A stretch of DNA of 64,000 nt from Demequina sp. NBRC 110057 (GTDB taxonomy: Bacteria; Actinomycetota; Actinomycetes; Actinomycetales; Demequinaceae), in assembly GCF_002090175.1 (NCBI RefSeq), contig NZ_BBRN01000003.1:620001-684000 (forward strand). The letters run 5' to 3'. The position numbers were made by a program, and so were the translations under genes. The notes beneath the pieces were generated by a model, which worked only from the letters and a program-made list of their open reading frames with translations, was not told where the DNA came from and ran no database searches. Shown in pieces: positions 1 to 64,000 of the stretch. The number at the start of each line of letters is the position of its first letter. Position 1 is the first letter of the stretch.

Positions 1-2
1 TG

Positions 3-2714
3 TCCGCGCGCCACGCGCGCCTCCTTCCACGCCGGCGGCGAGGGGTGAGGGACCTCGGCTCGACCAACGGGCCCGGACCGTTCCGGCGCGGCTGGAGGGC
101 CGACCATACTGTCGGCCTTGGGCGCACGGAAATCGCCTGGCACGACGCGACGCGGGGCGACGAGGACGAGCCCGCCGGCGGGCGCGCGCGGCCGCGGCTC
201 GCGATGATCGCGGGGTCCGCGGTCAGCGCCGTCGCCCTCGCCGCGGTCACAGGCCGGTGGTGGATCGCCGCGGTGATCATCGGCGTCGCCGGCGCCGTGG
301 CGCTCGCCCCGTGGGCCCGCTCACGGCTCGCGGTGCGGGCGCCGGGAAACCCCGCGCCGCGCACACCGGCGGGGCCCCTCGCGATTCGGGGCGACGGCAC
401 CTGGGCGCGCGGCTACGCGCGGGCGGTCGCGCTCGACCGTGGCCGCCGGCTCGAGGGAGCACCCCGCGAGCCGTGGATGAGATGGCTCCAGGGACCCGGC
501 CCCGAGGACACGGTGGTGCTGCTGGGGCGAGACGCCGCGGTGCCCTCGTGGTGCTCCACCACCGTCGACGCCTCGGCGACCGGCGTCACCGTCACCGCCG
601 CCGCGAGCCGGAGCTCACCACCCCTGCGGATTACCGCGGCTACCGCCGAGACCGTAGCGCGGCGCCTGGCCGGCACCAGGCACACACCTGGCCTGCCACG
701 CGCCGTCGCGTGGGCGGATCTCGCGCCCGTGCCCGGTGCGGCCCCCGCTGCCCCTCCGGCCGGAACTGGAGGCCGGGGACGCCGGGTGCTGCGCGCCTGC
801 ATCGGCCAGGGGCAGGAGGGCGCCGTCACCCTCGACCTCGACGAGGACGGCCCACACGTCCTGGTCGCCGGCACCACCGGCGCGGGAAAGTCGGTCGCTC
901 TGGAGACGCTCGTGGTCGCGCTCGCCGACGGGGCCGGCCCCCAGGATCTCGCGGTGGCCCTCATCGACTTCAAAGGCGGCGCAGGCCTCGCCGGCTGCCG
1001 CGACCTTCCCCACGTATGCGGCATCCTCACCGACCTCGACGGCGCCCTCGCCACGCGGGCCCTCGAGGGGGTCGCGGCGGAGCTGCTCACACGCAAGGAG
1101 GAGCTCGCGGCGCGCGGCCTGACCTCGATGCACGAGTGGGAGGCCTCAGGCGACGCTCCCCCACGCCTGCTCGTCGTGATCGACGAGTACCAGGAGATCA
1201 CCGCGCTGCTTCCCGACTTCGTGCCGCAGATGTCGCGGCTTGCCGCCCAGGGCCGGTCGCTCGGCATGCACCTGGTGATGGCCACCCAGCGTCCGGCCGG
1301 TGCCGTCACTCCCGCCGTGCGCGCGAACGTGGGGGCGACGATCGCGCTGCGAGTGGCCTCGGAGGGCGAGTCCCGGGACCTGCTCGGGGTGCCCGATGCC
1401 GCCGCCCTCCCCCGCGACTGCCCGGGCAGAGCGATTCTGGTGGCGGGAGAGCGCCGCGTGACGTTCCAGACCGCGACGCCCATGGCGACGCCCAGCCCCG
1501 CGGTGTCACCGGTCGGGGCCGCGCCCGCGAGGCCGCGGCTGCTCTCACACCGAGTGCGGCAGCGCTGGGCCGACGCCCCTCGTCCCTCTCCCCTGTGGCT
1601 TCCACCGCTCCCGACTGCCCTCCCGCTCGCCGCGGTCGTGGGCGGGGATGCGGACCGGACGCAGGACGCCGCGTGGGTGGTCGCGCTCGCCGACCTCCCG
1701 AGCCAGCGCAGGCAGGATCCCATCAGGTGGAACGCCCAGGACGGTCCCCTCGTGGTCGTCGGGCCACGCCGCGCCGACCGCGCGGCGGCCCTCGCCGCGG
1801 TCGTGTCCCAGGCAAGAAGCGCGGGCCGGCGGGCCGTCGTCCTGCCCGCCGACCCGCGGGAGGCGGCCCGGACCCTGGCGCTTGCCGCGCGCGGCGACGC
1901 CCTCCTCGTCATGGACGATGCCGACGCGACTCTCACCGCCCTCGCGGGCGTCGACGACGGCGGCGCGCTCGACGCCTGGAACGACCGCCTCGGCAGGGGC
2001 CTGCCCACGGCGATCGGCTGCACGGCATCGGCCCCCGCGAGACTCGCCAGGAACTCGGCGATGGTCGCGCTCCTGGGGCCCGTCTCACCCCAGGCCGCCG
2101 CCACCTGGGGCGCCGGCCGCGACGCGCTGCTCGACGGCACCGAGGGAAGGGCCTGGCTCATGACCCCCGGTGGGGCGTGCGCCGCCCAGCTCGTGTGTGC
2201 CGCCCCAGCGGCGGACGTCGCCGACTCTTTGGTGGCCCCGCTCCCACGCGCCTATGCGGGACCCGCGTGGGGCATCGGCGGCGACGACGCCCACCACGTG
2301 CCCGCACCGCGCGGCAGCGTCGTCGTGGCCGGCCAGGCCGGCGAGTGGCGACGGCGCATCGCCGCCTCCCTCGGGGAGGGCTGCTCGCAGGCCGAGACGC
2401 CCGCCCTCGCCCCGGACGACGCCGTGGTGGTGCTCACGCATCCCACGGCACGGGCGGTGCGGCTGGCGGCGCCGCGCGACCATGCCGGACTGGTGGACCC
2501 GGTGCCCGTACCCGGGCGGGTCGTGGTGATCTCGGACGGGACGGCGATGGCCGTCCAGTTGCGCTCAGATCTGTGGATCGGCCCTGGTATCGAGGACGAT
2601 AGCCACCGCCGCGGCGAGCGCGACGGCCATCACCGCGACCCCCAGCATCGGCCACTCGCCCAGGAGGTACCACCCGGCGGCCACCTGCAGCACCTGCCAC
2701 ATGAGCCCGTATGA
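3..2714 (+). CDS. FHA-FtsK/SpoIIIE (EssC-like) ATPase, 5' partial
   Basis: The reading frame is open to the left edge. Before the first possible start (GTG at 45) it already reads SARHARL and then DLGSTNG, the two hallmark strings of a forkhead-associated (phosphothreonine-binding) domain, so the real start lies outside the window. Two hydrophobic segments follow (nt 200-310), then an FtsK/SpoIIIE motor with Walker A GTTGAGKS (nt 870-893) and Walker B LLVVIDEYQE (nt 1167-1196). FHA plus FtsK is the architecture of EssC/EccC-type motors of type VII-like secretion; that role is inferred, since no WXG100 gene is in view. The last ~50 codons are antisense to the next gene and are His/Arg/Pro-rich, unlike the rest, so the original stop may have been lost. 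Confidence 0.85.
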   Translation, partial: SARHARLLPRRRRGVRDLGSTNGPGPFRRGWRADHTVGLGRTEIAWHDATRGDEDEPAGGRARPRLAMIAGSAVSAVALAAVTGRWWIAAVIIGVAGAVALAPWARSRLAVRAPGNPAPRTPAGPLAIRGDGTWARGYARAVALDRGRRLEGAPREPWMRWLQGPGPEDTVVLLGRDAAVPSWCSTTVDASATGVTVTAAASRSSPPLRITAATAETVARRLAGTRHTPGLPRAVAWADLAPVPGAAPAAPPAGTGGRGRRVLRACIGQGQEGAVTLDLDEDGPHVLVAGTTGAGKSVALETLVVALADGAGPQDLAVALIDFKGGAGLAGCRDLPHVCGILTDLDGALATRALEGVAAELLTRKEELAARGLTSMHEWEASGDAPPRLLVVIDEYQEITALLPDFVPQMSRLAAQGRSLGMHLVMATQRPAGAVTPAVRANVGATIALRVASEGESRDLLGVPDAAALPRDCPGRAILVAGERRVTFQTATPMATPSPAVSPVGAAPARPRLLSHRVRQRWADAPRPSPLWLPPLPTALPLAAVVGGDADRTQDAAWVVALADLPSQRRQDPIRWNAQDGPLVVVGPRRADRAAALAAVVSQARSAGRRAVVLPADPREAARTLALAARGDALLVMDDADATLTALAGVDDGGALDAWNDRLGRGLPTAIGCTASAPARLARNSAMVALLGPVSPQAAATWGAGRDALLDGTEGRAWLMTPGGACAAQLVCAAPAADVADSLVAPLPRAYAGPAWGIGGDDAHHVPAPRGSVVVAGQAGEWRRRIAASLGEGCSQAETPALAPDDAVVVLTHPTARAVRLAAPRDHAGLVDPVPVPGRVVVISDGTAMAVQLRSDLWIGPGIEDDSHRRGERDGHHRDPQHRPLAQEVPPGGHLQHLPHEPV

Positions 2715-2945
2715 GCGACCCCAGCGACGCCCCTTGCCGAGAGCCCTCGCGGCGGCCACCAGCGGGACCGCGAGGACGCCGATCATGATGGCCAGCGCCC
2801 ACGACAATTGGGTATCGTCGCTTCCCATCACCCCATGCACCGCGTAGGCCACGGCGGCGACGACAAGCGCCACCGCCTCCACCCACACGAGCAGGGAGGC
2901 CGCGGGCCTCACCCATCGATTCGACACGGGGGACGTGGACTCCAT
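2565..2945 (-). CDS. small four-helix membrane protein, unknown function
   Basis: A 126-residue protein with four predicted hydrophobic helices and short polar loops (one loop is rich in Lys/Arg, GKGRRWGR). No family is recognised. The ATG at 2945 is preferred over an upstream start because a -10-like TAGCGT sits exactly 7 bases before it, as at other genes here. It is transcribed towards the FtsK-type gene, and its last ~150 bases overlap that frame. The hydrophobic pattern and the promoter support a real gene. Confidence 0.7.
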   Translation of the reverse strand: MESTSPVSNRWVRPAASLLVWVEAVALVVAAVAYAVHGVMGSDDTQLSWALAIMIGVLAVPLVAAARALGKGRRWGRSYGLMWQVLQVAAGWYLLGEWPMLGVAVMAVALAAAVAIVLDTRADPQI

Positions 2946-2952
2946 GGCGACC

Positions 2953-2958
2953 ACGCTA
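2953..2958 (-). promoter_or_regulatory. -10 box, leaderless promoter of the small membrane protein gene
   Basis: TAGCGT on the minus strand, 7 bases before the ATG. Transcription would start at or next to the start codon. Confidence 0.5.
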
Positions 2959-3008
2959 GTCGACCGCCAGCGTGATCCATCCCACACCAAAAGGGGTCTT
3001 GTCATCTG

Positions 3009-3018
3009 TTGTTAACAA
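3009..3018. promoter_or_regulatory. palindrome TTGTTAACAA upstream of whiB1
   Basis: A perfect 10-bp palindrome about 100 bases before whiB1. A -35-like TTGTCA (2999-3004) lies just upstream and an AT-richer AACCTA (3023-3028) just downstream, so the palindrome would fall in the promoter spacer. Its AT content stands out against the surroundings. The binding protein is unknown. Confidence 0.4.
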
Positions 3019-3116
3019 TGAGAACCTAGTGGGAGTGACATTTCGCGATGGCAGCGGCATGAAACCCCCTCACCCCTTCAGGGCTTCGCCGCGCCTCCAA
3101 ACCCTAGGAGGTCCAC

Positions 3117-3371
3117 ATGGACTGGCGTGACCGCGCTGCCTGTCTTGACGTCGATGACCCGGAGCTGTTCTTCCCGGTCGGTAACACCGGCCCCGCGCTC
3201 GTACAGATCGAGAAGGCCAAGACCGTCTGCACCACCTGCGAGGTGCGCGACACGTGCCTGCAGTGGGCCATGGAGCACAACCAGGACTCCGGCGTCTGGG
3301 GCGGCCTGTCCGAGGACGAGCGCCGCTCGCTGAAGCGCCGCGCTGCCCGCGCGCGCCGCGCCGCGAAGTAA
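3117..3371 (+). CDS. whiB1: WhiB1-type iron-sulfur transcription factor
   Basis: 84 residues, the length of mycobacterial WhiB1, and close to it along its whole length (MDWR start, DPELFFPVGN, QDSGVWGG, SEDERR). The four cluster ligands are C9, C38, C41 and C47, giving the C-Xn-C-X2-C-X5-C pattern of a [4Fe-4S] Wbl protein. The G(V/I)WGG turn is at residues 59-63, followed by a basic DNA-binding tail. WhiB1 is known to be a NO-sensitive partner of the primary sigma factor. A strong AGGAGG site precedes the ATG. The convergent neighbour is pdtaS, the same arrangement as in mycobacteria. Confidence 0.95.
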   Translation: MDWRDRAACLDVDDPELFFPVGNTGPALVQIEKAKTVCTTCEVRDTCLQWAMEHNQDSGVWGGLSEDERRSLKRRAARARRAAK

Positions 3372-3401
3372 GACCTTCGGCCGCCTCAAGCGGCCACCGC
3401 C

Positions 3402-3436
3402 AAGGGGCGGGGCACCACACCGGTGCCCCGCCCCTT
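3402..3436. terminator. bidirectional terminator between whiB1 and pdtaS
   Basis: A perfect 15-bp GC-rich stem (3402-3416 with 3422-3436) and a 5-base loop, lying between the stops of the two convergent genes. Short A/T runs flank the stem on each side. Confidence 0.85.
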
Positions 3437-3455
3437 CGCGTTTCCGCGTGAACTG

Positions 3456-4901
3456 TTAGTCGCCCACCTGCACGCGCACGTCGACCTCGGAGCCCGTCTC
3501 GGTCCTGCGCCACTCGATGGCACCGCCCAGCTCGTTCTCGACGAGCGTGCGGACAATCTGCGAGCCGAGCCCCGACGGCTCGGCGCTGAGGCCCACGCCG
3601 TCGTCCGCGATGACCACGTGCAGGTGCGACTCGTCGTCGCGGCGCGCGGTGACCGTGATGGTGCCCAGCTCCCTTCCCTCGAAGCCGTGCTCGACAGCGT
3701 TCGTCACGAGCTCGGTCATCACGAGCGCGAGCGAGGACGCGTACTGGGCAGGGATCAACCCGAAGTCGCCCTCGCGCAGCAGCTTCACCTGGACCCCCGA
3801 GGAAGCGACATCGGCCGCCATCCTCATGGATCGCGCGGCGAGGTCATCAAAGTTGACCAGTTCGTCGAGCGTGCCGGACAGCGTCTCGTGCACGAGAGCG
3901 ATGGTCGACACGCGGCGCATCGCCTCCGCGAGCGCCTCCTTCGCCTCGGGCGCCTCGACGCGCCGCGACTGCAGGCGCAGCAGCGCGGCGACAGTCTGCA
4001 GGTTGTTCTTCACCCTGTGATGGATCTCGCGGATGGTCGCGTCCTTGGTGATGAGCTCGCGCTCGCGGCGACGCAGCTCAGACACGTCGCGGCACAGCAG
4101 GACGGCGCCGATGCGCTCGCCGTGCTCCGTCACGGGGATGGCCCGCATGGACAGCGTCGCGCCGTTGGCCTCGATGTCGGCACGCCACGGGGCGCGGCCC
4201 ATCACGACCATCGCCAGCGTCTCGTCGATGTGCCCCTTATCCGTGACCAGCTCGCTCGTCACGCGCGGCAGGGAGCGGTTCATCAGCGAGCCCGTGACGC
4301 CCAGGCGGTGGAAGCACGACAGCGCGTTGGGGCTCGCGTAGGTCACGTGGCCGGCGGCGTCCAGGCGCACCACGCCGTCGCCCACGCGGGGAGCACCGCG
4401 GCGCGAGCCCGTGACGGACATCTGCGTGGGGAACTCGCCGCGCGTGATCATGTGCAGCAGGTCGTCAGCGGCGCCCTTGTAGTTCAGTTCGAGGCGGCTC
4501 GACGAGCGGGACACGGCCTGCGACACCTCGCGCGTGAGGACCGCAATCCTGCGGCCGTCCATGACGATGGGCAGGGCGTCCTCGCGCACGGCGTAGGTCT
4601 CGTCCCACCGAGGCTCACGCGACGCGGTGATGCCGCCCTCGTCGAGCGCGCGCTGCAGGTGCGCGACGCGACCGGGCGCAGCCATGGTGCCCACCACATC
4701 GTCCTGATGCACGGTGGGGCCCGTCGAGGGGCGGCACTGCGCGATGGCGACAAACCCGTCGTCCACGGCATGCCACATCACGAGGTCGGCGAACGACAGG
4801 TCGGCGATGATCTGCCAGTCGGCGGTGAGGAGCGCGAGCCACTCCGCCTCCGCATCGGTGAGCGGGGCGTACTTCTCGGCAGTCTCTCTCAGCGTGGCCA
4901 C
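3456..4901 (-). CDS. pdtaS: cytosolic sensor histidine kinase, PdtaS family
   Basis: 481 residues without membrane segments: an N-terminal GAF-like region (about 1-145), a PAS-like region (about 165-280), then a HisKA_2 domain with the phosphoacceptor string EIHHRVKNN (H294/H295) and an HATPase with N-box Asn401 and ADDG at 432-435. This is the layout of PdtaS, which phosphorylates the RNA-binding antiterminator PdtaR; no pdtaR lies in the window. The start is a GTG with TAGGCT 6 bases upstream. It is convergent with whiB1 across a shared terminator. Confidence 0.9.
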   Translation of the reverse strand: MATLRETAEKYAPLTDAEAEWLALLTADWQIIADLSFADLVMWHAVDDGFVAIAQCRPSTGPTVHQDDVVGTMAAPGRVAHLQRALDEGGITASREPRWDETYAVREDALPIVMDGRRIAVLTREVSQAVSRSSSRLELNYKGAADDLLHMITRGEFPTQMSVTGSRRGAPRVGDGVVRLDAAGHVTYASPNALSCFHRLGVTGSLMNRSLPRVTSELVTDKGHIDETLAMVVMGRAPWRADIEANGATLSMRAIPVTEHGERIGAVLLCRDVSELRRRERELITKDATIREIHHRVKNNLQTVAALLRLQSRRVEAPEAKEALAEAMRRVSTIALVHETLSGTLDELVNFDDLAARSMRMAADVASSGVQVKLLREGDFGLIPAQYASSLALVMTELVTNAVEHGFEGRELGTITVTARRDDESHLHVVIADDGVGLSAEPSGLGSQIVRTLVENELGGAIEWRRTETGSEVDVRVQVGD

Positions 4902-4907
4902 GCCACT

Positions 4908-4913
4908 AGCCTA
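4908..4913 (-). promoter_or_regulatory. -10 box, leaderless promoter of pdtaS
   Basis: TAGGCT on the minus strand, 6 bases before the GTG start. Confidence 0.45.
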
Positions 4914-4962
4914 GGCGGCTCTGGGGCGCACGGTAGCCTGGTGCCACCGTCGGAGGGCAGCC

Positions 4963-5457
4963 ATGCAGATCACTCACACGCATCATTTCGACGCGAGCGT
5001 CGAGGACGTCATGTCCATGCTCGCCGACCAGGAGTTTGCCCACGCGCGCGGCGCCACCGGCGACGCCGAGGACGGCGACGTCTCGGTCACCGGCACGGCC
5101 GATGGTGCGTTCTCCGTGGCGATCCGCCGCACCATTCCGTCTACGACGATTCCGCAGGAGTTCCGCTCCTTCGTGGGCTCCTCGCTCACGGTGAAGTACA
5201 CCGAGGCGTGGCAGGAGCCGGCGGGCGACCACCGCCACGCGACCTTCGCCGTCGAGATCATGGGTGCCCCGGGCCACGCCTCCGGTCGCCTGTCCGTCAC
5301 GCCCGAGGGCGACGGCTCGGTCTTCGCCGTGGATGGCACCGTGAACGTCAAGGTGCCCCTGTTCGGCGCCATGATCGCCCAGGCGGTGTCCAAGGCGGTG
5401 CTGCGCGGCCTCGAGGCGGAGCTCGCGGAGGCCGACGCCTGGCTGGCGGCCCGCTGA
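4963..5457 (+). CDS. DUF2505 protein (START/SRPBCC-like fold)
   Basis: 164 residues with no signal or membrane segment. The opening ITHTHHFDASVEDVMSML and the alternating beta pattern with a long C-terminal helix match DUF2505, an actinobacterial family related to START/SRPBCC hydrophobic-ligand-binding folds. The ligand is unknown. GGAGGG precedes the ATG, and TAGCCT near 4932 could be its -10 box. The stop is 2 bases from the first fluoride-channel gene, so the three genes probably share a transcript. Confidence 0.8.
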   Translation: MQITHTHHFDASVEDVMSMLADQEFAHARGATGDAEDGDVSVTGTADGAFSVAIRRTIPSTTIPQEFRSFVGSSLTVKYTEAWQEPAGDHRHATFAVEIMGAPGHASGRLSVTPEGDGSVFAVDGTVNVKVPLFGAMIAQAVSKAVLRGLEAELAEADAWLAAR

Positions 5458-5459
5458 GG

Positions 5460-5831
5460 ATGCGCTCGCCCCTGCTGCTCGTCCTCGTGGGCGGCATGAT
5501 CGGGGGCGCCGCCCGGATCGGGCTCGACGCGCTGATCCCCGCGGGCACGCACGGCCTGCCGTGGGACCTCCTCGCGATCAACGTCGCGGGTTCGGCGGCG
5601 CTCGGCTGGCTCGACGGCCGCATCGAGGTGCGCGGCACCGTCTGGTGGCAGCCGCTCGTGGGCACCGGGATGCTCGGCGGCTTCACCACGTTCTCCTCCA
5701 TCGCCGCGCTCACCTGGACGGCCGATGCCGGCGCAGGGCTCGCGCTCGTCGTCCTCGCGGCGACGCTCGTCGTCACCGTGACGACGGCGGTCGCCACGCG
5801 CCGCCTCGCGATCGCGAGGGGCGCCGCGTGA
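5460..5831 (+). CDS. crcB: fluoride channel subunit CrcB/FluC (first of pair)
   Basis: 123 residues with four hydrophobic helices. Family marks are GGMIGGAAR near the N-terminus, the pore Asn41 in the INVAGS stretch, and the GGFTTFSS break (residues 73-80) carrying the Phe-box residue F78. FluC proteins export toxic F- as dimers. The start ATG lies 2 bases after the preceding stop. The frame is open far upstream, but that part is antisense to pdtaS. Its stop overlaps the next channel gene's GTG by 4 bases. Confidence 0.92.
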   Translation: MRSPLLLVLVGGMIGGAARIGLDALIPAGTHGLPWDLLAINVAGSAALGWLDGRIEVRGTVWWQPLVGTGMLGGFTTFSSIAALTWTADAGAGLALVVLAATLVVTVTTAVATRRLAIARGAA

Positions 5832-6181
5832 CCGCCTGGGCCTACGCCGCGGCGATCCTGGGCTGCGGCATCGGCGCCGTCGGCCGACACCTCCTCGCCC
5901 AACGCATCGTCGCCGCGGCCATGCCGTGGCAGACCATCGTCGCCAACACGCTCGCGGCGGCGCTCGTGGGCGCGGTCGCGGGGGTGGCCGATGCCCACCC
6001 CGCCTGGATGCTCGTGCTCGGCGCGGGCGTGGGAGGCGGGCTGTCGACGTTCTCCACCCTCGCCGTGGACGGCGCGCGCCTGTGGGAGGCGGGCGAGCGC
6101 CGCCGCGCCGCGGCCTACCTTGCGGTGACGTTTGCGCTCGGCGTCGGCGCCGCGTGGGCGGGCTGGCTCGTCACGTCGTAG
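5828..6181 (+). CDS. crcB: fluoride channel subunit CrcB/FluC (second of pair)
   Basis: 117 residues, four helices, pore Asn40 in IVANTL and the GGGLSTFS segment (residues 69-76) with F75. The GTG start shares the GTGA overlap with the upstream crcB, so translation is coupled. Paired, diverged FluC genes are known to give oppositely oriented subunits that heterodimerise; that is the likely arrangement here. The 3' end overlaps the convergent permease gene by 11 bases. No fluoride riboswitch was found upstream of the pair. Confidence 0.92.
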   Translation: MTAWAYAAAILGCGIGAVGRHLLAQRIVAAAMPWQTIVANTLAAALVGAVAGVADAHPAWMLVLGAGVGGGLSTFSTLAVDGARLWEAGERRRAAAYLAVTFALGVGAAWAGWLVTS

Positions 6182-7418
6182 GCCTCCGGGACCGCACGAC
6201 GGCGGCCGCCGCGGGCCAGCCGACCACGACCGCCATCACCCACGCCGTGGTCCACCACCCGTCGGCGGACTGCGTGAGGGCCACGACGGCGAGCAGCGCC
6301 GAGGCCGCGAGACCCACCCACGGCACCGCGGCGGGCACCCGGAGCCCCGCGGTCCTGCCCGCACGGCGCTGGCGCGCGGCAGCGACGTTCGCGACCGCGT
6401 AGTACGTGAGGATGCTCGCGGCGGAGACGAGCACGAGGCTCGCGTCAGTGCTCCACACCAGCGCGAGCGCGCCCGCGGCGACGACCGCCTCCGCGCGCCA
6501 CGGGGCGCCGCTCTCGCCCTGCGTGGCGAGCGCGCGCGGCAAGTCGCCCTCCCGTGCCATCGCCATGGCGGTGCGACCCGCCCCCGCCATGACGGCAAGC
6601 ATCGCGCCGCCCACGCTCAGCGCGGCGACCGCCGTGACGGTCCAGACGGGGACGTGGCCCACACGGGCGAGCGCCTCGAGCGGTGCCTGCGCCAACGCCG
6701 CGCTCTCTGTGCGCGTGAGGGCAAAGCCGACCGCCAGGTACACGACCACCACGATCGCGAGCGCCGCCATCACCGCCCTCGGGATGGTGCGGGCGGGCTG
6801 CGTCACCTCCTCGCCCAGCGTGGCGACCCGGGCGTATCCCGCGAAAGCGAAGAACGCGGCGGCGACGGCCACCAAGAAGACGGGGCCGCCCGCGTCGTCG
6901 GCCACAGGGCCGGTGACGGCGCCCTCCCGCGCCGGCGAGGCGAGGAGCGCCATGACGACGATTCCACCCAGGGCCGTCACGGTGATGACGGCGATGAGCG
7001 ACGCGGCCCACGCGGTGCGTGTGATGCCGCGGGCGTTGAGCGCCCAGGCGGCGACGATGGCAGCGCTGGCGATGCCCGGGGCGTGCCCGGGGATCAGGTA
7101 GGTACCGAGGACGAGCGCAGCCACCGCCACCGACACCGTCTTGCCGACCACGAACGCCGCGCCCGCAAAGTGCCCGGCGAAGGGGCCGAGTTCGGCCCGC
7201 CCATAGGCGTAGGCGCCACCCGCGACCGGATAGCGAGCCGCGAGCTGAGCGGTCGACAGGGCGTTCAACAGCGCGACGACCGCGGCGCACGCCACCGCGG
7301 GAAGGGCCCACTGCCCCGCCGCGAGCACGTCCACCCACATGTCGGAAAACACGCCGGCGCCGATCATCGAACCGACACCGATTCCGGTCGCGGCGATGAG
7401 GCCGATGCGGCGGGTCAC
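6171..7418 (-). CDS. APC-family amino acid/amine permease
   Basis: 415 residues and about 12 membrane helices. The N-terminal IAATGIGVGSMIGAGVF is the unwound helix-1 substrate/ion site of the APC superfamily, and YPVAGGAYAYGR is the conserved helix-3 region. It is slightly shorter at the C-terminus than typical 450-500-residue members. The substrate cannot be read from sequence. The GTG start has TAGCCT 6 bases before it, pointing to a leaderless transcript. The gene is single, not in an operon. Confidence 0.87.
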   Translation of the reverse strand: MTRRIGLIAATGIGVGSMIGAGVFSDMWVDVLAAGQWALPAVACAAVVALLNALSTAQLAARYPVAGGAYAYGRAELGPFAGHFAGAAFVVGKTVSVAVAALVLGTYLIPGHAPGIASAAIVAAWALNARGITRTAWAASLIAVITVTALGGIVVMALLASPAREGAVTGPVADDAGGPVFLVAVAAAFFAFAGYARVATLGEEVTQPARTIPRAVMAALAIVVVVYLAVGFALTRTESAALAQAPLEALARVGHVPVWTVTAVAALSVGGAMLAVMAGAGRTAMAMAREGDLPRALATQGESGAPWRAEAVVAAGALALVWSTDASLVLVSAASILTYYAVANVAAARQRRAGRTAGLRVPAAVPWVGLAASALLAVVALTQSADGWWTTAWVMAVVVGWPAAAAVVRSRRPTT

Positions 7419-7424
7419 GGGGCG

Positions 7425-7430
7425 AGGCTA
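7425..7430 (-). promoter_or_regulatory. -10 box, leaderless promoter of the APC permease
   Basis: TAGCCT on the minus strand, 6 bases before the GTG start. Confidence 0.45.
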
Positions 7431-7468
7431 GCCGCTGGCGGTGGACCACGCCAGGGTCCGGGGAAACG

Positions 7469-7503
7469 ACGAAGGCCCGCACCATATGGTCCGGGCCTTC
7501 GTT
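7469..7503 (-). terminator. terminator of the initiator tRNA transcript
   Basis: An inverted repeat (CGAAGGCCCG at 7470-7479 with CGGGCCTTCG at 7492-7501) just downstream of the minus-strand tRNA, with partial pairing across the ACCATATGGT centre. Confidence 0.7.
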
Positions 7504-7509
7504 CTCTCG

Positions 7510-7583
7510 TAGCGGGGACAGGATTTGAACCTGCGACCTCCGGGTTATGAGCCCGGCGAGCTACCGAACTGCTCCACCCCGCG
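7510..7583 (-). tRNA. initiator tRNA-fMet (CAT)
   Basis: A full cloverleaf reads on the minus strand. The anticodon loop is CTCATAA, flanked by the three G:C pairs (GGG/CCC) diagnostic of initiator tRNA. The acceptor begins CGCGGGG with the unpaired first base (C1 against T72), another initiator mark. The T-loop is TTCAAAT. CCA is not encoded; the 3' flank reads CGA. Confidence 0.97.
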
Positions 7584-7632
7584 TCGGTGATGACAACTGT
7601 ACCCGACGCGGGGCGAGCCTCCAAATCGCCTC

Positions 7633-10600
7633 TTACTGACCCCCGAGCTCGTTCACTCGGTCGTCGGCCGCGACGGCGTCCTCGAGGGCATCGGCCAGGC
7701 GGTCCTGGGCCTCGCCGTAGGCGGCGAAGTCGCCGTCCGAGAGCGCTGCCTGGCCGTCCTCGAGCGCCTGCTGAGCATCCGCGAGCGCGGTGTCGAGGTC
7801 GGCCTGCGCGGCGGCGAGGTCGCGGTCGTCGGTGCCCGCCGTCGAGGACTCGCTGGGCTCCGAGGTCTCGGTCTCGGCAGGCTCCGAGGTCGCCGACGTG
7901 GTCGGCTCGGGAGTGCTTGAGCCCTCGCCCTCCTCGCCGTCGACGGGCGCCTCGTCGGTCACCTCGCCGTCGTCAGTGATGGTCTCGGTGTCCTCCGACT
8001 CCGGCGCCGCTCCGGCACCGAACACGGCGTCCAGCGCCTCCTGAAGCGTGTCCTCGAACCCGATCTCCTCACCGAAGGACACGAAGACCTTCTGGAGCAG
8101 CGGCACCCTGGTGCCCTCCGACGACTGGACGTAGACCGGCTGCACGTAGAGCAGTCCGCCACCGACGGGGAGCGTCAGCAAGTTGCCGTTCACCACGTCG
8201 GAGTCACCCTGGCGCAGCAGGTTCAGCGTCGTCTGCGCCTCGGAGTCAGTGTTGAAGAAGTTCTGGACCTGGCCCGGACCGGGAATGGTCGTGTTGCGAG
8301 GAAGTTCGAGCAGGCGCAGCGTGCCGTACCCCTCCGCGACCTCGCCGTCCGTGTTGCCCGTCTCCGAGTCCACCGCGAGGTATCCCGTGAGGATGTTGCG
8401 GTCCGTCTCGCCGCCGGGAATGTACGAGCTGTACAGCGAGAACGACGGCTCGTCCTGGCCCGGCATCTGCAGCGTCAGGTAGTACGGGGGCTGCAGGGTG
8501 GTCTCGCCGACCGTCGGGTCGTCGGGAAGCGTCCACGTGTCCTGGCCCGAGTAGAACGAGGCCGCGTCGGTGACGTGATAACGCTGCAGCTGGTAGCGCT
8601 GCACCTCGAAGAACTCCTCGGGGTAGCGCAGGTGGCTCATCAGGTCACCCGAGATCTCCGAGATGGACTGGAGGTTCGTGGGATACACCTTCTGCCAGGT
8701 CTGCAGCATCGGGTCCTCGGTGTCCCAGGCGTACAGGGTGACCGTGCCGTCATAGGCGTCGACGGTCGCCTTGACCGAGTTGCGCATGTAGTTCAGCACC
8801 GTCGGCAGGGGCGACTCTTCGGAACCGGCGAACAGCGCCGTCGACTGCAGCGACGCGGCGTACGGGTAGTTGTCCGTGGTCGTGTAGCCGTCGACAACCC
8901 ACACGACGCGATCGTCGACGACGGCCGGGTAGGTAGTGGAGTCGAGCTCGAGGTACGGCGCCACGCGAGCCACGCGGTCCAGCGGGTCGCGGTGGTACAG
9001 AATCTGCGACTCGCTCGTCACACGGTCCGAGAACAGAATCTGCTCCTCGCCGAACTTGATCGAATACATCAGCTTCTCGAAGAGGTTGCTGATCGAGGGG
9101 CCACCCTCGCCGGTGTAGGTCGTGTTGACCTGGCTGGTCTCGCCTTCGTCGGTCGGGTAGTCGAGCTCCCACGGGGTCGTGTCCTCCGGGGCGCCCACGA
9201 TCGAATAATCCGGCAGCGTCTGCCCGAAGTAGATGCGGGGCTCGTAGTTGCCGAGCTCACCGACGGACGGGATGCCACCCTGGAAGAAGGCGGGCTGGCC
9301 GTCCGACGTGGTCTTGTTGCCGTAGGCAGCGACCACGCCGTAACCGTGTGTGTACACCGTGTGGTCGTTGACCCACGTGCGGTTCTCCGTGCCCAGGCCG
9401 CCAAGGTCGAGCTCACGCACCGCGATGACGGTGTCGTTGAGCTCACCGTCGACCTCGTAGCGGTCCACCGCGAGTTGATCGGTGAAGTTGTAGTACTGCT
9501 TGTTCTGCTGCAACTGCTGGAAGGCAGGCGACACGATGTTCGGGTCGAGCAGGCGGATCTGCGCGGTCGTCTCCGCGTCGGCACGCAGGGCATCGGCCGA
9601 TGCCTCGGTGGTCGCGTCGTACGGAGTGGTCTCAACGTCCTCAAGGTCGTAGGCCGCGAGCGTGGCGTCAATGTTGCGCTGGATGTACTCGGACTCGAGG
9701 TCCTGCGCGTTCGGGTCCACCTGGAAGTTCTGCACCACGGCCGGGTAGATGCCGCCGATCACGAGGGCGGACAGCACCATCATCGACACTCCCACCGCGG
9801 GGATGCGCCAGTCGCCGCGCCAGATGACCGCGAGGAACAGCAGGCCCACGACCAGCGCGATGCCGAACAGGATGCCCTTGGCCGGCAGGATCGCGTTGAC
9901 GTCGGTGTAGGTCGCGCCGTCGTAGTCGCCCGAGGTGTCGGTGAGCAGCGCGTATCGATCGAGCCAGTAGTTGGCCGCGATGCCGATCATGACCGCGAGG
10001 CCGGAGACTGCCAGTTGGATGCGCGCGCCACCCGAGGCGACGAACTCGCGGCCGCCTCCGGAGATGCCGCCGTACAGCAGGTGCACGAAGGCGGCGAGCA
10101 GGGTGCACAGGATGGTGATCACGAGCCAGAAGCCCACGATCGCCTGCAGCACGGGAAGCGTGAAGACGTAGAACGACAGGTCGAGGCCGAACTGGGGGTC
10201 CGTCTCACCGAAGGAGGTGCGGTTGATCCAGGCGAGGATGTCCTGCCAGCGTGCGGCCATCGCGAAACCCGCAATGAGGCCTACGAACAGGGGAAGCGCG
10301 ATCATGATGCCGCGCTCTACGGGCTCGATCTGCTCGCGATACTGGTCTAGCGCGCCGCGGCGTCCCCTCGCGGCGGGGCGCACGCGCTTGGCGACCCACA
10401 GCGTCAGGAAGACGGCGCCTGCCGCGAGCAGCCCGAAGATCGCGAACACCGCGAGTCGCGCTACCCACTGGGTCCAGAACACGCCGGTGTACCCGACCTG
10501 CTGGTACCAGGCCACTTCGGTCCACACGTTAGCGGCGATGACGGTGACCACCACCAGGATCGCGACGGCAATGCCGGCGATGAGGAGCGGGGAACGGCGC

Positions 10601-10659
10601 TTGGGCGGGACCGGCGCAGCGGGGCGCGGCGGGCGATCGGGTCTGTCGTCGAACGTCAC
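7633..10659 (-). CDS. UPF0182 large membrane protein
   Basis: 1008 residues. Seven hydrophobic helices fill about residues 25-330, followed by a large presumably extracytoplasmic domain, the UPF0182/COG1615 architecture typical of actinobacteria. From about residue 890 there is a Ser/Thr/Pro/Glu-rich acidic linker and then a short Ala/Asp helical repeat (ADLDTALADAQQALEDG), an often variable tail. Function is unknown. The GTG start is used. It lies immediately downstream of a PDZ/Lon-like protease gene, the same neighbour as in mycobacteria (Rv3193c-Rv3194c). Confidence 0.9.
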   Translation of the reverse strand: MTFDDRPDRPPRPAAPVPPKRRSPLLIAGIAVAILVVVTVIAANVWTEVAWYQQVGYTGVFWTQWVARLAVFAIFGLLAAGAVFLTLWVAKRVRPAARGRRGALDQYREQIEPVERGIMIALPLFVGLIAGFAMAARWQDILAWINRTSFGETDPQFGLDLSFYVFTLPVLQAIVGFWLVITILCTLLAAFVHLLYGGISGGGREFVASGGARIQLAVSGLAVMIGIAANYWLDRYALLTDTSGDYDGATYTDVNAILPAKGILFGIALVVGLLFLAVIWRGDWRIPAVGVSMMVLSALVIGGIYPAVVQNFQVDPNAQDLESEYIQRNIDATLAAYDLEDVETTPYDATTEASADALRADAETTAQIRLLDPNIVSPAFQQLQQNKQYYNFTDQLAVDRYEVDGELNDTVIAVRELDLGGLGTENRTWVNDHTVYTHGYGVVAAYGNKTTSDGQPAFFQGGIPSVGELGNYEPRIYFGQTLPDYSIVGAPEDTTPWELDYPTDEGETSQVNTTYTGEGGPSISNLFEKLMYSIKFGEEQILFSDRVTSESQILYHRDPLDRVARVAPYLELDSTTYPAVVDDRVVWVVDGYTTTDNYPYAASLQSTALFAGSEESPLPTVLNYMRNSVKATVDAYDGTVTLYAWDTEDPMLQTWQKVYPTNLQSISEISGDLMSHLRYPEEFFEVQRYQLQRYHVTDAASFYSGQDTWTLPDDPTVGETTLQPPYYLTLQMPGQDEPSFSLYSSYIPGGETDRNILTGYLAVDSETGNTDGEVAEGYGTLRLLELPRNTTIPGPGQVQNFFNTDSEAQTTLNLLRQGDSDVVNGNLLTLPVGGGLLYVQPVYVQSSEGTRVPLLQKVFVSFGEEIGFEDTLQEALDAVFGAGAAPESEDTETITDDGEVTDEAPVDGEEGEGSSTPEPTTSATSEPAETETSEPSESSTAGTDDRDLAAAQADLDTALADAQQALEDGQAALSDGDFAAYGEAQDRLADALEDAVAADDRVNELGGQ

Positions 10660-10705
10660 GGATGGTGTCCTTGGTCGTCAGCGGTGGCGGTGGGGTCCAG
10701 CGTAA

Positions 10706-11827
10706 TCAGGAGGCGTCGCAGGTGGCCAGCCCGGAGGTGTCCCCGGAGCCGATGGCCGTGATCGCCGCGTAGCCGTCGTCGATGTCGTCGACAGCAAAGA
10801 CGGATAGGCCGTCGGGGATGTTCCCCACGACCTCATCGCAGTTTTCGACGGGCGCGAGGAAGTAGGCGGCGCCCGCGTCGCGAGCGCCATGGAGCTTCAT
10901 GCGGATGCCGCCGATGGGCTCGACGTCGCCGTCGGCGCTGATGGCGCCGGTGCCGGCGACGTGAGCGTCGTTTAACTCGTCGTCCTCGGTGAGTTGATCC
11001 ATGATCGACAGAGCGAACATCAGGCCGGCGGAGGGACCGCCCACCTGGTCCACGTTGACGGTGACGTCGATCGGCATGTCGAAGTCGGGCCGCACGTAGA
11101 TACCCATGACAGCGCCGCCGTCGCCGTCGTCGAGGGTGGCGAACGTCTCGTCGAGGCTCTCACCGTCGCGCGTGACGGTGACCGTGATGTCGTCGCCTGG
11201 CGCCACCGTCGCGAGCACGTCGAAGAGGTCGGTGTAGGAGTCGATGGGACTGCCGTCGATCGCCGTGATGAGGTCACCCTCCCGCAGGAGGCCCTGCGCA
11301 TTCGACTCGGGTGTCAGCTCCGCGACGGTGATCGTGGCCGGCACCTCCTGTCCCAGGGCGCCGAGCGCGGCGACGGTGGCCGACTGCTGCGAGGTCACCC
11401 ACTGCTGCTCCGACTGCTGCTCGACGGCGTCGCGCTCGTCGGGGTCGCCAAGCACGGCCTCCTCCGGCTGCACGTAGCGAGCGTCGGACACCCAGCCGCG
11501 CAGCACCTGGCCGAGCGAGAACCAGGTGGAGCTGGCGCTGGCCACGGAGACTGTCGTCAGCCGCAGTTCACCAGAGGCGGGATACGTGTCCGCGCCCGAG
11601 ATTTCGACGACGGGGGTGCCGTCGTCCTCCTCGCCGAGGGTGTTGAACGTCGGTCCCGGGGCGCCGATCGCGAACTGCGCCGGAAGGATCGACAGCAGCG
11701 CCAGGAGGAGCGCGGAACCGAGCCCGGTGACCGCGAGGACCATGTCCCTTCGGGTGGTCGGCTCGACGACATCCTCGACGGGGGCGAAGGGGTCCGGCTC
11801 GTTCGTCACCGGGCCATCATTGCTCAT
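10706..11827 (-). CDS. membrane-anchored PDZ-Lon-like (S16) serine protease
   Basis: 373 residues: a short cytoplasmic tail, one membrane helix (about 29-52), a PDZ domain (about 150-230) and a Lon-type proteolytic domain. The Ser-Lys dyad is present: S266 in GGPSAG and K311 in GGIRMK, so the enzyme should be active. This is the YlbL/Rv3194c family, secreted-side Lon-like proteases without an AAA motor. The frame is open far upstream, but only from ATG 11827 does the sequence look like the family; upstream codons are antisense to the divergent DUF2342 gene. Confidence 0.9.
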   Translation of the reverse strand: MSNDGPVTNEPDPFAPVEDVVEPTTRRDMVLAVTGLGSALLLALLSILPAQFAIGAPGPTFNTLGEEDDGTPVVEISGADTYPASGELRLTTVSVASASSTWFSLGQVLRGWVSDARYVQPEEAVLGDPDERDAVEQQSEQQWVTSQQSATVAALGALGQEVPATITVAELTPESNAQGLLREGDLITAIDGSPIDSYTDLFDVLATVAPGDDITVTVTRDGESLDETFATLDDGDGGAVMGIYVRPDFDMPIDVTVNVDQVGGPSAGLMFALSIMDQLTEDDELNDAHVAGTGAISADGDVEPIGGIRMKLHGARDAGAAYFLAPVENCDEVVGNIPDGLSVFAVDDIDDGYAAITAIGSGDTSGLATCDAS

Positions 11828-11917
11828 AGCGAACGGCTGACCCAACTCGCGTTCGCCCGCGTTACCGTTGACCCGACGCCCGCGAACGGCGCGGGCGGCA
11901 CGACCCCGGGAGCCTTC

Positions 11918-13330
11918 GTGACCGACGACAACACCCCCTGGATGCGCCTGCTGCGCGAGCTGTTTGGCGACGATGCGGAGGCGGCCCTCGCGGAGCTCGA
12001 GCGCATGGGGATGGATCCGAGCGCGCTCGCGCAGGCCTCGGGGATGCTCGGCAACCCGGCGATGATGGACCACGTCCTGGGTCAGATCCGTTCCCTCATT
12101 TCTCAGTCGCAGGGCGAGGACGTCAACTGGACCCTTGCCCACGACGTCGCCCGCGGCGTCGCCGCCCAGGGGGGCGATCCGTCTATCACCGCTGCCGTCG
12201 CCCAGGCCCATCGGGCCGCGATCTCGCGCGCGGAACTCTGGCTCGACGCCGCCACGGACTTCGACCCCACCTCGCTCGAGCCGCGCGTCGTCAGCCGCGC
12301 CGAGTGGGTGGAGGCGACCCTGCCCACCTGGCGCGTCATCGCCGGCCCCGTGGCCGTGAGCGTGTCGAAGGCGCTGGGCACCATCCTGCGCGGCGAGGAC
12401 GGCTCCGGCTCCGCCATGGAGGCGATGGGCCTCAACGGCGACGAGGCGGGTGCGCTGGTGCAGTCGGTGAGTCCGACAGTGTGCGGCATGCACATGGGTC
12501 AGGCGGCGGGCCAGATGTCTCGCGAGACCTTCGGCGTGACCGACCTTGGCTTCCCCTTGCTCGCGGAGCCGCGCGTCACCCTGGTGCCGACCGTCATCCG
12601 CGAGTTCGCGGCTGGCCTTGACCTTCCCGACGATGAGGTGCTGACGTTCCTGGCGCTGCGCGAGGCGGCACACGTGCGTCTCTTCGCCGCCGCGCCGTGG
12701 CTTCCCGGACACCTTCACAACCTCATCGAACGCTATGCGGCTGGCATCAGCATCGACCTGGAGGCGCTCGACTCCGCGGTGTCCGAGATCGGCGTCACGG
12801 ACCCCGCCAAGCTGCAGGCCGCACTCACCGAGGGCATCTTCAACCCGCGTCACTCCGAGTCGCAGGAGGAGACGCTCGCGTCCATCGAGACGCTGCTCGC
12901 GCTCATCGAGGGGTGGGTCGACGAGGTGACGCTGCGCGCGGCCGCCCCGCACCTGGGCTCCATCGGCGCGTTGAGCGAGATGCTGCGGCGTCGCCGCGCT
13001 GCCGGCGGACCCGCCGAGGACGCCTTCAAGACCCTGCTCGGCCTCGAGCTGCGGCCGCGCCGCATGCGGGAGGCCGCGGCGCTGTGGCGCGAGGTCACCA
13101 CCCGTGCAGGCGCCGAGTCCCGCGACCGCGTCTGGTCGCACCCCGACATGCTTCCCACCAGCACGGACCTCGACGACCGCGCCGCCTGGGTGACCCGCTG
13201 GGTCGACGGCGGCGGCGAGGCGGACGACGTCGACCGCGAGCTCGAGGCGCTCCTGCGCGGCGCCGTCGAGGACTCGCAGCGGCCCCCGTCCGACGACGAC
13301 GAGAACGGGCCCGCAACCCCCCAGGTGTGA
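11918..13330 (+). CDS. DUF2342 zinc-metalloprotease-like protein
   Basis: 470 residues, largely alpha-helical, matching the actinobacterial DUF2342/TIGR03624 family (Rv3195 type), always next to the PDZ/Lon-like gene. The position expected for HExxH reads REAAH (248-252), so the first zinc ligand is Arg. I recall this substitution as common in the family but cannot verify it; activity is therefore uncertain. The GTG at 11918 was chosen from the conserved start region (TDDNTPWMRLLRELFGDD). It is divergent from the protease gene. Confidence 0.8.
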   Translation: MTDDNTPWMRLLRELFGDDAEAALAELERMGMDPSALAQASGMLGNPAMMDHVLGQIRSLISQSQGEDVNWTLAHDVARGVAAQGGDPSITAAVAQAHRAAISRAELWLDAATDFDPTSLEPRVVSRAEWVEATLPTWRVIAGPVAVSVSKALGTILRGEDGSGSAMEAMGLNGDEAGALVQSVSPTVCGMHMGQAAGQMSRETFGVTDLGFPLLAEPRVTLVPTVIREFAAGLDLPDDEVLTFLALREAAHVRLFAAAPWLPGHLHNLIERYAAGISIDLEALDSAVSEIGVTDPAKLQAALTEGIFNPRHSESQEETLASIETLLALIEGWVDEVTLRAAAPHLGSIGALSEMLRRRRAAGGPAEDAFKTLLGLELRPRRMREAAALWREVTTRAGAESRDRVWSHPDMLPTSTDLDDRAAWVTRWVDGGGEADDVDRELEALLRGAVEDSQRPPSDDDENGPATPQV

Positions 13331-13382
13331 TCCGGCGCGACACGGGGAGGGCGGCATGTGCCGAAAAACCATCATCCCCGTC

Positions 13383-13388
13383 TACGCT
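13383..13388 (+). promoter_or_regulatory. candidate -10 box of the DUF5679 gene
   Basis: TACGCT about 78 bases before the ATG, leaving a short leader that contains two small GC-rich inverted repeats (one at 13426-13439, GGCGC/GCGCC). No good -35 box is seen. Confidence 0.3.
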
Positions 13389-13465
13389 GGGTCCTGATCG
13401 GCCCACTGGGCCACCAGAACTGCACGGCGCTCAGGCGCCATGCGACTACGAGAAGGAGAAGCCGA

Positions 13466-13624
13466 ATGGCCGACAAGTACCAGGGCGAGTTCTACTGCGT
13501 GAAGTGCAAGGACAAGCGCACCACCGAGGGTGACGTCGTCGTCTCGGAGAACGGCCGCCGTATGGCGAAGGCTGTGTGCCCCGAGTGCGGCACCAAGCTC
13601 AACCGCATCCTCGGCAAGGCCTAA
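13466..13624 (+). CDS. DUF5679 small zinc-ribbon protein
   Basis: 52 residues with two CxxC knuckles (C11/C14 and C38/C41) separated by a basic beta segment, a one-finger zinc ribbon of the DUF5679 family found in many actinobacteria. Function is unknown; small zinc ribbons like this often bind ribosomes or RNA polymerase, but nothing here shows it. AAGGAG stands 10 bases before the ATG. A strong hairpin follows the stop, so it is probably monocistronic. Confidence 0.85.
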   Translation: MADKYQGEFYCVKCKDKRTTEGDVVVSENGRRMAKAVCPECGTKLNRILGKA

Positions 13625-13650
13625 TCGCCTCACCGCGGACTACACGTCAC

Positions 13651-13681
13651 GGCGGGTCGCCCCTTCGGGGGGCGGCCCGCC
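13651..13681 (+). terminator. terminator of the DUF5679 gene
   Basis: GC-rich inverted repeat (GGCGGG-T-CGCCCC, loop TTC, GGGGGCG-G-CCCGCC) directly after the stop codon. Confidence 0.7.
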
Positions 13682-13771
13682 GTCGTCGTTCCCGGCCCCT
13701 GCTCGTCAGGCGCCGCAGGGCACCCCTGTGGACAACGCCTGCGGGCCCCCCGCGGCTGGCAGGCTCGGGGA

Positions 13772-14623
13772 ATGCGCCTGAGGACCGGGGTACCCGTGCT
13801 TGCCCGCTCTGATGGCGCGCTGCAGGTGGGGCTCTCCAGGCCGCTCGTGCTGCGTGGCCTCGGGGACGAGGCCCGGGAGTTCGTCGGACGCCTCGAGCAC
13901 GGCCGCGAGCCCACGCCCGCCGAGCGCGCCGCGCACGCTCCCCTATGGCGTGCCCTCGAGGCTCACGGCGCCCTGGACGGGGACGCGGCGCCCGCCCCCG
14001 TCCGGGTCAGGGTGCGCGATACCGGGCCGCTCGGCGTGGCGATCGTCGCGGGCGTGATCGCCGCGGGAGGCAGGGCGGGCTTCGCTGCCCGTGAGGCCGG
14101 GGACCTTCCCGGACCCGCGCGCACCGCGGCGCTGCGCCGCCTGCATGTCCTCTCCCCGCGCGCGGTGCCGCTCATGGCTCACGCCGAGGCGGACATCGAC
14201 GTGGTCGTGGGCGTCGGCGCGAGCCCGCCGCTCGCCCTCGCGCTCGTGGCACGCGACCTCCCCCACCTCGTCGTGACCACCGACGACGAGGGAGTCACCG
14301 TCGGCCCGCTGGTTCGCCCCGGGGAGGGCGCGTGCGGGACGTGCGCCGACCTCACCAGGGTCGATGCCGACCCCGAGTTTCCGTGGCTCGCGGCGCAGTG
14401 CGCGGCCCGGCCCACCGGGGCCCCCGCGGCGCCCCTCGCCCTCGTGGCGGCGCTTGCCGCGCACCTCTGTGCGGCGGCCGATGCCGCGGCCGGCACCGCA
14501 TGGCGGGTGCCGCGCTCCGGTCTCGCCACGCGGGCCGACGTGGCTCCCCACCCCGCCTGCGACTGCGGGGCGGCCGGCGCCGTGGGCGACGAGGTCACCG
14601 CGCGCCGGACGCGCCTGGGCTGA
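13772..14623 (+). CDS. cyclodehydratase (TOMM/ThiF)-like protein, function unknown
   Basis: 283 residues. The middle has a Rossmann-like stretch (GPLGVAIVAGVIAAGG) without an intact ATP site, then a PLVRPGEGACGTCADL segment (C188/C191) followed by a DxDPxxPxLAAQ-like stretch, as seen in the leader-binding half of azole-forming cyclodehydratases. A final CDC near residues 263-265 could complete a Cys4 zinc site. Actinobacteria carry this protein in a fixed place next to uvrD2 without any precursor peptide or dehydrogenase, so a housekeeping role is more likely than peptide modification. A weak -10-like CAGGCT precedes the ATG by 6 bases. Confidence 0.65.
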   Translation: MRLRTGVPVLARSDGALQVGLSRPLVLRGLGDEAREFVGRLEHGREPTPAERAAHAPLWRALEAHGALDGDAAPAPVRVRVRDTGPLGVAIVAGVIAAGGRAGFAAREAGDLPGPARTAALRRLHVLSPRAVPLMAHAEADIDVVVGVGASPPLALALVARDLPHLVVTTDDEGVTVGPLVRPGEGACGTCADLTRVDADPEFPWLAAQCAARPTGAPAAPLALVAALAAHLCAAADAAAGTAWRVPRSGLATRADVAPHPACDCGAAGAVGDEVTARRTRLG

Positions 14624-14641
14624 GCCCGCGCGCGATGCCGC

Positions 14642-16633
14642 TCACGCCTCGGCGACCACCTCCAACACCTGCTGCCCATAGGCGTCGAGCTTGGACGCGC
14701 CGATGCCGCGCACCTGGGCAAGCTCGCCGAGCGTGCCTGGCCGTCGCTGCGCGATCTCCACAAGCGTCGTGTCCACGAGGACCGTGAAGGCGGGCTTCGA
14801 ATCCCTCTGGGCGATCGCGAGGCGCCACGCCTTGAGCGCCTCGTAGAGCCGCACCTGGTCCGCATCGAGTTCCCGCAGGGCGTCCTTGGTCGACGCGCGC
14901 CGCTCCCGGGGCCGCACGGCGTCCGGCCACCACTTATCGAGGAACCGGGTGCGCTTGCGCGTCGCGCGGCCTCCCTCCTTGCGAGAACGGGCAAAACTCA
15001 GGTGCAGGTGCTCACGGGCGCGGGTAATCGCCACGTACAGCAGGCGGCGCTCCTCCTCGACGGCCTCCGGGGTCTCGGCCATCTTCACGGGGAGCAGCCC
15101 CTCGGAGCAGCCGATGACGAACACGGCGTCCCACTCGAGGCCCTTCGCGGCGTGCATGGTGGTGAGGGTGACCCCGTCGACCGCGGGAGCGTGCTGCGCC
15201 TGCGCGCGTTCGACCATGTGCTCGACGAACTCGCGCATGGTCGCCGACCCGCCCGCGTCCTCGTCCACGTCGTCGGCGAGCTGCACGAGCGACTGAAGGG
15301 AGTCCCACCGCTCGCGCACGGCGCCGCGCGCGGCGGGCGGCTCCTCCGACCAGCCGGCGTCGGACAGCGCCGACCTCACCTGCGAGCCGAGCGGCTCGTC
15401 CGAGGGCGCCACGGCGGCGCCACGCAGCAGCACCATCGCCTTGCGTACCTCTTCGCGGTCGAAGAAGCGCTGGCCGCCGCGCACCAGGTAGCCGATGCCG
15501 CGCGTGCTGAGCGCCTCCTCGAGCACCTCCGACTGAGTGTTCATCCTGTACAGCACGGCGATCTGTGAGGCGGGAGTGCCGGCGGCGACGAGCCTGCCGA
15601 TCCTGTCGGCGACGCCAGCGGCCTCCGCGGCATCGTCCTCATACGCGGTGTACTCGGGCTCGGGCCCCGAGGCGCGCTGCGACACCAACTCGACGCCCAT
15701 GCCGGCGGCGCCGCGCTGGGCCATGAGGCCGTTCGCGAGGTTCACCACCTGCGGGGTAGAGCGGTAATCACGCACCAGGCGCACCACCGCCGCGCCGGGG
15801 TGCGTGCGCGTGAAGCCGAGGAGATGCTGCGGGCTCGCCCCCGCGAACGAGTAGATGGTCTGGGCGGGGTCGCCGACCACGCACAGCTCGTTGCGGTCAC
15901 CCATCCACTGTTCGAGCAGGAACTGCTGGAGCGGGGAGACGTCCTGATACTCGTCGACCACGAAGTGGCGGTACTGGCGGCGGATCTGCTCCCCCACCTC
16001 GCCGTGGCGGCCGATGATGTCCGCGAGCAGGAGCAGGATGTCCTCGAAGTCGAGCACCACCGACTCCGTCTTCGCCTCCTCGTAGGCGCGCATCACGTCC
16101 ACCACCTGTCGGCGCTCGACGCCAGCGGGGGCCGGCCGGCCAGCATCGGCCGTCACCCTCACGTAGTCGTCGGGCGACACGAGCGACACCTTGGCCCACT
16201 CGATCTCGCTGGCGAGGTCGCGCACGGTGAGGCGGTCCGGCTGGAGTCCGGCCACGCGTGCGGCGCGGCCCACGAGCGGCGCCTTGTGTTCGACGAGCTG
16301 AGGGATCTGCCCGCCGACCACCTGCGGCCAGAAGTAGCTGAGCTGGCGCAGCGCGGCCGCGTGAAAGGTGCGCGCCTGAACGCCGGGGGCTCCGAGCGCG
16401 CGCAGCCGCTGACGCATCTCCCCCGCCGCGCGGGCGGTGAACGTGACGGCGAGCACCGACTGCGGGTTGTACGCGTCGACCTGCACGCCGTACGCGATGC
16501 GATGGGTGATGGCACGCGTCTTGCCCGTGCCCGCGCCGGCGAGTACGCACACGGGCCCGTGCAGCGCGGTCGCCACCTGGCGCTGTTCGGGGTCGAGGGC
16601 CTCGAGGATCTGGTCTGCTGACATCGATGCCAT
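14642..16633 (-). CDS. uvrD2: ATP-dependent DNA helicase UvrD2 (SF1A) with HRDC
   Basis: About 663 residues: UvrD-type motor with Walker A AGAGTGKT, DEYQDVSP (motif II), VAITRAREHL (motif VI region), and a C-terminal HRDC domain. Mycobacterial UvrD2 joins motor and HRDC through a tetracysteine module; here that linker (RFLDKWWPDAVRPRERR...) has no cysteines. Start choice: ATG 16633 follows the nudC stop closely; ATG 16624 matches mycobacterial length slightly better, and ATG 16654 would overlap nudC by 17 bases. It is downstream of nudC in one transcription unit. Confidence 0.92.
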   Translation of the reverse strand: MASMSADQILEALDPEQRQVATALHGPVCVLAGAGTGKTRAITHRIAYGVQVDAYNPQSVLAVTFTARAAGEMRQRLRALGAPGVQARTFHAAALRQLSYFWPQVVGGQIPQLVEHKAPLVGRAARVAGLQPDRLTVRDLASEIEWAKVSLVSPDDYVRVTADAGRPAPAGVERRQVVDVMRAYEEAKTESVVLDFEDILLLLADIIGRHGEVGEQIRRQYRHFVVDEYQDVSPLQQFLLEQWMGDRNELCVVGDPAQTIYSFAGASPQHLLGFTRTHPGAAVVRLVRDYRSTPQVVNLANGLMAQRGAAGMGVELVSQRASGPEPEYTAYEDDAAEAAGVADRIGRLVAAGTPASQIAVLYRMNTQSEVLEEALSTRGIGYLVRGGQRFFDREEVRKAMVLLRGAAVAPSDEPLGSQVRSALSDAGWSEEPPAARGAVRERWDSLQSLVQLADDVDEDAGGSATMREFVEHMVERAQAQHAPAVDGVTLTTMHAAKGLEWDAVFVIGCSEGLLPVKMAETPEAVEEERRLLYVAITRAREHLHLSFARSRKEGGRATRKRTRFLDKWWPDAVRPRERRASTKDALRELDADQVRLYEALKAWRLAIAQRDSKPAFTVLVDTTLVEIAQRRPGTLGELAQVRGIGASKLDAYGQQVLEVVAEA

Positions 16634-16637
16634 GGTG

Positions 16638-17543
16638 TCAGGCGGCGCCGACATCGGCGGTGCCGGACTGGCGCCACTGCTCGAGGAGGCTGCGCGCGAT
16701 GGATCCCGCGGGGGGCAGCACCATGCGCCCGGCCTGGGTGGCCTCGTCGAGCTCGGCCCTGGTCACCCACAGGGCGTCGGTGATCTCCACGCCGTCCGGC
16801 GTGAGGGCGGCCGACGCTGCACGCGCCGTGAATCCCACCATCACCGAGGCGGGGAAGGGCCACGGCTGCGACCCCACGTACGCGACGTCGGTCACGGCGA
16901 GGCCGACCTCCTCTGCCACCTCGCGGTGGACTGCCTGCTCGAAGCTCTCTCCGGGCTCCACGTAGCCCGCGAGGTGCGAGTAGCGGCCCGCGGAGAAGGT
17001 GGCGGCGTGCGCGACGAGCAGCCTGTCCTGGTCGTCGGTGACCGCGACGATGATCGCCGGGTCGGTACGCGGATAGTGGTCGCGCCCCTCCGCCTCGCAG
17101 CGGCGCACCCAGCCGCCGCTGATGGCGACGGTGGCCTCGCCGCAGTGGGCACAGCGCGGGTGGTTGGCGTGCCAGCGTTGGAGCGCCACGGCGGTGGTGA
17201 CGAGTTCGCGGTCGCGCGCGCCGTCGGGGCGGGCGTCGAGGCTGGCCAGCAGCGGGCGCAGCGGCACCAGCGCGGCGCCCGCCTCGAGCGCCGCGGAGAC
17301 TCCCGCCTCCCCGTCGGCGGGCACGAGGAGGGCAAGATCGCGGCCGTCCGCCGCCCCCAGGTACGCGACGAGCGAGGCCTCCGGGTGCTCCCCCGGCGCG
17401 AGCAGCACCGGCGCGCCGTCGCGGGCGAGCACCGCGCCGTCCACGACGACCACGGCATCGGCCCTGGCAAGGTCCGCGTCGCCGCGACGCTCGGCGGCGC
17501 GATCGACGAGAAGGGGCTGGTCAAGGAAGACGGGGGCACTCAC
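16638..17543 (-). CDS. nudC: NADH/NAD+ pyrophosphatase NudC
   Basis: 301 residues: a variable N-terminal domain, a zinc-ribbon region (CAHCG ... C), the PRTDPAIIVAV strand and a Nudix box GYVEPGESFEQAVHREVAEE, followed by SQPWPFP, the NudC signature that gives NAD specificity. It hydrolyses NAD(H) and can remove NAD caps from RNA. The GTG start has GGAGG and also TAGCGT 7 bases upstream, sharing a short divergent promoter region with the phosphotransferase gene. The stop lies 5 bases before uvrD2. Confidence 0.93.
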   Translation of the reverse strand: MSAPVFLDQPLLVDRAAERRGDADLARADAVVVVDGAVLARDGAPVLLAPGEHPEASLVAYLGAADGRDLALLVPADGEAGVSAALEAGAALVPLRPLLASLDARPDGARDRELVTTAVALQRWHANHPRCAHCGEATVAISGGWVRRCEAEGRDHYPRTDPAIIVAVTDDQDRLLVAHAATFSAGRYSHLAGYVEPGESFEQAVHREVAEEVGLAVTDVAYVGSQPWPFPASVMVGFTARAASAALTPDGVEITDALWVTRAELDEATQAGRMVLPPAGSIARSLLEQWRQSGTADVGAA

Positions 17544-17550
17544 TCCTCCC

Positions 17551-17556
17551 ACGCTA
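17551..17556 (-). promoter_or_regulatory. -10 box of nudC
   Basis: TAGCGT on the minus strand, 7 bases before the GTG start. Confidence 0.45.
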
Positions 17557-17615
17557 CGGCACGGGTGAACGACCGATGACGGCGTGGAGCGTGGCGCCCG
17601 CCCCCGTTGTTCCTC

Positions 17616-17621
17616 TAGCGT
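17616..17621 (+). promoter_or_regulatory. -10 box, leaderless promoter of the phosphotransferase gene
   Basis: TAGCGT, 6 bases before the GTG start; divergent from the nudC promoter. Confidence 0.5.
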
Positions 17622-17627
17622 GAGGGC

Positions 17628-18566
17628 GTGCCTCGTTCTCCCCTCGCGCTGGCAGCGCTCGCGTCGGCGGCCGTCCCCGGCCTCGACGTCTACGACGTGC
17701 TGCGTAGCCCTCACTCGGACGCCGACTTTGACGTCGTGGTGGTCAAGGACGGCACGGGCACCAGGTGGATCGTGCGCGCGCCCCGTCGCGCGGCGGCCGG
17801 CGCCGCCTTGGAGGCAGAGCGCTCGCTGCTGAAGGCGCTCGGCAGGGCCCACGACACCGGGCTGCTGTCCTTTGACGTGCCGCGCCCGCGCGGAGCCGCC
17901 CAGATGGAGCCCGCAGGCGACGGCCGCGCCATCGTCTACAGCGAGGTTCCCGGCGCTCCCCTGGTCCTGTCGCGCCTCGAGCCCGGTCCCGGCCTGACGG
18001 CAGCGCTGGGCCGCGCCATCGGCGAGATCCATGAGCTGCCGCCGTCGTTGGTCGAGGACGAGGGCCTTCCCGCCTACGACGCCGAGGAGTACCGCCAGCG
18101 CCGCCTGTCGGAGCTCGACGCGGGGATGCAGACCGGCAAGGTCCCGCCGCGCCTGGCGGACCGCTGGGAGCAGCAGCTCGAGAACGTCGCCTGGTGGCGA
18201 TTCGAGCCGACTGTCGTCCACGGCGACCTGGGCGAACACCAGATCATGGTGTCCGGGGACACGGTACGGGGCGTCATCGACTGGATGGACGCGCGGGTGG
18301 CCGACCCCGCGGACGACCTCGCCTGGCTGGTGGCCGCCGCCCCCGACGACATCATGGAGTCGGTGCTCGAGGCCTACCGGATGCGTCGCCGCGAGACACG
18401 CGACCCGCACCTGATCGACCGCGCCAGGCTGTCCTCGGAGATGGCGCTGCTGCGGTGGCTCATGTACGGCGTGCGCACCGACAACGCCGATGTGGTCTCG
18501 GACGGCGAGGGAATGCTCGCCGACCTCGAGACCATGCTGTTCGACGACGCGGACGACGAGGCTTAG
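17628..18566 (+). CDS. APH-family phosphotransferase
   Basis: 312 residues with the aminoglycoside/macrolide phosphotransferase fold. The catalytic Brenner motif is VVHGDLGEHQIM and the metal-binding motif is VIDWMDARVADPADDLAWL. Similarity is to the macrolide-phosphotransferase-like branch found beside nudC/adn genes in many actinobacteria, where the natural substrate is unknown. I would not call it a resistance gene. It is divergent from nudC and convergent with the Tol-like small gene. Confidence 0.85.
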   Translation: MPRSPLALAALASAAVPGLDVYDVLRSPHSDADFDVVVVKDGTGTRWIVRAPRRAAAGAALEAERSLLKALGRAHDTGLLSFDVPRPRGAAQMEPAGDGRAIVYSEVPGAPLVLSRLEPGPGLTAALGRAIGEIHELPPSLVEDEGLPAYDAEEYRQRRLSELDAGMQTGKVPPRLADRWEQQLENVAWWRFEPTVVHGDLGEHQIMVSGDTVRGVIDWMDARVADPADDLAWLVAAAPDDIMESVLEAYRMRRRETRDPHLIDRARLSSEMALLRWLMYGVRTDNADVVSDGEGMLADLETMLFDDADDEA

Positions 18567-18570
18567 CCCC

Positions 18571-18906
18571 TCAGCCCTCGACGGGAGCGATCTCGTCGAG
18601 CCTGTCCAGCGCCTCGCGCGCACGCGCCACGCGGTCGGCCTCCCGCTCGTCCCACCAGGCCGGCCCCCGCTCGCCCAGGCCGTGCTTGGCAAGCGACACC
18701 CGCGCGCGGGCCGCCGCCACGGCATCGTCGTCCCCGGCCCTCGACGCACGCCCCACGGCGGAGCGTGCCCGACCGAGGTGAGAGGTGAGCCGGGCGACGA
18801 CGTCGTCGGGAAGCGCGGGATCGGTGCGGCGCCAGCGACGGCCGTCGACGACGATCCACCGCTCGGCGTCGTCCTCGTTGTCTCGCGCGCGGCCGGACAC
18901 CGTCAC
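18571..18906 (-). CDS. small conserved actinobacterial protein of the AdnB operon
   Basis: 111 residues, soluble and charged. The core WIVVDGRRWRRTDP followed by two helices and RGPAWW matches small proteins that are often labelled biopolymer transporter Tol by automatic pipelines; nothing in it supports transport. The GTG start overlaps the adnB stop by 4 bases (GTGA), so it is translationally coupled to the AdnAB genes. A role with the DNA end-resection enzyme is possible but only from context. Confidence 0.65.
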   Translation of the reverse strand: MTVSGRARDNEDDAERWIVVDGRRWRRTDPALPDDVVARLTSHLGRARSAVGRASRAGDDDAVAAARARVSLAKHGLGERGPAWWDEREADRVARAREALDRLDEIAPVEG

Positions 18907-21900
18907 GTCCCGCGCAGCAGCGCGACGATCTCGTCGCGGCCGAGGAGCCGCTCGGGCCACACCGTCTGGTCGGCCGCCACATAGTAGAACGCGGCGTCCA
19001 CGTCCTCGAGCGGGATGCCCTTCCACTCCGACCATGCGAGCCGGTACACGGCGAGCTGCACCTCGCGGGCGGCACGCTCGGCGTCGTCGCGCGGCGGACG
19101 CCCCGACTTCCAGTCGACCACGGTGACGCGCTCGAGGCCTCCACCGGGCGGGAACACCGCGTCGATGCGGGAGCGCAGCGTCACGCCGTCGACGGGGAGC
19201 TCCACCCGCACCTCGATGTCGGTGGGGCTGCGCCGCGCCCAGGGGGAGGCGGCGAACGTCTCACGCAGGGCCTCGACGTCCGCCGCGTCGACGGCGTCCT
19301 CCGGCATCAGGTCCTCGGGGGTCAGCAGCGTGGGATGGCCGAAGTGCGCCTCGATCCACGAATGCAGCGCCGTGCCGCGGGCGGAGGCGAGCGTCGGCTC
19401 CTGCGGGAGGGGCCGACGCAACTGCTCGGCGAACCCGTCACGGTCCCGGTGCATCCACACCAGTTGGGAGGTGGTGAGGTGGCCAGGAAGCGGCACGCTC
19501 GCCCTGGTTCCCGCGCGCAGCGCGCGTTCGGCAAGCATGGCCTGGATGTCGCGACCCCACGGCAGCGTGTCCCAGTCGGGGGGCGAGGCTGCGATGTCGG
19601 GCATCACCGCGACCACGTCCGCCGCGAGGGCGCGCCTGCGCTCCTGCTCGGGCGTCGCGGGCCGCGGCCAGACGCCCACCGCGGCGGGCGCCACGGGCCG
19701 CTCGTCCTCGGGGTCGGGGCGTGGAGCCCAGCCGGCCTCGTCGACGATGCCCGCGTCGCGGAGCCCGCCGAGGAACAGTGACGGCGCCGACGGCGACCGG
19801 GAGGTGGTCCACCAGGATCCGGTCAGCAACACGTGCGAACGTGCCCGTGTGATCGCGACGTAGAACAGCCGCCGCTCCTCGTCGATGCGGTGCTCCCCCG
19901 CCTCGGCCTTGAACGCGGCGACGGCCTCCTTGAGCGAGGCGCGGTCGCCCACGTCGCCGAGGTCGAACAGGGGAAGGTCCTCGCGGTCGAGGCGCAGCGG
20001 GTAGGGCAAGGCTCCCGCCTCGGACAGCCAGGCGCTGTCGTTCGCGGTCACCCGCTGGCGCCCGTCCTCGTCCTCCCCGAGGGACGGCACGGCTCCCGAC
20101 GGGAACTGGCTCTTCGCGCCGCTACCGGTGCCCTGTGTCATGCCGGGAATCGCGACGATGTCCCACTCGAGCCCCTTGGCGCTGTGCGCGGTGAGGATCT
20201 GGACGGCGCCGGGCTCCGGCTCCTTGACCGGCGCGCTGAGGCCGCGCTCCTCCCGCCTGGCGGCCTCGAGCCAGGTGAGGAAGGCGCCAAGGGTGGCGCG
20301 TTCGGCCCCGGCCCCGAAGGACCTGGCGGCGTCGAGGAACGCGTCGACGTTGCGTGCTGCACGCCCGTCAGGGCGCGCCACCTCGGCCTCGATGTCGAGG
20401 CCCCACGCGCGCTCGGCGAACACGATGAGCTCCGTCAGCGGCAGGTACGTGTGCTCGCGGATCGCGCGAATCACGCCGCGCAACACGGCGAGGCGCGACA
20501 GCGCGGCATCCGACAGCGCGCGCCCGGCATCGGAGACCCATCCGGGGCCGGGGAGCGTGTCCACGCCGTCGACGATGGTGGGCGCGTGTTCGCGCGGGTC
20601 CCTGGTGTCGCGGTCGCGGTCGGACCAGTCCTTGAGCGCCATCAGGTCGCCGGGCCCGAGCGCGAGCCGCTCCCCCGTCAGGAGGCGCATGAGCGAGTCG
20701 CCTCGCGACGGGTCGTGCGCCACCTGCAGCAGCGCGATGAGCTCCGCCACCTCGGGGGTGTCGATGAGGCCGCCGAGGCCCACCACCTCGTAGTCGAGGC
20801 CCGCGCGGGTCAGCGCCTCCACGATGGGCCCGAACTGGACGCGACGGCGGCACAGCACTGCCGCCGTCGGCACGGATCCGCCCCGGGCGAGTTCCGCGCG
20901 CCGCGCGACGATGAAGTCCGCGACAGCGTCGGCCTCCGCCGGCAGGTCGGCCGCCATGTGCGCTGCCACGCCGGGGAAGGCCCGGCGCGGCTCCTCGCGG
21001 CCCAGGTACTGGCCGGTGGAGCGCAGCGGCTCGACGTGAACGGTGGGGTGGGCGGGGAGCGCGCGCGCCACGGCGTTGGCGGCGGCGAGGATCGAGGCCT
21101 CGTTGCGCCACGAGACGGACAGGGTGCGGCTCACGACGGCATCGGGCCCTCCGAACTCCGTCGCGAACGAGGACAGGGCGCTAGCCGAGGCGCCGCGGAA
21201 GCCGTAGATGGCCTGATTGGGGTCGCCGACCGCCATGACCGGGTGGCCGGGGCCGAACATGCGCGCGAACAGCCGCAGCTGCGCGGGCGACGTGTCCTGG
21301 AACTCGTCGAGCAGCACCACTCGGAAGCGGCTGCGCTCGATCGCCTGGACGGCGTCGAGGTCCGCGAGGGCGACGCCGTAGGCGACCTGGTCCGAGAAGT
21401 CCAGGAGCGAGCCGTCGCGCTTGCGGCGAAGGAACTCCTGGGCCATGGGGGCGAGGTCGACGAGGGTGGCGAGCTGCTTGAGCGAGGCGGCCTCTGGGGT
21501 GGGGTTGCCATTCGCGTTCACGAGCGCGGTGCCGCCCCTGGCGCCGGGGAGCCCCTCGAGGCTCGCGAGCGTACGCGCGGCCCAGTCGCGCACCGCGGCC
21601 GGGTCCGTCAGATGTTCGCGGGTCTGGCCCGCGAGGCGGGTGATCGCGGCGGTGAGCGTACTCATCGCGGCACTCGTGTCGACGGGCTCGTCCCAGTACG
21701 TGACGATGTCGTCGGCGATCTGCCACAGCGCGGCATCGGTCACTGTCGCGGCGTCGGGGTCGACGCCGAGCCGCAGGCCGTGCTCTGACACGAGCGACGC
21801 GGCGTAGCCGTTGTAGGTCGCGACGCTGACGGGGGGCCGCGCCGGGTCCTCGCCGAAGACGGCGGAGATGCGCGCCTCGGCCCGCTCCGCGATCTCGGCC

Positions 21901-22181
21901 GCGGCCTTGCGAGTGAAGGTGAGGCAGAGGATCTCGTCGGGGCTGAGCGCCCTCCCGAAGAGCTCCTCGGCGTGATCCAACAGGTAGACCATGCGCATCG
22001 ACAGCGTCTCGGTCTTGCCCGAGCCGGCGCCGGCCACGATGAGGGTCGGGGCCAGGCCCGCGCCGATGATCCGCGCCTGCTCGGGAGTCGGGGTGGTGCG
22101 GGCGTCGATGATCGCTGACAGGTCCTCGACGCTGCGGGCCAGGCCCGCCACTCGGCCGGCCTGAAGTGCGGTGTCCGTCAT
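18903..22181 (-). CDS. adnB: AdnB subunit, helicase-nuclease for DNA double-strand ends
   Basis: 1092 residues. N-terminal UvrD-like motor with Q motif PTPEQARII, Walker A AGAGSGKT, motif II LLDEFQDTSPAQ and GDPNQAIYGFRGA, then a C-terminal RecB-type nuclease with VDWKSGRPP and QLAVYRL. This is the AdnB half of the AdnAB end-resection complex that replaces RecBCD/AddAB in many actinobacteria. The ATG overlaps the adnA stop by 4 bases. The frame extends 22 codons further up, but those lie inside adnA. Confidence 0.92.
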   Translation of the reverse strand: MTDTALQAGRVAGLARSVEDLSAIIDARTTPTPEQARIIGAGLAPTLIVAGAGSGKTETLSMRMVYLLDHAEELFGRALSPDEILCLTFTRKAAAEIAERAEARISAVFGEDPARPPVSVATYNGYAASLVSEHGLRLGVDPDAATVTDAALWQIADDIVTYWDEPVDTSAAMSTLTAAITRLAGQTREHLTDPAAVRDWAARTLASLEGLPGARGGTALVNANGNPTPEAASLKQLATLVDLAPMAQEFLRRKRDGSLLDFSDQVAYGVALADLDAVQAIERSRFRVVLLDEFQDTSPAQLRLFARMFGPGHPVMAVGDPNQAIYGFRGASASALSSFATEFGGPDAVVSRTLSVSWRNEASILAAANAVARALPAHPTVHVEPLRSTGQYLGREEPRRAFPGVAAHMAADLPAEADAVADFIVARRAELARGGSVPTAAVLCRRRVQFGPIVEALTRAGLDYEVVGLGGLIDTPEVAELIALLQVAHDPSRGDSLMRLLTGERLALGPGDLMALKDWSDRDRDTRDPREHAPTIVDGVDTLPGPGWVSDAGRALSDAALSRLAVLRGVIRAIREHTYLPLTELIVFAERAWGLDIEAEVARPDGRAARNVDAFLDAARSFGAGAERATLGAFLTWLEAARREERGLSAPVKEPEPGAVQILTAHSAKGLEWDIVAIPGMTQGTGSGAKSQFPSGAVPSLGEDEDGRQRVTANDSAWLSEAGALPYPLRLDREDLPLFDLGDVGDRASLKEAVAAFKAEAGEHRIDEERRLFYVAITRARSHVLLTGSWWTTSRSPSAPSLFLGGLRDAGIVDEAGWAPRPDPEDERPVAPAAVGVWPRPATPEQERRRALAADVVAVMPDIAASPPDWDTLPWGRDIQAMLAERALRAGTRASVPLPGHLTTSQLVWMHRDRDGFAEQLRRPLPQEPTLASARGTALHSWIEAHFGHPTLLTPEDLMPEDAVDAADVEALRETFAASPWARRSPTDIEVRVELPVDGVTLRSRIDAVFPPGGGLERVTVVDWKSGRPPRDDAERAAREVQLAVYRLAWSEWKGIPLEDVDAAFYYVAADQTVWPERLLGRDEIVALLRGT

Positions 22182-25100
22182 GCCTCGCTCACCTGGCGTC
22201 CCTCCGCCTGCACCGGGCAGGCGCGCCGCACGGGGCAGTGGTCGCACATGTCGTTCACTGTCGCCTCGAAGGCCGAGGCGCGCATGGTCGTGACCACGTC
22301 TCCCAGGCGCGCCCGCTGCTCCTCGACGTCGATCGGCAGCTGTTCGCGCACCGCGTGGCCCTTGGTCGAGCCGCCCACAAACACCAGGGCGGCCCCGTCG
22401 GCGCGTTCGACGCCGGCGAAGGCGGCGTGCGCGGCGGCCAGCTGGTACATCGCGAGCTGCGCGTGGGTCGCGGGGTCGCCAGCGTACGTGGCGCTTCCCG
22501 TCTTGAGGTCGACGATGCGGGTCGCGTCTCCCCGGTGCTCCACACGGTCAGCGCTGCCGGTCAGCAGCGCGTCGTCGATGACGACCTCGAAGCGCTCCTC
22601 GAGCTCGACGGCGTCGACGGGGTTGGACGTGAGGTAGCCCGCGAGCCTCGTCACCATCGCGTCCGCGCGCTCGCGCAGGGCGCGGTCGGGAAGGGTGTCG
22701 GTCCCGGCGATCTCGTGCCAGCGCTCGTCGAGCGCCGTCCTCAGTTCGTCGAGGTCGCCCTCGGGGTGCTGCTGCGCGAGCTCGTGGATGAGCGTGCCCA
22801 GCTGCTGCTTGTCGCTGTCGGCGCCCACCCCTCCCGCGCTCTCGAGCGCCCACCTGAGCGCGCAGCGCTCGACGCCCTCGACGCGCGACGGCGACACCCG
22901 CACGGGGTCGCCGCCCTCGAAGTATCCGGCGGCGGTGGACGGCTCCGCCACCCCGCTCCAGGCGCGCGGGTGGGCGCCCGGCACGTCGAGGTCGGCGAGC
23001 GCGGCGAGCGCCGTCGCGTACGACGTCCTGTCGTCCCCGGTCGCGGCGGCCCCCTCGGCACGGAGCGTGGCGACGGCGTGGCGAAGGTCGGCGACGCGCG
23101 GCACGGTCCCGGTGGCCTGGGGTTCGACGCCGGTCGCGCTCGCGACCCAGTCGATGAAGCGCGAGGGCCGCGTGTCCTCGTCCTCCACACAGGCGAGCAC
23201 GAGGCCGCGTCGGGGTCGCGACACGGCGACGGCAAAGGCGCGCGCCTCGTCGTCGAGGACGCTGCGCCTGGCGGCGGCGGCGAGCGCCGACCGGCGCTCG
23301 GCGTCGAGCGGCTCGGGCTGGGCGCGGAAGGCGAGGATCTCGGCGAGGTGCTGCGCGCCGAGCACCGAATCGCGCAGGCGCAGGTTGGGCCAGACGCCCT
23401 CCTCCACCCCGGCCACGACCGCGACGTCCCATTCGCGCCCGGCGGCGGAGGCCGGGGTCGCGAAGGCCACGGCATCGGACCCCTGGGCGCGAGCGCCGAG
23501 GCTGTCGATCGCAAACTCCTGGGACGTCAGGTGGTCGACGAAGCCCTGGGCGGTGACGCCACGCATGCGCTCTTCGACGTTCTGCGCCTCCCGCAGGAGC
23601 GCGATCACGGCGTCGAGGTCGGCGTCGTCGCGCGCGGAGCCCGCGAGGGCCGCCGCGCGCCAGCGCTCGGCGACATCCAGCGACTCCCAGAGGGTCCAGA
23701 TCAGTCGGCGGGGCGACGTCTGCCCCTCGGAGGCCGCGGTCCGCGCCGCGGCCACCGCCGCGGCCGCGCGCGACGCGAGACGGGCCTCCTCGCCCCCGAG
23801 GCTCGCGAGCCGCGCGGGGTCCGCGAGCGCCTCGACGAGTAGCTCTCCCGCGGCGCGCATGCCTCCCGCGATCCGGTCCTCCCTCACCAGCGCGCGGCGC
23901 AGCCGTCGCAGCGCGACGGGGTCCAGCCCCACGAGCCGCGAGGCGAGGGCCTGCGTCGCCAGCTCCTCGTCCCACTCGCGCGCGCCCGCCGCGACGAGCA
24001 TCATGCCCAGCAGCGGCTCGACGACGGACTGCTCGTGCAGCGCGACGCCGTCTCCCAGCGACTCGCAGGGGATGTCCGCGGACAGCAGGTCGGAGCGCAG
24101 CGCCCGCAGATGCCCGTTCGACCGGGCGATCACCACCATCCGGTTCCACGGCGTCGCCGGGCCGTCGAGCCCGTGCCTGGCGCGCCGCAGCGAAGCGGCG
24201 ATGGCGCGCGACTGCGCGTACCGGTGGGGCGCGACGAGGATCTCGACGGGCGCGGGGCCATCCTCCCTGGCCGCGGCGGGCCGCCTGGCGGAGCCCACGG
24301 ACTGGGTGCCGATGCGCGCGGTGACCTCGTCGACGGCGCCGGCGAGGGCGGCGGGCTGGCGGTGGCTCGCGGTCAGCCTCACCAGCGAGGCGTCGAAGGC
24401 GTGCCGCCCGGTCGGCGCGGTCGCCTCCGCGAGCGCGGCGGGCACCGCGCCGCGGTAGCCCTGGACCGATTCGTCGGCGTTGCCCACGAGGGCGACCCGA
24501 GCCCCGCGGGCGGCGATCGCGTCGATGAGCGCGATCACGGCAGCGGTGGCGTCCTGGTAGTCGTCGACGATGACGAGGTCCCACTCGGGTGCGGGCCCCC
24601 ACGCGGGCTCCCACGTGTCGAGGGCGACCGCCGCCTCGCGCGCGACTCCCGCGGGGTCGTAGCGCAGGCCCTGCCCCTCGAGCAGGGTGCGCCACATCAC
24701 GTTGTCGAGGTATTCCTCGAGCACCTGCGCGGCAGCGTGCCACTCGCGCCGCCCGGTGCGCTCGGCCATGTCGCGCAGCCCGTCGGGGTCGAGACCCGCC
24801 TCCGTGGCCCGCATGATGAGGTCGCGCAGCTCGGCGCGAAACCCCGGCAGCGCGGTCGCCTCCTGGGGCACGACCCCCGTCCAGTCGGGGCGGGCGCCCT
24901 GGCCCCGCGTGTGGCCCGCGAGGAGGTCGCGCAGGATGGCGTCCTGGTCGGCGCCGGTGATGAGGCTGGGCGGCGGCTCTCCCGCGCTCTCGGCCCGCGC
25001 GGCGAGGATGGTGTGGGCCACGGACGCCGCGGTCCGCACCACCGGCACACCCGTGGCGCGGTCAACGCCGGCGGACACCACGTCGCGCAGGTCGGCGGCG

Positions 25101-25327
25101 GCGGCGCGCGTGGGCGCGAGCACCAGCAGCCGGTCGGTGGTCACGCCGCGCGCGACGGCCCGGGCCGCGGCGGCCGCCACAACCGACGTCTTGCCAGCCC
25201 CGGGAGGACCGACGACTACGACGTTGCCGGGGCCGGCGACGATGCGTTCGACCGCCGCCTCCTGGTCCGCGTCGAGCAGCACACGGGAGGCCCGGGACGC
25301 GGGTGGGACGAGGTCGATCATCGACAT
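22178..25327 (-). CDS. adnA: AdnA subunit, helicase-nuclease for DNA double-strand ends
   Basis: 1049 residues: UvrD-like motor with Walker A GPPGAGKT and a Walker B reading VIVDDYQDA (Asp in place of the usual catalytic Glu), then a nuclease domain with IVDLKTG and QLAMYQL. A cysteine framework for an iron-sulfur cluster is visible: VERCALRW ahead of the nuclease core and MCDHCPVRRACP at the C-terminus. Gene order adnA-adnB matches mycobacteria. The weaker Walker B agrees with AdnB being the main motor. ATG at 25327 gives MSMIDLVPP; upstream codons are unlike the family. Confidence 0.92.
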   Translation of the reverse strand: MSMIDLVPPASRASRVLLDADQEAAVERIVAGPGNVVVVGPPGAGKTSVVAAAAARAVARGVTTDRLLVLAPTRAAAADLRDVVSAGVDRATGVPVVRTAASVAHTILAARAESAGEPPPSLITGADQDAILRDLLAGHTRGQGARPDWTGVVPQEATALPGFRAELRDLIMRATEAGLDPDGLRDMAERTGRREWHAAAQVLEEYLDNVMWRTLLEGQGLRYDPAGVAREAAVALDTWEPAWGPAPEWDLVIVDDYQDATAAVIALIDAIAARGARVALVGNADESVQGYRGAVPAALAEATAPTGRHAFDASLVRLTASHRQPAALAGAVDEVTARIGTQSVGSARRPAAAREDGPAPVEILVAPHRYAQSRAIAASLRRARHGLDGPATPWNRMVVIARSNGHLRALRSDLLSADIPCESLGDGVALHEQSVVEPLLGMMLVAAGAREWDEELATQALASRLVGLDPVALRRLRRALVREDRIAGGMRAAGELLVEALADPARLASLGGEEARLASRAAAAVAAARTAASEGQTSPRRLIWTLWESLDVAERWRAAALAGSARDDADLDAVIALLREAQNVEERMRGVTAQGFVDHLTSQEFAIDSLGARAQGSDAVAFATPASAAGREWDVAVVAGVEEGVWPNLRLRDSVLGAQHLAEILAFRAQPEPLDAERRSALAAAARRSVLDDEARAFAVAVSRPRRGLVLACVEDEDTRPSRFIDWVASATGVEPQATGTVPRVADLRHAVATLRAEGAAATGDDRTSYATALAALADLDVPGAHPRAWSGVAEPSTAAGYFEGGDPVRVSPSRVEGVERCALRWALESAGGVGADSDKQQLGTLIHELAQQHPEGDLDELRTALDERWHEIAGTDTLPDRALRERADAMVTRLAGYLTSNPVDAVELEERFEVVIDDALLTGSADRVEHRGDATRIVDLKTGSATYAGDPATHAQLAMYQLAAAHAAFAGVERADGAALVFVGGSTKGHAVREQLPIDVEEQRARLGDVVTTMRASAFEATVNDMCDHCPVRRACPVQAEGRQVSEA

Positions 25328-25376
25328 GGCCCCACCCCACCACACGCCACCGACATCGACGCGGGAGGCACGCGCG

Positions 25377-26300
25377 CTACTCGTCCTTGGCGGTCGCCGA
25401 GGCGTCGGCGGAGGGCTCATCCGTCCCGACCGGCTCGTCCGGCGACGGCCACGGGTTCGGGTCGCAGGCGTCGTCGAGGTCGGCCTGGTCCGCCATGACG
25501 GGGGCGCGGCCCGACGTGCAGGTGACGTCCTCCTCGCCGAGGACGTGTCCCAGCCCGTGGTTGACCAGGTACTCCCTTGCCCCGGTGCGGTCGTCGCCGT
25601 AGCCGTCCAGGCCCGCGGCCCAGTCGTACAGGGACACCACCACGAGCCCCTCGTCGGCGCACGACGTGGCGGCGCTCGCCTCGGGGGTGGGGCTGGGGGA
25701 CGCCGATGCTGTGGCATCGGTCACCGCGCCGATGCGGGCGGCGACGTGGGGCGTGGGGCAGCGCACCGCGGCTGTCGTGGGGCTCGCCACGACGATGCGC
25801 ACGTCGGGCGCTCCCGTCGTCGGCACGAACTCGTACAGGCCCTTGGCTCCCCAGCCGCGGGGGTCGTTCAGGGTGTCGATCACGAAGGTCGCGAGCGCGT
25901 CGCCGTCGAGGGTGAGGCCGTCCTCCGTCTCGACGCGGACCCACTTGACCGACTTCGCGTCGCCCGTGGGTTGCGCGTCACCGTTCACCGTGTGGAAGGT
26001 GCCGTCCGCCTGCGTCGGCACCTCGAGCGACACGAGGCCCGCCGCGGCATCGGCCTCGTCGAGCTCACGGTCGATGGGCTCCATGGGGTCGAGCGACACC
26101 TCGGGCGTCGCCGTCTCGGACGCGGTGGGAGATGCGGTGACGGAGGGCGCGGGAGCGGCAAGTTCGCCGCCCACGAGGGAGGTTCCCCACCCCACGCCGA
26201 TGCCGAGCGCGAAGGCCCCGACGACGATGCCGGCGACCACGAGGCCCCCCTTGGGCGTGATTCCCCTGCCCGCGAACAGCCGCTTTTTGTCGTCGGTCAC
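25377..26300 (-). CDS. DUF3152 membrane-anchored metzincin-like protein, active site degenerate
   Basis: 307 residues: a short N-tail, one membrane helix (about 18-42), a Pro/Thr/Ser-rich linker and an extracytoplasmic domain. Members of DUF3152 (Rv3207c type) carry NHEVGHxLGH-x-H...C. Here the corresponding stretch reads NHGLGHVLGEEDVTC (H248-G249-L250-G251-H252): the catalytic Glu is Gly and the third His is lost, while the following APVM stretch is kept. A structural or binding role is therefore more likely than proteolysis. The GTG start has TATCGT 6 bases upstream; it is divergent from the DUF3107 gene, as in mycobacteria. Confidence 0.82.
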   Translation of the reverse strand: MTDDKKRLFAGRGITPKGGLVVAGIVVGAFALGIGVGWGTSLVGGELAAPAPSVTASPTASETATPEVSLDPMEPIDRELDEADAAAGLVSLEVPTQADGTFHTVNGDAQPTGDAKSVKWVRVETEDGLTLDGDALATFVIDTLNDPRGWGAKGLYEFVPTTGAPDVRIVVASPTTAAVRCPTPHVAARIGAVTDATASASPSPTPEASAATSCADEGLVVVSLYDWAAGLDGYGDDRTGAREYLVNHGLGHVLGEEDVTCTSGRAPVMADQADLDDACDPNPWPSPDEPVGTDEPSADASATAKDE

Positions 26301-26306
26301 GCCCCT

Positions 26307-26312
26307 ACGATA
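26307..26312 (-). promoter_or_regulatory. -10 box, leaderless promoter of the DUF3152 gene
   Basis: TATCGT on the minus strand, 6 bases before the GTG start. The same bases read TACGAT on the plus strand and may also serve the DUF3107 gene. Confidence 0.45.
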
Positions 26313-26349
26313 GTTGCCAGACCTCAACACCCTGACCCTGGAGGACATC

Positions 26350-26568
26350 GTGGAGATTCGCATCGGCGTGCAGAACGTGGCGCGAGAGATCGTCATCGAG
26401 ACCGACCTGTCCGGCGACGAGGTTGCCGCGAAGGTGGCCGATGCCGTGGCCGGAGCCACGCTCGACCTCACCGACGCCAAGGGTCGCCGCGTGGTGGTTC
26501 CCGCCGGCTCGCTCGGCTACGTGGAGATCGGCGAGGAGTCCAAGCGCCGCGTCGGCTTCGGGGCGTAA
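26350..26568 (+). CDS. DUF3107 small protein (TB9.4 family)
   Basis: 72 residues beginning EIRIGVQNVAREIVIET, closely like mycobacterial TB9.4/Rv3208A. It is a small alpha/beta cytosolic protein of unknown function, conserved across actinobacteria beside the DUF3152 gene. GGAGG stands 8 bases before the GTG at 26350, which is why this start is preferred over the upstream ATG that would add 12 unrelated residues. Confidence 0.88.
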   Translation: MEIRIGVQNVAREIVIETDLSGDEVAAKVADAVAGATLDLTDAKGRRVVVPAGSLGYVEIGEESKRRVGFGA

Positions 26569-26579
26569 CGGTCGCTGAG

Positions 26580-26607
26580 CCGCGCGGCAGGGCCTACCGC
26601 CGCGCGG
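26580..26607. terminator. hairpin between convergent DUF3107 and gluconokinase genes
   Basis: CCGCGCGGC (26580-26588) pairs with GCCGCGCGG (26599-26607) across a 10-base loop that overlaps the last codons of the kinase gene. No T run follows. Confidence 0.4.
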
Positions 26608-27120
26608 ACTCCACGATCGACCGCGCCACGAGCGCGGCGCCCGCGGGGTCGTAATTCTCGACCCTGACCTCTCCCCCCACCTCGTCCGCCTCGAGCGGCT
26701 CGAGCGTGGAGTACTGGGAGTCCAGCAGTCCCGCGCCGGCGAAGTGTCCATCGCGCTTGGCACGCAGGCGCACCCGGGGCTCGAGCACGCTCTGCGGCGC
26801 GGCGAGGTGGACGAAGACGACGTCCTCGCCGGCGATGTCCCTAATGCAGTCGCGGTAGACGCGGCGCAGCGCCGAGCAGGCGATGACGCCGCGCTCGGTC
26901 CCCTCGAGCCACTCCCCCACGCGGGCGAGCCACGGCCACCTGTCGTCGTCGGTGAGAGGAACCCCGGCTGCCATCTGCGCCACAGCATCGGCCGAGTGAA
27001 GGTCGTCGGCATCCATGAACTCGGCCTTCACCGCATCGGCCAGGCGCATGCCCACCGTCGTCTTGCCGCACCCGGTGACACCCATGACCACTACTCGCAT
27101 GGGTGCCACCGTAGCGGCGC

Positions 27121-27124
<4 letters not shown>
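26594..27124 (-). CDS. gntK: gluconokinase (P-loop, GntK family)
   Basis: 176 residues with Walker A GVTGCGKTT (15-23), FMDADDLHS and the D-x-D-R-x-P-W-L segment DDRWPWLARV of thermoresistant gluconokinases. It phosphorylates D-gluconate to 6-phosphogluconate. The GTG start overlaps the upstream permease stop by 4 bases (GTGA), so it is the last, translationally coupled gene of the GH3/ABC operon. The ATG at 27100 (MRVVVMG) is an alternative start that would leave a gap. Its place in a sugar-oligomer operon suggests that gluconate or an aldonate is released from the imported substrate. Confidence 0.9.
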
Positions 27125-28119
<995 letters not shown>

Positions 28120-28120
28120 G

Positions 28121-29104
28121 TCAGGACTCCATCTGCCGGGTGCGGGGATCGAGGACGGCGTAGGCGACGTCCGCGAGGATGTTCGCGACGAGCACCGCCA
28201 GGGTGATCACGAGGAACAGGCCCTGCATGAGCGGGTAGTCCTTCGCATTCGTCGCGTCGAGCAGGAGCTTGCCGAGGCCCGGATAGGAGAACACCATCTC
28301 CATGACGAGCGTGCCGCCCACGATGAAGCCCAGCGACAGAGCGAAGGACTGCAGCTGCGGAAGGACGGCGTTGCGCGAGGCGTACTGGGTGAGGACGCGG
28401 CGCTGGCGCAGGCCCTTGGCCTGGGCGACGGTGACGTAGTCCTCGTCGAGGACCGTCACCATCATGTTGCGCATGCCGAGGATCCAGCCGCCGAGCGAGG
28501 ACACGATGATGGTCAGCGCCGGCAGGGTGCCGTGGGCGATGACCTCGCCGATGAAGTCCCACGACCAGGCGGGCACCGAGCCCTTGTCGTAGGCGTGCGA
28601 GGCGGGCAGCCAGCCGAGCGTGGTCGAGAACAGCGCGATCACCACGAGCGCCATCCAGAAGTACGGCACCGTCGAGAAGAAGGTGGCGAACGGCACCACG
28701 TAGTCGGCGCGGGAGCCGCGCCGCCAGCCCACGATGGAACCCAGCGTCGTCCCCAGCAGGAAGCTGATAATGGTGGCGAGCCCCACGAGCCCCACCGTCC
28801 ACGGGATGGCCGACGCGATGACCTCTGACACCGGCGCGAGGCCGTTGGAGAAGGACACCCCCAGGTCGCCGCGCAGGAGCTGACCCCAGTAGTCGACGTA
28901 CTGCTGCCACAGCGACGCGTCGGAGTCGAGTCCGAACAGCGTGCGCAGCGAGTCGATCGCCTCGGGGCTGACCTTTCCCTGGTTCTTCTGCAGGTAGGCG
29001 GTGACGGGGTCGCCCTTCAGCATGCGCGGAAGGAAGAAGTTGATGGTGATCGCCGCCCAGGCGGTGAACAGGTAGAACGCCAGGCGGCGCAGGAGGAATC
29101 TCAC
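28121..29104 (-). CDS. ABC transporter permease, DppB/OppB type
   Basis: 327 residues, six helices, starting RFLLRRLAFYLFTAWAAITI as in OppB/DppB proteins, with the cytoplasmic coupling loop DYVTVAQAKGLRQRRVL. The GTG start overlaps the stop of the ATPase gene by 4 bases. Pairs with the DppC-type permease to form the membrane channel of the importer. Confidence 0.92.
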   Translation of the reverse strand: MRFLLRRLAFYLFTAWAAITINFFLPRMLKGDPVTAYLQKNQGKVSPEAIDSLRTLFGLDSDASLWQQYVDYWGQLLRGDLGVSFSNGLAPVSEVIASAIPWTVGLVGLATIISFLLGTTLGSIVGWRRGSRADYVVPFATFFSTVPYFWMALVVIALFSTTLGWLPASHAYDKGSVPAWSWDFIGEVIAHGTLPALTIIVSSLGGWILGMRNMMVTVLDEDYVTVAQAKGLRQRRVLTQYASRNAVLPQLQSFALSLGFIVGGTLVMEMVFSYPGLGKLLLDATNAKDYPLMQGLFLVITLAVLVANILADVAYAVLDPRTRQMES

Positions 29105-29919
29105 GACGCATCGCTCCTCGTGGTCGCCTCGCCGGCGGGGCCGGCGAAGTGCTTGTCGGGGTCGGGCGACGCGTCGCGCAGCGCCCTCGTGTACTCGTGT
29201 TGGGGGTTCAGGATCACGTCGTCGGCAGGGCCGCGCTCCACCACGACGCCGTGGTGAAGCACCATGATCTCGTCGGAGAAGTGCCGCGCGGTGGCGAGGT
29301 CGTGGGTGATGTAGAGGACGCCGAGGTTCGACTCGCGCTGCAGGTCGGCAAGCAGGTTGAGCACCCCCAAACGGATCGACACGTCGAGCATCGACACCGG
29401 CTCGTCCGCGATGAGCAGCTCGGGACGCGACGCGAGAGCACGCGCGATGGCGACGCGCTGGCGCTGGCCTCCCGAGAGTTCGTGGGGGCGCCGGTCGATA
29501 GTGGCGTCTGCATCGAGCCGCACGCGCGTCAGCAGCGACCGCACCTCGTCCTCGATCTTGTCCTTGGGCACCACCTTGTCGAGCGCGAGGGGACGCGCGA
29601 GGTGGTGACGGATGGTGTGATACGGATTCAGCGATGCGAAGGGGTCCTGGAAGACCATCCTCACGCGCTGGCGGTAGCGGCGCAGGCCGGGGCCGCGGTG
29701 CGGGATGGGCTGGCCGTCCAGCAGCACCTCGCCGCTGGTCGCGCGCTCGAGCTGGGTGAGGATCTTCGCGATGGTCGATTTTCCCGAGCCGGACTGGCCC
29801 ACGAGGGCGATGGTCTGGCCGGACGTGAGGGTGAAGCTCACGTCGTCCAGCGCGAGCATGTCGCCCGAGCCGCGCACGTGATAGCGCTTGGTGACGCCCT
29901 TGAACTCCAGGGTGGTCAT
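29101..29919 (-). CDS. ABC transporter ATPase, OppF/DppF type
   Basis: 272 residues: Walker A GQSGSGKST, Q-loop FQDPFASLNP, signature LSGGQRQRVAIARAL, Walker B LLIADEPVSMLD and a switch His in ITHDLATA. It lacks a long C-terminal oligopeptide extension beyond the LNPQHEYTRAL stretch. The ATG overlaps the previous ATPase stop (ATGA). It forms a heterodimer with the OppD-type ATPase to power import. Confidence 0.92.
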   Translation of the reverse strand: MTTLEFKGVTKRYHVRGSGDMLALDDVSFTLTSGQTIALVGQSGSGKSTIAKILTQLERATSGEVLLDGQPIPHRGPGLRRYRQRVRMVFQDPFASLNPYHTIRHHLARPLALDKVVPKDKIEDEVRSLLTRVRLDADATIDRRPHELSGGQRQRVAIARALASRPELLIADEPVSMLDVSIRLGVLNLLADLQRESNLGVLYITHDLATARHFSDEIMVLHHGVVVERGPADDVILNPQHEYTRALRDASPDPDKHFAGPAGEATTRSDAS

Positions 29920-30788
29920 GAGGCGTCCTCCTCGGGAGTGGCCGATGCTGGGGCCTCGGCGCCGCGCACAAAGTCGCCGCGCTCGCCGGTGAGGCTCGGG
30001 AAGGAGCCGAGTAGGCGCTTGGTATAGGCGTGCTGGGGGTCGCGGTACAGGCTCTCCGCCGCGCCGATCTCGACAATCTGCCCGTCCTTCATGACGGCGA
30101 TGCGGTCGGAGATCTCCAGCAGCAGCGGGAGGTCATGGGTGATGAAGATGACGGAGAAGCCCAGCTCGTGACGTAGCGCGCTGATCTGCTGCAGGATCTC
30201 CCGCTGGACCAGCACGTCGAGCGCGGTCGTGGGCTCGTCCATGATCATCAGTTGCGGGCGCAGCGCCATGGCCATCGCGATCATGACGCGCTGACGCATG
30301 CCGCCAGAGAGCTCGTGGGGGTACGAGCGCAACCTGTCGCGCCCGACGCCGACCACGTCGAGCAGTCGGCCGCACTCGTCGCGCCGCTCCGCCTTCGACA
30401 TTCCTGGCCGATGCGTGGTGAACACGTCGTCGAGCTGGCGGCCGATGGCGAGGACGGGGTTGAGCGCGTTCATGGCGCCCTGGAAGACCATCGAGACCTT
30501 GTCCCAGCGGAAGGCCCTCATCTGATCCTCGTCGAGGGCGTTGACCTCGACGTCGTCGCCGTCGGCGTCGTGGAAGACGACGGAACCCGAGGTGATGACA
30601 GCGGGCGGCTTCAACAGCCGCTGGACGCCGTAGGCGAGGGTGGTCTTGCCGCAGCCGGACTCGCCCGCGAGGCCGAGGATCTCGCCGCGGGCGAGCTCGA
30701 GCGACACGTCACGGACGGCCTCGACGGGCGGCTCCACGTCGTACACGACGCTGAACCGCTCGATGGTGAGCAGGGGGTCGGGGGTCAC
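29916..30788 (-). CDS. ABC transporter ATPase, OppD/DppD type
   Basis: 290 residues: Walker [21 protein letters not shown]-loop region, signature [15 protein letters not shown], Walker [13 protein letters not shown], and a [17 protein letters not shown]-terminal motif of the oligopeptide-transporter subfamily. The GTG at 30788, with GGGAG upstream, is preferred over a start inside the preceding stem-loop. It heads the translationally coupled ATPase-ATPase-permease-permease-gntK string. Confidence 0.9.
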
Positions 30789-30811
30789 TCGGGTCTCCCA
30801 GTGTGAAGCGG

Positions 30812-30846
30812 GCGGTGGGGCCGGGTGCCATCCCCGGCCCCACCGC
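30812..30846 (-). repeat. stem-loop between lipoprotein gene and ABC ATPase gene
   Basis: A perfect 14-bp GC-rich stem (30812-30825 with 30833-30846) and a 7-base loop fill most of the 70-base gap. No T run follows, so it is better read as an mRNA 3'-end stabiliser or partial attenuator than a full terminator. It would let the binding protein be made in excess over the membrane parts. Confidence 0.7.
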
Positions 30847-30858
30847 ATCGGGCGTCTG

Positions 30859-32556
30859 TCAGCTCGCGGGCGTCAGGCTCGTGAGGATCTTGACGGTGGT
30901 GGGCTGGGTGGGGTCGGCGTTGACGTAGGGGTCCTCGTCCGACGGCCATCCCACGTAGTTGCGGGTGTTGAACTCGCTGATGAAGGGGCGGGTACCCACG
31001 GGGATCGCGGGCACGTCCTCGACGAAGATCTGCTGGACCGTCTCAAGGGCGGCGGCGCGAGAGTCGTCGTCGGTGGCCGTGGCGTAGGCGTTGAGAGCCT
31101 CGGTCGCCTCGGGGTTGTCGTAGCGGCCGAAGTTGTAGTTCGCGGCCTCCCCGATCGGCATCAGCCAGCGGCCATCCATGATGTTGCTGTAGATGTCGTA
31201 CGGCGTCGCTCCCGTGTCGGTCCAGTTGAGGACCGCCTGGAAGTCACCGTTGGAGCGGTCGGCCCACCAGGTGTCGACGTCGGGCGTGGCCACGGTGGCC
31301 TCGACGCCGAGCGCCGCGACCTCGTCAGCGATGAGCGAGATGCCGGTGACGTAGTCGTTCCAGCCCTGCGGCACCTGGATGGTGAACGTGACAGCCTCGC
31401 CGTCGGGGTTCATGAGGGTCTCGCCCTCCCAGGTGTAGCCGGCGTCCTCGAGGACGGCCTTGGCGCCGTCGACGTCGACCGTGTAGTTCACGCCCTGGTA
31501 TTCGTCGTTGATGAACGGGTCACCGGCGGGGGTCGGAAGGCCGGTGACCGAGGTCAGCTCCGGCACGCCACCCTCGCGGGCGATCGCCTGGTGCTGGGTG
31601 CGGTCCACCACCATGTTGACGGCCTGGCGGAAGGCGACGTCGTCGAACGGCGCCGTGGTCGTGTTGACGAACATGGTGTCGATGCCGAGTCCCGCGGGAG
31701 CCCAGTAGACGTTGTTCTCGTCCTTGTCGAGGTACGCGGACTGGACGTTGGGGATGAACGCCTGCGCCCAGTCGGCATCGCCGTTCGCGAGCGCCGTCGT
31801 GAGCGCGGTGTTGTCGTTGTACGACACGTAGAACAGGGTCGGCACGGCAAGCTCGCCGCCCCAGTAGTCGTCGCGAGCGTCGAGCTGCACCGACTGCGAC
31901 GTGAACTGGGTGAGCGTGTACGGGCCGGTGCCGACGGGGTCCATGTTGGTCTCCGCGGTGGGGTCGGCGACGCCCTCCCAGATGTGCTTCGGCACGATGA
32001 GCTTGTGCAGCACCTTGTCCTGCTTCACGTACATCGGCGCCTGGAACGTCAGCGTGACGGCATCACCGTCGACGGCCACCGAGTCCAGGCCGATGGCGGC
32101 GGCGTCGAGCTCCGGGTGGTCGATGAACAGCTGGAACGTGAAGGCGATGTCCTCGACGGTGAAGGGCTCGCCGTCGGACCAGGTCACGCCGTCCTTGGCG
32201 GTCAGCGTGAGCTGGGTGTAGTCGTCGGACCACTCGATGGTGTCGGCCAGCCACGGCTCCACGTCCGCCGTGGGGTCCACCAGGTTGACGATCGCGAGGG
32301 GCTCGTACAGCGCGTTGATGTAGCCCAGCTTGAGGGCCGACGAGTCGCCGATCCAGGGGTTGTTGGACTCCGTGGTGATCGCGCCGTCGGGCTTGGCGAT
32401 GGTGAGCGCCGCCGTGCCCTGGGTCGCGGTGGCGTCGCCGCCGTTCGACCCGCTCGTGCTCGGGTCGGTCTCGGGGTTGTCATTGCCGCTGCACGCGGTG
32501 AGCGTCAGCGCGGTGGCCATGCTGAGCGCCACGATCGAGGACTTCCTCATCCTCAT
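30859..32556 (-). CDS. solute-binding lipoprotein, family 5 (oligosaccharide/peptide ABC importer)
   Basis: 565 residues. A lipoprotein signal peptide ends in LTAC (C22 lipidated), followed by a Gly/Ser/Asp-rich tether. The body is an SBP_bac_5 (DppA/OppA-like) domain. In soil and thermophilic bacteria this family also binds cello- and xylo-oligosaccharides; the adjoining GH3 beta-glucosidase makes that likely here. An AAGGAGG site stands just before the ATG, stronger than for any neighbour, in keeping with high expression. A second ATG two codons in is possible. Confidence 0.9.
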   Translation of the reverse strand: MRMRKSSIVALSMATALTLTACSGNDNPETDPSTSGSNGGDATATQGTAALTIAKPDGAITTESNNPWIGDSSALKLGYINALYEPLAIVNLVDPTADVEPWLADTIEWSDDYTQLTLTAKDGVTWSDGEPFTVEDIAFTFQLFIDHPELDAAAIGLDSVAVDGDAVTLTFQAPMYVKQDKVLHKLIVPKHIWEGVADPTAETNMDPVGTGPYTLTQFTSQSVQLDARDDYWGGELAVPTLFYVSYNDNTALTTALANGDADWAQAFIPNVQSAYLDKDENNVYWAPAGLGIDTMFVNTTTAPFDDVAFRQAVNMVVDRTQHQAIAREGGVPELTSVTGLPTPAGDPFINDEYQGVNYTVDVDGAKAVLEDAGYTWEGETLMNPDGEAVTFTIQVPQGWNDYVTGISLIADEVAALGVEATVATPDVDTWWADRSNGDFQAVLNWTDTGATPYDIYSNIMDGRWLMPIGEAANYNFGRYDNPEATEALNAYATATDDDSRAAALETVQQIFVEDVPAIPVGTRPFISEFNTRNYVGWPSDEDPYVNADPTQPTTVKILTSLTPAS

Positions 32557-32605
32557 GTCTTCCTCCTTGAAGAACGGACCGGCGGGGCCGATGCCGTGGG
32601 TGGGT

Positions 32606-32624
32606 GACTCACCGGCGGTGAGTC
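32606..32624 (-). repeat. inverted repeat between GH3 gene and lipoprotein gene
   Basis: GACTCACC - GGC - GGTGAGTC, a perfect 8-bp inverted repeat with a 3-base spacer, 26 bases after the GH3 stop and 50 before the lipoprotein start. It could be a processing or attenuation hairpin, or a protein-binding site. A copy of the GGCCGATGCCGTGG oligomer lies next to it (32586-32599). Confidence 0.55.
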
Positions 32625-32649
32625 GTGCTGGCTGAACCTCGTGGTCGGG

Positions 32650-35103
32650 TCAGGGCGCCTCGCCGAGGGGTACGCAGACCACCCCTCGGATATCTCGCAC
32701 CGACCGTCCCGTGTGCAGGCGGTAGTCGCCCTTCGGCAGGACCCATGCGTCCTGCCGCACATCCCATGTCTCGAGCGCCCGGCGCGGGATCCGCACCGTG
32801 ACGCTCGCCTCGTCGCCCGGCGCGACGGTGGCGGCGGCGTGACCGCCGAGCCAGCGCACCGGACGGTCGTGCTCGCTCGCGGGGGCCTCGACGTAGGCCT
32901 GGACCACCTCGCGCCCTGCCCTGTCGCCCACGTTGCGCACCGTGACGTCGACCTCGACACCCGCGGCAGTGACGCGTGCCTCACCCGTCGTGTGCTCCCA
33001 CCGGGTCCAGCCCATGCCGTGACCGAAGGGCGCGGCGGGCGCGGCGCCCGACCGCTCCCAGCCGCGGTACCCCACGTGCACGCCGTCGGCGTAGTCGACG
33101 ATCCCGGCGACCGGCACCGCGTGGGGGACGGGGACGTCGGCCTCGCTCGCGGGAAGCGTCCAGGGCAGGCGCCCGGCGGGCTCGGCGGCGCCGGCGAGGA
33201 CGTCGGCGAGCGCGTGACCCGCCTCCTGGCCGGGGAACCAGGCCCACAGCACCGTGCTTGCCTCGTCGAGCCACGGCAACAGCACCGGAGCGCCGGCGTT
33301 GACGACGATCACGGCGTCGGGCACCTCCGCCAGCACGCGGCTCACCAGCTCGTCCTGGCGGCCGGGGAGGGCCAGCGTGACGCGGTCCCATCCCTCTGAC
33401 TCGCACTCCTCGTTGGTGCCGACCACCACGACGGCGAGGTCGGCGGCTCGGGCGGCGGCCACCGCATCGGCGATCTCCTGCTCGTCGCTGCGGCGCGGGA
33501 GGGCGTGGCGGATCTCGGCACGCACCATGCGGCCGTAGCCGGCGGCGTCGATCACCTGATGGCGGCTCGAGACGACGACGGAGCGCGCGGCGTCGACGCT
33601 TACCTCGACGGGCACCCCGACGGGGGTGTTGACGGACGAGTCGAGCACGCAGTCCACGCCCACGCGGCGCGTGCCAGTGGAGGCCACGGCTCCGTCGATG
33701 GTGGTCTGGTGGATGCCCACCGTGCCCACGGAGAGGCGGTGGACGCCGGGCTCGGTCAGCACGACCTCGGCGGTCAGCACCACCTCGACGGCCGTCTCGG
33801 GGATGTCGCGCGCCCAGCCGTCGTAGGCGCTCATGACGTCCTCGCGGACCGTGACGCCGTCGGGATCAAGCCACGCCGCGGCGAGGCCCGCCGGGACACG
33901 GTCGAGGTCGAGCCGCGGGGAGAACTCGCGCGGGTCGCCGCCGCGCTCGGAGACGATGCTCGCCTCCGGCCAGCGCGCCGCGAGGCCCTCGTGAGGGGTG
34001 ACGACGTGCTCGGGGTGGACGGTCGAGGAGCCGCCGCCGAGGACGTGGGGGCGCTCGGCGTTGGCACCGATGAGGGCGATGGTGGAGGGGGCGGGGCGGT
34101 CCCACGGGGCGCCAGACTCGGGGGCGCGCAGCACCACGGTCCCGGCGGCCGCGGCGCGGCGAGCGAGGCCCGCGAGGTCGCGCTCGACGATGGGGCGCGG
34201 AGCCTCGTCGAAGGCTCCCACGCGGCGACCGAGCAGCAGGATGCGCGCCACCTTGTCGTCGACCTCGGCCTCGGCCACCCGACCCCCGCGCACCGCGGCG
34301 AGGAGCCCCTCGGCCCACGGGCCCCCCGGCCCCGGCATCACGAGGTCGAGGCCGCCGGTCGCCGCCTCGACGGCGCGGCGCGTGGCCTCCCAGTCGGACA
34401 CCAGCACGCCGTCGAAGCCGAGCTCGCCCTTGACGACGTCCACGTTGAGGTGCCGGTGCTCGGTCATGGGCGAGGTCTCCACGCCGTCGTCGACGCCGTT
34501 GTAGGCGGCCATCAGCGACCACACCCCGGCCTCGATCGCCGCGGCGAAGGGGGCGAGGTACACCTCGCGCAGCGCCTGCGCGCCCACGCGGGACACCATC
34601 GACGTGCGCTCGGTCTCCGAGTCGTTCGCCACGTAGTGCTTCATGCACGCCGCGACGCCGCTGCCCTGGATGCCGCCCACGAGCGCCGCGCCGATGTCGG
34701 CGGTCAGCCAGGGGTCCTCGGAGAAGCATTCGAAGTGGCGCCCTCCCACCGGGGTGCGCTGGATGTTGACCTGCGGCGCGAGCACCACGTCGACGCCGTG
34801 CGCCCTGGCCTCCTGCGCGAAGGCCTCCCCCACCTCGCGGGCGAGGTCGAGGTCCCAGGCGGCGGCGATGCCCGATGGTGTGGGCAGCAGGATCGACGTC
34901 TCGCCCTCGGTCTCGCCGAGCCCGCGCACGCCAACGGGGCCGTCGGAGAAGGTCAGGGACCGCATGCCGAGCTCGGGGAGGGCGATCAGGCGCCACATCG
35001 TCGCGCCGGTCAGCAGCTCGACCTTGCGCTCGAGCGGCAGGCGCTCGGCTAGCGCGCGGCAGCCCTCGAGCGTGGCGCTCGTGGGCTCGGACGTCGTCGT
35101 CAC
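32650..35103 (-). CDS. GH3 beta-glucosidase
   Basis: 817 residues without a signal peptide, so cytosolic. A GH3 TIM-barrel with KHYVANDSETER, the nucleophile D237 in VLVSDWEA, then the alpha/beta sandwich (GANAERPHVLGGGSS), a PA14-like insertion (around 400-500: EVVLTEPGVHRLSVGT) and a C-terminal fibronectin-III-like domain (GWTRWEHT...TVRNVGDRAGREVVQ). This is the architecture of broad beta-glucosidases. GTG start with AGGAG upstream. First gene of the import operon, divergent from the TetR regulator. Confidence 0.92.
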   Translation of the reverse strand: MTTTSEPTSATLEGCRALAERLPLERKVELLTGATMWRLIALPELGMRSLTFSDGPVGVRGLGETEGETSILLPTPSGIAAAWDLDLAREVGEAFAQEARAHGVDVVLAPQVNIQRTPVGGRHFECFSEDPWLTADIGAALVGGIQGSGVAACMKHYVANDSETERTSMVSRVGAQALREVYLAPFAAAIEAGVWSLMAAYNGVDDGVETSPMTEHRHLNVDVVKGELGFDGVLVSDWEATRRAVEAATGGLDLVMPGPGGPWAEGLLAAVRGGRVAEAEVDDKVARILLLGRRVGAFDEAPRPIVERDLAGLARRAAAAGTVVLRAPESGAPWDRPAPSTIALIGANAERPHVLGGGSSTVHPEHVVTPHEGLAARWPEASIVSERGGDPREFSPRLDLDRVPAGLAAAWLDPDGVTVREDVMSAYDGWARDIPETAVEVVLTAEVVLTEPGVHRLSVGTVGIHQTTIDGAVASTGTRRVGVDCVLDSSVNTPVGVPVEVSVDAARSVVVSSRHQVIDAAGYGRMVRAEIRHALPRRSDEQEIADAVAAARAADLAVVVVGTNEECESEGWDRVTLALPGRQDELVSRVLAEVPDAVIVVNAGAPVLLPWLDEASTVLWAWFPGQEAGHALADVLAGAAEPAGRLPWTLPASEADVPVPHAVPVAGIVDYADGVHVGYRGWERSGAAPAAPFGHGMGWTRWEHTTGEARVTAAGVEVDVTVRNVGDRAGREVVQAYVEAPASEHDRPVRWLGGHAAATVAPGDEASVTVRIPRRALETWDVRQDAWVLPKGDYRLHTGRSVRDIRGVVCVPLGEAP

Positions 35104-35155
35104 GGGTGGCTCCTCGTCGTCGGGGAACGGGACCTGGCGGTCTCGATGAGCAGTA

Positions 35156-35177
35156 ACTTACAATGCAGTCAGTAAGT
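35156..35177. promoter_or_regulatory. candidate TetR operator over the GH3 operon promoter
   Basis: ACTTAC and GTAAGT form an inverted repeat with a 10-base centre in an unusually A/T-rich patch between the divergent GH3 and TetR genes. On the minus strand TTGCTA, a 16-base spacer and TAAGTT overlap it, a plausible promoter for the GH3 operon. Confidence 0.5.
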
Positions 35178-35252
35178 AGCAACACCGGGACGGGCATCGA
35201 TACCGTTTCGTGACCTGGGCGCAACGCGGGGCCCCTCCGCGCGGCGCCGCCC

Positions 35253-35258
35253 TAGACT
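35253..35258 (+). promoter_or_regulatory. candidate -10 box of the TetR gene
   Basis: TAGACT about 60 bases before the ATG; the same hexamer is the -10 box of the glyA operon and a candidate at the DEAD-box gene. Confidence 0.35.
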
Positions 35259-35318
35259 CGGCCCCTGTGGCACGCGGCACCCGCCGCGCACCCAAGGACC
35301 ACCGCGACGAGGACCACG

Positions 35319-35954
35319 ATGGCGACCACCAGACGACAGCTCCCCCCGCGACCGGAGACGGCCGCACGGCGCCGGGAGATCCTCGCCGCCGCCCTCGAGA
35401 TCTTCGGCGCGAAGGGCTACAACAACGGGCCCCTCGCCGAGATCGCCGAGCAGGTGGGGATGACCCACGCGGGGATCCTTCACCACTTTGGCTCCAAGGA
35501 CCGGCTGCTGGTCGAGGTGCTGCGCTACCGCGACGAGTCCGACGTCGAGGGAATCGAGGGACAGCACATCCCCGGCGGCACGGAGTTGTTCCGCCACCTC
35601 ATCCGCACCGCCTTCGCCAACGAGGAGCGCCCCGGCATCGTCCAGGCCTACGCGGTGCTGTCCGCGGAGTCCGTCACCGACTCCAACCCCGGCCGCGAAT
35701 ACTTCGAGGACCGCTACCGCGTGCTGCGCGGCGAGGTGGCGGAGGCGTTCCGCGCCATGTGCGCCGAGCGCGGCGTCGACGACCCCGCTCACGTCGAGCG
35801 CGCCGCCACGTCGGTGCTCGCCGTCATGGACGGCCTGCAGGTGCAGTGGCTGCTCGACCCCACCCAGGTGGAGCTGGCCGCCACGAGCGCGTTCGCGATC
35901 GAGGCGATCGCGCTCCAGGCCCTCGACCCGCGCCCCTCGCCCTTCGACGCCTAA
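35319..35954 (+). CDS. TetR/AcrR-family transcriptional regulator
   Basis: 211 residues. N-terminal helix-turn-helix with RREILAAALEIFGAKGYNNGPLAEIAEQVGMTHAGILHHFGSKDRLL, the standard TetR pattern, then an all-helical ligand domain. Divergent from the GH3/ABC/gntK operon with a 215-base spacer that contains an inverted repeat, so it is probably the local repressor. A TetR protein here is less usual than the LacI-type CebR that controls cellobiose uptake in other actinobacteria. Confidence 0.88.
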   Translation: MATTRRQLPPRPETAARRREILAAALEIFGAKGYNNGPLAEIAEQVGMTHAGILHHFGSKDRLLVEVLRYRDESDVEGIEGQHIPGGTELFRHLIRTAFANEERPGIVQAYAVLSAESVTDSNPGREYFEDRYRVLRGEVAEAFRAMCAERGVDDPAHVERAATSVLAVMDGLQVQWLLDPTQVELAATSAFAIEAIALQALDPRPSPFDA

Positions 35955-36009
35955 ACCGGCCACCGCATCGGCCTCCGAGAGGGTCCTGGCCCGTTCGGGG
36001 GCGTACGCG

Positions 36010-36160
36010 TAGACTGGGGCGCGACCCGGGGCTGACCGGTCGTCATGTGAAGCGCGGCGCCGCTGCAGACAGCGAAGGCCGTATGCGTTGGATGGTTCGC
36101 GATCGGCTGCCCGCCGATTCCGCGCGACCCCTCGCGCACGCACTCCCGATTGAGGAACAC
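36010..36160 (+). promoter_or_regulatory. promoter and long 5' leader of the DEAD-box helicase gene
   Basis: TAGACT (36010-36015) is a plausible -10 box, leaving a leader of about 140 bases before the ATG. The leader holds a GCGGCGCCGC palindrome and an in-frame ATG at 36083 with no ribosome site. Long leaders are common on cold-induced RNA helicase genes; nothing here proves such control. Confidence 0.35.
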
Positions 36161-37756
36161 ATGACAGACACGCATGCCAGCGTGCATACCCCCGACCAGA
36201 CCTTCGCCGACTTCGCCGTCAACCCCCTGATCGTCGAGGCGCTGTCCGACTCCGGCATCGTCGCGCCCTTCCCGATCCAGGCGATGACGCTTCCCGTCGC
36301 GCTCGGTGGCCACGACATCATCGGCCAGGCCAAGACCGGTACGGGCAAGACGCTCGGCTTCGGCGTCCCCGCCCTGCACCGGACCGTCTCCCCCGGCGAG
36401 CCCGGCTGGGACGACCTCGCGGAGCCCGGCAAGCCGCAGGCGCTGATCGTCGCCCCCACGCGTGAGCTCGCCGTCCAGGTGGCGGGCGACCTCGAGACCG
36501 CCTCGAAGAAGCGCTCGACGCGCATCGTCCAGATCTACGGTGGCCGCGCCTACGAGCCCCAGATCGAGGCGCTCCAGCGCGGCGCCGAGGTGGTGGTCGG
36601 CACCCCCGGCCGCATGATCGACCTGCTCAACCAGGGCCACCTCGACCTGCGCTTCATCAAGACAGTGGTGCTCGACGAGGCCGACGAGATGCTCGACCTC
36701 GGCTTCCTCCCCGACGTCGAGCGCCTGCTCGCCGCCACTCCCGCCTCGCGCCACACCATGCTGTTCTCGGCCACCATGCCGGGCGCGGTCGTCGCCCTCG
36801 CGCGCCGCTACATGACGCAGCCCACCCACATCCGCGCCGCGGACCCTGATGACGATGGCGCCACCGTCAAGGCCATCAAGCAGGTCGTCTACCGCGCCCA
36901 CGCGCTGGACAAGATCGAGGTCCTCGCCCGCATCCTGCAGGCCAACGGCCGTGGCCGCACCGTCGTGTTCGCGCGCACCAAGCGCACCGCCGCGAAGGTC
37001 TCGGATGAGCTGCGCGACCGCGGCTTCGCCGCCGGCGCCATCCACGGCGACCTGGGCCAGGGAGCCCGCGAGCAGGCGCTGCGCGCGTTCCGCCACTCGA
37101 AGATCGACGTGCTCGTCGCGACCGACGTCGCGGCGCGCGGCATCGACGTCGAGGACGTCACCCACGTGGTCAACTACCAGTGCCCCGAGGACGAGAAGAC
37201 GTACCTGCACCGCATTGGCCGCACGGGCCGCGCGGGCAAGACCGGTACCGCCATCACGTTCGTCGACTGGGACGACGTCCCCCGCTGGTCGCTCATCAAC
37301 AAGGCGCTCGACCTCGGGTTCCCTGAGCCCGTCGAGACCTACTCGTCGTCCGCGCACCTGTACACCGACCTCGAGATCCCCGAGGGCACCAAGGGCCGCC
37401 TCCCGCGCGACAAGCGCACGCTCGAGGGGCTCGAGGGAGAGGCTCTCGAGGACCTTGGCGAGACCGGCAAGAAGCCGTCCGGCGGCGGGCGCGGGGGTCG
37501 CGACGGCGGCCGCGGCGAGCGCTCCGGTGGCCGTGGCGGCCGCGACGGTGGACGCGGCGGCCAGGGCGGCAACCGTCGTCGCTCCGGCGGCTCGGGCCAG
37601 GGCTCGTCCGAGGGCGGCTCCGGCGAGCGTCAGCCCCGCGCCGAAGGCGCGGCGGCGGACGGCGAGGCCAAGCCGCGTCGCAACCGCAACCGTCGTCGTC
37701 GCCGCTCCGGCGGCCAGGGCGGCGCGGGTCAGGCGGCTCCGGCTCAGGAGTCGTAG
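36161..37756 (+). CDS. DEAD-box RNA helicase with RGG-rich tail
   Basis: 531 residues. Q motif PFPIQAMTLP, Walker A AKTGTGKT, PTRELAVQ, TPGRMID, DEAD box in VVLDEADEMLDLGF, SAT (FSATMP), and HRIGRTGRAGKTG (motif VI). From about residue 445 the protein is an arginine/glycine-rich tail (GGRGGRDGGRG units, then basic RNRNRRRRR), a low-complexity RNA-binding extension typical of actinobacterial CsdA/RhlE-like helicases. GAGG precedes the ATG at 36161; the in-frame ATG at 36083 would add 26 residues unlike the family. A strong hairpin follows. Confidence 0.93.
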   Translation: MTDTHASVHTPDQTFADFAVNPLIVEALSDSGIVAPFPIQAMTLPVALGGHDIIGQAKTGTGKTLGFGVPALHRTVSPGEPGWDDLAEPGKPQALIVAPTRELAVQVAGDLETASKKRSTRIVQIYGGRAYEPQIEALQRGAEVVVGTPGRMIDLLNQGHLDLRFIKTVVLDEADEMLDLGFLPDVERLLAATPASRHTMLFSATMPGAVVALARRYMTQPTHIRAADPDDDGATVKAIKQVVYRAHALDKIEVLARILQANGRGRTVVFARTKRTAAKVSDELRDRGFAAGAIHGDLGQGAREQALRAFRHSKIDVLVATDVAARGIDVEDVTHVVNYQCPEDEKTYLHRIGRTGRAGKTGTAITFVDWDDVPRWSLINKALDLGFPEPVETYSSSAHLYTDLEIPEGTKGRLPRDKRTLEGLEGEALEDLGETGKKPSGGGRGGRDGGRGERSGGRGGRDGGRGGQGGNRRRSGGSGQGSSEGGSGERQPRAEGAAADGEAKPRRNRNRRRRRSGGQGGAGQAAPAQES

Positions 37757-37778
37757 GCCCTCACCTCACGCGTGAAGG

Positions 37779-37816
37779 CAGCGGGTGGCATCTCGGCGAC
37801 GAGATGCCACCCGCTG
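37779..37816. terminator. terminator between DEAD-box and PHP genes
   Basis: A perfect 17-bp stem (37779-37795 with 37800-37816) and GCGA loop, followed on the plus strand by TCGTTT. It lies between convergent genes and can serve both. Confidence 0.85.
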
Positions 37817-37849
37817 TCGTTTCCGGGAGGCGGCCGATGCCGCCGGCGC

Positions 37850-38674
37850 CTACCGCTGTCGCGCCGCTTCGAGCGCGGCGAAGGCCGCCGGGCTGGTGAG
37901 GTTCTCCCCCAACCGGTTGCGCTTGCCCGTGCCGTGATAGTCGCTCGCACCGGTGCGCACGAGCCCCAGCCCGTCCGCGAGCGCGCCGAGCCTGCCGCGC
38001 TGCGCGTCGTCGTGGTCGCGGTGGTCCACCTCGACCCCCACGAGGCCCGCGTGCGCCATCTCGGCGACCACCGCATCGCCCACCACCCGTCCCCGCGCTG
38101 TCGCGCCGGGGTGGGCGAAGACGGTGACGCCGCCGGCGCGGCGCATTGTCGCGACGGCCGCCGTGACCTCGGGCGCAAAGTGGGGAACGTAATACCGAGA
38201 CCCGGGAGCGAGGATGCGGTCGAAGGCCGCGTCCCTGGTGGGGACGACTCCCAGGTCGACAAGCGCATCGGCGATATGGGGCCGCCCCACCGTCGCGGCG
38301 CCGGCGCGATCGGCGACCGCACCCCAGGTCAGGGGGAAGTCCGCCGCCAGCACGTCGACGATGGCCCTGGCACGGTGCACGCGCGCCTCGCGGGTGAGCG
38401 CGAGCATGTCGCGCACGTCGGCATCGGCGCGGTCGTGCCAGTAGCTGAGCAGGTGGATGGAGATCCCCCGGTGCTTGCAGGACACCTCGATGCCTGGCAC
38501 AAACCGGACGCCCACGGCATCGGCCTCGGCGGAGGCCTCCTCCCATCCCAGGATCGAGTCGTGATCCGTGAGGGCCACCACATCGAGGCCGGCCTCCGCC
38601 GCCTCCCGCATCACCTGCGCGGGCGTCCCCGTGCCGTCCGAGACGGTCGAGTGGGTGTGCAGATCGATACGCAT
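37850..38674 (-). CDS. PHP-domain phosphoesterase
   Basis: 274 residues starting MRIDLHTHSTVSDGT, the first PHP metal motif, then TDHDSILG, GIEVSCK, HLLSYW, VFAHPGA and a late SDYHG motif, together a full set of PHP metal ligands. Relatives hydrolyse 3',5'-nucleoside bisphosphates or trim short RNAs/DNAs 5' to 3' (RNase AM/YciV type); the exact substrate here is not shown. TAGGCT stands 6 bases before the ATG, so it is probably leaderless. Confidence 0.88.
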   Translation of the reverse strand: MRIDLHTHSTVSDGTGTPAQVMREAAEAGLDVVALTDHDSILGWEEASAEADAVGVRFVPGIEVSCKHRGISIHLLSYWHDRADADVRDMLALTREARVHRARAIVDVLAADFPLTWGAVADRAGAATVGRPHIADALVDLGVVPTRDAAFDRILAPGSRYYVPHFAPEVTAAVATMRRAGGVTVFAHPGATARGRVVGDAVVAEMAHAGLVGVEVDHRDHDDAQRGRLGALADGLGLVRTGASDYHGTGKRNRLGENLTSPAAFAALEAARQR

Positions 38675-38680
38675 CCCGCC

Positions 38681-38686
38681 AGCCTA
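38681..38686 (-). promoter_or_regulatory. -10 box, leaderless promoter of the PHP gene
   Basis: TAGGCT on the minus strand, 6 bases before the ATG. Confidence 0.5.
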
Positions 38687-38742
38687 CGGCGGCGCCCCGA
38701 GGGCGGACGCTGGTCCCGCACCCGCCGTGCGACGATAGGCGG

Positions 38743-40113
38743 GTGAGCGACGAGACCACCGACAAGACCAACAAGGCGCGCGCCCTGCGCCCCGACAACG
38801 ACGAATTCAAGGCCTGGATCGGCTCCCAGTGGGCCGAGCCCGAGGACCTGGAGACCACCGCTGCCGCGTCAGCGCCCTTCGCCGCCGAGCGCCGCGCGCG
38901 ACTGTCGGCTCAGTTCCCCGGCAAGCGCATCGTCGCCCCCGCCGGCGACCTCAAGGTGCGCTCGAACGACACCGACTACCGCTTCTCCCCCGACCGCGAC
39001 TTCGCGTACCTCACGGGCCTCGGCACGGACCGCGAGCCCGGCGCAGTGCTCGTCATGGAGCCCACGGCGGACGGCCACGAGGCGACCCTGTTCCTCGAGC
39101 CCCCGGCCGGCAAGGACGACGACGGCTTCTACACCGACCCGCGCACCGGAGAGTTCTGGATCGGCCGCCGCCCCGGCCTCGAGGAGTTCGCGGCGCTGAC
39201 CGGCATCGCGACGGCGCCGCTGGCCGACCTTCCCGGCGGCATCGACCTCGCCAAGCACCCCAAGAAGAAGGTCCGCGCGGCCCTTCACCAGATGCGCCTG
39301 GTGAAGGACGAGTGGGAGGTGCAGCAGCTGCGCGACGCCGTGGACGCGACGATCGCGGGCTTCGAGCGCGTGGTGGGAGAGCTCCCTCGCGCGGTCGAGC
39401 ACAAGCGCGGCGAGCGCGTCATCGAGGCCACCTTCGACGGCCACGCGCGCGAGGAGGGCAACGCGGTGGGCTACGAGACCATCGCCGCCGCCGGCGACCA
39501 CGCCACCACGCTGCACTGGATCACCAACCACGGCCAGGTTCGCTCTGGCGACCTGCTGCTGCTGGACGCCGGCGTGGAGGTCGAGTCGCTGTACACGGCC
39601 GACATCACCCGCACCATGCCCATCAACGGCGAGTACTCCCCCGCCCAGCGCAAGGTCTACGACGTGGTCCTCGAGGCCGCCGACGCCGCCTTCGCCGTCG
39701 CCCGTCCCGGCGCGACGCTGCGCGACGTGCACGAGGCAGCGATGGACGTCATCGAGGCCCGCCTTACCGAGTGGGGAATCGTGCCCGAGGCCGAGGCGGA
39801 GGAGTCCAAGCTGTTCCGCCGCTGGATGGTGCACTCGACGTCGCACCACCTGGGACTCGACGTCCACGACTGCGCCGCCGCCAAGCGCGACACGTACATG
39901 GACGGCCCGCTGGAGCCCGGCATGGTGTTCACCATCGAGCCCGGCCTGTACTTCAAGGCCGACGACCTCGCGGTGCCCGCCGAGTTGCGCGGCATCGGCG
40001 TGCGCATCGAGGACGACGTGCTGGTGACCGAGGAGGGCGTCGAGAACCTCTCGTCGGCCCTGCCGCGCGACCCCGACGCCATCGAGGCGTGGATGGTCAA
40101 GCACTCGCGCTGA
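38743..40113 (+). CDS. pepP: aminopeptidase P family protein (Xaa-Pro)
   Basis: 456 residues. N-terminal AMP_N domain (about 40-190) and a C-terminal pita-bread metallopeptidase fold with the five dimetal ligands D275, D287, H368, E399 and E423 in the expected motifs (LLDAGVEVESLYTADITR, HSTSHHLGLDVHD, TIEPGLYF, RIEDDVLV). It removes N-terminal residues preceding proline. The charged N-terminal extension (first ~35 residues) is common in actinobacterial members. GTG start. A perfect hairpin terminator follows. Confidence 0.93.
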   Translation: MSDETTDKTNKARALRPDNDEFKAWIGSQWAEPEDLETTAAASAPFAAERRARLSAQFPGKRIVAPAGDLKVRSNDTDYRFSPDRDFAYLTGLGTDREPGAVLVMEPTADGHEATLFLEPPAGKDDDGFYTDPRTGEFWIGRRPGLEEFAALTGIATAPLADLPGGIDLAKHPKKKVRAALHQMRLVKDEWEVQQLRDAVDATIAGFERVVGELPRAVEHKRGERVIEATFDGHAREEGNAVGYETIAAAGDHATTLHWITNHGQVRSGDLLLLDAGVEVESLYTADITRTMPINGEYSPAQRKVYDVVLEAADAAFAVARPGATLRDVHEAAMDVIEARLTEWGIVPEAEAEESKLFRRWMVHSTSHHLGLDVHDCAAAKRDTYMDGPLEPGMVFTIEPGLYFKADDLAVPAELRGIGVRIEDDVLVTEEGVENLSSALPRDPDAIEAWMVKHSR

Positions 40114-40135
40114 GCCGTCTGAGTGGCCGATGCAG

Positions 40136-40163
40136 GGGCCGGGTTCCGTACGGAACCCGGCCC
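40136..40163 (+). terminator. terminator of the aminopeptidase P gene
   Basis: A 28-base perfect palindrome centred on GTAC, about 20 bases after the stop and followed by TTTC. Confidence 0.8.
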
Positions 40164-40252
40164 TTTCTCCTGGTACGGCCGGGACCTGAGGCCCAGGGTC
40201 GGCCGCGAACCGCGACGTAGCGTGGAGGGAACCCCGGACCCGAGGAGACCCC

Positions 40253-40420
40253 ATGCCTGCCACCACGCCTATTGAGCACGCCCCCACCACCACGGCGCGC
40301 GTGGAAGCGGAGCCGCTGTCGCGCGGCGCGGCGATCGGCGCGGCCCTGGCGGGCACCGGCATCGCGGCGGGCATCCTGCTGATCGCGGGCAGCCACGCGG
40401 TCCTCGCCGTCCTGTCCTGA
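40253..40420 (+). CDS. 55-residue single-pass membrane protein
   Basis: A short open frame with GAGGAG 5 bases before the ATG and TAGCGT 36 bases upstream as a likely -10 box. It encodes a polar Thr/Glu-rich N-tail and one hydrophobic helix (about residues 27-53, GAAIGAALAGTGIAAGILL) ending in LAVLS. No relative is recognised. The ribosome site, the promoter and the clean membrane helix make it a probable gene, below the usual length cut-off of gene finders. Confidence 0.55.
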   Translation: MPATTPIEHAPTTTARVEAEPLSRGAAIGAALAGTGIAAGILLIAGSHAVLAVLS

Positions 40421-40459
40421 GCATTCGCCTGCGCCGCCGGGCATGATCCCGGGCGCGGG

Positions 40460-40465
40460 TACGTT
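40460..40465 (+). promoter_or_regulatory. -10 box of the LLM oxidoreductase gene
   Basis: TACGTT, 8 bases before the GTG start; a leaderless or nearly leaderless transcript is expected. Confidence 0.4.
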
Positions 40466-40473
40466 GGTCAGTC

Positions 40474-41454
40474 GTGACCGTTCGACTCTCCGTCCTTGAC
40501 CTCGCCCCCATCGCCGCGCACGAGACCGCCTCGCAGGCACTCGCCCACTCCGTCGACCTGGCCCGCACCGCCGAGCGCTCCGGGTATGAGCGCGTCTGGT
40601 ACGCCGAGCACCACAACATGCCGACCATCGCGTCGTCGGCCACCTCGGTGCTCATCGCTCACGTGGCCGCCCACACCGAGACCATCCACCTCGGGGCCGG
40701 CGGCGTCATGCTCCCCAACCACTCGCCGTTGACCATCGCCGAGCAGTTCGGCACCCTCGCCGCCCTCCACCCGGGGCGCATCGACCTCGGCCTGGGCCGC
40801 GCCCCCGGCGGCGACCGCGCCATGCTGGTGGCGCTTCGGCGCGAGCCGTCCGCTTCCGACGCGTTCCCCCAGGACGTCCTCGAGCTGCAGGCGTTCCTCG
40901 GCGACGACTCCCGCATCCACGGCGTGGAGGCCACCCCCGGCAAGGGCTCCCACGTGCCGCTGTACATCCTCGGCTCGTCGCTGTTCGGCGCCAGGCTCGC
41001 GGCGCAGCTGGGGCTTCCGTACGCGTTCGCGTCCCACTTTGCGCCCGCCGCGCTCGAGCAGGCGCTCGCCGTGTACCGGGGCGAGTTCCAGCCGTCGGAG
41101 CAGCTTGCCGAGCCCTACGCGATCGTGGGGGCCAACGTGTTCGCCGCCGCCACCACCGACGAGGCCGCCGAGCAGTTCGCTGCCGCTCGCCGCTCGCGCG
41201 TGCGCATGATGATGCAGCGCACGCCCTCGGCCCCCACCTACTCGGACGCCGAGATCGACGCCTACCTCGCCTCGCCGCAGGGCTCCCAGCTCGCCGACAT
41301 GATGCGCTGCACCGCCGTCGGCACGGGCGCCGAGACGCGCGCCTGGCTCGAGGAGTTCGGCTCGGCGCTCGGCGCTGACGAGGTCATCACCGCGCACGGC
41401 GCCCTATCTCCCGCCGCCCGCATCGCGTCGGTCGAGCTCACCGCGGCCGGCTGA
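40474..41454 (+). CDS. LLM-class flavin-dependent oxidoreductase (MsnO8-like)
   Basis: 326 residues of the bacterial luciferase-like TIM-barrel family, with [29 protein letters not shown] and [13 protein letters not shown], the marks of the MsnO8-type LLM branch. Such enzymes use FMNH2 or F420; which one is used cannot be told here. Function is unknown in most genomes. A single gene, convergent with the MocR regulator gene. Confidence 0.87.
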
Positions 41455-41478
41455 CGCGTCGCGGGTGGGCGCAGCCGG

Positions 41479-42879
41479 TCACGCGGCGTGCTGCGCGAGG
41501 GTCTTCACGCCCAGCCGCATCTCCTCCGGCGACAGGTAGAACGGCAGCCTGAAGCGCGAGGCCCCGCCCCCCGGCACCACCTCGAAGGCGGAGCCGGGGG
41601 CGACGGGGACCCCGGCATCGGCCGCCCGCGCCGCGAAACGGTCGGCGTTCGCGCCAGGCACCCGCACCCACAGGCAGGGCCCGCCGTCCGGCATCCGGTA
41701 CTCCCAGTCGGGCGCGAACTCGCGCAGCGCGTCGACGGTCGCCTCGAGCGACTCCCGCATCGCGCCGATGCGCCACTCCAAGGTCGCGTCGTAGTGCTCC
41801 TCGAGGAACACGCGCGCGAGCCGCTGCAGGAAGGCGGGGCTGCCCAGGTCCATCGCCGCCTTGCGCTGGCGCAGCTGGGCGGCGAGGGTCGCGTTGGCGT
41901 GGAGCCAGCCGATGCGCATGCCACCCCAGAAGATCTTCGACAGCCCGCCGATGGTCACCACCGAGGCGCCGGTGCCGAGCGTCGCGAGGGGCCGCGAGGG
42001 GGCGCCGGTGAGCGCGAGCTCGCCCGTGATGCGGTCGTCGATCACCGTGGTGCCGCACGCGGCGGCCGTCTCGGCAAGCAGGCGCGCGTCGTCCTCGCTC
42101 ATGGCAGTGCCCGTGGGGTTGTGGAACGTCGTGACGTACGCGGCGCTCGGGCGCCCGGCGCGCAGCAGCTTCAGCGAGGAGGCGACGTCGAGCCCGTCGG
42201 GGCCGAACGGCAGCGCGAGGGTGCGCGCACCTGCCGAGGCGACGGCATCGAACACCCCCGGATACGTCACCGCCTCCATCGCGACGGGGCCTCCGGCGCC
42301 GGCGACTCCCGTTACCGCGAGCCACAGCGCCTGCTGACCGCCGGAGGTGACGACGACCTCCTCGGGCCGCGCGGGGATCCCCTGCAGGCGCAGCCGCTCG
42401 ACGATCGCCGCCACGAGGTCGGGGTCGCCGAGCGCCGCATAACCCGTGCCGGGCGTGGGCACTCCGTCGAGCATGAGGCCGGGGTCGGAGAAGGCCTCGG
42501 TCACCACCGGCGCGGGTCCGGGGCACGCGGACGACAGGCCCACGAGCGGCACTTGCACGCCGGGAAGGATCTTCGAGAACCTGTCCTGATGGCTCATGCC
42601 GTCGAGCCCGCGGGCCCGCGAGCCCAGGCGCGGCGCCGCACCGGGACGCACGTCGAGCCACTCGTCATCGCGGAGCCGCTGGTACGCGGCGGTGACGGTG
42701 TTGCGGGACAGGTGAAGGCTTGTCGCGAGCGCGCGTTCGGACGGCAGCCGCGTGCCGTGCTCGAGCGAGCCCGCCTCCGCGAGCGAGACGATCGCGTCGG
42801 CGAGCTGCTGATACAGCGGGCCGGTGCCCGACTGCCAGTGGTCGAGGACGTCGCGGAGCTGCTCGGCGGTGGTGCGCAT
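41479..42879 (-). CDS. MocR-type regulator (GntR HTH plus aminotransferase domain)
   Basis: 466 residues: an N-terminal winged helix of the GntR family (PLYQQLADAIVSLA ... LPSERALATSLHLSRNTVTAAYQRL), a linker, and a fold-type-I aminotransferase-like domain with the PLP lysine K315 in GGLSKIFWGGMRIGW. MocR proteins sense PLP or an amino compound and usually control the neighbouring gene. Here that is the divergent PLP-dependent decarboxylase, 97 bases away, and the gap contains repeated CCAGT-containing units. ATG at 42879 fits the HTH start. Confidence 0.9.
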   Translation of the reverse strand: MRTTAEQLRDVLDHWQSGTGPLYQQLADAIVSLAEAGSLEHGTRLPSERALATSLHLSRNTVTAAYQRLRDDEWLDVRPGAAPRLGSRARGLDGMSHQDRFSKILPGVQVPLVGLSSACPGPAPVVTEAFSDPGLMLDGVPTPGTGYAALGDPDLVAAIVERLRLQGIPARPEEVVVTSGGQQALWLAVTGVAGAGGPVAMEAVTYPGVFDAVASAGARTLALPFGPDGLDVASSLKLLRAGRPSAAYVTTFHNPTGTAMSEDDARLLAETAAACGTTVIDDRITGELALTGAPSRPLATLGTGASVVTIGGLSKIFWGGMRIGWLHANATLAAQLRQRKAAMDLGSPAFLQRLARVFLEEHYDATLEWRIGAMRESLEATVDALREFAPDWEYRMPDGGPCLWVRVPGANADRFAARAADAGVPVAPGSAFEVVPGGGASRFRLPFYLSPEEMRLGVKTLAQHAA

Positions 42880-42926
42880 GGTGCCATCCAAGCCCCAACT
42901 GGACCCCCGCGACAAGGGCCAGTCGC

Positions 42927-42960
42927 GGTGCCAGTGGCCCTGTCCAGGAGGTGCCAGTGG
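42927..42960. promoter_or_regulatory. direct repeats GGTGCCAGTGG, candidate MocR operator
   Basis: Two identical 11-base repeats (42927-42937 and 42950-42960) start 23 bases apart, with a third partial CCAGT at 42919 and an inverted ACTGG at 42898. MocR regulators such as PdxR are known to bind direct repeats about two helical turns apart. Confidence 0.5.
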
Positions 42961-42976
42961 GCGCGAGGCTCGTCCC

Positions 42977-44389
42977 ATGACCGCGCTCACCCCGCTCGAC
43001 AGGGCCCACACCCACCCGGCCACGCTCGCCCGCACCCGCGAGCGCATCGGCCTCATCACCGAGGCAGCGCGGCGTGCCGGCGCCTACGTCGCGGGGGCCG
43101 GCTCACGCGGCGTCGCCCCCACGGCCGATGCTGTGGCGGGCCTCGGCGCGTTCGGTCACCCCCTGCCGGACTCGCCTCGCCCGGCGCGCGAGGTGCTCGC
43201 CGAGCTCGACGCGTTCGGCTCCCCCGCGACGGTCGTCACGGGACACGGCAGGCACTTCGGCTTCGTGACGGGCGGCACCGACCCCGCCGCGGCGGCGGCC
43301 GCCATCCTGGCGGGGGCGTGGGACCAGAACCCCGGCGCGTTCTCCCCCGTCGCCGAGGCCCTCGATCGGGTGGCCTGTGCGTGGGTGGTCGAGGCGCTCG
43401 GGCTGCCGTCCACCGCGGCGGCGTCGTTCAACGGCGGCGCGACGGTCGCCAACCTCACCGGCATCATCGCCGCCCGCGACGCGCTGCTGGCGCGCCGCGG
43501 CTGGGACGTGGGAGAACAGGGCCTCGCGGGGGCGCCAGCGCTGCGCGTCGTCATCGGGGACGAGGCGCACGTGTCGGCGGTGAAGGCGCTGCGGCTGGCG
43601 GGGTTCGGGGCCGTGCAGATCGAGCGCGTGCCCACCGACGCGTCCGGCGCGATCGACGCCTCTTGCTTCCCCGCCGACACCGACGACCTCACCCTCGTGG
43701 TGCTGCAGGCAGGCAACGTTGACACCGGGGCGAGCGACCCGTTCGCCGCGGTCATCCCCGGCGTCCGCGAGCGCGGCGGCTGGGTGCACGTGGACGGCGC
43801 GTTCGGGCTGTGGGCGGCGGCATCTCCCGCGCTGCGCTCCCGCGTGGCGGGAGTGGAGGGCGCCGACTCCTGGGCCACCGACGGCCACAAGTGGCTTAAC
43901 CTCCCCTACGACTCGGGAATCGTCGTGGTGCGCGACCCCGCCGACCTCGCGCGCGCCATGCGCACGGACGCCGCCTACCTCCCGTCCGACCCCGCGGCGT
44001 TGCGCGGCAGGGGAATTCAGATCTCCCAGCGGGCCCGCGGAGTCGAGGCGTGGGCAATGCTCGCGTCACACGGCCGCGAGGGGCTCGCCGCTCTCGTCGA
44101 GGCCTCCTGCATGCACGCCGCACTCCTCGCCCGCCTGCTGACCGAGGGCGGCGCCACGCTGCTCGCGCCCGTCACCCTCAACCAGGTGCTCGTGTCGTTC
44201 GGCACCCACGCGGCGACCGATGCCGTCGTCGCCGCCGTCCAGGCAGAGGGCACCACGTGGGCAAGCGGCACGGTGTGGCACGGCACCCACGCGATGCGGC
44301 TGTCAGTGTCCGACGCGGCCACCACCGCGGACGACGTGGCCGCCGCCGCATCGGCCATCCTGGAGTGCTGGGCCGCCACCCGCGGCTGA
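42977..44389 (+). CDS. PLP-dependent group II decarboxylase-like enzyme
   Basis: 470 residues. The PLP-binding lysine K305 is in TDGHKWLNLPYD, preceded by the HVDGAFG aspartate strand; both are marks of group II (glutamate/aromatic amino acid) decarboxylases. GHGRHFGFVTGG and WDQNPGAFSPVA match the substrate-side region of the family. The amino acid used cannot be assigned from sequence. Divergent from the MocR regulator, which probably controls it. Confidence 0.85.
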   Translation: MTALTPLDRAHTHPATLARTRERIGLITEAARRAGAYVAGAGSRGVAPTADAVAGLGAFGHPLPDSPRPAREVLAELDAFGSPATVVTGHGRHFGFVTGGTDPAAAAAAILAGAWDQNPGAFSPVAEALDRVACAWVVEALGLPSTAAASFNGGATVANLTGIIAARDALLARRGWDVGEQGLAGAPALRVVIGDEAHVSAVKALRLAGFGAVQIERVPTDASGAIDASCFPADTDDLTLVVLQAGNVDTGASDPFAAVIPGVRERGGWVHVDGAFGLWAAASPALRSRVAGVEGADSWATDGHKWLNLPYDSGIVVVRDPADLARAMRTDAAYLPSDPAALRGRGIQISQRARGVEAWAMLASHGREGLAALVEASCMHAALLARLLTEGGATLLAPVTLNQVLVSFGTHAATDAVVAAVQAEGTTWASGTVWHGTHAMRLSVSDAATTADDVAAAASAILECWAATRG

Positions 44390-44417
44390 CGCGCCAGGAA
44401 ACTCCCAGGTCCGGGGC

Positions 44418-44423
44418 TAGGCT
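44418..44423 (+). promoter_or_regulatory. -10 box, leaderless promoter of the MgtE-N/CBS gene
   Basis: TAGGCT, 6 bases before the ATG. Confidence 0.5.
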
Positions 44424-44429
44424 GAGCCC

Positions 44430-45704
44430 ATGAGCCAGGCAGCGGAGAGGGTGTACGTCGCGCGCCTCGCGGGCACCACCGTCTTCGACCCGCTGGGCGA
44501 CGCGGTGGGCCGCGTGCGCGATGTCGTGCTGCTCATGCGCCGCGGCAACGCCCCCGTCGCGGTGGGCCTCGTGGTCGAGGTCCCCGGGCGCCGCCGCGTG
44601 TTCCTGCCGCTCACCCGCGTGACGTCTATCGCCCCCGGCCAGGTGATCTGCACCGGCGTGCTCAACCTGCGACGCTTCAAGGCCCGCACGTCGGAGACGC
44701 TCGCGATCGCCGAGCTGCTCGAGCGCTCGGTCAACATCAAGAACGGCCGGGTGCCCGCCTTCATCGAGGACCTCGCCATCGAGCCCGCGCGGGACGGCAC
44801 GTGGGAGGTCAGAAAGCTGTACGTGCGCAAGGCCGAGCGACGCAAGGGCGTGCTCGGCTTCTCACGGCGCGGCGAGGCAGTCGTGGTGGGCCTCGATGAG
44901 GTCACCGGGGTGTGGAAGCGCGACGAGCTTCAGGGCGCCCAGCTGGTCATTCAGTCCTTCGCCGACCACAAGCCGGCAGACCTCGCGGCGGCCCTCATGG
45001 AGATGTCTCCCTCGCGCTCGGCCGAGATCGCCGCGGCCCTCGACGACGAGCGCCTCGCCGACGTGCTCGAGGAGCTGCCGGAGGAGGACCAGATCGAGCT
45101 GCTCGGCACGCTGCGTTCGGACCGCGCCGCCGACGTTCTCGAGGCGATGGACCCCGACGACGCGGCCGACCTCCTTGGCGACCTTCCCGACGACCAGGCG
45201 CAGGCGCTGCTCGAGCTGATGGAGCCGGACGACGCCGACCAGGTGCGCCAGCTGCTCCACTATGAGGACGACACGGCGGGCGGCCTGATGACGACCGAGC
45301 CCGTCATCGTCAGCCCCGAGACGTCCGTGGCGACGTGCCTCGCCATGGTGCGCAAGGAGAAGTTGCCGCCCGCGCTCGCGTCCATGGTGTTCGTGGTGCG
45401 TCCCCCCACGGAGACGCCGACCGGCCGCTACATCGGCCTCGTCCACATCCAGCGACTGCTGCGCGAGGCCCCCCACGAGCCCGTGGGCAGCTACACGGAC
45501 GCGGCGATCGAGCCCCTCGAGGCAGGCGATTCGCTCCAGGAGGTGTCGCGACGCATGGCCGCCTACGACATCCTCGCGATGCCAGTGGTGGACCCCGCGC
45601 ACCGCCTGCTGGGCGCAGTGTCGATCGACGACGTCCTCGACCACCTCCTGCCCAGCGACTGGCGCGAACACATCGACGATGACGACGAGGAGGCCGCCTC
45701 ATGA
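44430..45704 (+). CDS. PRC-barrel/MgtE-N/CBS protein without a channel domain
   Basis: 424 residues, soluble. A PRC-barrel-like start (VYVARLAGTTVFDPLGDAVGRVRDVVLL), an MgtE_N superhelix of short acidic repeats (about 190-285: SAEIAAALDDERLADVLEELPEEDQIELLG...), then a CBS pair (about 290-410). It corresponds to the cytosolic Mg2+-sensing half of MgtE with no membrane part. Such proteins sit beside a DUF1003 protein and Mrp in many actinobacteria. The stop overlaps the next ATG by 4 bases. Confidence 0.85.
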   Translation: MSQAAERVYVARLAGTTVFDPLGDAVGRVRDVVLLMRRGNAPVAVGLVVEVPGRRRVFLPLTRVTSIAPGQVICTGVLNLRRFKARTSETLAIAELLERSVNIKNGRVPAFIEDLAIEPARDGTWEVRKLYVRKAERRKGVLGFSRRGEAVVVGLDEVTGVWKRDELQGAQLVIQSFADHKPADLAAALMEMSPSRSAEIAAALDDERLADVLEELPEEDQIELLGTLRSDRAADVLEAMDPDDAADLLGDLPDDQAQALLELMEPDDADQVRQLLHYEDDTAGGLMTTEPVIVSPETSVATCLAMVRKEKLPPALASMVFVVRPPTETPTGRYIGLVHIQRLLREAPHEPVGSYTDAAIEPLEAGDSLQEVSRRMAAYDILAMPVVDPAHRLLGAVSIDDVLDHLLPSDWREHIDDDDEEAAS

Positions 45705-46228
45705 GCGATCGCCTCGACCGCCCCAAGGAGGAGCAGCGCCGACTGGGCTTCCTGCCGCGCAAGTCCCGACGCTCCGACCCCGACCGCATGGGCGCCGCCA
45801 CCGAGGGCATCGCCCGCTTCCTCGGCACCACCCGGTTCCTCATCTACCTCACGGTCTTCTGCATCGTATGGCTCGTGTGGAACACGTGGGCGCCCGAGTC
45901 GGTGCGCTTCGACTCGGCGTCGAACGGCTACACAGCGCTGACCCTCATGCTGTCGCTCCAGGCCTCGTACGCCGCCCCCCTCATCCTGTTGGCGCAGAAC
46001 CGGCAGGACGACCGCGACCGCGTGGCCGCCGAGCAGGACCGCCAGCGCGCCGAGCGCTCGCTCGCAGACACCGAGTACCTGGCCCGCGAGGTCGCGTCGC
46101 TGCGTCAGGCCATCAACGAGACGGCCACCCGTGACTTCGTGCGCTCCGAACTGCGCGCGCTCCTCGAGGAGCTGCAGCGGGAGGACGACGCGGAACGCCG
46201 CGACGAGCGTCACCGCCGCCGCGACTGA
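45701..46228 (+). CDS. DUF1003 membrane protein
   Basis: 175 residues with two membrane helices (about 46-66 and 82-102) of the DUF1003 type (GTTRFLIYLTVFCIVWLVWN ... LTLMLSLQASYAAPLILLAQNRQ), then a long charged coiled-coil tail (DRDRVAAEQDRQRAERSLADTE...). Translationally coupled to the MgtE-N/CBS gene (ATGA overlap); the two may form one complex, but the function is unknown. Confidence 0.85.
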   Translation: MSDRLDRPKEEQRRLGFLPRKSRRSDPDRMGAATEGIARFLGTTRFLIYLTVFCIVWLVWNTWAPESVRFDSASNGYTALTLMLSLQASYAAPLILLAQNRQDDRDRVAAEQDRQRAERSLADTEYLAREVASLRQAINETATRDFVRSELRALLEELQREDDAERRDERHRRRD

Positions 46229-46231
46229 CCC

Positions 46232-46813
46232 CTACCTCTCGGGCGGCCTGAACGTCAGGGTCGCGAGCAGCGCCCCGCACGCCGCGAGCGCGACCGCGAT
46301 CCCTGCGGTCAGCGGCGCCCCCGTCAGGTAGTCCCCCGCGCTCGCGAGCGGGTCCCCAGCCGCGTCGCCGAGCGTCTGGCCGAGGGGCGCCGGAATCGCG
46401 ATGGCGTCGACGCAGGCAGCGCCGATGACCGCGCCGACCACCAGCGCCGCCACCGCGATGACCGCGGCGACAAGGCCCGTGGCCCAGCCGGCCGGACGCC
46501 CGCCCAGCCGCAGCCCCGACCCCACCAGCACCCCCACGACCACGGCCGACGCCTGCACCTCCTGGCCCACGAGGATCGCGAGGGCCGCATACATGACGGC
46601 ACCCATCACACCGAAGCCCAGGCCCGCGGCGATCGACGCGAGCCACCTCCCGCGCACGGGGCGCGGCGGCACCGGCTCCGCATCGGGCGACAACGGCGGC
46701 GGGGGCAGCGCGCGCATCCATGTCGGCGCGGCCCGTCCCCGGCCCCACTCCTCCGGCCGAAACGTCGCGTCGCCAGGCGATCCCCCCGGGCGCGCCTCAT
46801 CGCGGTCAGTCAT
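46232..46813 (-). CDS. hypothetical membrane protein
   Basis: 193 residues: a Pro-rich cytosolic N-terminus (about 1-55) and four to five hydrophobic segments to the C-terminus. No family is recognised. The ATG has GGGGGAGG upstream. It is convergent with the DUF1003 gene (3-base gap) and divergent from mrp. The position between these two conserved genes recalls the membrane-protein gene near mrp in mycobacteria (Rv1230c/Rv1231c), but identity is not shown. Confidence 0.7.
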   Translation of the reverse strand: MTDRDEARPGGSPGDATFRPEEWGRGRAAPTWMRALPPPPLSPDAEPVPPRPVRGRWLASIAAGLGFGVMGAVMYAALAILVGQEVQASAVVVGVLVGSGLRLGGRPAGWATGLVAAVIAVAALVVGAVIGAACVDAIAIPAPLGQTLGDAAGDPLASAGDYLTGAPLTAGIAVALAACGALLATLTFRPPER

Positions 46814-46967
46814 CGGGCCACCTCCCCCTCACCAGCACCGATGCGCGCCAGAGTCCCACCGCGCACCTCCGACGGCAATGGATAGGGACCCCCGTGTGGC
46901 ACACACCACAGGCCAGACCCCCACGAACGGGACAAACGACCCGTCGGGATGCCCCCGACTCACCGCC

Positions 46968-46973
46968 TACGAT
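46968..46973 (+). promoter_or_regulatory. -10 box, leaderless promoter of mrp
   Basis: TACGAT, 7 bases before the ATG at 46981; it argues against the in-frame ATG at 46972, which lies inside this box. Confidence 0.55.
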
Positions 46974-46980
46974 GGATGCC

Positions 46981-48108
46981 ATGCCTACCGTCGAGCTCGT
47001 CCGCGACGCCCTTAGCAAGGTCATCGACCCCGAAATCCGCCGTCCCATCACCGAGATCGGCATGGTCCGCTCGGTTGACGTCGACGACGCCGGTCTCGCC
47101 ACCATCGGCATCGACCTCACCACGCAGGGGTGTCCAATGAAGGAGCGCATCACCGGGGACGTCACCGACGCCGCCGCGAAGGTGGCCGGCGTCACCGAGG
47201 TGCGCATCGAGCTGGGCGTGATGGACGAGGAGCAGCGCCTCAACCTGCGCTCCAAGCTGCGCGGCGGCAAGCCCGAGCCCGTCATCCAGTTCACCCAGCC
47301 GGGCAACATGACCCGCGTCTACGCCATCGCCTCCGGCAAGGGCGGCGTCGGCAAGTCGACCGTCACCGCGAACCTCGCGGCGGCCATGGCGAAGGACGGC
47401 CTCAAGGTGGGCGTCCTCGACGCCGACATCTTCGGCTTCTCGATCCCCGGCATGCTCGGCGTCACGGGCCAGCCCACGCGCCTTGACGACATGCTGCTGC
47501 CGCCCATCGCCCACGAGGTGAAGGCCGTCTCCATCGGCATGTTCGTGCCGGCGGGCCAGCCCGTCGTGTGGCGCGGCCCCATGCTCCACCGCGCCATCGA
47601 GCAGTTCCTCGCCGACGTCTACTGGGGCGACCTCGACGTGCTCCTGCTCGACCTGCCGCCCGGCACCGGCGACATCGCGATCTCGGTCGCGCAGCTGCTT
47701 CCCCACGCCGAGCTGGTGGTCGTCACGACCCCCCAGTCGGCTGCCGCGGGCGTCGCGGAGCGCGCCGGCTCGATCGCCACCCAGACCTCGCAGAACGTCG
47801 TGGGAGTCGTGGAGAACATGGCGTGGCTCGAGCAGCCAGACGGCTCGCGCCTTCACGTGTTCGGCGAGGGCGGCGGCCAGGTGGTGGCCGACCGCCTCAC
47901 CAAGACGCTGGGCACCAACGTTCCCGTGCTCGGCCAGGTGCCTCTCGACATCACCGCACGCGAGGCCGGCGACGCCGGGACTCCCGTGGTGATCTCCGAC
48001 CCCGAGTCGAGCGCGGCGCAGGCCATCACGGCCGTCGCGCGGTCCCTCGCGGGCCGCCAGCGCGGCCTCGCGGGTCGCTCGCTCGGCGTCACCCCCGTCA
48101 AGCGCTGA
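46981..48108 (+). CDS. mrp: Mrp/ApbC-type iron-sulfur carrier ATPase
   Basis: 375 residues: an N-terminal MIP18/DUF59 domain (VELVRDALSKVIDPEIRRPITEIGMV, with the CPM motif TQGCPMKER), then a deviant Walker A SGKGGVGKST and DLPPGTGDIAISVAQ. It carries iron-sulfur clusters to apoproteins. The usual C-terminal CxxC of many members is not seen: the region after VVGVVENMAW reads LEQPDGSRLHVFGEGGG with no cysteines, so cluster binding may rely on other residues. Conserved neighbour of the MgtE-N/DUF1003 pair. Confidence 0.92.
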   Translation: MPTVELVRDALSKVIDPEIRRPITEIGMVRSVDVDDAGLATIGIDLTTQGCPMKERITGDVTDAAAKVAGVTEVRIELGVMDEEQRLNLRSKLRGGKPEPVIQFTQPGNMTRVYAIASGKGGVGKSTVTANLAAAMAKDGLKVGVLDADIFGFSIPGMLGVTGQPTRLDDMLLPPIAHEVKAVSIGMFVPAGQPVVWRGPMLHRAIEQFLADVYWGDLDVLLLDLPPGTGDIAISVAQLLPHAELVVVTTPQSAAAGVAERAGSIATQTSQNVVGVVENMAWLEQPDGSRLHVFGEGGGQVVADRLTKTLGTNVPVLGQVPLDITAREAGDAGTPVVISDPESSAAQAITAVARSLAGRQRGLAGRSLGVTPVKR

Positions 48109-48144
48109 CGGGGGGCGGCCACCCTCGGTGGCCGATGCCGGGGC

Positions 48145-48609
48145 TCAGGCCCGCTGTCGTCCCCACCCGGCAATGATCGCGGCCACTACCCCGGCCAGCA
48201 GCGTGCCGGCGCTCAGCGGCGGCGTCGCAAGGGCGGTCAGCAGCGCGTCGTTGAAGCCCGGCGCCTCGCCGCCCAGCATCTCGAGGACGGCATTGCCTCC
48301 ACCCACGGTGCCGGTCACGGCCATGAGGTGCACCCCGACCGCCGCGGCGATCCCCGCGGCGCCCAGCGTCCACCACGAGGCGTCGCTGCTCAGCAGGCGC
48401 GCGGTGTAGCCCACGGCGGCGGCCACGGCGGCGCCGAGCACCACCAGCGCGAGGGCGCCGGGATCGTCCGGCACCAGGAACGACAGCAGCAGGCCCAGCA
48501 GGATGCCCACCGCCAGCGCGGCGGTGAACGGCGCCATGGGCGTGCGCCTCACGTGCTCCAGGGCGGACGGGGTCGCGACGGGCGCGGGCTCCACGGGCTG
48601 CTCGGCCAT
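48145..48609 (-). CDS. hypothetical membrane protein
   Basis: 154 residues with four hydrophobic helices after a short Pro/Ala tail. No family recognised. AGGAG lies before the ATG, and TACGAT (minus strand, near 48650) is a likely -10 box about 40 bases upstream, so this transcript has a leader. Divergent from the galactokinase-like gene. Confidence 0.65.
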   Translation of the reverse strand: MAEQPVEPAPVATPSALEHVRRTPMAPFTAALAVGILLGLLLSFLVPDDPGALALVVLGAAVAAAVGYTARLLSSDASWWTLGAAGIAAAVGVHLMAVTGTVGGGNAVLEMLGGEAPGFNDALLTALATPPLSAGTLLAGVVAAIIAGWGRQRA

Positions 48610-48683
48610 GATGGGCTCCTCGGGTTGGGCTGCGGCGTGCTTCGCCCATCGTAGGGGGTTGCGCTCCGGGGGTGACGGTGCCC

Positions 48684-48689
48684 GATACT
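48684..48689 (+). promoter_or_regulatory. -10 box, leaderless promoter of the galactokinase-like gene
   Basis: GATACT, 6 bases before the ATG at 48696; it supports that start over the GTG at 48672. Confidence 0.45.
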
Positions 48690-48695
48690 GGGGCC

Positions 48696-49925
48696 ATGCC
48701 GACCGCCGAGACCCCCGCGCTCGAGTGGGCCGAGCCGTGGACCCGCGGCCACGGCGAGCACCAGGTGCGCGAGCTCTTCTCCGCCACGTTCGGGGGCGAA
48801 CCCGCCGGCGTCTGGTCGGCGCCGGGGCGCGTCATGATCATCGGCGAGCACGCCGACTACAACGGCGGCGCCACGCTCGCCACCGCCACCCCGCATCGGC
48901 TGTACGTCGCCGCGCGCCCGCGCAGGGACTTCCTGGTGCGAGCCGTCGAGGGCCAGGCAGCCCAGCTGGTGGGTCCCGATGGCGTGTGGGAGGCGGACCT
49001 GTCCGACCTCGAGCCGGGCGCCGCGCCGGGCTGGCCTACCTACATCGCCGCGATCCTGTGGACGCTGCGCGAACGCGGCTACGACGGCCCCGGCCTCGAC
49101 ATCGCCGCCACCAGCTGCCTCCCTCCCGGCGGCGGGCTCGCCGGCTGGGCGGCGCTCGAGGCGGCGACGGTGCAGGCGGCCGATGGGCTCTGGGGCCTCG
49201 CGCTGTCCGACACCCAGGAGGGAAGGCTCGAGCTGGCCGAGGTGTGTTTCGAGGCGGAGCAGCGTTTCATCGGCTCCCCCTTCGGCGGCACCGACCAGCA
49301 CACGGCGCTGAGGTGCCGCGACGGTGAGGCCATCTCGCTCGACTTCTCCCGCCAGCCGCCTCCCGCCACGCGCTTCCCGCTGCCCTTCCGGGAGTACGGG
49401 CTGGGCCTCCTGGTCGTGAAGACCGCCGACGTCTACCCCATCGCCGACCCGCTGTTCCTCGCCCGTCAGGCCGAATGCCGGGCGGCAGCGCGCGCTCTCG
49501 GCGTGCGGTGGGTGGGCCAGCTTGCCGAGCAGGACGACGCGCTGGCGAGGGTGGCAGCCCTCGCCGACCCCGTCCTGAGGCGGCGCGCGCGCCACCTCAT
49601 CACCGAAATCGGACGCGTCCGCGGCATCGGCCAGGCGCTGTCAGGGCTCGGGCCCGCGCACGAACGCTTCACCGAGATCGGCAGGCTGCTGTACCGCTCG
49701 CACGCGTCACTCGAGCTCGACTTCGACGTGTCGACGCCGGCCCTCAACCGCGCTGTCGACGCCGCCTACCGCTCCGGCGCGCTCGGCGCGCGCATGTTCG
49801 GGGCGGGCCGCGGCGGCTCCGTGCTCGCGCTCGTGCGCCGGGCCGAGGCCGAGCGCACCGCGGCGCGCATTCAGGAAGACCTGTTGGCCGCGGGCGACCC
49901 GCGCCCGGCCTTCGTCCTGGTGTGA
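48696..49925 (+). CDS. galactokinase-family (GHMP) kinase with degenerate motifs
   Basis: 409 residues over the full galactokinase length. The galactokinase signature region reads APGRVMIIGEHADYNGG (N to M and T to A against the usual APGRVNLIGEHTDYNGG); E51, H52 and D54 remain. The catalytic Asp is D200 in GGTDQH. The phosphate loop, normally PxGxGLSSSA, reads LPPGGGLAGWAA (142-153) and has lost all three serines. The C-terminal GAGRGGSVLAL is kept. There is no galT or galE nearby. It may be a weak kinase or act on another sugar; galactokinase is the family name, not a proven activity. Confidence 0.75.
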   Translation: MPTAETPALEWAEPWTRGHGEHQVRELFSATFGGEPAGVWSAPGRVMIIGEHADYNGGATLATATPHRLYVAARPRRDFLVRAVEGQAAQLVGPDGVWEADLSDLEPGAAPGWPTYIAAILWTLRERGYDGPGLDIAATSCLPPGGGLAGWAALEAATVQAADGLWGLALSDTQEGRLELAEVCFEAEQRFIGSPFGGTDQHTALRCRDGEAISLDFSRQPPPATRFPLPFREYGLGLLVVKTADVYPIADPLFLARQAECRAAARALGVRWVGQLAEQDDALARVAALADPVLRRRARHLITEIGRVRGIGQALSGLGPAHERFTEIGRLLYRSHASLELDFDVSTPALNRAVDAAYRSGALGARMFGAGRGGSVLALVRRAEAERTAARIQEDLLAAGDPRPAFVLV

Positions 49926-49947
49926 CCCCGGCGCGCGCGGCGCGAGG

Positions 49948-50751
49948 CTACAGCGAGTAGTCGACCACCAGGGGGGCGTGGTCCGACCATCGCGTGTCGT
50001 ACGACGGGGCGCGATCCACGCGGACGTCGGTGACCGCCGCGGCGAGCGCGGGAGAGGTCAGCTGATAGTCGATGCGCCAGCCCGAGTCGTTGTCGAACGC
50101 CTTGCCGCGCTGCGACCACCACGTGTACGGCCCGGGCCGGTCGCCCGCGTGGACGCGGTGCACGTCCACCCAGCCGGCGTCGATCCAGCGGTCAACGTAG
50201 GCGCGCTCCTCGGGAAGGAAGCCCGCCGACTTGAGGTTGCCCTTCCAATTCTTGATGTCGTTGTTGGTGTGGGCGATGTTGATGTCGCCCATCACCACGA
50301 CGCGCTCGTGGGCGGCGGCGAGCTGCTCGAGCCGCGCCGTCATGAGCTCAAGGAAGGCATACTTGTCGGCCATCGACTCGGGCTTCTCGACGTTTCCCGA
50401 GTGGACGTAGACGCTGACGATGCGCACGGGGCCCGAGGCGGACTCGACGGTGGCCTCGACCCAGCGGCCCGTGTGGGTCGCCGCGGTCGCGCTGTCGCCG
50501 AGCGCCTCGGCGCCCACGTGCACGTCACTGAGGTCGGTGCGGGACAGGATGGCGACGCCGTTGCGCCCCTTCTGCTCGCTGATGTGGTCGGCCACATGCC
50601 AGGTCTCGCCCAGCTGGGCGGCGACCAGGTCCTGAGGCGCGCGCACCTCCTGCAGGCACACCACATCGGCCCCGACCTCGTCGAGCCACTCGAGCATGCC
50701 CTTGCGCAGGGCGGCGCGCACCCCGTTGACGTTGACCGACACGATCCGCAT
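49948..50751 (-). CDS. xthA: exodeoxyribonuclease III
   Basis: 267 residues: [43 protein letters not shown], and the C-terminal RIDYQL...SDHAPLVVDY motif of the exonuclease III/AP-endonuclease fold, with all metal and catalytic residues in place. It repairs abasic sites. The ATG overlaps the folD stop (TGATG), so it is the third gene of the glyA-folD operon. Confidence 0.93.
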   Translation of the reverse strand: MRIVSVNVNGVRAALRKGMLEWLDEVGADVVCLQEVRAPQDLVAAQLGETWHVADHISEQKGRNGVAILSRTDLSDVHVGAEALGDSATAATHTGRWVEATVESASGPVRIVSVYVHSGNVEKPESMADKYAFLELMTARLEQLAAAHERVVVMGDINIAHTNNDIKNWKGNLKSAGFLPEERAYVDRWIDAGWVDVHRVHAGDRPGPYTWWSQRGKAFDNDSGWRIDYQLTSPALAAAVTDVRVDRAPSYDTRWSDHAPLVVDYSL

Positions 50752-51638
50752 CAGCGAATCCCCGCCTTCCTCTCGCTTGCCTCGACGACGTTCGCCAGCA
50801 GCATCGCCCTGGTCATCGGGCCTACTCCCCCAGGGTTGGGCGAGTACCAGGACGAGCGCTCCACGGCATCGGACGCGATGTCGCCAGCGACCTTCGACTT
50901 GCCGGTGTCCGGGTCGGTGACGCGGGACACTCCCACGTCGACCAGCACGGCGCCGTCCTTGACCATGTCCCCGGAGATGATGCCGGGGACGCCCGCGGCG
51001 GCGACGATGACGTCGGCCTCGCGGGTGTGCGACGCCAGGTCCGCGGTGCCGGTGTGGCACAGGGTGACGGTCGCGTTGACGTCCTTGCGGGTGAGCAGCA
51101 GGCCGATGCTGCGGCCCACTGTCGTGCCGCGGCCCACCACGACCACGTGCTTGCCGGCGAGGTCGACGCCGTGGCGCTCGATGAGCTCGATGATGCCCTT
51201 GGGCGTGCACGGCAGGCTCGACTCGACGGGCTCGGCGATGCGCAGCACCAGCCGGCCAAGGTTGGTCGGGTGGAGGCCGTCGGCGTCCTTGTCGGGGTCG
51301 ATGAGCTCGAGCACGCGGTGCGTGTCGATGCCCTGCGGCAGCGGCAGCTGCACGATGAAGCCGGTGCAGGCGGGGTCCTCGTTGAGGCGCGTCACCGCGG
51401 CCTCGATGTCCTCCTGCGTCGCCGACTCGGGAAGGTCCTCGCGGATCGAGGCGATGCCCACCTCGGCGCAGTCGCGGTGCTTGCCCGCCACGTACCAGGT
51501 GGACCCCGGGTCCTCGCCGACCAGCAGCGTGCCGAGGCCGGGGGTGACGCCGCGCTCGGCGAGCGCGGCGACCCTCTCGGCGAGCTCGGCCTTGATGGCT
51601 GCGGCGGTGGCGGTGCCGTCGAGCTTCTGCGGCGCCAT
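50751..51638 (-). CDS. folD: methylenetetrahydrofolate dehydrogenase/cyclohydrolase FolD
   Basis: 295 residues. The catalytic region [16 protein letters not shown] (Tyr and Lys), [35 protein letters not shown] (NADP-binding; many FolD proteins read GRSxxVGxP here, whereas this one has GTTVGRSIG) and [15 protein letters not shown]. It interconverts 5,10-methylene- and 10-formyl-tetrahydrofolate. The ATG overlaps the glyA stop by one base (TAATG), so the pair is translationally coupled and shares the ZTP-riboswitch leader. Confidence 0.95.
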
Positions 51639-52936
51639 TACTGCGCCAGGCCCTCGTACAGCGGGAAGTCGTCCGCGAGGCGCTTGACGCGCGCCCGCAG
51701 GCCCTCGACATCGGCCGCCTTTCCGCCAATCAGCGCCTGGGCGATGACCTCGGCGACCTCGGTGAACTCCTCGGCGCCGAAGCCGCGGGAGGCGAGTGCG
51801 GGGGTGCCGATGCGCAGGCCGGACGTGACCATCGGGGGACGGGGGTCGAAGGGCACCGCGTTGCGGTTGACCGTGATGCCGACCTCGTGGAGCAGGTCCT
51901 CGGCGTCCTGGCCGGTCAGCTCGGAGTGACGCAGGTCGGCGAGCACCAGGTGCACGTCGGTGCCGCCGGTGACGACGTTGACGCCGGCCTCGGTCGCGTC
52001 GGCGGCCGTGAGGCGGTCGGCGATGATGCGCGCGCCCTCGAGCACGCGCGCCTGGCGCTCCTTGAACTCGTCCTGCGCGGCTGCCTTCAGCGCCACGGCC
52101 TTGGCGGCGATGACGTGCATGAGCGGGCCGCCCTGCTGTCCGGGGAACACCGCCGAGTTGAGCTTCTTGGCGAGCTCGGTGTCGCGCGACAGGATCATGC
52201 CGGAGCGGGGGCCGCCGATGGTCTTGTGGATGGTGGTCGAGACCACGTCCGAGTGCGGCACGGGGCTCGGGTGCAGGCCGGCCGCGACGAGGCCGGCGAA
52301 GTGCGCCATGTCGGTCCACAGCTTGGCGCCCACCTCGTCGGCGATCGAGCGGAATGCCTCGAAGTCGAGGTGGCGCGGGTAGGCGGACCAGCCGGCGATG
52401 ATGACGTCGGGGCGCTCGGCAAGCGCCTGCTCGCGCACCTGGTCCATCTCGATGCGGTGGGTCTTCTCGTCGAGGCCATAGGCGGCGACCTCGTAGAGCT
52501 TGCCCGAGAAGTTGAGCTTCATGCCGTGGGTGAGGTGCCCGCCGTGCGCGAGCGACAGGCCCATGATCTTCTGGCCGGCGGAGATCAGCGCGTGCAGGAC
52601 GGCAGCGTTGGCGGTCGCGCCCGAGTGCGGCTGAACGTTGGCGTACTCGGCGCCGAAGAGGCTCTTGGCGCGCTCGATCGCGATGGTCTCCGCGACGTCG
52701 ACCTCCTCGCAGCCGCCGTAGTAGCGGCGGCCGGGGTAGCCCTCGGCGTACTTGTTGGTGAGGACCGAGCCCTGCGCCTGGAGCACGGCGCGGGGCACGA
52801 AGTTCTCGGAGGCGATCATCTCGAGGTAGGTGCGCTGGCGGCCGAGCTCACGGTCGAGGACCTGGGCGATCTCGGGGTCGAAGTCCTGAAGCGAGGCGTT
52901 CATGACCTCGTGGGTGGCGCTGGAGTCCGTCGTCAT
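51638..52936 (-). CDS. glyA: serine hydroxymethyltransferase
   Basis: 432 residues, full length. [41 protein letters not shown] and the PLP lysine K238 in [13 protein letters not shown] are all present. It converts serine plus tetrahydrofolate to glycine plus 5,10-methylene-tetrahydrofolate, the substrate of the FolD enzyme encoded next. AAGGGA precedes the ATG. The 130-base leader contains a ZTP riboswitch. Confidence 0.96.
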
Positions 52937-52989
52937 GTCATTCCCTTACGTGTCTGGCGGCACGGGGCCGCCGGTGGTCCGGTGACCTT
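52937..52989 (-). promoter_or_regulatory. expression platform between ZTP aptamer and glyA
   Basis: A GGCGGC/GCCGCC hairpin (52956-52961 with 52967-52972) ends about 20 bases before the ATG, next to the AAGGGA ribosome site. Its GGCCCC segment could instead pair with the GGGCC at the aptamer's 3' end, giving a two-state switch. No T run follows the hairpin, so control of translation or Rho-dependent termination is more likely than intrinsic termination. Confidence 0.45.
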
Positions 52990-53064
52990 GGCCCAGGCGT
53001 ACGACCAACAGTCGGTGAATGCGTGCCGCTCCCTCGTGGTGACCCACTGCGCCAGTCGCGACGC
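52990..53064 (-). ncRNA. ZTP (pfl) riboswitch aptamer upstream of glyA-folD-xthA
   Basis: On the minus strand the leader contains CGCGACTGGCG, then GGGTCACCACGAGGGAGCG, a variable linker, and ACGCCTGGGC. These are the conserved blocks of the pfl/ZTP riboswitch in order and spacing. ZTP/ZMP (AICAR phosphates) accumulate when 10-formyl-tetrahydrofolate is short and turn such operons on. The aptamer begins at about the expected transcription start. Confidence 0.93.
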
Positions 53065-53069
53065 GCGCC

Positions 53070-53098
53070 AGTCTACCCAAGCCGGGAGCCTGGGTCAC
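53070..53098 (-). promoter_or_regulatory. promoter of the glyA-folD-xthA operon
   Basis: -35 GTGACC (53093-53098), exactly 17 bases, -10 TAGACT (53070-53075) on the minus strand. Transcription would start near 53063, at the 5' edge of the ZTP aptamer. Confidence 0.7.
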
Positions 53099-53127
53099 GT
53101 GGCGCTGCGCCCTCCCCCGGTGCCTCG

Positions 53128-54201
53128 TCAGTGCCGCGGCGCGGCGTGGTGGGCGGCCGTCCGGCGCTCGCGCCACCAGGCAAGATCCATGAGCGGGCGC
53201 GTCGCCGCGATGACCGCGGGACGCGACACCAGGAAGGCGAAAAGCGGCACCGCCAGGGTCAGCAGCAGGAGCCAGGTTCCCTCGCTCAGCGCGGTCGTGT
53301 AGCCGTGTTCGCGGCCGGGGTACAGGAACAGCGGGTGCACCAGGTAGATGACGAGTGATGCCGCCCCCGCCTGTGCGAGCCATCGGCGCGACCATCCCGT
53401 GAGCGACACGAAGGCGAGGGTCAGGACGAAGCCCGCGAGGAGCACTCCCGCGCGCACAAGGATGCCGTCGACGTCCGTGTAATCGAGGTCCGCGTAGTCC
53501 TCGTGGAGGAAGAAGATGCGGCGGCTCACGCCGTCCTGAGTAATGAAGGCGAAGACCAGGGCGCCCGTGAAGGCGGCGAAGGCGGCCATCCTCACGGGGA
53601 GGACGCGCAGGCGGGCGAACCAGTCGTCGCGCCACACCAGTCCGAGCGCGAAGAACGGCAGGAAGCCCAGTGTCCTCGCGAGCGAGAAGTCGGGGCCGAT
53701 GACGGCGATGGTGCCGGCACCGAGCGCCGCGGCGAACGTCACGGGAACCGCATACCGCAGGCGTGCGACCCAGGGCGCGGCGAGGCGCCATGCGAGCAGC
53801 GACAGCAGGTACCAGGTGGTCCACGCGGGCACCAGCAGGTGGGGAGCGCTGACCTCACCGAGCGTGAGGGAGAGCACCACCGCGTGCAGCACCTGGAACA
53901 CCGCGTAGGGGAACAGCAGGCGAGTCGCGATCTTGCCCGGCGACCAGTGGGCCGACTTGCGCGTCAGGTAGCCCGACAGGAAGACGAACGCGGGCATGTG
54001 GAACATGTAGAGCCACTGCTCGATCGTCTCCGCCACGGGCCCCGACAGCGGGGCGATCGCGTGTCCCCACACGACAAGCACGATGAGCAGTCCCACAGCA
54101 CTGTCGATCGAACGGTCGCGCTCGGGGCGCGCGGCGGGCGCGGCCTTCGCCGTCGCATCAACGTCGGCGTCGGGGCGCGCGGAATGAGCGGTCTGCACCA
54201 T
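53128..54201 (-). CDS. acyltransferase 3 family membrane protein
   Basis: 357 residues with about ten membrane helices and the Acyl_transf_3 marks: SIDSAVGLLIVLVVWGHAI (catalytic-region His), FHMPAFVFLSGYL, and late VIYLVHPLFLYPG. Such proteins O-acetylate cell-surface sugars or lipids using cytosolic acyl donors. Upstream of, and in the same direction as, the glyA operon but separated by its own promoter. The target is unknown; nearby teichoic-acid-like genes are a possible link. Confidence 0.85.
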   Translation of the reverse strand: MVQTAHSARPDADVDATAKAAPAARPERDRSIDSAVGLLIVLVVWGHAIAPLSGPVAETIEQWLYMFHMPAFVFLSGYLTRKSAHWSPGKIATRLLFPYAVFQVLHAVVLSLTLGEVSAPHLLVPAWTTWYLLSLLAWRLAAPWVARLRYAVPVTFAAALGAGTIAVIGPDFSLARTLGFLPFFALGLVWRDDWFARLRVLPVRMAAFAAFTGALVFAFITQDGVSRRIFFLHEDYADLDYTDVDGILVRAGVLLAGFVLTLAFVSLTGWSRRWLAQAGAASLVIYLVHPLFLYPGREHGYTTALSEGTWLLLLTLAVPLFAFLVSRPAVIAATRPLMDLAWWRERRTAAHHAAPRH

Positions 54202-54253
54202 CCCCTCATTGTGCGCTCGCCGATTCTGAGCAATCGCTCAGGTGGCGAGGGGG

Positions 54254-54787
54254 CTAGCGGTCGCCGTGGACCGCGTCCAGATCGGCGTCGTCGTCCACGA
54301 TCGCTCCCGACTCGAGCACCTTGCGCAGGTATGCGTAGGTGAGGTCGCCGTTGACCTGGTCGAACTGGTGCTCGTAGCCGGCCTTGTTGTACATCGCGAT
54401 GTTGTGCTTCGAGTTCTGGCCGGTAAACACCCACACCTCGCGGGTGGACTCGGGGAGGTAGCCGAGGACGGCAAACAGGAGCTGCGTGCCGACGCCGTGG
54501 CCCTGCTTGTCGGGCACGACGGCCAGGCGCCCGATGGTCGCCTTGTCGTCCTCGAGGCCCACGCGGATCGAGCCGATGAGGCGGTGGCCCTCCCACGCGC
54601 CCAGGGTGATGACCTCGTCGGACTCGAGGTCGACGATGAGCTCCTCGAGGGTCTGCGTCAGCGCGGGGATGCTCGGGTCGCCGTAGAGCTGCGCCTCGGT
54701 CACGAAGGCGGCACGTCTCACGGTGAGGAGTTCCCCCGCGTGGTCAGTGCCGACGACATCGATGCGCGCGTTCTCGGTCTCAGCCAT
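54254..54787 (-). CDS. GNAT-family N-acetyltransferase
   Basis: 177 residues with a GNAT fold: the acetyl-CoA loop is VVPDKQGHGVGTQLL (the usual Q/R-x-x-G-x-G/A), preceded by the beta strand KATIGRLAVVP, and followed by NIAMYNKAGYE. Substrate unknown. The long acidic C-tail (ESGAIVDDDADLDAVHGDR) is unusual for the family. CAGGAT lies 6 bases before the ATG as a weak -10 box. Confidence 0.85.
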   Translation of the reverse strand: MAETENARIDVVGTDHAGELLTVRRAAFVTEAQLYGDPSIPALTQTLEELIVDLESDEVITLGAWEGHRLIGSIRVGLEDDKATIGRLAVVPDKQGHGVGTQLLFAVLGYLPESTREVWVFTGQNSKHNIAMYNKAGYEHQFDQVNGDLTYAYLRKVLESGAIVDDDADLDAVHGDR

Positions 54788-54860
54788 GGGGCCATCCTGG
54801 CACGATCCCGCACGCCCGCGCCCACGCGACGCGCTCGGCCGCCGCCCGGGTGGGCCACGG

Positions 54861-54882
54861 GGGCCAGCGACTACGCTGGCCC
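54861..54882. repeat. inverted repeat between GNAT and CDP-glycerol transferase genes
   Basis: GGGCCAGCG (54861-54869) and CGCTGGCCC (54874-54882), a perfect 9-bp inverted repeat with a 4-base centre, lying 50 bases before the GTG of the transferase gene. It includes TACGCT, a possible -10 box. It could be an operator. Confidence 0.45.
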
Positions 54883-54933
54883 GATGGCCACGAGCATTGG
54901 CGCCGCGGGCGCGAACCGGCACCGGGACGGCGC

Positions 54934-56133
54934 GTGCTGAGCGCCGTGAGGCGCGTGGGTGGCGTCGTCATCCGCCGCCTGGGGCTGCTTCCCGGCGGCG
55001 TCGCCGACGGACTCGGCGAGGACGACTCCCTCGCGGGTCGCGTGCTCGCCTCGCGCGTCGCGGTGTTCTTCCCCGACCCGCCTGAAAACCTCTATCAACT
55101 GCGCCAGTGGTACGGCGCACTCGACGCGCTCGACGCCGAGATGGGCGTCACCGTCGTCACACAGGACAGCCGCACCGCGCGCGCGGTGCGCGAGGAGACC
55201 GGCCTCGACGTGGTCGTCGCCGCGCGCACCCGCACCGTCGACGCGCTCCTGCGCGACGGCGAGGTGCGGGTCGTGCTGTACGTGGGGCACGCGCACACCA
55301 ACGCTGTCGCCCTGCGGTCCATCGAGGTGGCGCACGTGTTCCTCGCCCACGGCGACTCGGACAAGGCCGTCTCGGTGTCCAACCAGGTCAAGGGGTTCGA
55401 CGTCACCCTCGTCGCCGGCCAGGCGGCGATCGACCGCTACCGCGCGTCGATGCTGTTCTTCGACGCCGACGCCCGGCTGCGCGTCATCGGCCGCCCGCAG
55501 CTGCCGGAGGGCTCGCACCGCTCCGGCACCACCGTCATGTACGCCCCCACGTGGGAGGGCTCGCAGGCGGCGAACGCCTACTCGTCCGTGGTGAGCCACG
55601 GCGAGGCCATCGTCGCCTCGCTCCTCGCGGGGGGCTGGCAGGTGCGGTACCGGCCGCACCCGCGGCTGGGCAAGTCGGACGCGCGCTTCCGCGAGGCCGA
55701 TGCGCGGATTCGCGCCGCGATCGAGGCCGGCGGCGGCACTGTGGACCTCACCCCCGATGCGGGGGCGGCCATGCGCGAGGCCGACGTGCTCATCACCGAC
55801 GTGTCTGCCATGAGCACCGACTGGCTGTCGCAGCGCCGGCCCCTGATCGTCGCCGAGCCCACCGACCCTCGGGCCCTCCCCACCACCGGATCGCTGTTGC
55901 ACTCGTCCGTGCCGCGCCTCGCCGCGGACGCGGCCGACGAGGCCGCCGCGTTGGTGACGGCGACGGTGGGGGACCCCGCGCATCGGCCGCTGCTCGACCG
56001 CCTCGCGGCGCACTACCTGGGCGGCATGAGCGGCGAGGAGTCGCTCGCGGCCTTCATCACGACGTGCGCGCGCATCGCCGCCGAGAGGGACGAGGCCGTG
56101 CGGGTGAGAGAATCCGGGCATGCCCACCCCTGA
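54934..56133 (+). CDS. CDP-glycerol glycerophosphotransferase-like (TagF/TagB family)
   Basis: 399 residues of the Glyphos_transf family: a helical N-terminal region, then a GT-B-like C-terminal domain with MYAPTWEGS, RYRPHPRLG (conserved HP) and DVLITDVSAMSTDWLSQRRPLIV. These enzymes add glycerol- or ribitol-phosphate units to wall teichoic-acid-like polymers. No linker-sugar genes are seen next to it. GTG at 54934; an 18-codon upstream frame (ATG 54884) ends over this start. The stop overlaps the next gene by 14 bases. Confidence 0.82.
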   Translation: MLSAVRRVGGVVIRRLGLLPGGVADGLGEDDSLAGRVLASRVAVFFPDPPENLYQLRQWYGALDALDAEMGVTVVTQDSRTARAVREETGLDVVVAARTRTVDALLRDGEVRVVLYVGHAHTNAVALRSIEVAHVFLAHGDSDKAVSVSNQVKGFDVTLVAGQAAIDRYRASMLFFDADARLRVIGRPQLPEGSHRSGTTVMYAPTWEGSQAANAYSSVVSHGEAIVASLLAGGWQVRYRPHPRLGKSDARFREADARIRAAIEAGGGTVDLTPDAGAAMREADVLITDVSAMSTDWLSQRRPLIVAEPTDPRALPTTGSLLHSSVPRLAADAADEAAALVTATVGDPAHRPLLDRLAAHYLGGMSGEESLAAFITTCARIAAERDEAVRVRESGHAHP

Positions 56134-56935
56134 GCCGCGCCCGCAGCGTCCCGGCATCGACGAGATCCGCGAGGTGTGCCAGCCCCCGGAGATTCGCGGC
56201 CGCAAGAACTCCGAGCACTGGACGGGTGACGTATTCACCCGCTCCATCTCTCCCTACCTCACGCGCGCGTTCGTTACGGCGGGGATCAGCGCCAACGCCG
56301 TCACGGTCGCGATGATCGCGTGCGGCTGGGCCGCCGCGGCGGCGCTCCTCATCCCCGGCTGGTGGGGCCCGCTACTCGCCGCCGTCCTCGCCATGGGTCA
56401 GATGCTGCTCGATGCGTCCGACGGCGAGGTCGCCAGGTGGACAAGGAAGATGGGGCCGCGCGGCATCTTCCTCGACCGCATCGCCCACACCACCACCGAA
56501 TCGCTGATCCCCATGGCCGCGGGGCTCAGGATCGCGCTCGAAACGGACCCGCTGGACTGGCGCTGGGCCTTCGCCGGCGTGCTGCTGGGCATGCTCGTGC
56601 TGTGGAACAAGTCCCTCAACGACGGCTCGCGGCTCGCGCGGGTCCAGGGCGGGCTGCCGCTTGCCAAGGAAGAGACCGGCATCAAGGTACCCACCGTGGG
56701 ATGGGTCGCGCGGGCGCGCCGCGCCGCCAACCTGGTCCCCATCCACCGGGCCTATCACTCCGTGGAGCAGACCCTCGTGATGCTCGTCCTCGCGACCGTC
56801 GGGCTCGTCGCGGGGTTCGACGGCGTCGCCGTCGCCGTGGTGGTCCTGCTGGTCGCCGCCCCGGTCGTCATCGCTGGCCACACCCTGGCGATCCTCACCT
56901 CCGCCCAGCTGAAGGCGCCGCCGCCATCGTCCTGA
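56120..56935 (+). CDS. CDP-alcohol phosphatidyltransferase family protein, altered last motif residue
   Basis: 271 residues with about six helices. The CDP-alcohol motif reads D98-x2-D101-G102-x2-A105-R106-x8-G115-x3-D119-x3-H123; all positions match except the last, where the catalytic-base Asp is His. Such enzymes swap CMP for an alcohol in phospholipid or polyol-phosphate synthesis. It follows the CDP-glycerol transferase-like gene with overlapping frames, so the pair may make one glycerophosphate-type surface polymer. Whether His supports catalysis is unknown. Confidence 0.8.
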   Translation: MPTPEPRPQRPGIDEIREVCQPPEIRGRKNSEHWTGDVFTRSISPYLTRAFVTAGISANAVTVAMIACGWAAAAALLIPGWWGPLLAAVLAMGQMLLDASDGEVARWTRKMGPRGIFLDRIAHTTTESLIPMAAGLRIALETDPLDWRWAFAGVLLGMLVLWNKSLNDGSRLARVQGGLPLAKEETGIKVPTVGWVARARRAANLVPIHRAYHSVEQTLVMLVLATVGLVAGFDGVAVAVVVLLVAAPVVIAGHTLAILTSAQLKAPPPSS

Positions 56936-56957
56936 CGAGCGACGGGCGCGGCGTCGA

Positions 56958-56963
56958 TACACT
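56958..56963 (+). promoter_or_regulatory. -10 box, leaderless promoter of purU
   Basis: TACACT, 7 bases before the ATG. Confidence 0.5.
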
Positions 56964-56970
56964 GACCGCC

Positions 56971-57822
56971 ATGTCCGACGCCTCGCGCTACGTGCTCAGC
57001 CTGTCCTGCCCCGACGGCCCCGGCATCGTCCACGCCGTCTCCGGAGCCCTCGCCGCGCTCGACGGCAACATCACTGAGTCGCAGCAGTTCGGGGACCCCG
57101 ACACCGGGCTGTTCTTCATGCGCGTGGAGGTCACCAGCCCCGCCGGACGCGACCAGATCGAGGCGGCCGTCACGCCGCTTGCCGAGCGCTTCCGCATGGA
57201 GTGGAACCTCGATATCGCCGGACGCGCCATGCGCACGCTGGTGCTGGTCTCGAAGTCCGCCCACTGCGCCAACGACCTGCTCTTCCGCGAGCGCGCGCGC
57301 ACCCTCCCCATCGACATCGTCGCCGTCGCGGGCAATCACGCGACGCTCGAGCCGCTTGCCTCGTTCTACGGCAAGCCGTTCCACCACGTGCCCGTGACCG
57401 CCGAGACCAAGGCCGACGCGGAGCGCCAGCTGCTGGCGCTGGTGGACGACCTTGACGTGGAGCTCGTGGTCCTCGCGCGCTACATGCAGATCCTGTCCCC
57501 CGAGCTGTCGGAGGCGCTGCGCGGCAGGGCGATCAACATCCACCACTCGTTCCTGCCGTCGTTCAAGGGTGCGCGCCCCTACTTCCAGGCTCACGACCGC
57601 GGCGTGAAGCTCATCGGCGCGACCGCCCACTACGTGACGAGCGACCTCGACGAGGGGCCCATCATCGAGCAGGAGGTCGAGCGCGTGGACCACACCCACA
57701 CGCCCGAGTCCCTCACCGCGGTCGGCGCCGACGTGGAGCGCCGCGCGCTCGCCCGGGCGGTCAGGTGGCACGCCGAGCACCGCGTGCTGCTGGACGGCCA
57801 CCGCACCATCGTCTTCCGGTAG
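56971..57822 (+). CDS. purU: formyltetrahydrofolate deformylase PurU
   Basis: 283 residues: an N-terminal ACT domain (YVLSLSCPDGPGIVHAVSGALAALDGNITES) and a formyl-transferase-like domain with the catalytic Asn-His-Asp set in INIHHSFLPSF and TSDLDEGPIIEQ. It releases formate and tetrahydrofolate from 10-formyl-tetrahydrofolate, balancing one-carbon pools against the nearby glyA-folD operon. It has its own leaderless promoter inside the gap after the CDP-alcohol transferase gene. Confidence 0.94.
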   Translation: MSDASRYVLSLSCPDGPGIVHAVSGALAALDGNITESQQFGDPDTGLFFMRVEVTSPAGRDQIEAAVTPLAERFRMEWNLDIAGRAMRTLVLVSKSAHCANDLLFRERARTLPIDIVAVAGNHATLEPLASFYGKPFHHVPVTAETKADAERQLLALVDDLDVELVVLARYMQILSPELSEALRGRAINIHHSFLPSFKGARPYFQAHDRGVKLIGATAHYVTSDLDEGPIIEQEVERVDHTHTPESLTAVGADVERRALARAVRWHAEHRVLLDGHRTIVFR

Positions 57823-57847
57823 TCACGAGCGGCCGGCGCGGGCTCGC

Positions 57848-58735
57848 TTAGACGACGAGGAGTCGCCCCTTGCGGGCGATGTACACGACCGTCGTCCACG
57901 ACATCGGCCGCTGGTCGCGGGGGCACTCGCGCCACCCCTCGCGGAATCCGCCGAACCACGCGCGCAGGCCCCGCGGCGAGCGCAGCGACCGCGCCACTTG
58001 CAGCACCGCCCACGTGCTGGCGTAGACCATGGACAGGGGCACGGGAAGGTTCCTGCGCGCCACCCACACCCGGTTGCGTGCTGACAGCCGGTAGTAGTCC
58101 GCGTGCCGGGTGGGCTTCTTCACCGGGTGATAGATGCGCAGGTCGGGGTCGTAGATGACCTTCTTGCGCTGTTCCCACACGCGCCACGCGAGCTCGATCC
58201 CCTCGTGCGCGTAGAAGAAGTCCCCCGGCCATCGGCCCGCGGCCTCGAGCACGTCGCGGCGAATCGCGACGGCCCCCTCCCACAGCGAGAACGCGGCGAA
58301 CGGAGCGTCCACGGGCCGCGAGCCCAGGCGCGGAACCCAGCGCGATGGTGCGCCCTTGCCCTTGGGGTCGAACACCCGCCCCTGGAGAGCGCCCAGCGCG
58401 GGATCGTCCTCGAAGCGGTCTCGCACCTCGGCGAGGAAGTCGTCGTCCACCACCTCGGCGTCGTCGTCGAGGAAGAACACCATCTCGCCGGAGACGTGGT
58501 CGATGCCGGCATTGCGGCCCGCCGGGATTCCCAGGTTGTGAGGCAGCGCGAGCGTGCGCGCCGCGGCGGGGAGGTCGGGGAACGTGGCCGGGTCCCACCC
58601 GTTGCCCACCACGAGGATGTCGGTGGTCACGTCGCGCTGCTTGAGCACGGACTCGATGGCGCGCACCAGCCGCTTGCGTCGCTTCCCCATGGTGAGGATG
58701 ACGACGCCGAAGTCCGGCTGGAGCGGTGCGGGCAT
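57848..58735 (-). CDS. family 2 glycosyltransferase
   Basis: 295 residues with the GT-A start VVILTMGKRRKRLVRAIESV, DILVVGNG, NLGIPAGRNAGI and the metal/nucleotide motif FFLDDDAEV (D90-D92), then a GDFFYAHEGIELAWR acceptor region. It resembles rhamnosyl/galactofuranosyl-type GT2 enzymes of actinobacterial cell surfaces; the sugar is not known. TAGGAT stands 7 bases before the ATG. Convergent with purU, single gene. Confidence 0.85.
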   Translation of the reverse strand: MPAPLQPDFGVVILTMGKRRKRLVRAIESVLKQRDVTTDILVVGNGWDPATFPDLPAAARTLALPHNLGIPAGRNAGIDHVSGEMVFFLDDDAEVVDDDFLAEVRDRFEDDPALGALQGRVFDPKGKGAPSRWVPRLGSRPVDAPFAAFSLWEGAVAIRRDVLEAAGRWPGDFFYAHEGIELAWRVWEQRKKVIYDPDLRIYHPVKKPTRHADYYRLSARNRVWVARRNLPVPLSMVYASTWAVLQVARSLRSPRGLRAWFGGFREGWRECPRDQRPMSWTTVVYIARKGRLLVV

Positions 58736-58742
58736 GCCGTGA

Positions 58743-58748
58743 ATCCTA
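58743..58748 (-). promoter_or_regulatory. -10 box, leaderless promoter of the glycosyltransferase gene
   Basis: TAGGAT on the minus strand, 7 bases before the ATG. Confidence 0.5.
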
Positions 58749-58771
58749 CGAGGCGCCGCGGTGGCCGGGCG

Positions 58772-59647
58772 TCAGTCCAGGCCCAGCACTGCCCTGGGGA
58801 CGGCCGATGCCGCCGCGACGGCATCATGGCGCTCCACCCCGGCGGCCACGCACACCTCGATGGCCCGGGCGAGCGTGAGGGTGGATCCGGCGATCGTGTC
58901 GGTGCCGGCGAGCACCGCCTTGCCGTCCCTCACCTCGACGGCAAGGTCGCCCAGCACATAGTCGCCGTCCGATGCCGCGGCGGCGGCCATCGCATCGGTC
59001 ACCAGCACCACGCGGCCGGGGGCGGCGCGGAACACGGCGGCGATGAGGGCCGGGTCGAGGTGGATCCCGTCGGCGATGAGTTCGATCGAGACGCGGGGGT
59101 CGTCCATCGCGGCGCCCACGGGTCCGATCTCCCTGCCGACAATGCCGCGCATCGCGTTGAAGCCGTGGGTGAGCAGCGTCGCGCCGCGGTCGAAGGCCTG
59201 CCGCGCGAGGGCGGCATCGGCCTCCGTGTGACCCACGGCCACCACGATGCCCGCGCCCACGAAGCGTTCGATCGCGTCGAGCGCTCCGGGAAGCTCGGGG
59301 GCTATCGTCACCTGGCGCACCAGGCCGTCCGCCGCGGTGATCAGGCCGTCGACGACCTCGGGGCTGGGGTCCAGGAGGTTGCCCAGCGCGTGGGCGCCCT
59401 TGCGCGCGGGGGCAAGGAACGGTCCCTCCAGGTGCACGCCGAGGAGGGACGGGTCCTCCGCCATCGCCTCGCGCACCACTGCCATCTGCTCGCGCAGCAC
59501 CGCAGTGGGGAGCGATACGAGCGACGCCACCATCGCCCCGGTGCCGTGCGAGCGGTGCGCGGCGGCGGCCGCGAGCGTGCCCTCGACGGAGTCGCCGAAG
59601 GCGTGCCCGCCGCCGCCGTGACCGTGGATGTCGGTGAGGATCGTCAT
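58772..59647 (-). CDS. nagA: compact N-acetylglucosamine-6-phosphate deacetylase
   Basis: 291 residues, about 90 shorter than usual NagA (about 380). The protein begins almost at the first metal motif (TDIHGHGGGG; H8, H10) and ends at AVPRAVLGLD, so the small beta-sandwich built from both ends in other NagA proteins is absent. HLEGPFL, GHTEAD, THGFNAM, ELIADGIHLDP and VTDAMAAA are intact, so catalysis looks possible. It removes acetate from GlcNAc-6-P. The flanking genes leave only 10 bases upstream, so no lost N-terminus is hidden. Last gene of the amino-sugar operon. Confidence 0.87.
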   Translation of the reverse strand: MTILTDIHGHGGGGHAFGDSVEGTLAAAAAHRSHGTGAMVASLVSLPTAVLREQMAVVREAMAEDPSLLGVHLEGPFLAPARKGAHALGNLLDPSPEVVDGLITAADGLVRQVTIAPELPGALDAIERFVGAGIVVAVGHTEADAALARQAFDRGATLLTHGFNAMRGIVGREIGPVGAAMDDPRVSIELIADGIHLDPALIAAVFRAAPGRVVLVTDAMAAAAASDGDYVLGDLAVEVRDGKAVLAGTDTIAGSTLTLARAIEVCVAAGVERHDAVAAASAVPRAVLGLD

Positions 59648-59657
59648 GGCTTCAGTG

Positions 59658-60440
59658 TCACAGCCCCTGCCACGCCGGCTTGTTCGCCTGCGAGTAGCGG
59701 TAGTAGTCGGCGTGCTGCAGGCGCGAGGCGGCCGCCTCGTCCACCACGACCGTCACGTGCGAGTGCAGCTGGATGGCCGAGCCCGGCATGCCGGCGCTGA
59801 GCGGCCCCTCCACCGACGCGGCGACGGCCTCGGCCTTTCCCTCGCCGAAGGCGAGCATAACGAGGTGACCGGCGCGCAGGATGGTCCCGAGCCCCTGCGT
59901 GACGCAGTGGATGGGGACGTCGTCGAGGGAGTCGAAGAAGCGCGCGTTGTCCACGCGGGTCTGCTCCGTGAGCGTCTTGATGCGCGTCAGCGACCCAAAG
60001 GACGAGCCGGGCTCGTTGAAGGCGATGTGGCCGTCGGTGCCGATGCCGAGCAACTGCAGGCCGACGCCGCCGTGCTCCGTCATGGCCGCCTCGTAGCGCT
60101 CGCCGGCGGTCGCGACGTCCCCGCCGGTGCCGTCCGGCACGTGGACGCGCGCGGGGTCGAGGCCCAGCGGGACCGTCACCTCGCGTGCGATGACCGAGTG
60201 GTAGCTCTCGGGGTGGTCCTCGGCGAGCCCCACGTACTCATCGAGCGCGAAGGCTGACATGCGGGTGAAGTCGACGCCGGCGGCGGCATGCGCCGCGAGG
60301 GCCTGGTAGACCGGCAGCGGCGTGGAGCCCGTCGCGACTCCGAGCGTGAACTGCGGGTCGGCGGCCACGAGCGCCGCGATGTGGTCGGCGACCAGCGCGC
60401 CGGCCGCCTCCTTGCTGTCGACGATCAGTACTTCAGCCAT
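59658..60440 (-). CDS. nagB: glucosamine-6-phosphate deaminase
   Basis: 260 residues: LGVATGSTPLPVYQAL, FALDEYVGL (catalytic-base Asp), LLGIGTDGHIAFNEPGSSF (His/Asp/Glu active site) and VTQGLGTIL. Converts GlcN-6-P to fructose-6-P and ammonia. Start overlaps the ROK kinase stop by 8 bases, stop lies 10 bases before nagA. Confidence 0.95.
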   Translation of the reverse strand: MAEVLIVDSKEAAGALVADHIAALVAADPQFTLGVATGSTPLPVYQALAAHAAAGVDFTRMSAFALDEYVGLAEDHPESYHSVIAREVTVPLGLDPARVHVPDGTGGDVATAGERYEAAMTEHGGVGLQLLGIGTDGHIAFNEPGSSFGSLTRIKTLTEQTRVDNARFFDSLDDVPIHCVTQGLGTILRAGHLVMLAFGEGKAEAVAASVEGPLSAGMPGSAIQLHSHVTVVVDEAAASRLQHADYYRYSQANKPAWQGL

Positions 60441-61338
60441 GGGCCACTCCCAACAGCGCCGCGCCCATGGCGGCGACGGGTCGATGTCCTTCGAGGATGC
60501 GGGTGCGCGCGGCGAGCTCGAGCGAGGCGAGGAAGCGCGAGCCGTCCGCCCATCCCTTGAGCACGCCGGCGGTGCCGTCGAGCAGCACGTCGCCGAGGCC
60601 GGTGAGGCCGCCGCCGACGATCACCTCCTCGACGTCGTAGGCCAGCACGAGGACGCGGATCGAGTGCGCGACGCCAAGGAACAGGCGCTCGCGGATCTCC
60701 ATCGCGCGCGGGTCGCCCTTGGCGGCAAGCGCCATGACGTCCCGCGCGTCGGCGGTGGGGTCTCCCCACTGGCGGACGATGCCGGAACCGGACGCGTAGG
60801 TCTCGAGGCCGCCGGGGTTGCCCTCGGCATCGGCCGGACCCAGCGGGTCGACCGAAATGTGGCCCACCTCGCCCGAGGTGCCCCGCGAGCCGCGCCACAG
60901 CTGGCCGTCGAGGATGATGCCGGCGGCCAGGCCGGTGCCGAGGTTCAGGTACGCGACCGAGCGAGCGTCGGTGCCGACAAGGCGCCACGCGCCCACGGCC
61001 GCCGCGTTCACGTCGTTCTCCACCTGCACCGGCCGGCCCCACGCGTCGCCCAGCGCCGCGGCGAGGTCGAGCTCCGTGAGGTCGAGGTTGAGGGCGTGGC
61101 GCACCACTCCCCCGCTGACGGCGCCGGGGATGCCCACGCCGACGCTGTGCGCCTCGGTGATGTCGATCGCACACTTGCGGGTGACAACCTCCACGGCGGC
61201 CTGCGCGGAGCGCACGACCCCCTCGGGGCCACGCTCGACGGGGACGCGGTGGCGGTGCAGGATCTGCAGGCGCTCGTCCACCGCGACGGCATCGATCTTG
61301 GTGCCGCCGATGTCGACGCCGATGCTGACGCCGGTCAT
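60433..61338 (-). CDS. ROK-family sugar kinase, likely N-acetylglucosamine kinase
   Basis: 301 residues with the ROK phosphate motif IGVDIGGTKIDAVAVD, VENDVNAAAVGAW (catalytic Asp) and GTGLAAGIILDG. The zinc motif CxCGxxGCxE normal in ROK proteins is missing: the region after GEVGHISVDPLG reads PADAEGNPGGLETYASG, keeping the Glu but no cysteine. Context (NagZ upstream, NagB/NagA downstream) makes GlcNAc the likely substrate. Coupled at both ends by short overlaps. Confidence 0.88.
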   Translation of the reverse strand: MTGVSIGVDIGGTKIDAVAVDERLQILHRHRVPVERGPEGVVRSAQAAVEVVTRKCAIDITEAHSVGVGIPGAVSGGVVRHALNLDLTELDLAAALGDAWGRPVQVENDVNAAAVGAWRLVGTDARSVAYLNLGTGLAAGIILDGQLWRGSRGTSGEVGHISVDPLGPADAEGNPGGLETYASGSGIVRQWGDPTADARDVMALAAKGDPRAMEIRERLFLGVAHSIRVLVLAYDVEEVIVGGGLTGLGDVLLDGTAGVLKGWADGSRFLASLELAARTRILEGHRPVAAMGAALLGVAHG

Positions 61339-62777
61339 GACACCAGCTCCAGGAGCGCGGCACCGACGGCGCGCGAGGCACCGAAGGTGGCGACGTCGGC
61401 GTACGCGTCGTCGAGGTCAGGCCAGCCCATGTCGACAACGATCGCGCCGCTGGAGCGCAGCGCGTCGATCGCGTCGCGCGCCCAGGCGTGCCGGTGGTTG
61501 TCCTTGCCCACCACGATGACCTGGCGATCGGGGCCGGGGGCCCACGAGCCGAGGCCCTGCTCCGGCGTCACCACGGCATCGGCCGTGACACCCGACGCGA
61601 AGGGTCCCCACGGGGAGGGCCCCACCGCGATGTTGGCGGCGGGCTCGAGCCGCACCCAGGCGAGGGACTTCACGCCGCCGCGGCCGGCGAGCGCGTCGGA
61701 CGCCTCGGGAGCGACGTGGAACGCCGCGCGGATGCGCTCGGCCGTGAGGCCGGCGATCTCTCCCCTGGTCAGGTCCGTCGGCACGGCGGGCGCCGTCTTC
61801 GTGGTGGCGACAAGGCGGCCGATGCGCGTGGCGGCATCGGCGAGACGCTCGGACGGGAGGGTTCCCGCCTCGAGCGCCGCCTCGATGGCATCCACGATCT
61901 CGCCGATCTGCGCGTCGGTGTTCCTGGTGCCGATGCACAGCAGGTCGCATCCCGCGGCGAGCGCGCGGGCGGCGGCGGCGGGGATGCCGATCTCGCCGGA
62001 CGCCCCCACCATGTCGAGGGCGTCCGAGACGATCGCGCCGTCGAAGCCCATCTTCCCGCGCAGCAGGTCGGTGAGGATCGCGTGCGAGAACGTCGCGGGG
62101 TGCTCGGCGTCGATGGCCGGAACCATGATGTGCGAGCTCATGATGCTTGCCACGCCGGCGTCGATGAGCGCCTGGAAGGGCGCCAGCTCACGCTCGGCGA
62201 GGGTCGCCTCGTCCACCTCGACGGTGGGCAGCGACACGTGCGAGTCCTGAGCGGTGTCGCCGTGGCCGGGGAAGTGCTTGGCGTTGGCCGCCACCCCGGT
62301 CGACTGCACTCCCGCGGTCCAGGCCACGCCGTGCTCGCCCACCAGGGAGGGCGTGGCCCCGAAGGACCGCACGCCGATGACGGGGTTGGCCTTGTTCGAG
62401 TTCACGTCCACATCGGGCGCGAGGGTCAGGTTCACTCCTGCGTCGCGCAGTTCCCACCCCACCTGGGCGCCGACGGCGCGGGTGAGGTCGGCGTCGTCGA
62501 GGCGACCCAGGAGGGCGTTGCCGGGAAACGGCGACCCCTGCGCCTGGTACAGGCGGGAGACGTCGCCGCCCTCCTCGTCGATCGAGATGACAGCATCGGG
62601 GTTGGCCGCGCGGATCGCCGCGGTGAGCTCGCGCAGCTGCGCGGGCGACTCGACGTTGGTGGCGAACAGGCACACGCCGCCCATTCCCTCACGCAGCCGC
62701 CTGTCGACCCACTCGGGAAGCGTGGGGCCCTCGAAGCCGGGCATGAGCACGGCGAGCGGGCTCGCTGTCGCGGTCAT
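61335..62777 (-). CDS. nagZ: GH3 beta-N-acetylhexosaminidase, NagZ type
   Basis: 480 residues, no signal peptide. ISIDEEGGDVSRL, the NagZ loop KHFPGHGDTAQDSH (His of the Asp-His acid/base dyad) and the nucleophile D252 in IVSDALDM. A C-terminal domain after residue ~330 lacks catalytic motifs, as in Cellulomonas Nag3, which is a phosphorylase; hydrolysis versus phosphorolysis cannot be told from sequence. It cleaves imported GlcNAc-containing oligomers to feed the ROK kinase. ATG overlaps the MalG-type permease stop by 4 bases. Confidence 0.9.
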   Translation of the reverse strand: MTATASPLAVLMPGFEGPTLPEWVDRRLREGMGGVCLFATNVESPAQLRELTAAIRAANPDAVISIDEEGGDVSRLYQAQGSPFPGNALLGRLDDADLTRAVGAQVGWELRDAGVNLTLAPDVDVNSNKANPVIGVRSFGATPSLVGEHGVAWTAGVQSTGVAANAKHFPGHGDTAQDSHVSLPTVEVDEATLAERELAPFQALIDAGVASIMSSHIMVPAIDAEHPATFSHAILTDLLRGKMGFDGAIVSDALDMVGASGEIGIPAAAARALAAGCDLLCIGTRNTDAQIGEIVDAIEAALEAGTLPSERLADAATRIGRLVATTKTAPAVPTDLTRGEIAGLTAERIRAAFHVAPEASDALAGRGGVKSLAWVRLEPAANIAVGPSPWGPFASGVTADAVVTPEQGLGSWAPGPDRQVIVVGKDNHRHAWARDAIDALRSSGAIVVDMGWPDLDDAYADVATFGASRAVGAALLELVS

Positions 62778-63619
62778 CCCTTCACCGCCCCGCCGACCAT
62801 GCCGGACGTCATGCGGTTCTGGACGATCATGAAGAACACGATGACGGGCACCGCGACCAGCACGGAGCCGGCCATGACCTGGCCCCACTGGACCGCGCCG
62901 AACTGGGTGGGCTCGGAGAATCCACGTAGCCACAGCGGTAGCGTCTCGGAGCTCTCCGACGTCATCAGCACCGAGGCCAGGGCGAATTCGTTCCACACCT
63001 GCAGGAACGCGTAGACGCCGGAGGCGACGAGGCCGGGCGCGAGCAGCGGGAAGGTGATCCGCATGAACGCCTGGAAGCGGGTGCAGCCGTCGATCATGGC
63101 CGCCTCCTCGAGGTCCGCCGGCACGCCGGCGACGAAGCCGCGCAGCATCCACAGCGTGAAGGGCACCACCATGGCGACGTAGATGATGGACAGACCCGCG
63201 ATGGTGTTCAGCAGGTTGAGGCCGGCGATCATCTTGTACTGCGCGATGAACATCGCCTCGGCGGGAAGCATCTGCACCAGGATCACCGCGAGTACGAACG
63301 ACTTGCGGCCCTTGAACCTGAAGCGGGACACGGCGAGCGCTCCGAGGAACGCCACGACGATGCAGATGACGAGCGCGATCGCCGTCACCGACAGCGAGAT
63401 GCGCATGGCGGCGCCGAAGCCTGTCGAGCCGTCAAGCACTGCCTTGTAGTTGTCCCAGGATCCGCCGAAGGGCACCCAGGTGGGGGTGAGCGACGTGATC
63501 TTGGAGGCGGGGAGGAAGGACGAGTTGATCATCCAGTAGACGGGGAATGCCCACATCACGGCGAGGATGATCGCGACGACGGCGCCGACGCGCCGTCCGG
63601 TGGAGGCCTTGGTCTTCAT
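62774..63619 (-). CDS. sugar ABC transporter permease, MalG type
   Basis: 281 residues, six helices, with the binding-protein-dependent transport motif EEAAMIDGCTRFQAFMRITFPLLAPG. Start overlaps the MalF-type stop (TGATG). Together they form the membrane part of a CUT1 importer, presumably for GlcNAc or chitobiose-like sugars; no ATPase gene is in view, as usual where a shared MsiK-type ATPase serves several importers. Confidence 0.92.
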   Translation of the reverse strand: MKTKASTGRRVGAVVAIILAVMWAFPVYWMINSSFLPASKITSLTPTWVPFGGSWDNYKAVLDGSTGFGAAMRISLSVTAIALVICIVVAFLGALAVSRFRFKGRKSFVLAVILVQMLPAEAMFIAQYKMIAGLNLLNTIAGLSIIYVAMVVPFTLWMLRGFVAGVPADLEEAAMIDGCTRFQAFMRITFPLLAPGLVASGVYAFLQVWNEFALASVLMTSESSETLPLWLRGFSEPTQFGAVQWGQVMAGSVLVAVPVIVFFMIVQNRMTSGMVGGAVKG

Positions 63620-64000
63620 CAGTCGTCCTCCTTGAGGAGCTCACGCACGTAAAACCAGGACAGCCCGATGGTGAAGATCATCACGATCATCGCGGCGGCG
63701 GCGGCGACGCCGAACTTTCCTTGGCCCACGCCGAGCCCGTACACGTACGTGCCGAGCAGGTCGTAACGGATGCCCGCGGCGCCGAAGCCCTGGAGCAGCT
63801 GGATCTGCGCGTACACGCGCAGGTCCCAGATCATCTGCAGCAGCAGGAGGATGACGAGCACGGGGCGGATGATGGGAAGCGTGATGCGGCGCAGCATCGA
63901 CAGGCCGTGCGCGCCGTCCAGCTGCGCGGCCTCCACGACCTCCTCGGAAACCTGGGTGAGGCCCGCGTAGACCGACAGCGCCACGAAGGGCACCGATGCC
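63619..64000 (-). CDS. sugar ABC transporter permease, MalF type, 5' partial
   Basis: The reading frame continues through the right edge; only the last ~127 residues are present. The conserved loop EEVVEAAQLDGAHGLSMLRRITLPIIRP is intact, followed by three helices and RELLKEDD. GTG codons within the visible part (e.g. at 63993) are internal Val codons, since the sequence before them continues the family pattern (AS-VPFVALSVYAGL). Confidence 0.9.
   Translation of the reverse strand, partial: ASVPFVALSVYAGLTQVSEEVVEAAQLDGAHGLSMLRRITLPIIRPVLVILLLLQMIWDLRVYAQIQLLQGFGAAGIRYDLLGTYVYGLGVGQGKFGVAAAAAMIVMIFTIGLSWFYVRELLKEDD

Follow-up and report, generated by a model that had tools for sequence, protein, structure and literature searches.

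The glyA-folD-xthA locus and its riboswitch

The window, a 64,000-nucleotide stretch of the Demequina sp. NBRC 110057 genome, carries on its reverse strand a promoter and an RNA aptamer followed by genes for serine hydroxymethyltransferase (glyA), FolD and exonuclease III (xthA) (Table 1). Both gene junctions are 1-base overlaps, TAATG between glyA and folD (folD start codon at 51638) and TGATG between folD and xthA (xthA start codon at 50751), and the NCBIfam models and junctions agree with the first-pass annotation, which had named these three products and the TGATG overlap. A galactokinase-like gene on the opposite strand ends at 49925, and the operon therefore probably stops at xthA.

Table 1. 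Features of the riboswitch operon, in window coordinates.
Feature	Coordinates	Strand	Basis
Promoter	53070..53098	-	-35 GTGACC (53098-53093), 17-base spacer, -10 TAGACT (53075-53070)
ZMP/ZTP riboswitch aptamer	52984..53069	-	RF01750 covariance model, 52.0 bits (gathering score 39), E 1.4e-5
Presumed expression platform	52937..52983	-	Inverted repeat and Shine-Dalgarno-like sequence
glyA, serine hydroxymethyltransferase, 432 aa	51638..52936	-	NCBIfam PRK00011, 591 bits (cut-off 335)
folD, 295 aa	50751..51638	-	NCBIfam PRK14193, 461.9 bits (cut-off 401)
xthA, exonuclease III, 267 aa	49948..50751	-	TIGR00633, 210.9 bits (cut-off 99.05)

The ZTP riboswitch proposed ahead of these genes was recovered by covariance-model search, in which all 86 positions of RF01750 aligned at a score above the gathering cut-off; ZMP binding by this aptamer is presumed from its RNA family. 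This was the single match at E ≤ 0.001 in the 2.73 Mb genome (completeness estimate 99.99%). RF01750 matches occur in 45/47 genomes of the family, 270/396 of the order and 44/396 of the phylum, and in each of 45 regions from the family (the window plus 44 relatives) the riboswitch precedes glyA and folD on one strand. The 2010 description of the pfl motif places glyA and folD among the five genes most commonly associated with it (PMC2864571), and ZTP riboswitches are described in a review as reporting 10-formyl-tetrahydrofolate (10-formyl-THF) shortage (PMC7266159). A ZTP riboswitch with glyA-folD is thus the ordinary state for the family, and the first-pass annotation was right to single out exonuclease III, the third gene, as the unusual part. 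Many genomes of the order have two listed ZTP riboswitch matches, while the window genome has the glyA copy only; the three scanned matches that are not at glyA (L148, L169 and L177) precede purH. An open reading frame at 56320-57822 on the forward strand, about 4 kb upstream of glyA and on the opposite strand to it, resembles by eye another 10-formyl-THF gene, PurU (formyltetrahydrofolate deformylase).

The promoter positions in Table 1 are those of the first-pass annotation and are supported by the family leaders. The TAGACT -10 element is exact in 40 of the 45, and TTGACA is matched on average at 2.27 of 6 bases with a spacer of 17 versus 0.87-1.38 with 15, 16, 18 and 19, a -35 signal that appears at spacer 17 only among the five spacers compared. 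When the best of spacers 16-18 is taken, mean agreement is 2.76 versus 2.11 in shuffles. An extended -10 (TGn) is found in 36/45 leaders, the window being among the nine without it, and a strict sigma-70 scan did not list the window promoter. The 5' strand of P1, with which the aptamer model starts, directly follows the -10, and from -10 spacing (a start 6-8 nt downstream) transcription probably begins at about 53064-53062. That start falls inside P1, so about five P1 pairs would remain.

At the protein level, the best PDB sequence for the operon XthA is 2jc5 (191 bits), which we take to be the Neisseria AP endonuclease NApe, compared to 97 bits for the NExo entries 2jc4 and 6fk4; by this measure it resembles an AP-endonuclease-type exonuclease III. 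The genome holds two further PF03372 matches, the stronger of which (C6:174996-175742) scores 125.6 bits to 6fk4 (NExo) and 65 to 2jc5. With this second exonuclease III relative present, xthA may not be the genome's only AP endonuclease. Nfo was not found in the genome search, and Ung is present with a score just over its cut-off (186.5 versus 185.75 bits).

Placement and promoters of xthA among relatives

We then compared the position of xthA across the 45 family regions and found it downstream of folD on the same strand in 41, a count that includes L113 with just 53 aa of xthA inside the region. Two of the remaining four regions (L103, L135) are truncated at a contig end near 3.1 kb, and in the other two (L111, L119) 7.3 kb of sequence contains no xthA. 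In 13 of the 41, the window included, xthA overlaps folD by 1 or 4 bases. One of these (L098) was placed by eye from a visible TGATG, the script having taken a later start that shifts its anti-Shine-Dalgarno pairing value by a few bases; a sister-genus locus (L092), whose xthA may start at a TTG that lies 4 bases within folD, was left out. In 23 of the 41, TAnnnT lies 6-8 nt before the xthA start codon, which fits a leaderless transcript, and five loci are of neither kind (L092, L093, L113, L133 and L134).

The overlapping and TAnnnT loci differ in what lies upstream of xthA. All 13 overlap loci lack TAnnnT and any RecA-NDp-like match within 200 nt, as well as TGTCRG within 300 nt. A Shine-Dalgarno-like sequence precedes the window xthA, and mean anti-Shine-Dalgarno pairing before xthA is -7.7 kcal/mol in the 13 overlap loci versus -4.5 kcal/mol in the 23 TAnnnT loci (p=5e-6, computed ignoring relatedness of loci). 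Where folD and xthA are separated by 40-330 nt, 14 of 20 gaps fold at z ≤ -3 against mononucleotide shuffles, with long GC-rich stems, and these predicted hairpins may be terminators.

Many of the TAnnnT promoters resemble a known DNA-damage promoter. The mycobacterial form is given in one paper as tTGTCRgtg-8 nt-TAnnnT (PMC5656591), and another extends the RecA-NDp motif past mycobacteria to other Actinobacteria and attributes it to PafBC (PMC8223512). Scored against the mycobacterial consensus, 14 of the 23 TAnnnT xthA promoters agree with tTGTCRgtg at 7/9 positions or better at a spacer of 8, compared to at most 2/23 for each of the other spacers in the range 3-14, and the remaining nine score below 7/9. 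TAnnnT occurs 216 times on the operon strand across the regions of the 44 relatives, and only 17 of these sites reach 7/9, comprising the 14 xthA promoters, two sites in folD-xthA gaps (L133 and L134) and one elsewhere (L100). The window holds no tTGTCRgtg-N8-TAnnnT site at 7/9 or better on either strand. A core pattern, GTCRGBG-N8-TAnnnT, has 15 matches in 614,580 nt (44 relatives, both strands; none in the window), all within 40 nt before xthA, although it was written after the consensus-score result had been seen and is weighted below the published consensus score. A broader pattern occurs near xthA in 14 of 80 named XthA loci, with 27 matches in total in 1,550,214 nt; eight of those 14 belong to Microbacterium and have neither glyA nor folD in the retrieved sequence.

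The window's own genome contains six exact TGTCRGTG-N8-TAnnnT sites, compared to none for a reversed control pattern. Three precede genes for an exonuclease/GIY-YIG protein, thymidylate kinase and methylguanine-DNA methyltransferase, with ATG 7 nt after the -10, and the genes at the other three encode a GNAT protein, a HAD hydrolase and a product with no Pfam assignment. The genome also has two WYL-domain matches on the same strand, separated by about 0.7 kb, an arrangement expected of pafB and pafC. The thymidylate kinase site (L316, C5:500349-500370) raises the separate possibility that the DNA-damage regulon of this genome includes a thymidylate gene.

On a midpoint-rooted GlyA+FolD tree of 45 rows, the overlap state requires 2 changes versus a shuffled mean of 11.4, and the overlap loci form one 12-genome clade with the window (support 96/96) plus L107 alone. 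The leaderless label requires 7 changes on the same tree. Because of this and the midpoint root, the direction of change can only be inferred. The overlap state is lineage-specific and probably derived. On the XthA tree the overlap state needs 3 changes and the 12-genome clade splits 10 + 2. The XthA proteins of L101 and L128 group apart from the overlap clade despite a shared TGATG, possibly reflecting in-place gene replacement or tree error.

We also examined the neighborhood beyond the family. In Brachybacterium, Dermabacter and Helcobacillus, glyA-folD-xthA lies on one strand at 11 loci with gaps of 15-533 nt, and none of the 11 has an RF01750 match at gathering; six loci, four of them among the 11, have none even at E ≤ 1. 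These loci reject the idea that the neighborhood exists solely with ZTP control. RF01750 does accompany glyA-folD-xthA at two Sanguibacter loci and one Cellulomonas locus. In a non-random order sample (72 non-family loci hand-picked from the best-scoring 150 rows and two phylum rows), glyA and folD share a strand in 44/72. Of these 44, 21 also carry xthA on that strand inside the region, its aligned start lying 15-3152 nt beyond folD. We therefore also reject ZTP control of xthA throughout the order. One locus in another family of the order (L150) carries a ZTP riboswitch, glyA, folD, a Bmp/PnrA-like gene and xthA with script-called overlaps, and is possibly a further capture of xthA. A GC-based gene caller ranked long antisense open reading frames over true genes; no count uses this caller, and some of its intervals were Pfam-scanned.

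Control of xthA and the level at which the riboswitch acts

These comparisons bear on the first-pass annotation's suggestion that xthA is under folate-stress control, which is plausible for this genome, where xthA directly adjoins folD, lacks TAnnnT in the 200 nt upstream and is preceded by a Shine-Dalgarno-like sequence. It does not hold generally, since in many relatives xthA has its own TAnnnT promoter, often of the RecA-NDp type and often behind a strong hairpin. We consider it likely that the window carries a three-gene ZTP operon in which control of xthA moved from a DNA-damage promoter to folate stress. A ZTP riboswitch with its own promoter would then control glyA-folD-xthA as one transcript. 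As established for the class, a shortage of 10-formyl-THF would raise ZMP/ZTP, aptamer binding would follow and expression would rise; GlyA and FolD would replenish one-carbon folates, and xthA would be expressed with them by virtue of the overlap between its start codon and the folD stop codon. In many Demequina relatives xthA appears instead to be read from a leaderless-type promoter of its own, which is often RecA-NDp/PafBC-like and in many cases preceded by a hairpin. The window clade has neither that promoter nor the gap, and folate stress has thus most likely replaced DNA damage as the signal that controls xthA.

It is quite possible, if somewhat short of an even chance, that xthA is instead a passive member of the operon, placed there by genome compaction, with basal polycistronic expression sufficient and no selected role for ZTP. 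The 11 riboswitch-free loci in Brachybacterium, Dermabacter and Helcobacillus fit this explanation, as do the 23 of 41 family loci that promote xthA separately by the TAnnnT criterion, and together they indicate that the neighborhood is independent of ZTP control. However, the overlap is kept in all 12 clade genomes and arises again in L107, and it is accompanied by a Shine-Dalgarno-like sequence, which argues against a purely passive placement.

How the riboswitch would switch expression was approached through the leader, where the aptamer and the start codon of glyA are 47 nt apart. This interval contains a GC-rich inverted repeat (52972-52967 and 52961-52956) and then a Shine-Dalgarno-like AAGGGA (52947-52942) on the reverse strand. 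A similar GC-rich inverted repeat lies 3' of the aptamer in most family leaders by eye, and the 2010 pfl description reports predicted terminators overlapping the 3' portion of many of these RNAs (PMC2864571). These features would suit transcription termination by a hairpin without a U-tract, rather than control at translation, a mechanism that we regard as rather unlikely given the short distance from aptamer to start codon and a scan of the window leader that found no U-tract terminator. Because no such terminator is visible, we lean to translational control for the on/off step. Folded alone, the window leader shows no excess stability over shuffles (z 0.49).

Two further analyses address the ribosome-binding site (RBS). 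When aptamer folding was simulated, with P1 and P3 pairs forced and pseudoknot bases kept open, mean unpaired probability in the RBS region changed by +0.10 across 45 leaders versus +0.03 with shuffled linkers/spacers, and opening exceeded its own control in 32/45 leaders, although the window itself showed no opening (change of -0.02). In 40 distinct leaders, the P1-P3 linker paired better with its own RBS region than with swapped ones (-8.2 versus -7.3 kcal/mol, p=0.004 by a permutation that ignores relatedness), which again argues against termination. The window pair reaches -9.3 kcal/mol, with 3 of 39 foreign RBS regions pairing better. The non-conserved P1-P3 linker (53024-53008) seems to co-vary with the RBS region (52954-52931), resembling an anti-Shine-Dalgarno sequence inside the aptamer.

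Separate expression of xthA from an unrecognized promoter inside folD or by RNA processing, with the riboswitch not governing it, appears improbable, given that neither TAnnnT (within 200 nt) nor TGTCRG (within 300 nt) lies ahead of xthA in any of the 13 overlap loci, although promoters can be degenerate, as in the order loci L168, L183 and L187, where by eye a TGTCGG block precedes xthA with a non-TAnnnT -10.

Folate stress, DNA repair and known systems

If folate stress does control xthA in the window clade, a possible benefit would be that AP sites arising from uracil repair during thymidylate shortage are handled. ZTP control of xthA and this uracil/abasic-site rationale, both put forward in the first-pass annotation, are inferences. 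One E. coli study reports that an antifolate induces the DNA-damage response, and states that thymineless death of thymidylate auxotrophs is independent of uracil glycosylase, while allowing that uracil excision may contribute when dTTP is depleted slowly (PMC3258297). A stronger proposal, which we consider doubtful, is that the ZTP alarmone directly controls an AP endonuclease, and that the Demequina clade and at least one independent case swapped a DNA-damage promoter for a riboswitch and so would raise repair of uracil-derived abasic sites before damage is sensed.

Among the matches listed in a search of main texts, largely open-access ones, no paper connected a ZTP riboswitch to xthA, exonuclease III or any AP endonuclease; one paper names xthA only among network neighbors of its query genes (PMC10609372). 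Transfer of xthA to folate-stress control, if true, would mean that the ZTP alarmone reaches beyond metabolism to genome maintenance. It would also offer a natural experiment, in which related species share a neighborhood and the repair gene answers either DNA damage or folate shortage, so that closely related bacteria could be compared to test how folate lack, uracil in DNA and AP-site repair are connected.

Compared to the RF01750 class, the window riboswitch is typical in matching the whole model above cut-off and in lying upstream of glyA and folD. Unlike the usual members of the class, its operon has a DNA-repair nuclease as third gene, its aptamer begins at or adjoining the inferred transcription start, and its leader is without a U-tract terminator. 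Compared to the RecA-NDp/PafBC system, 14 of the 23 TAnnnT relatives carry a promoter-like match at xthA (at least 7/9, exactly 8 nt), whereas the window, like all 13 overlap loci, has none there. Compared to the Neisseria enzymes, the operon XthA is closer to the AP endonuclease (2jc5) than to NExo (2jc4, 6fk4), and unlike either its gene lies behind a ZTP riboswitch.
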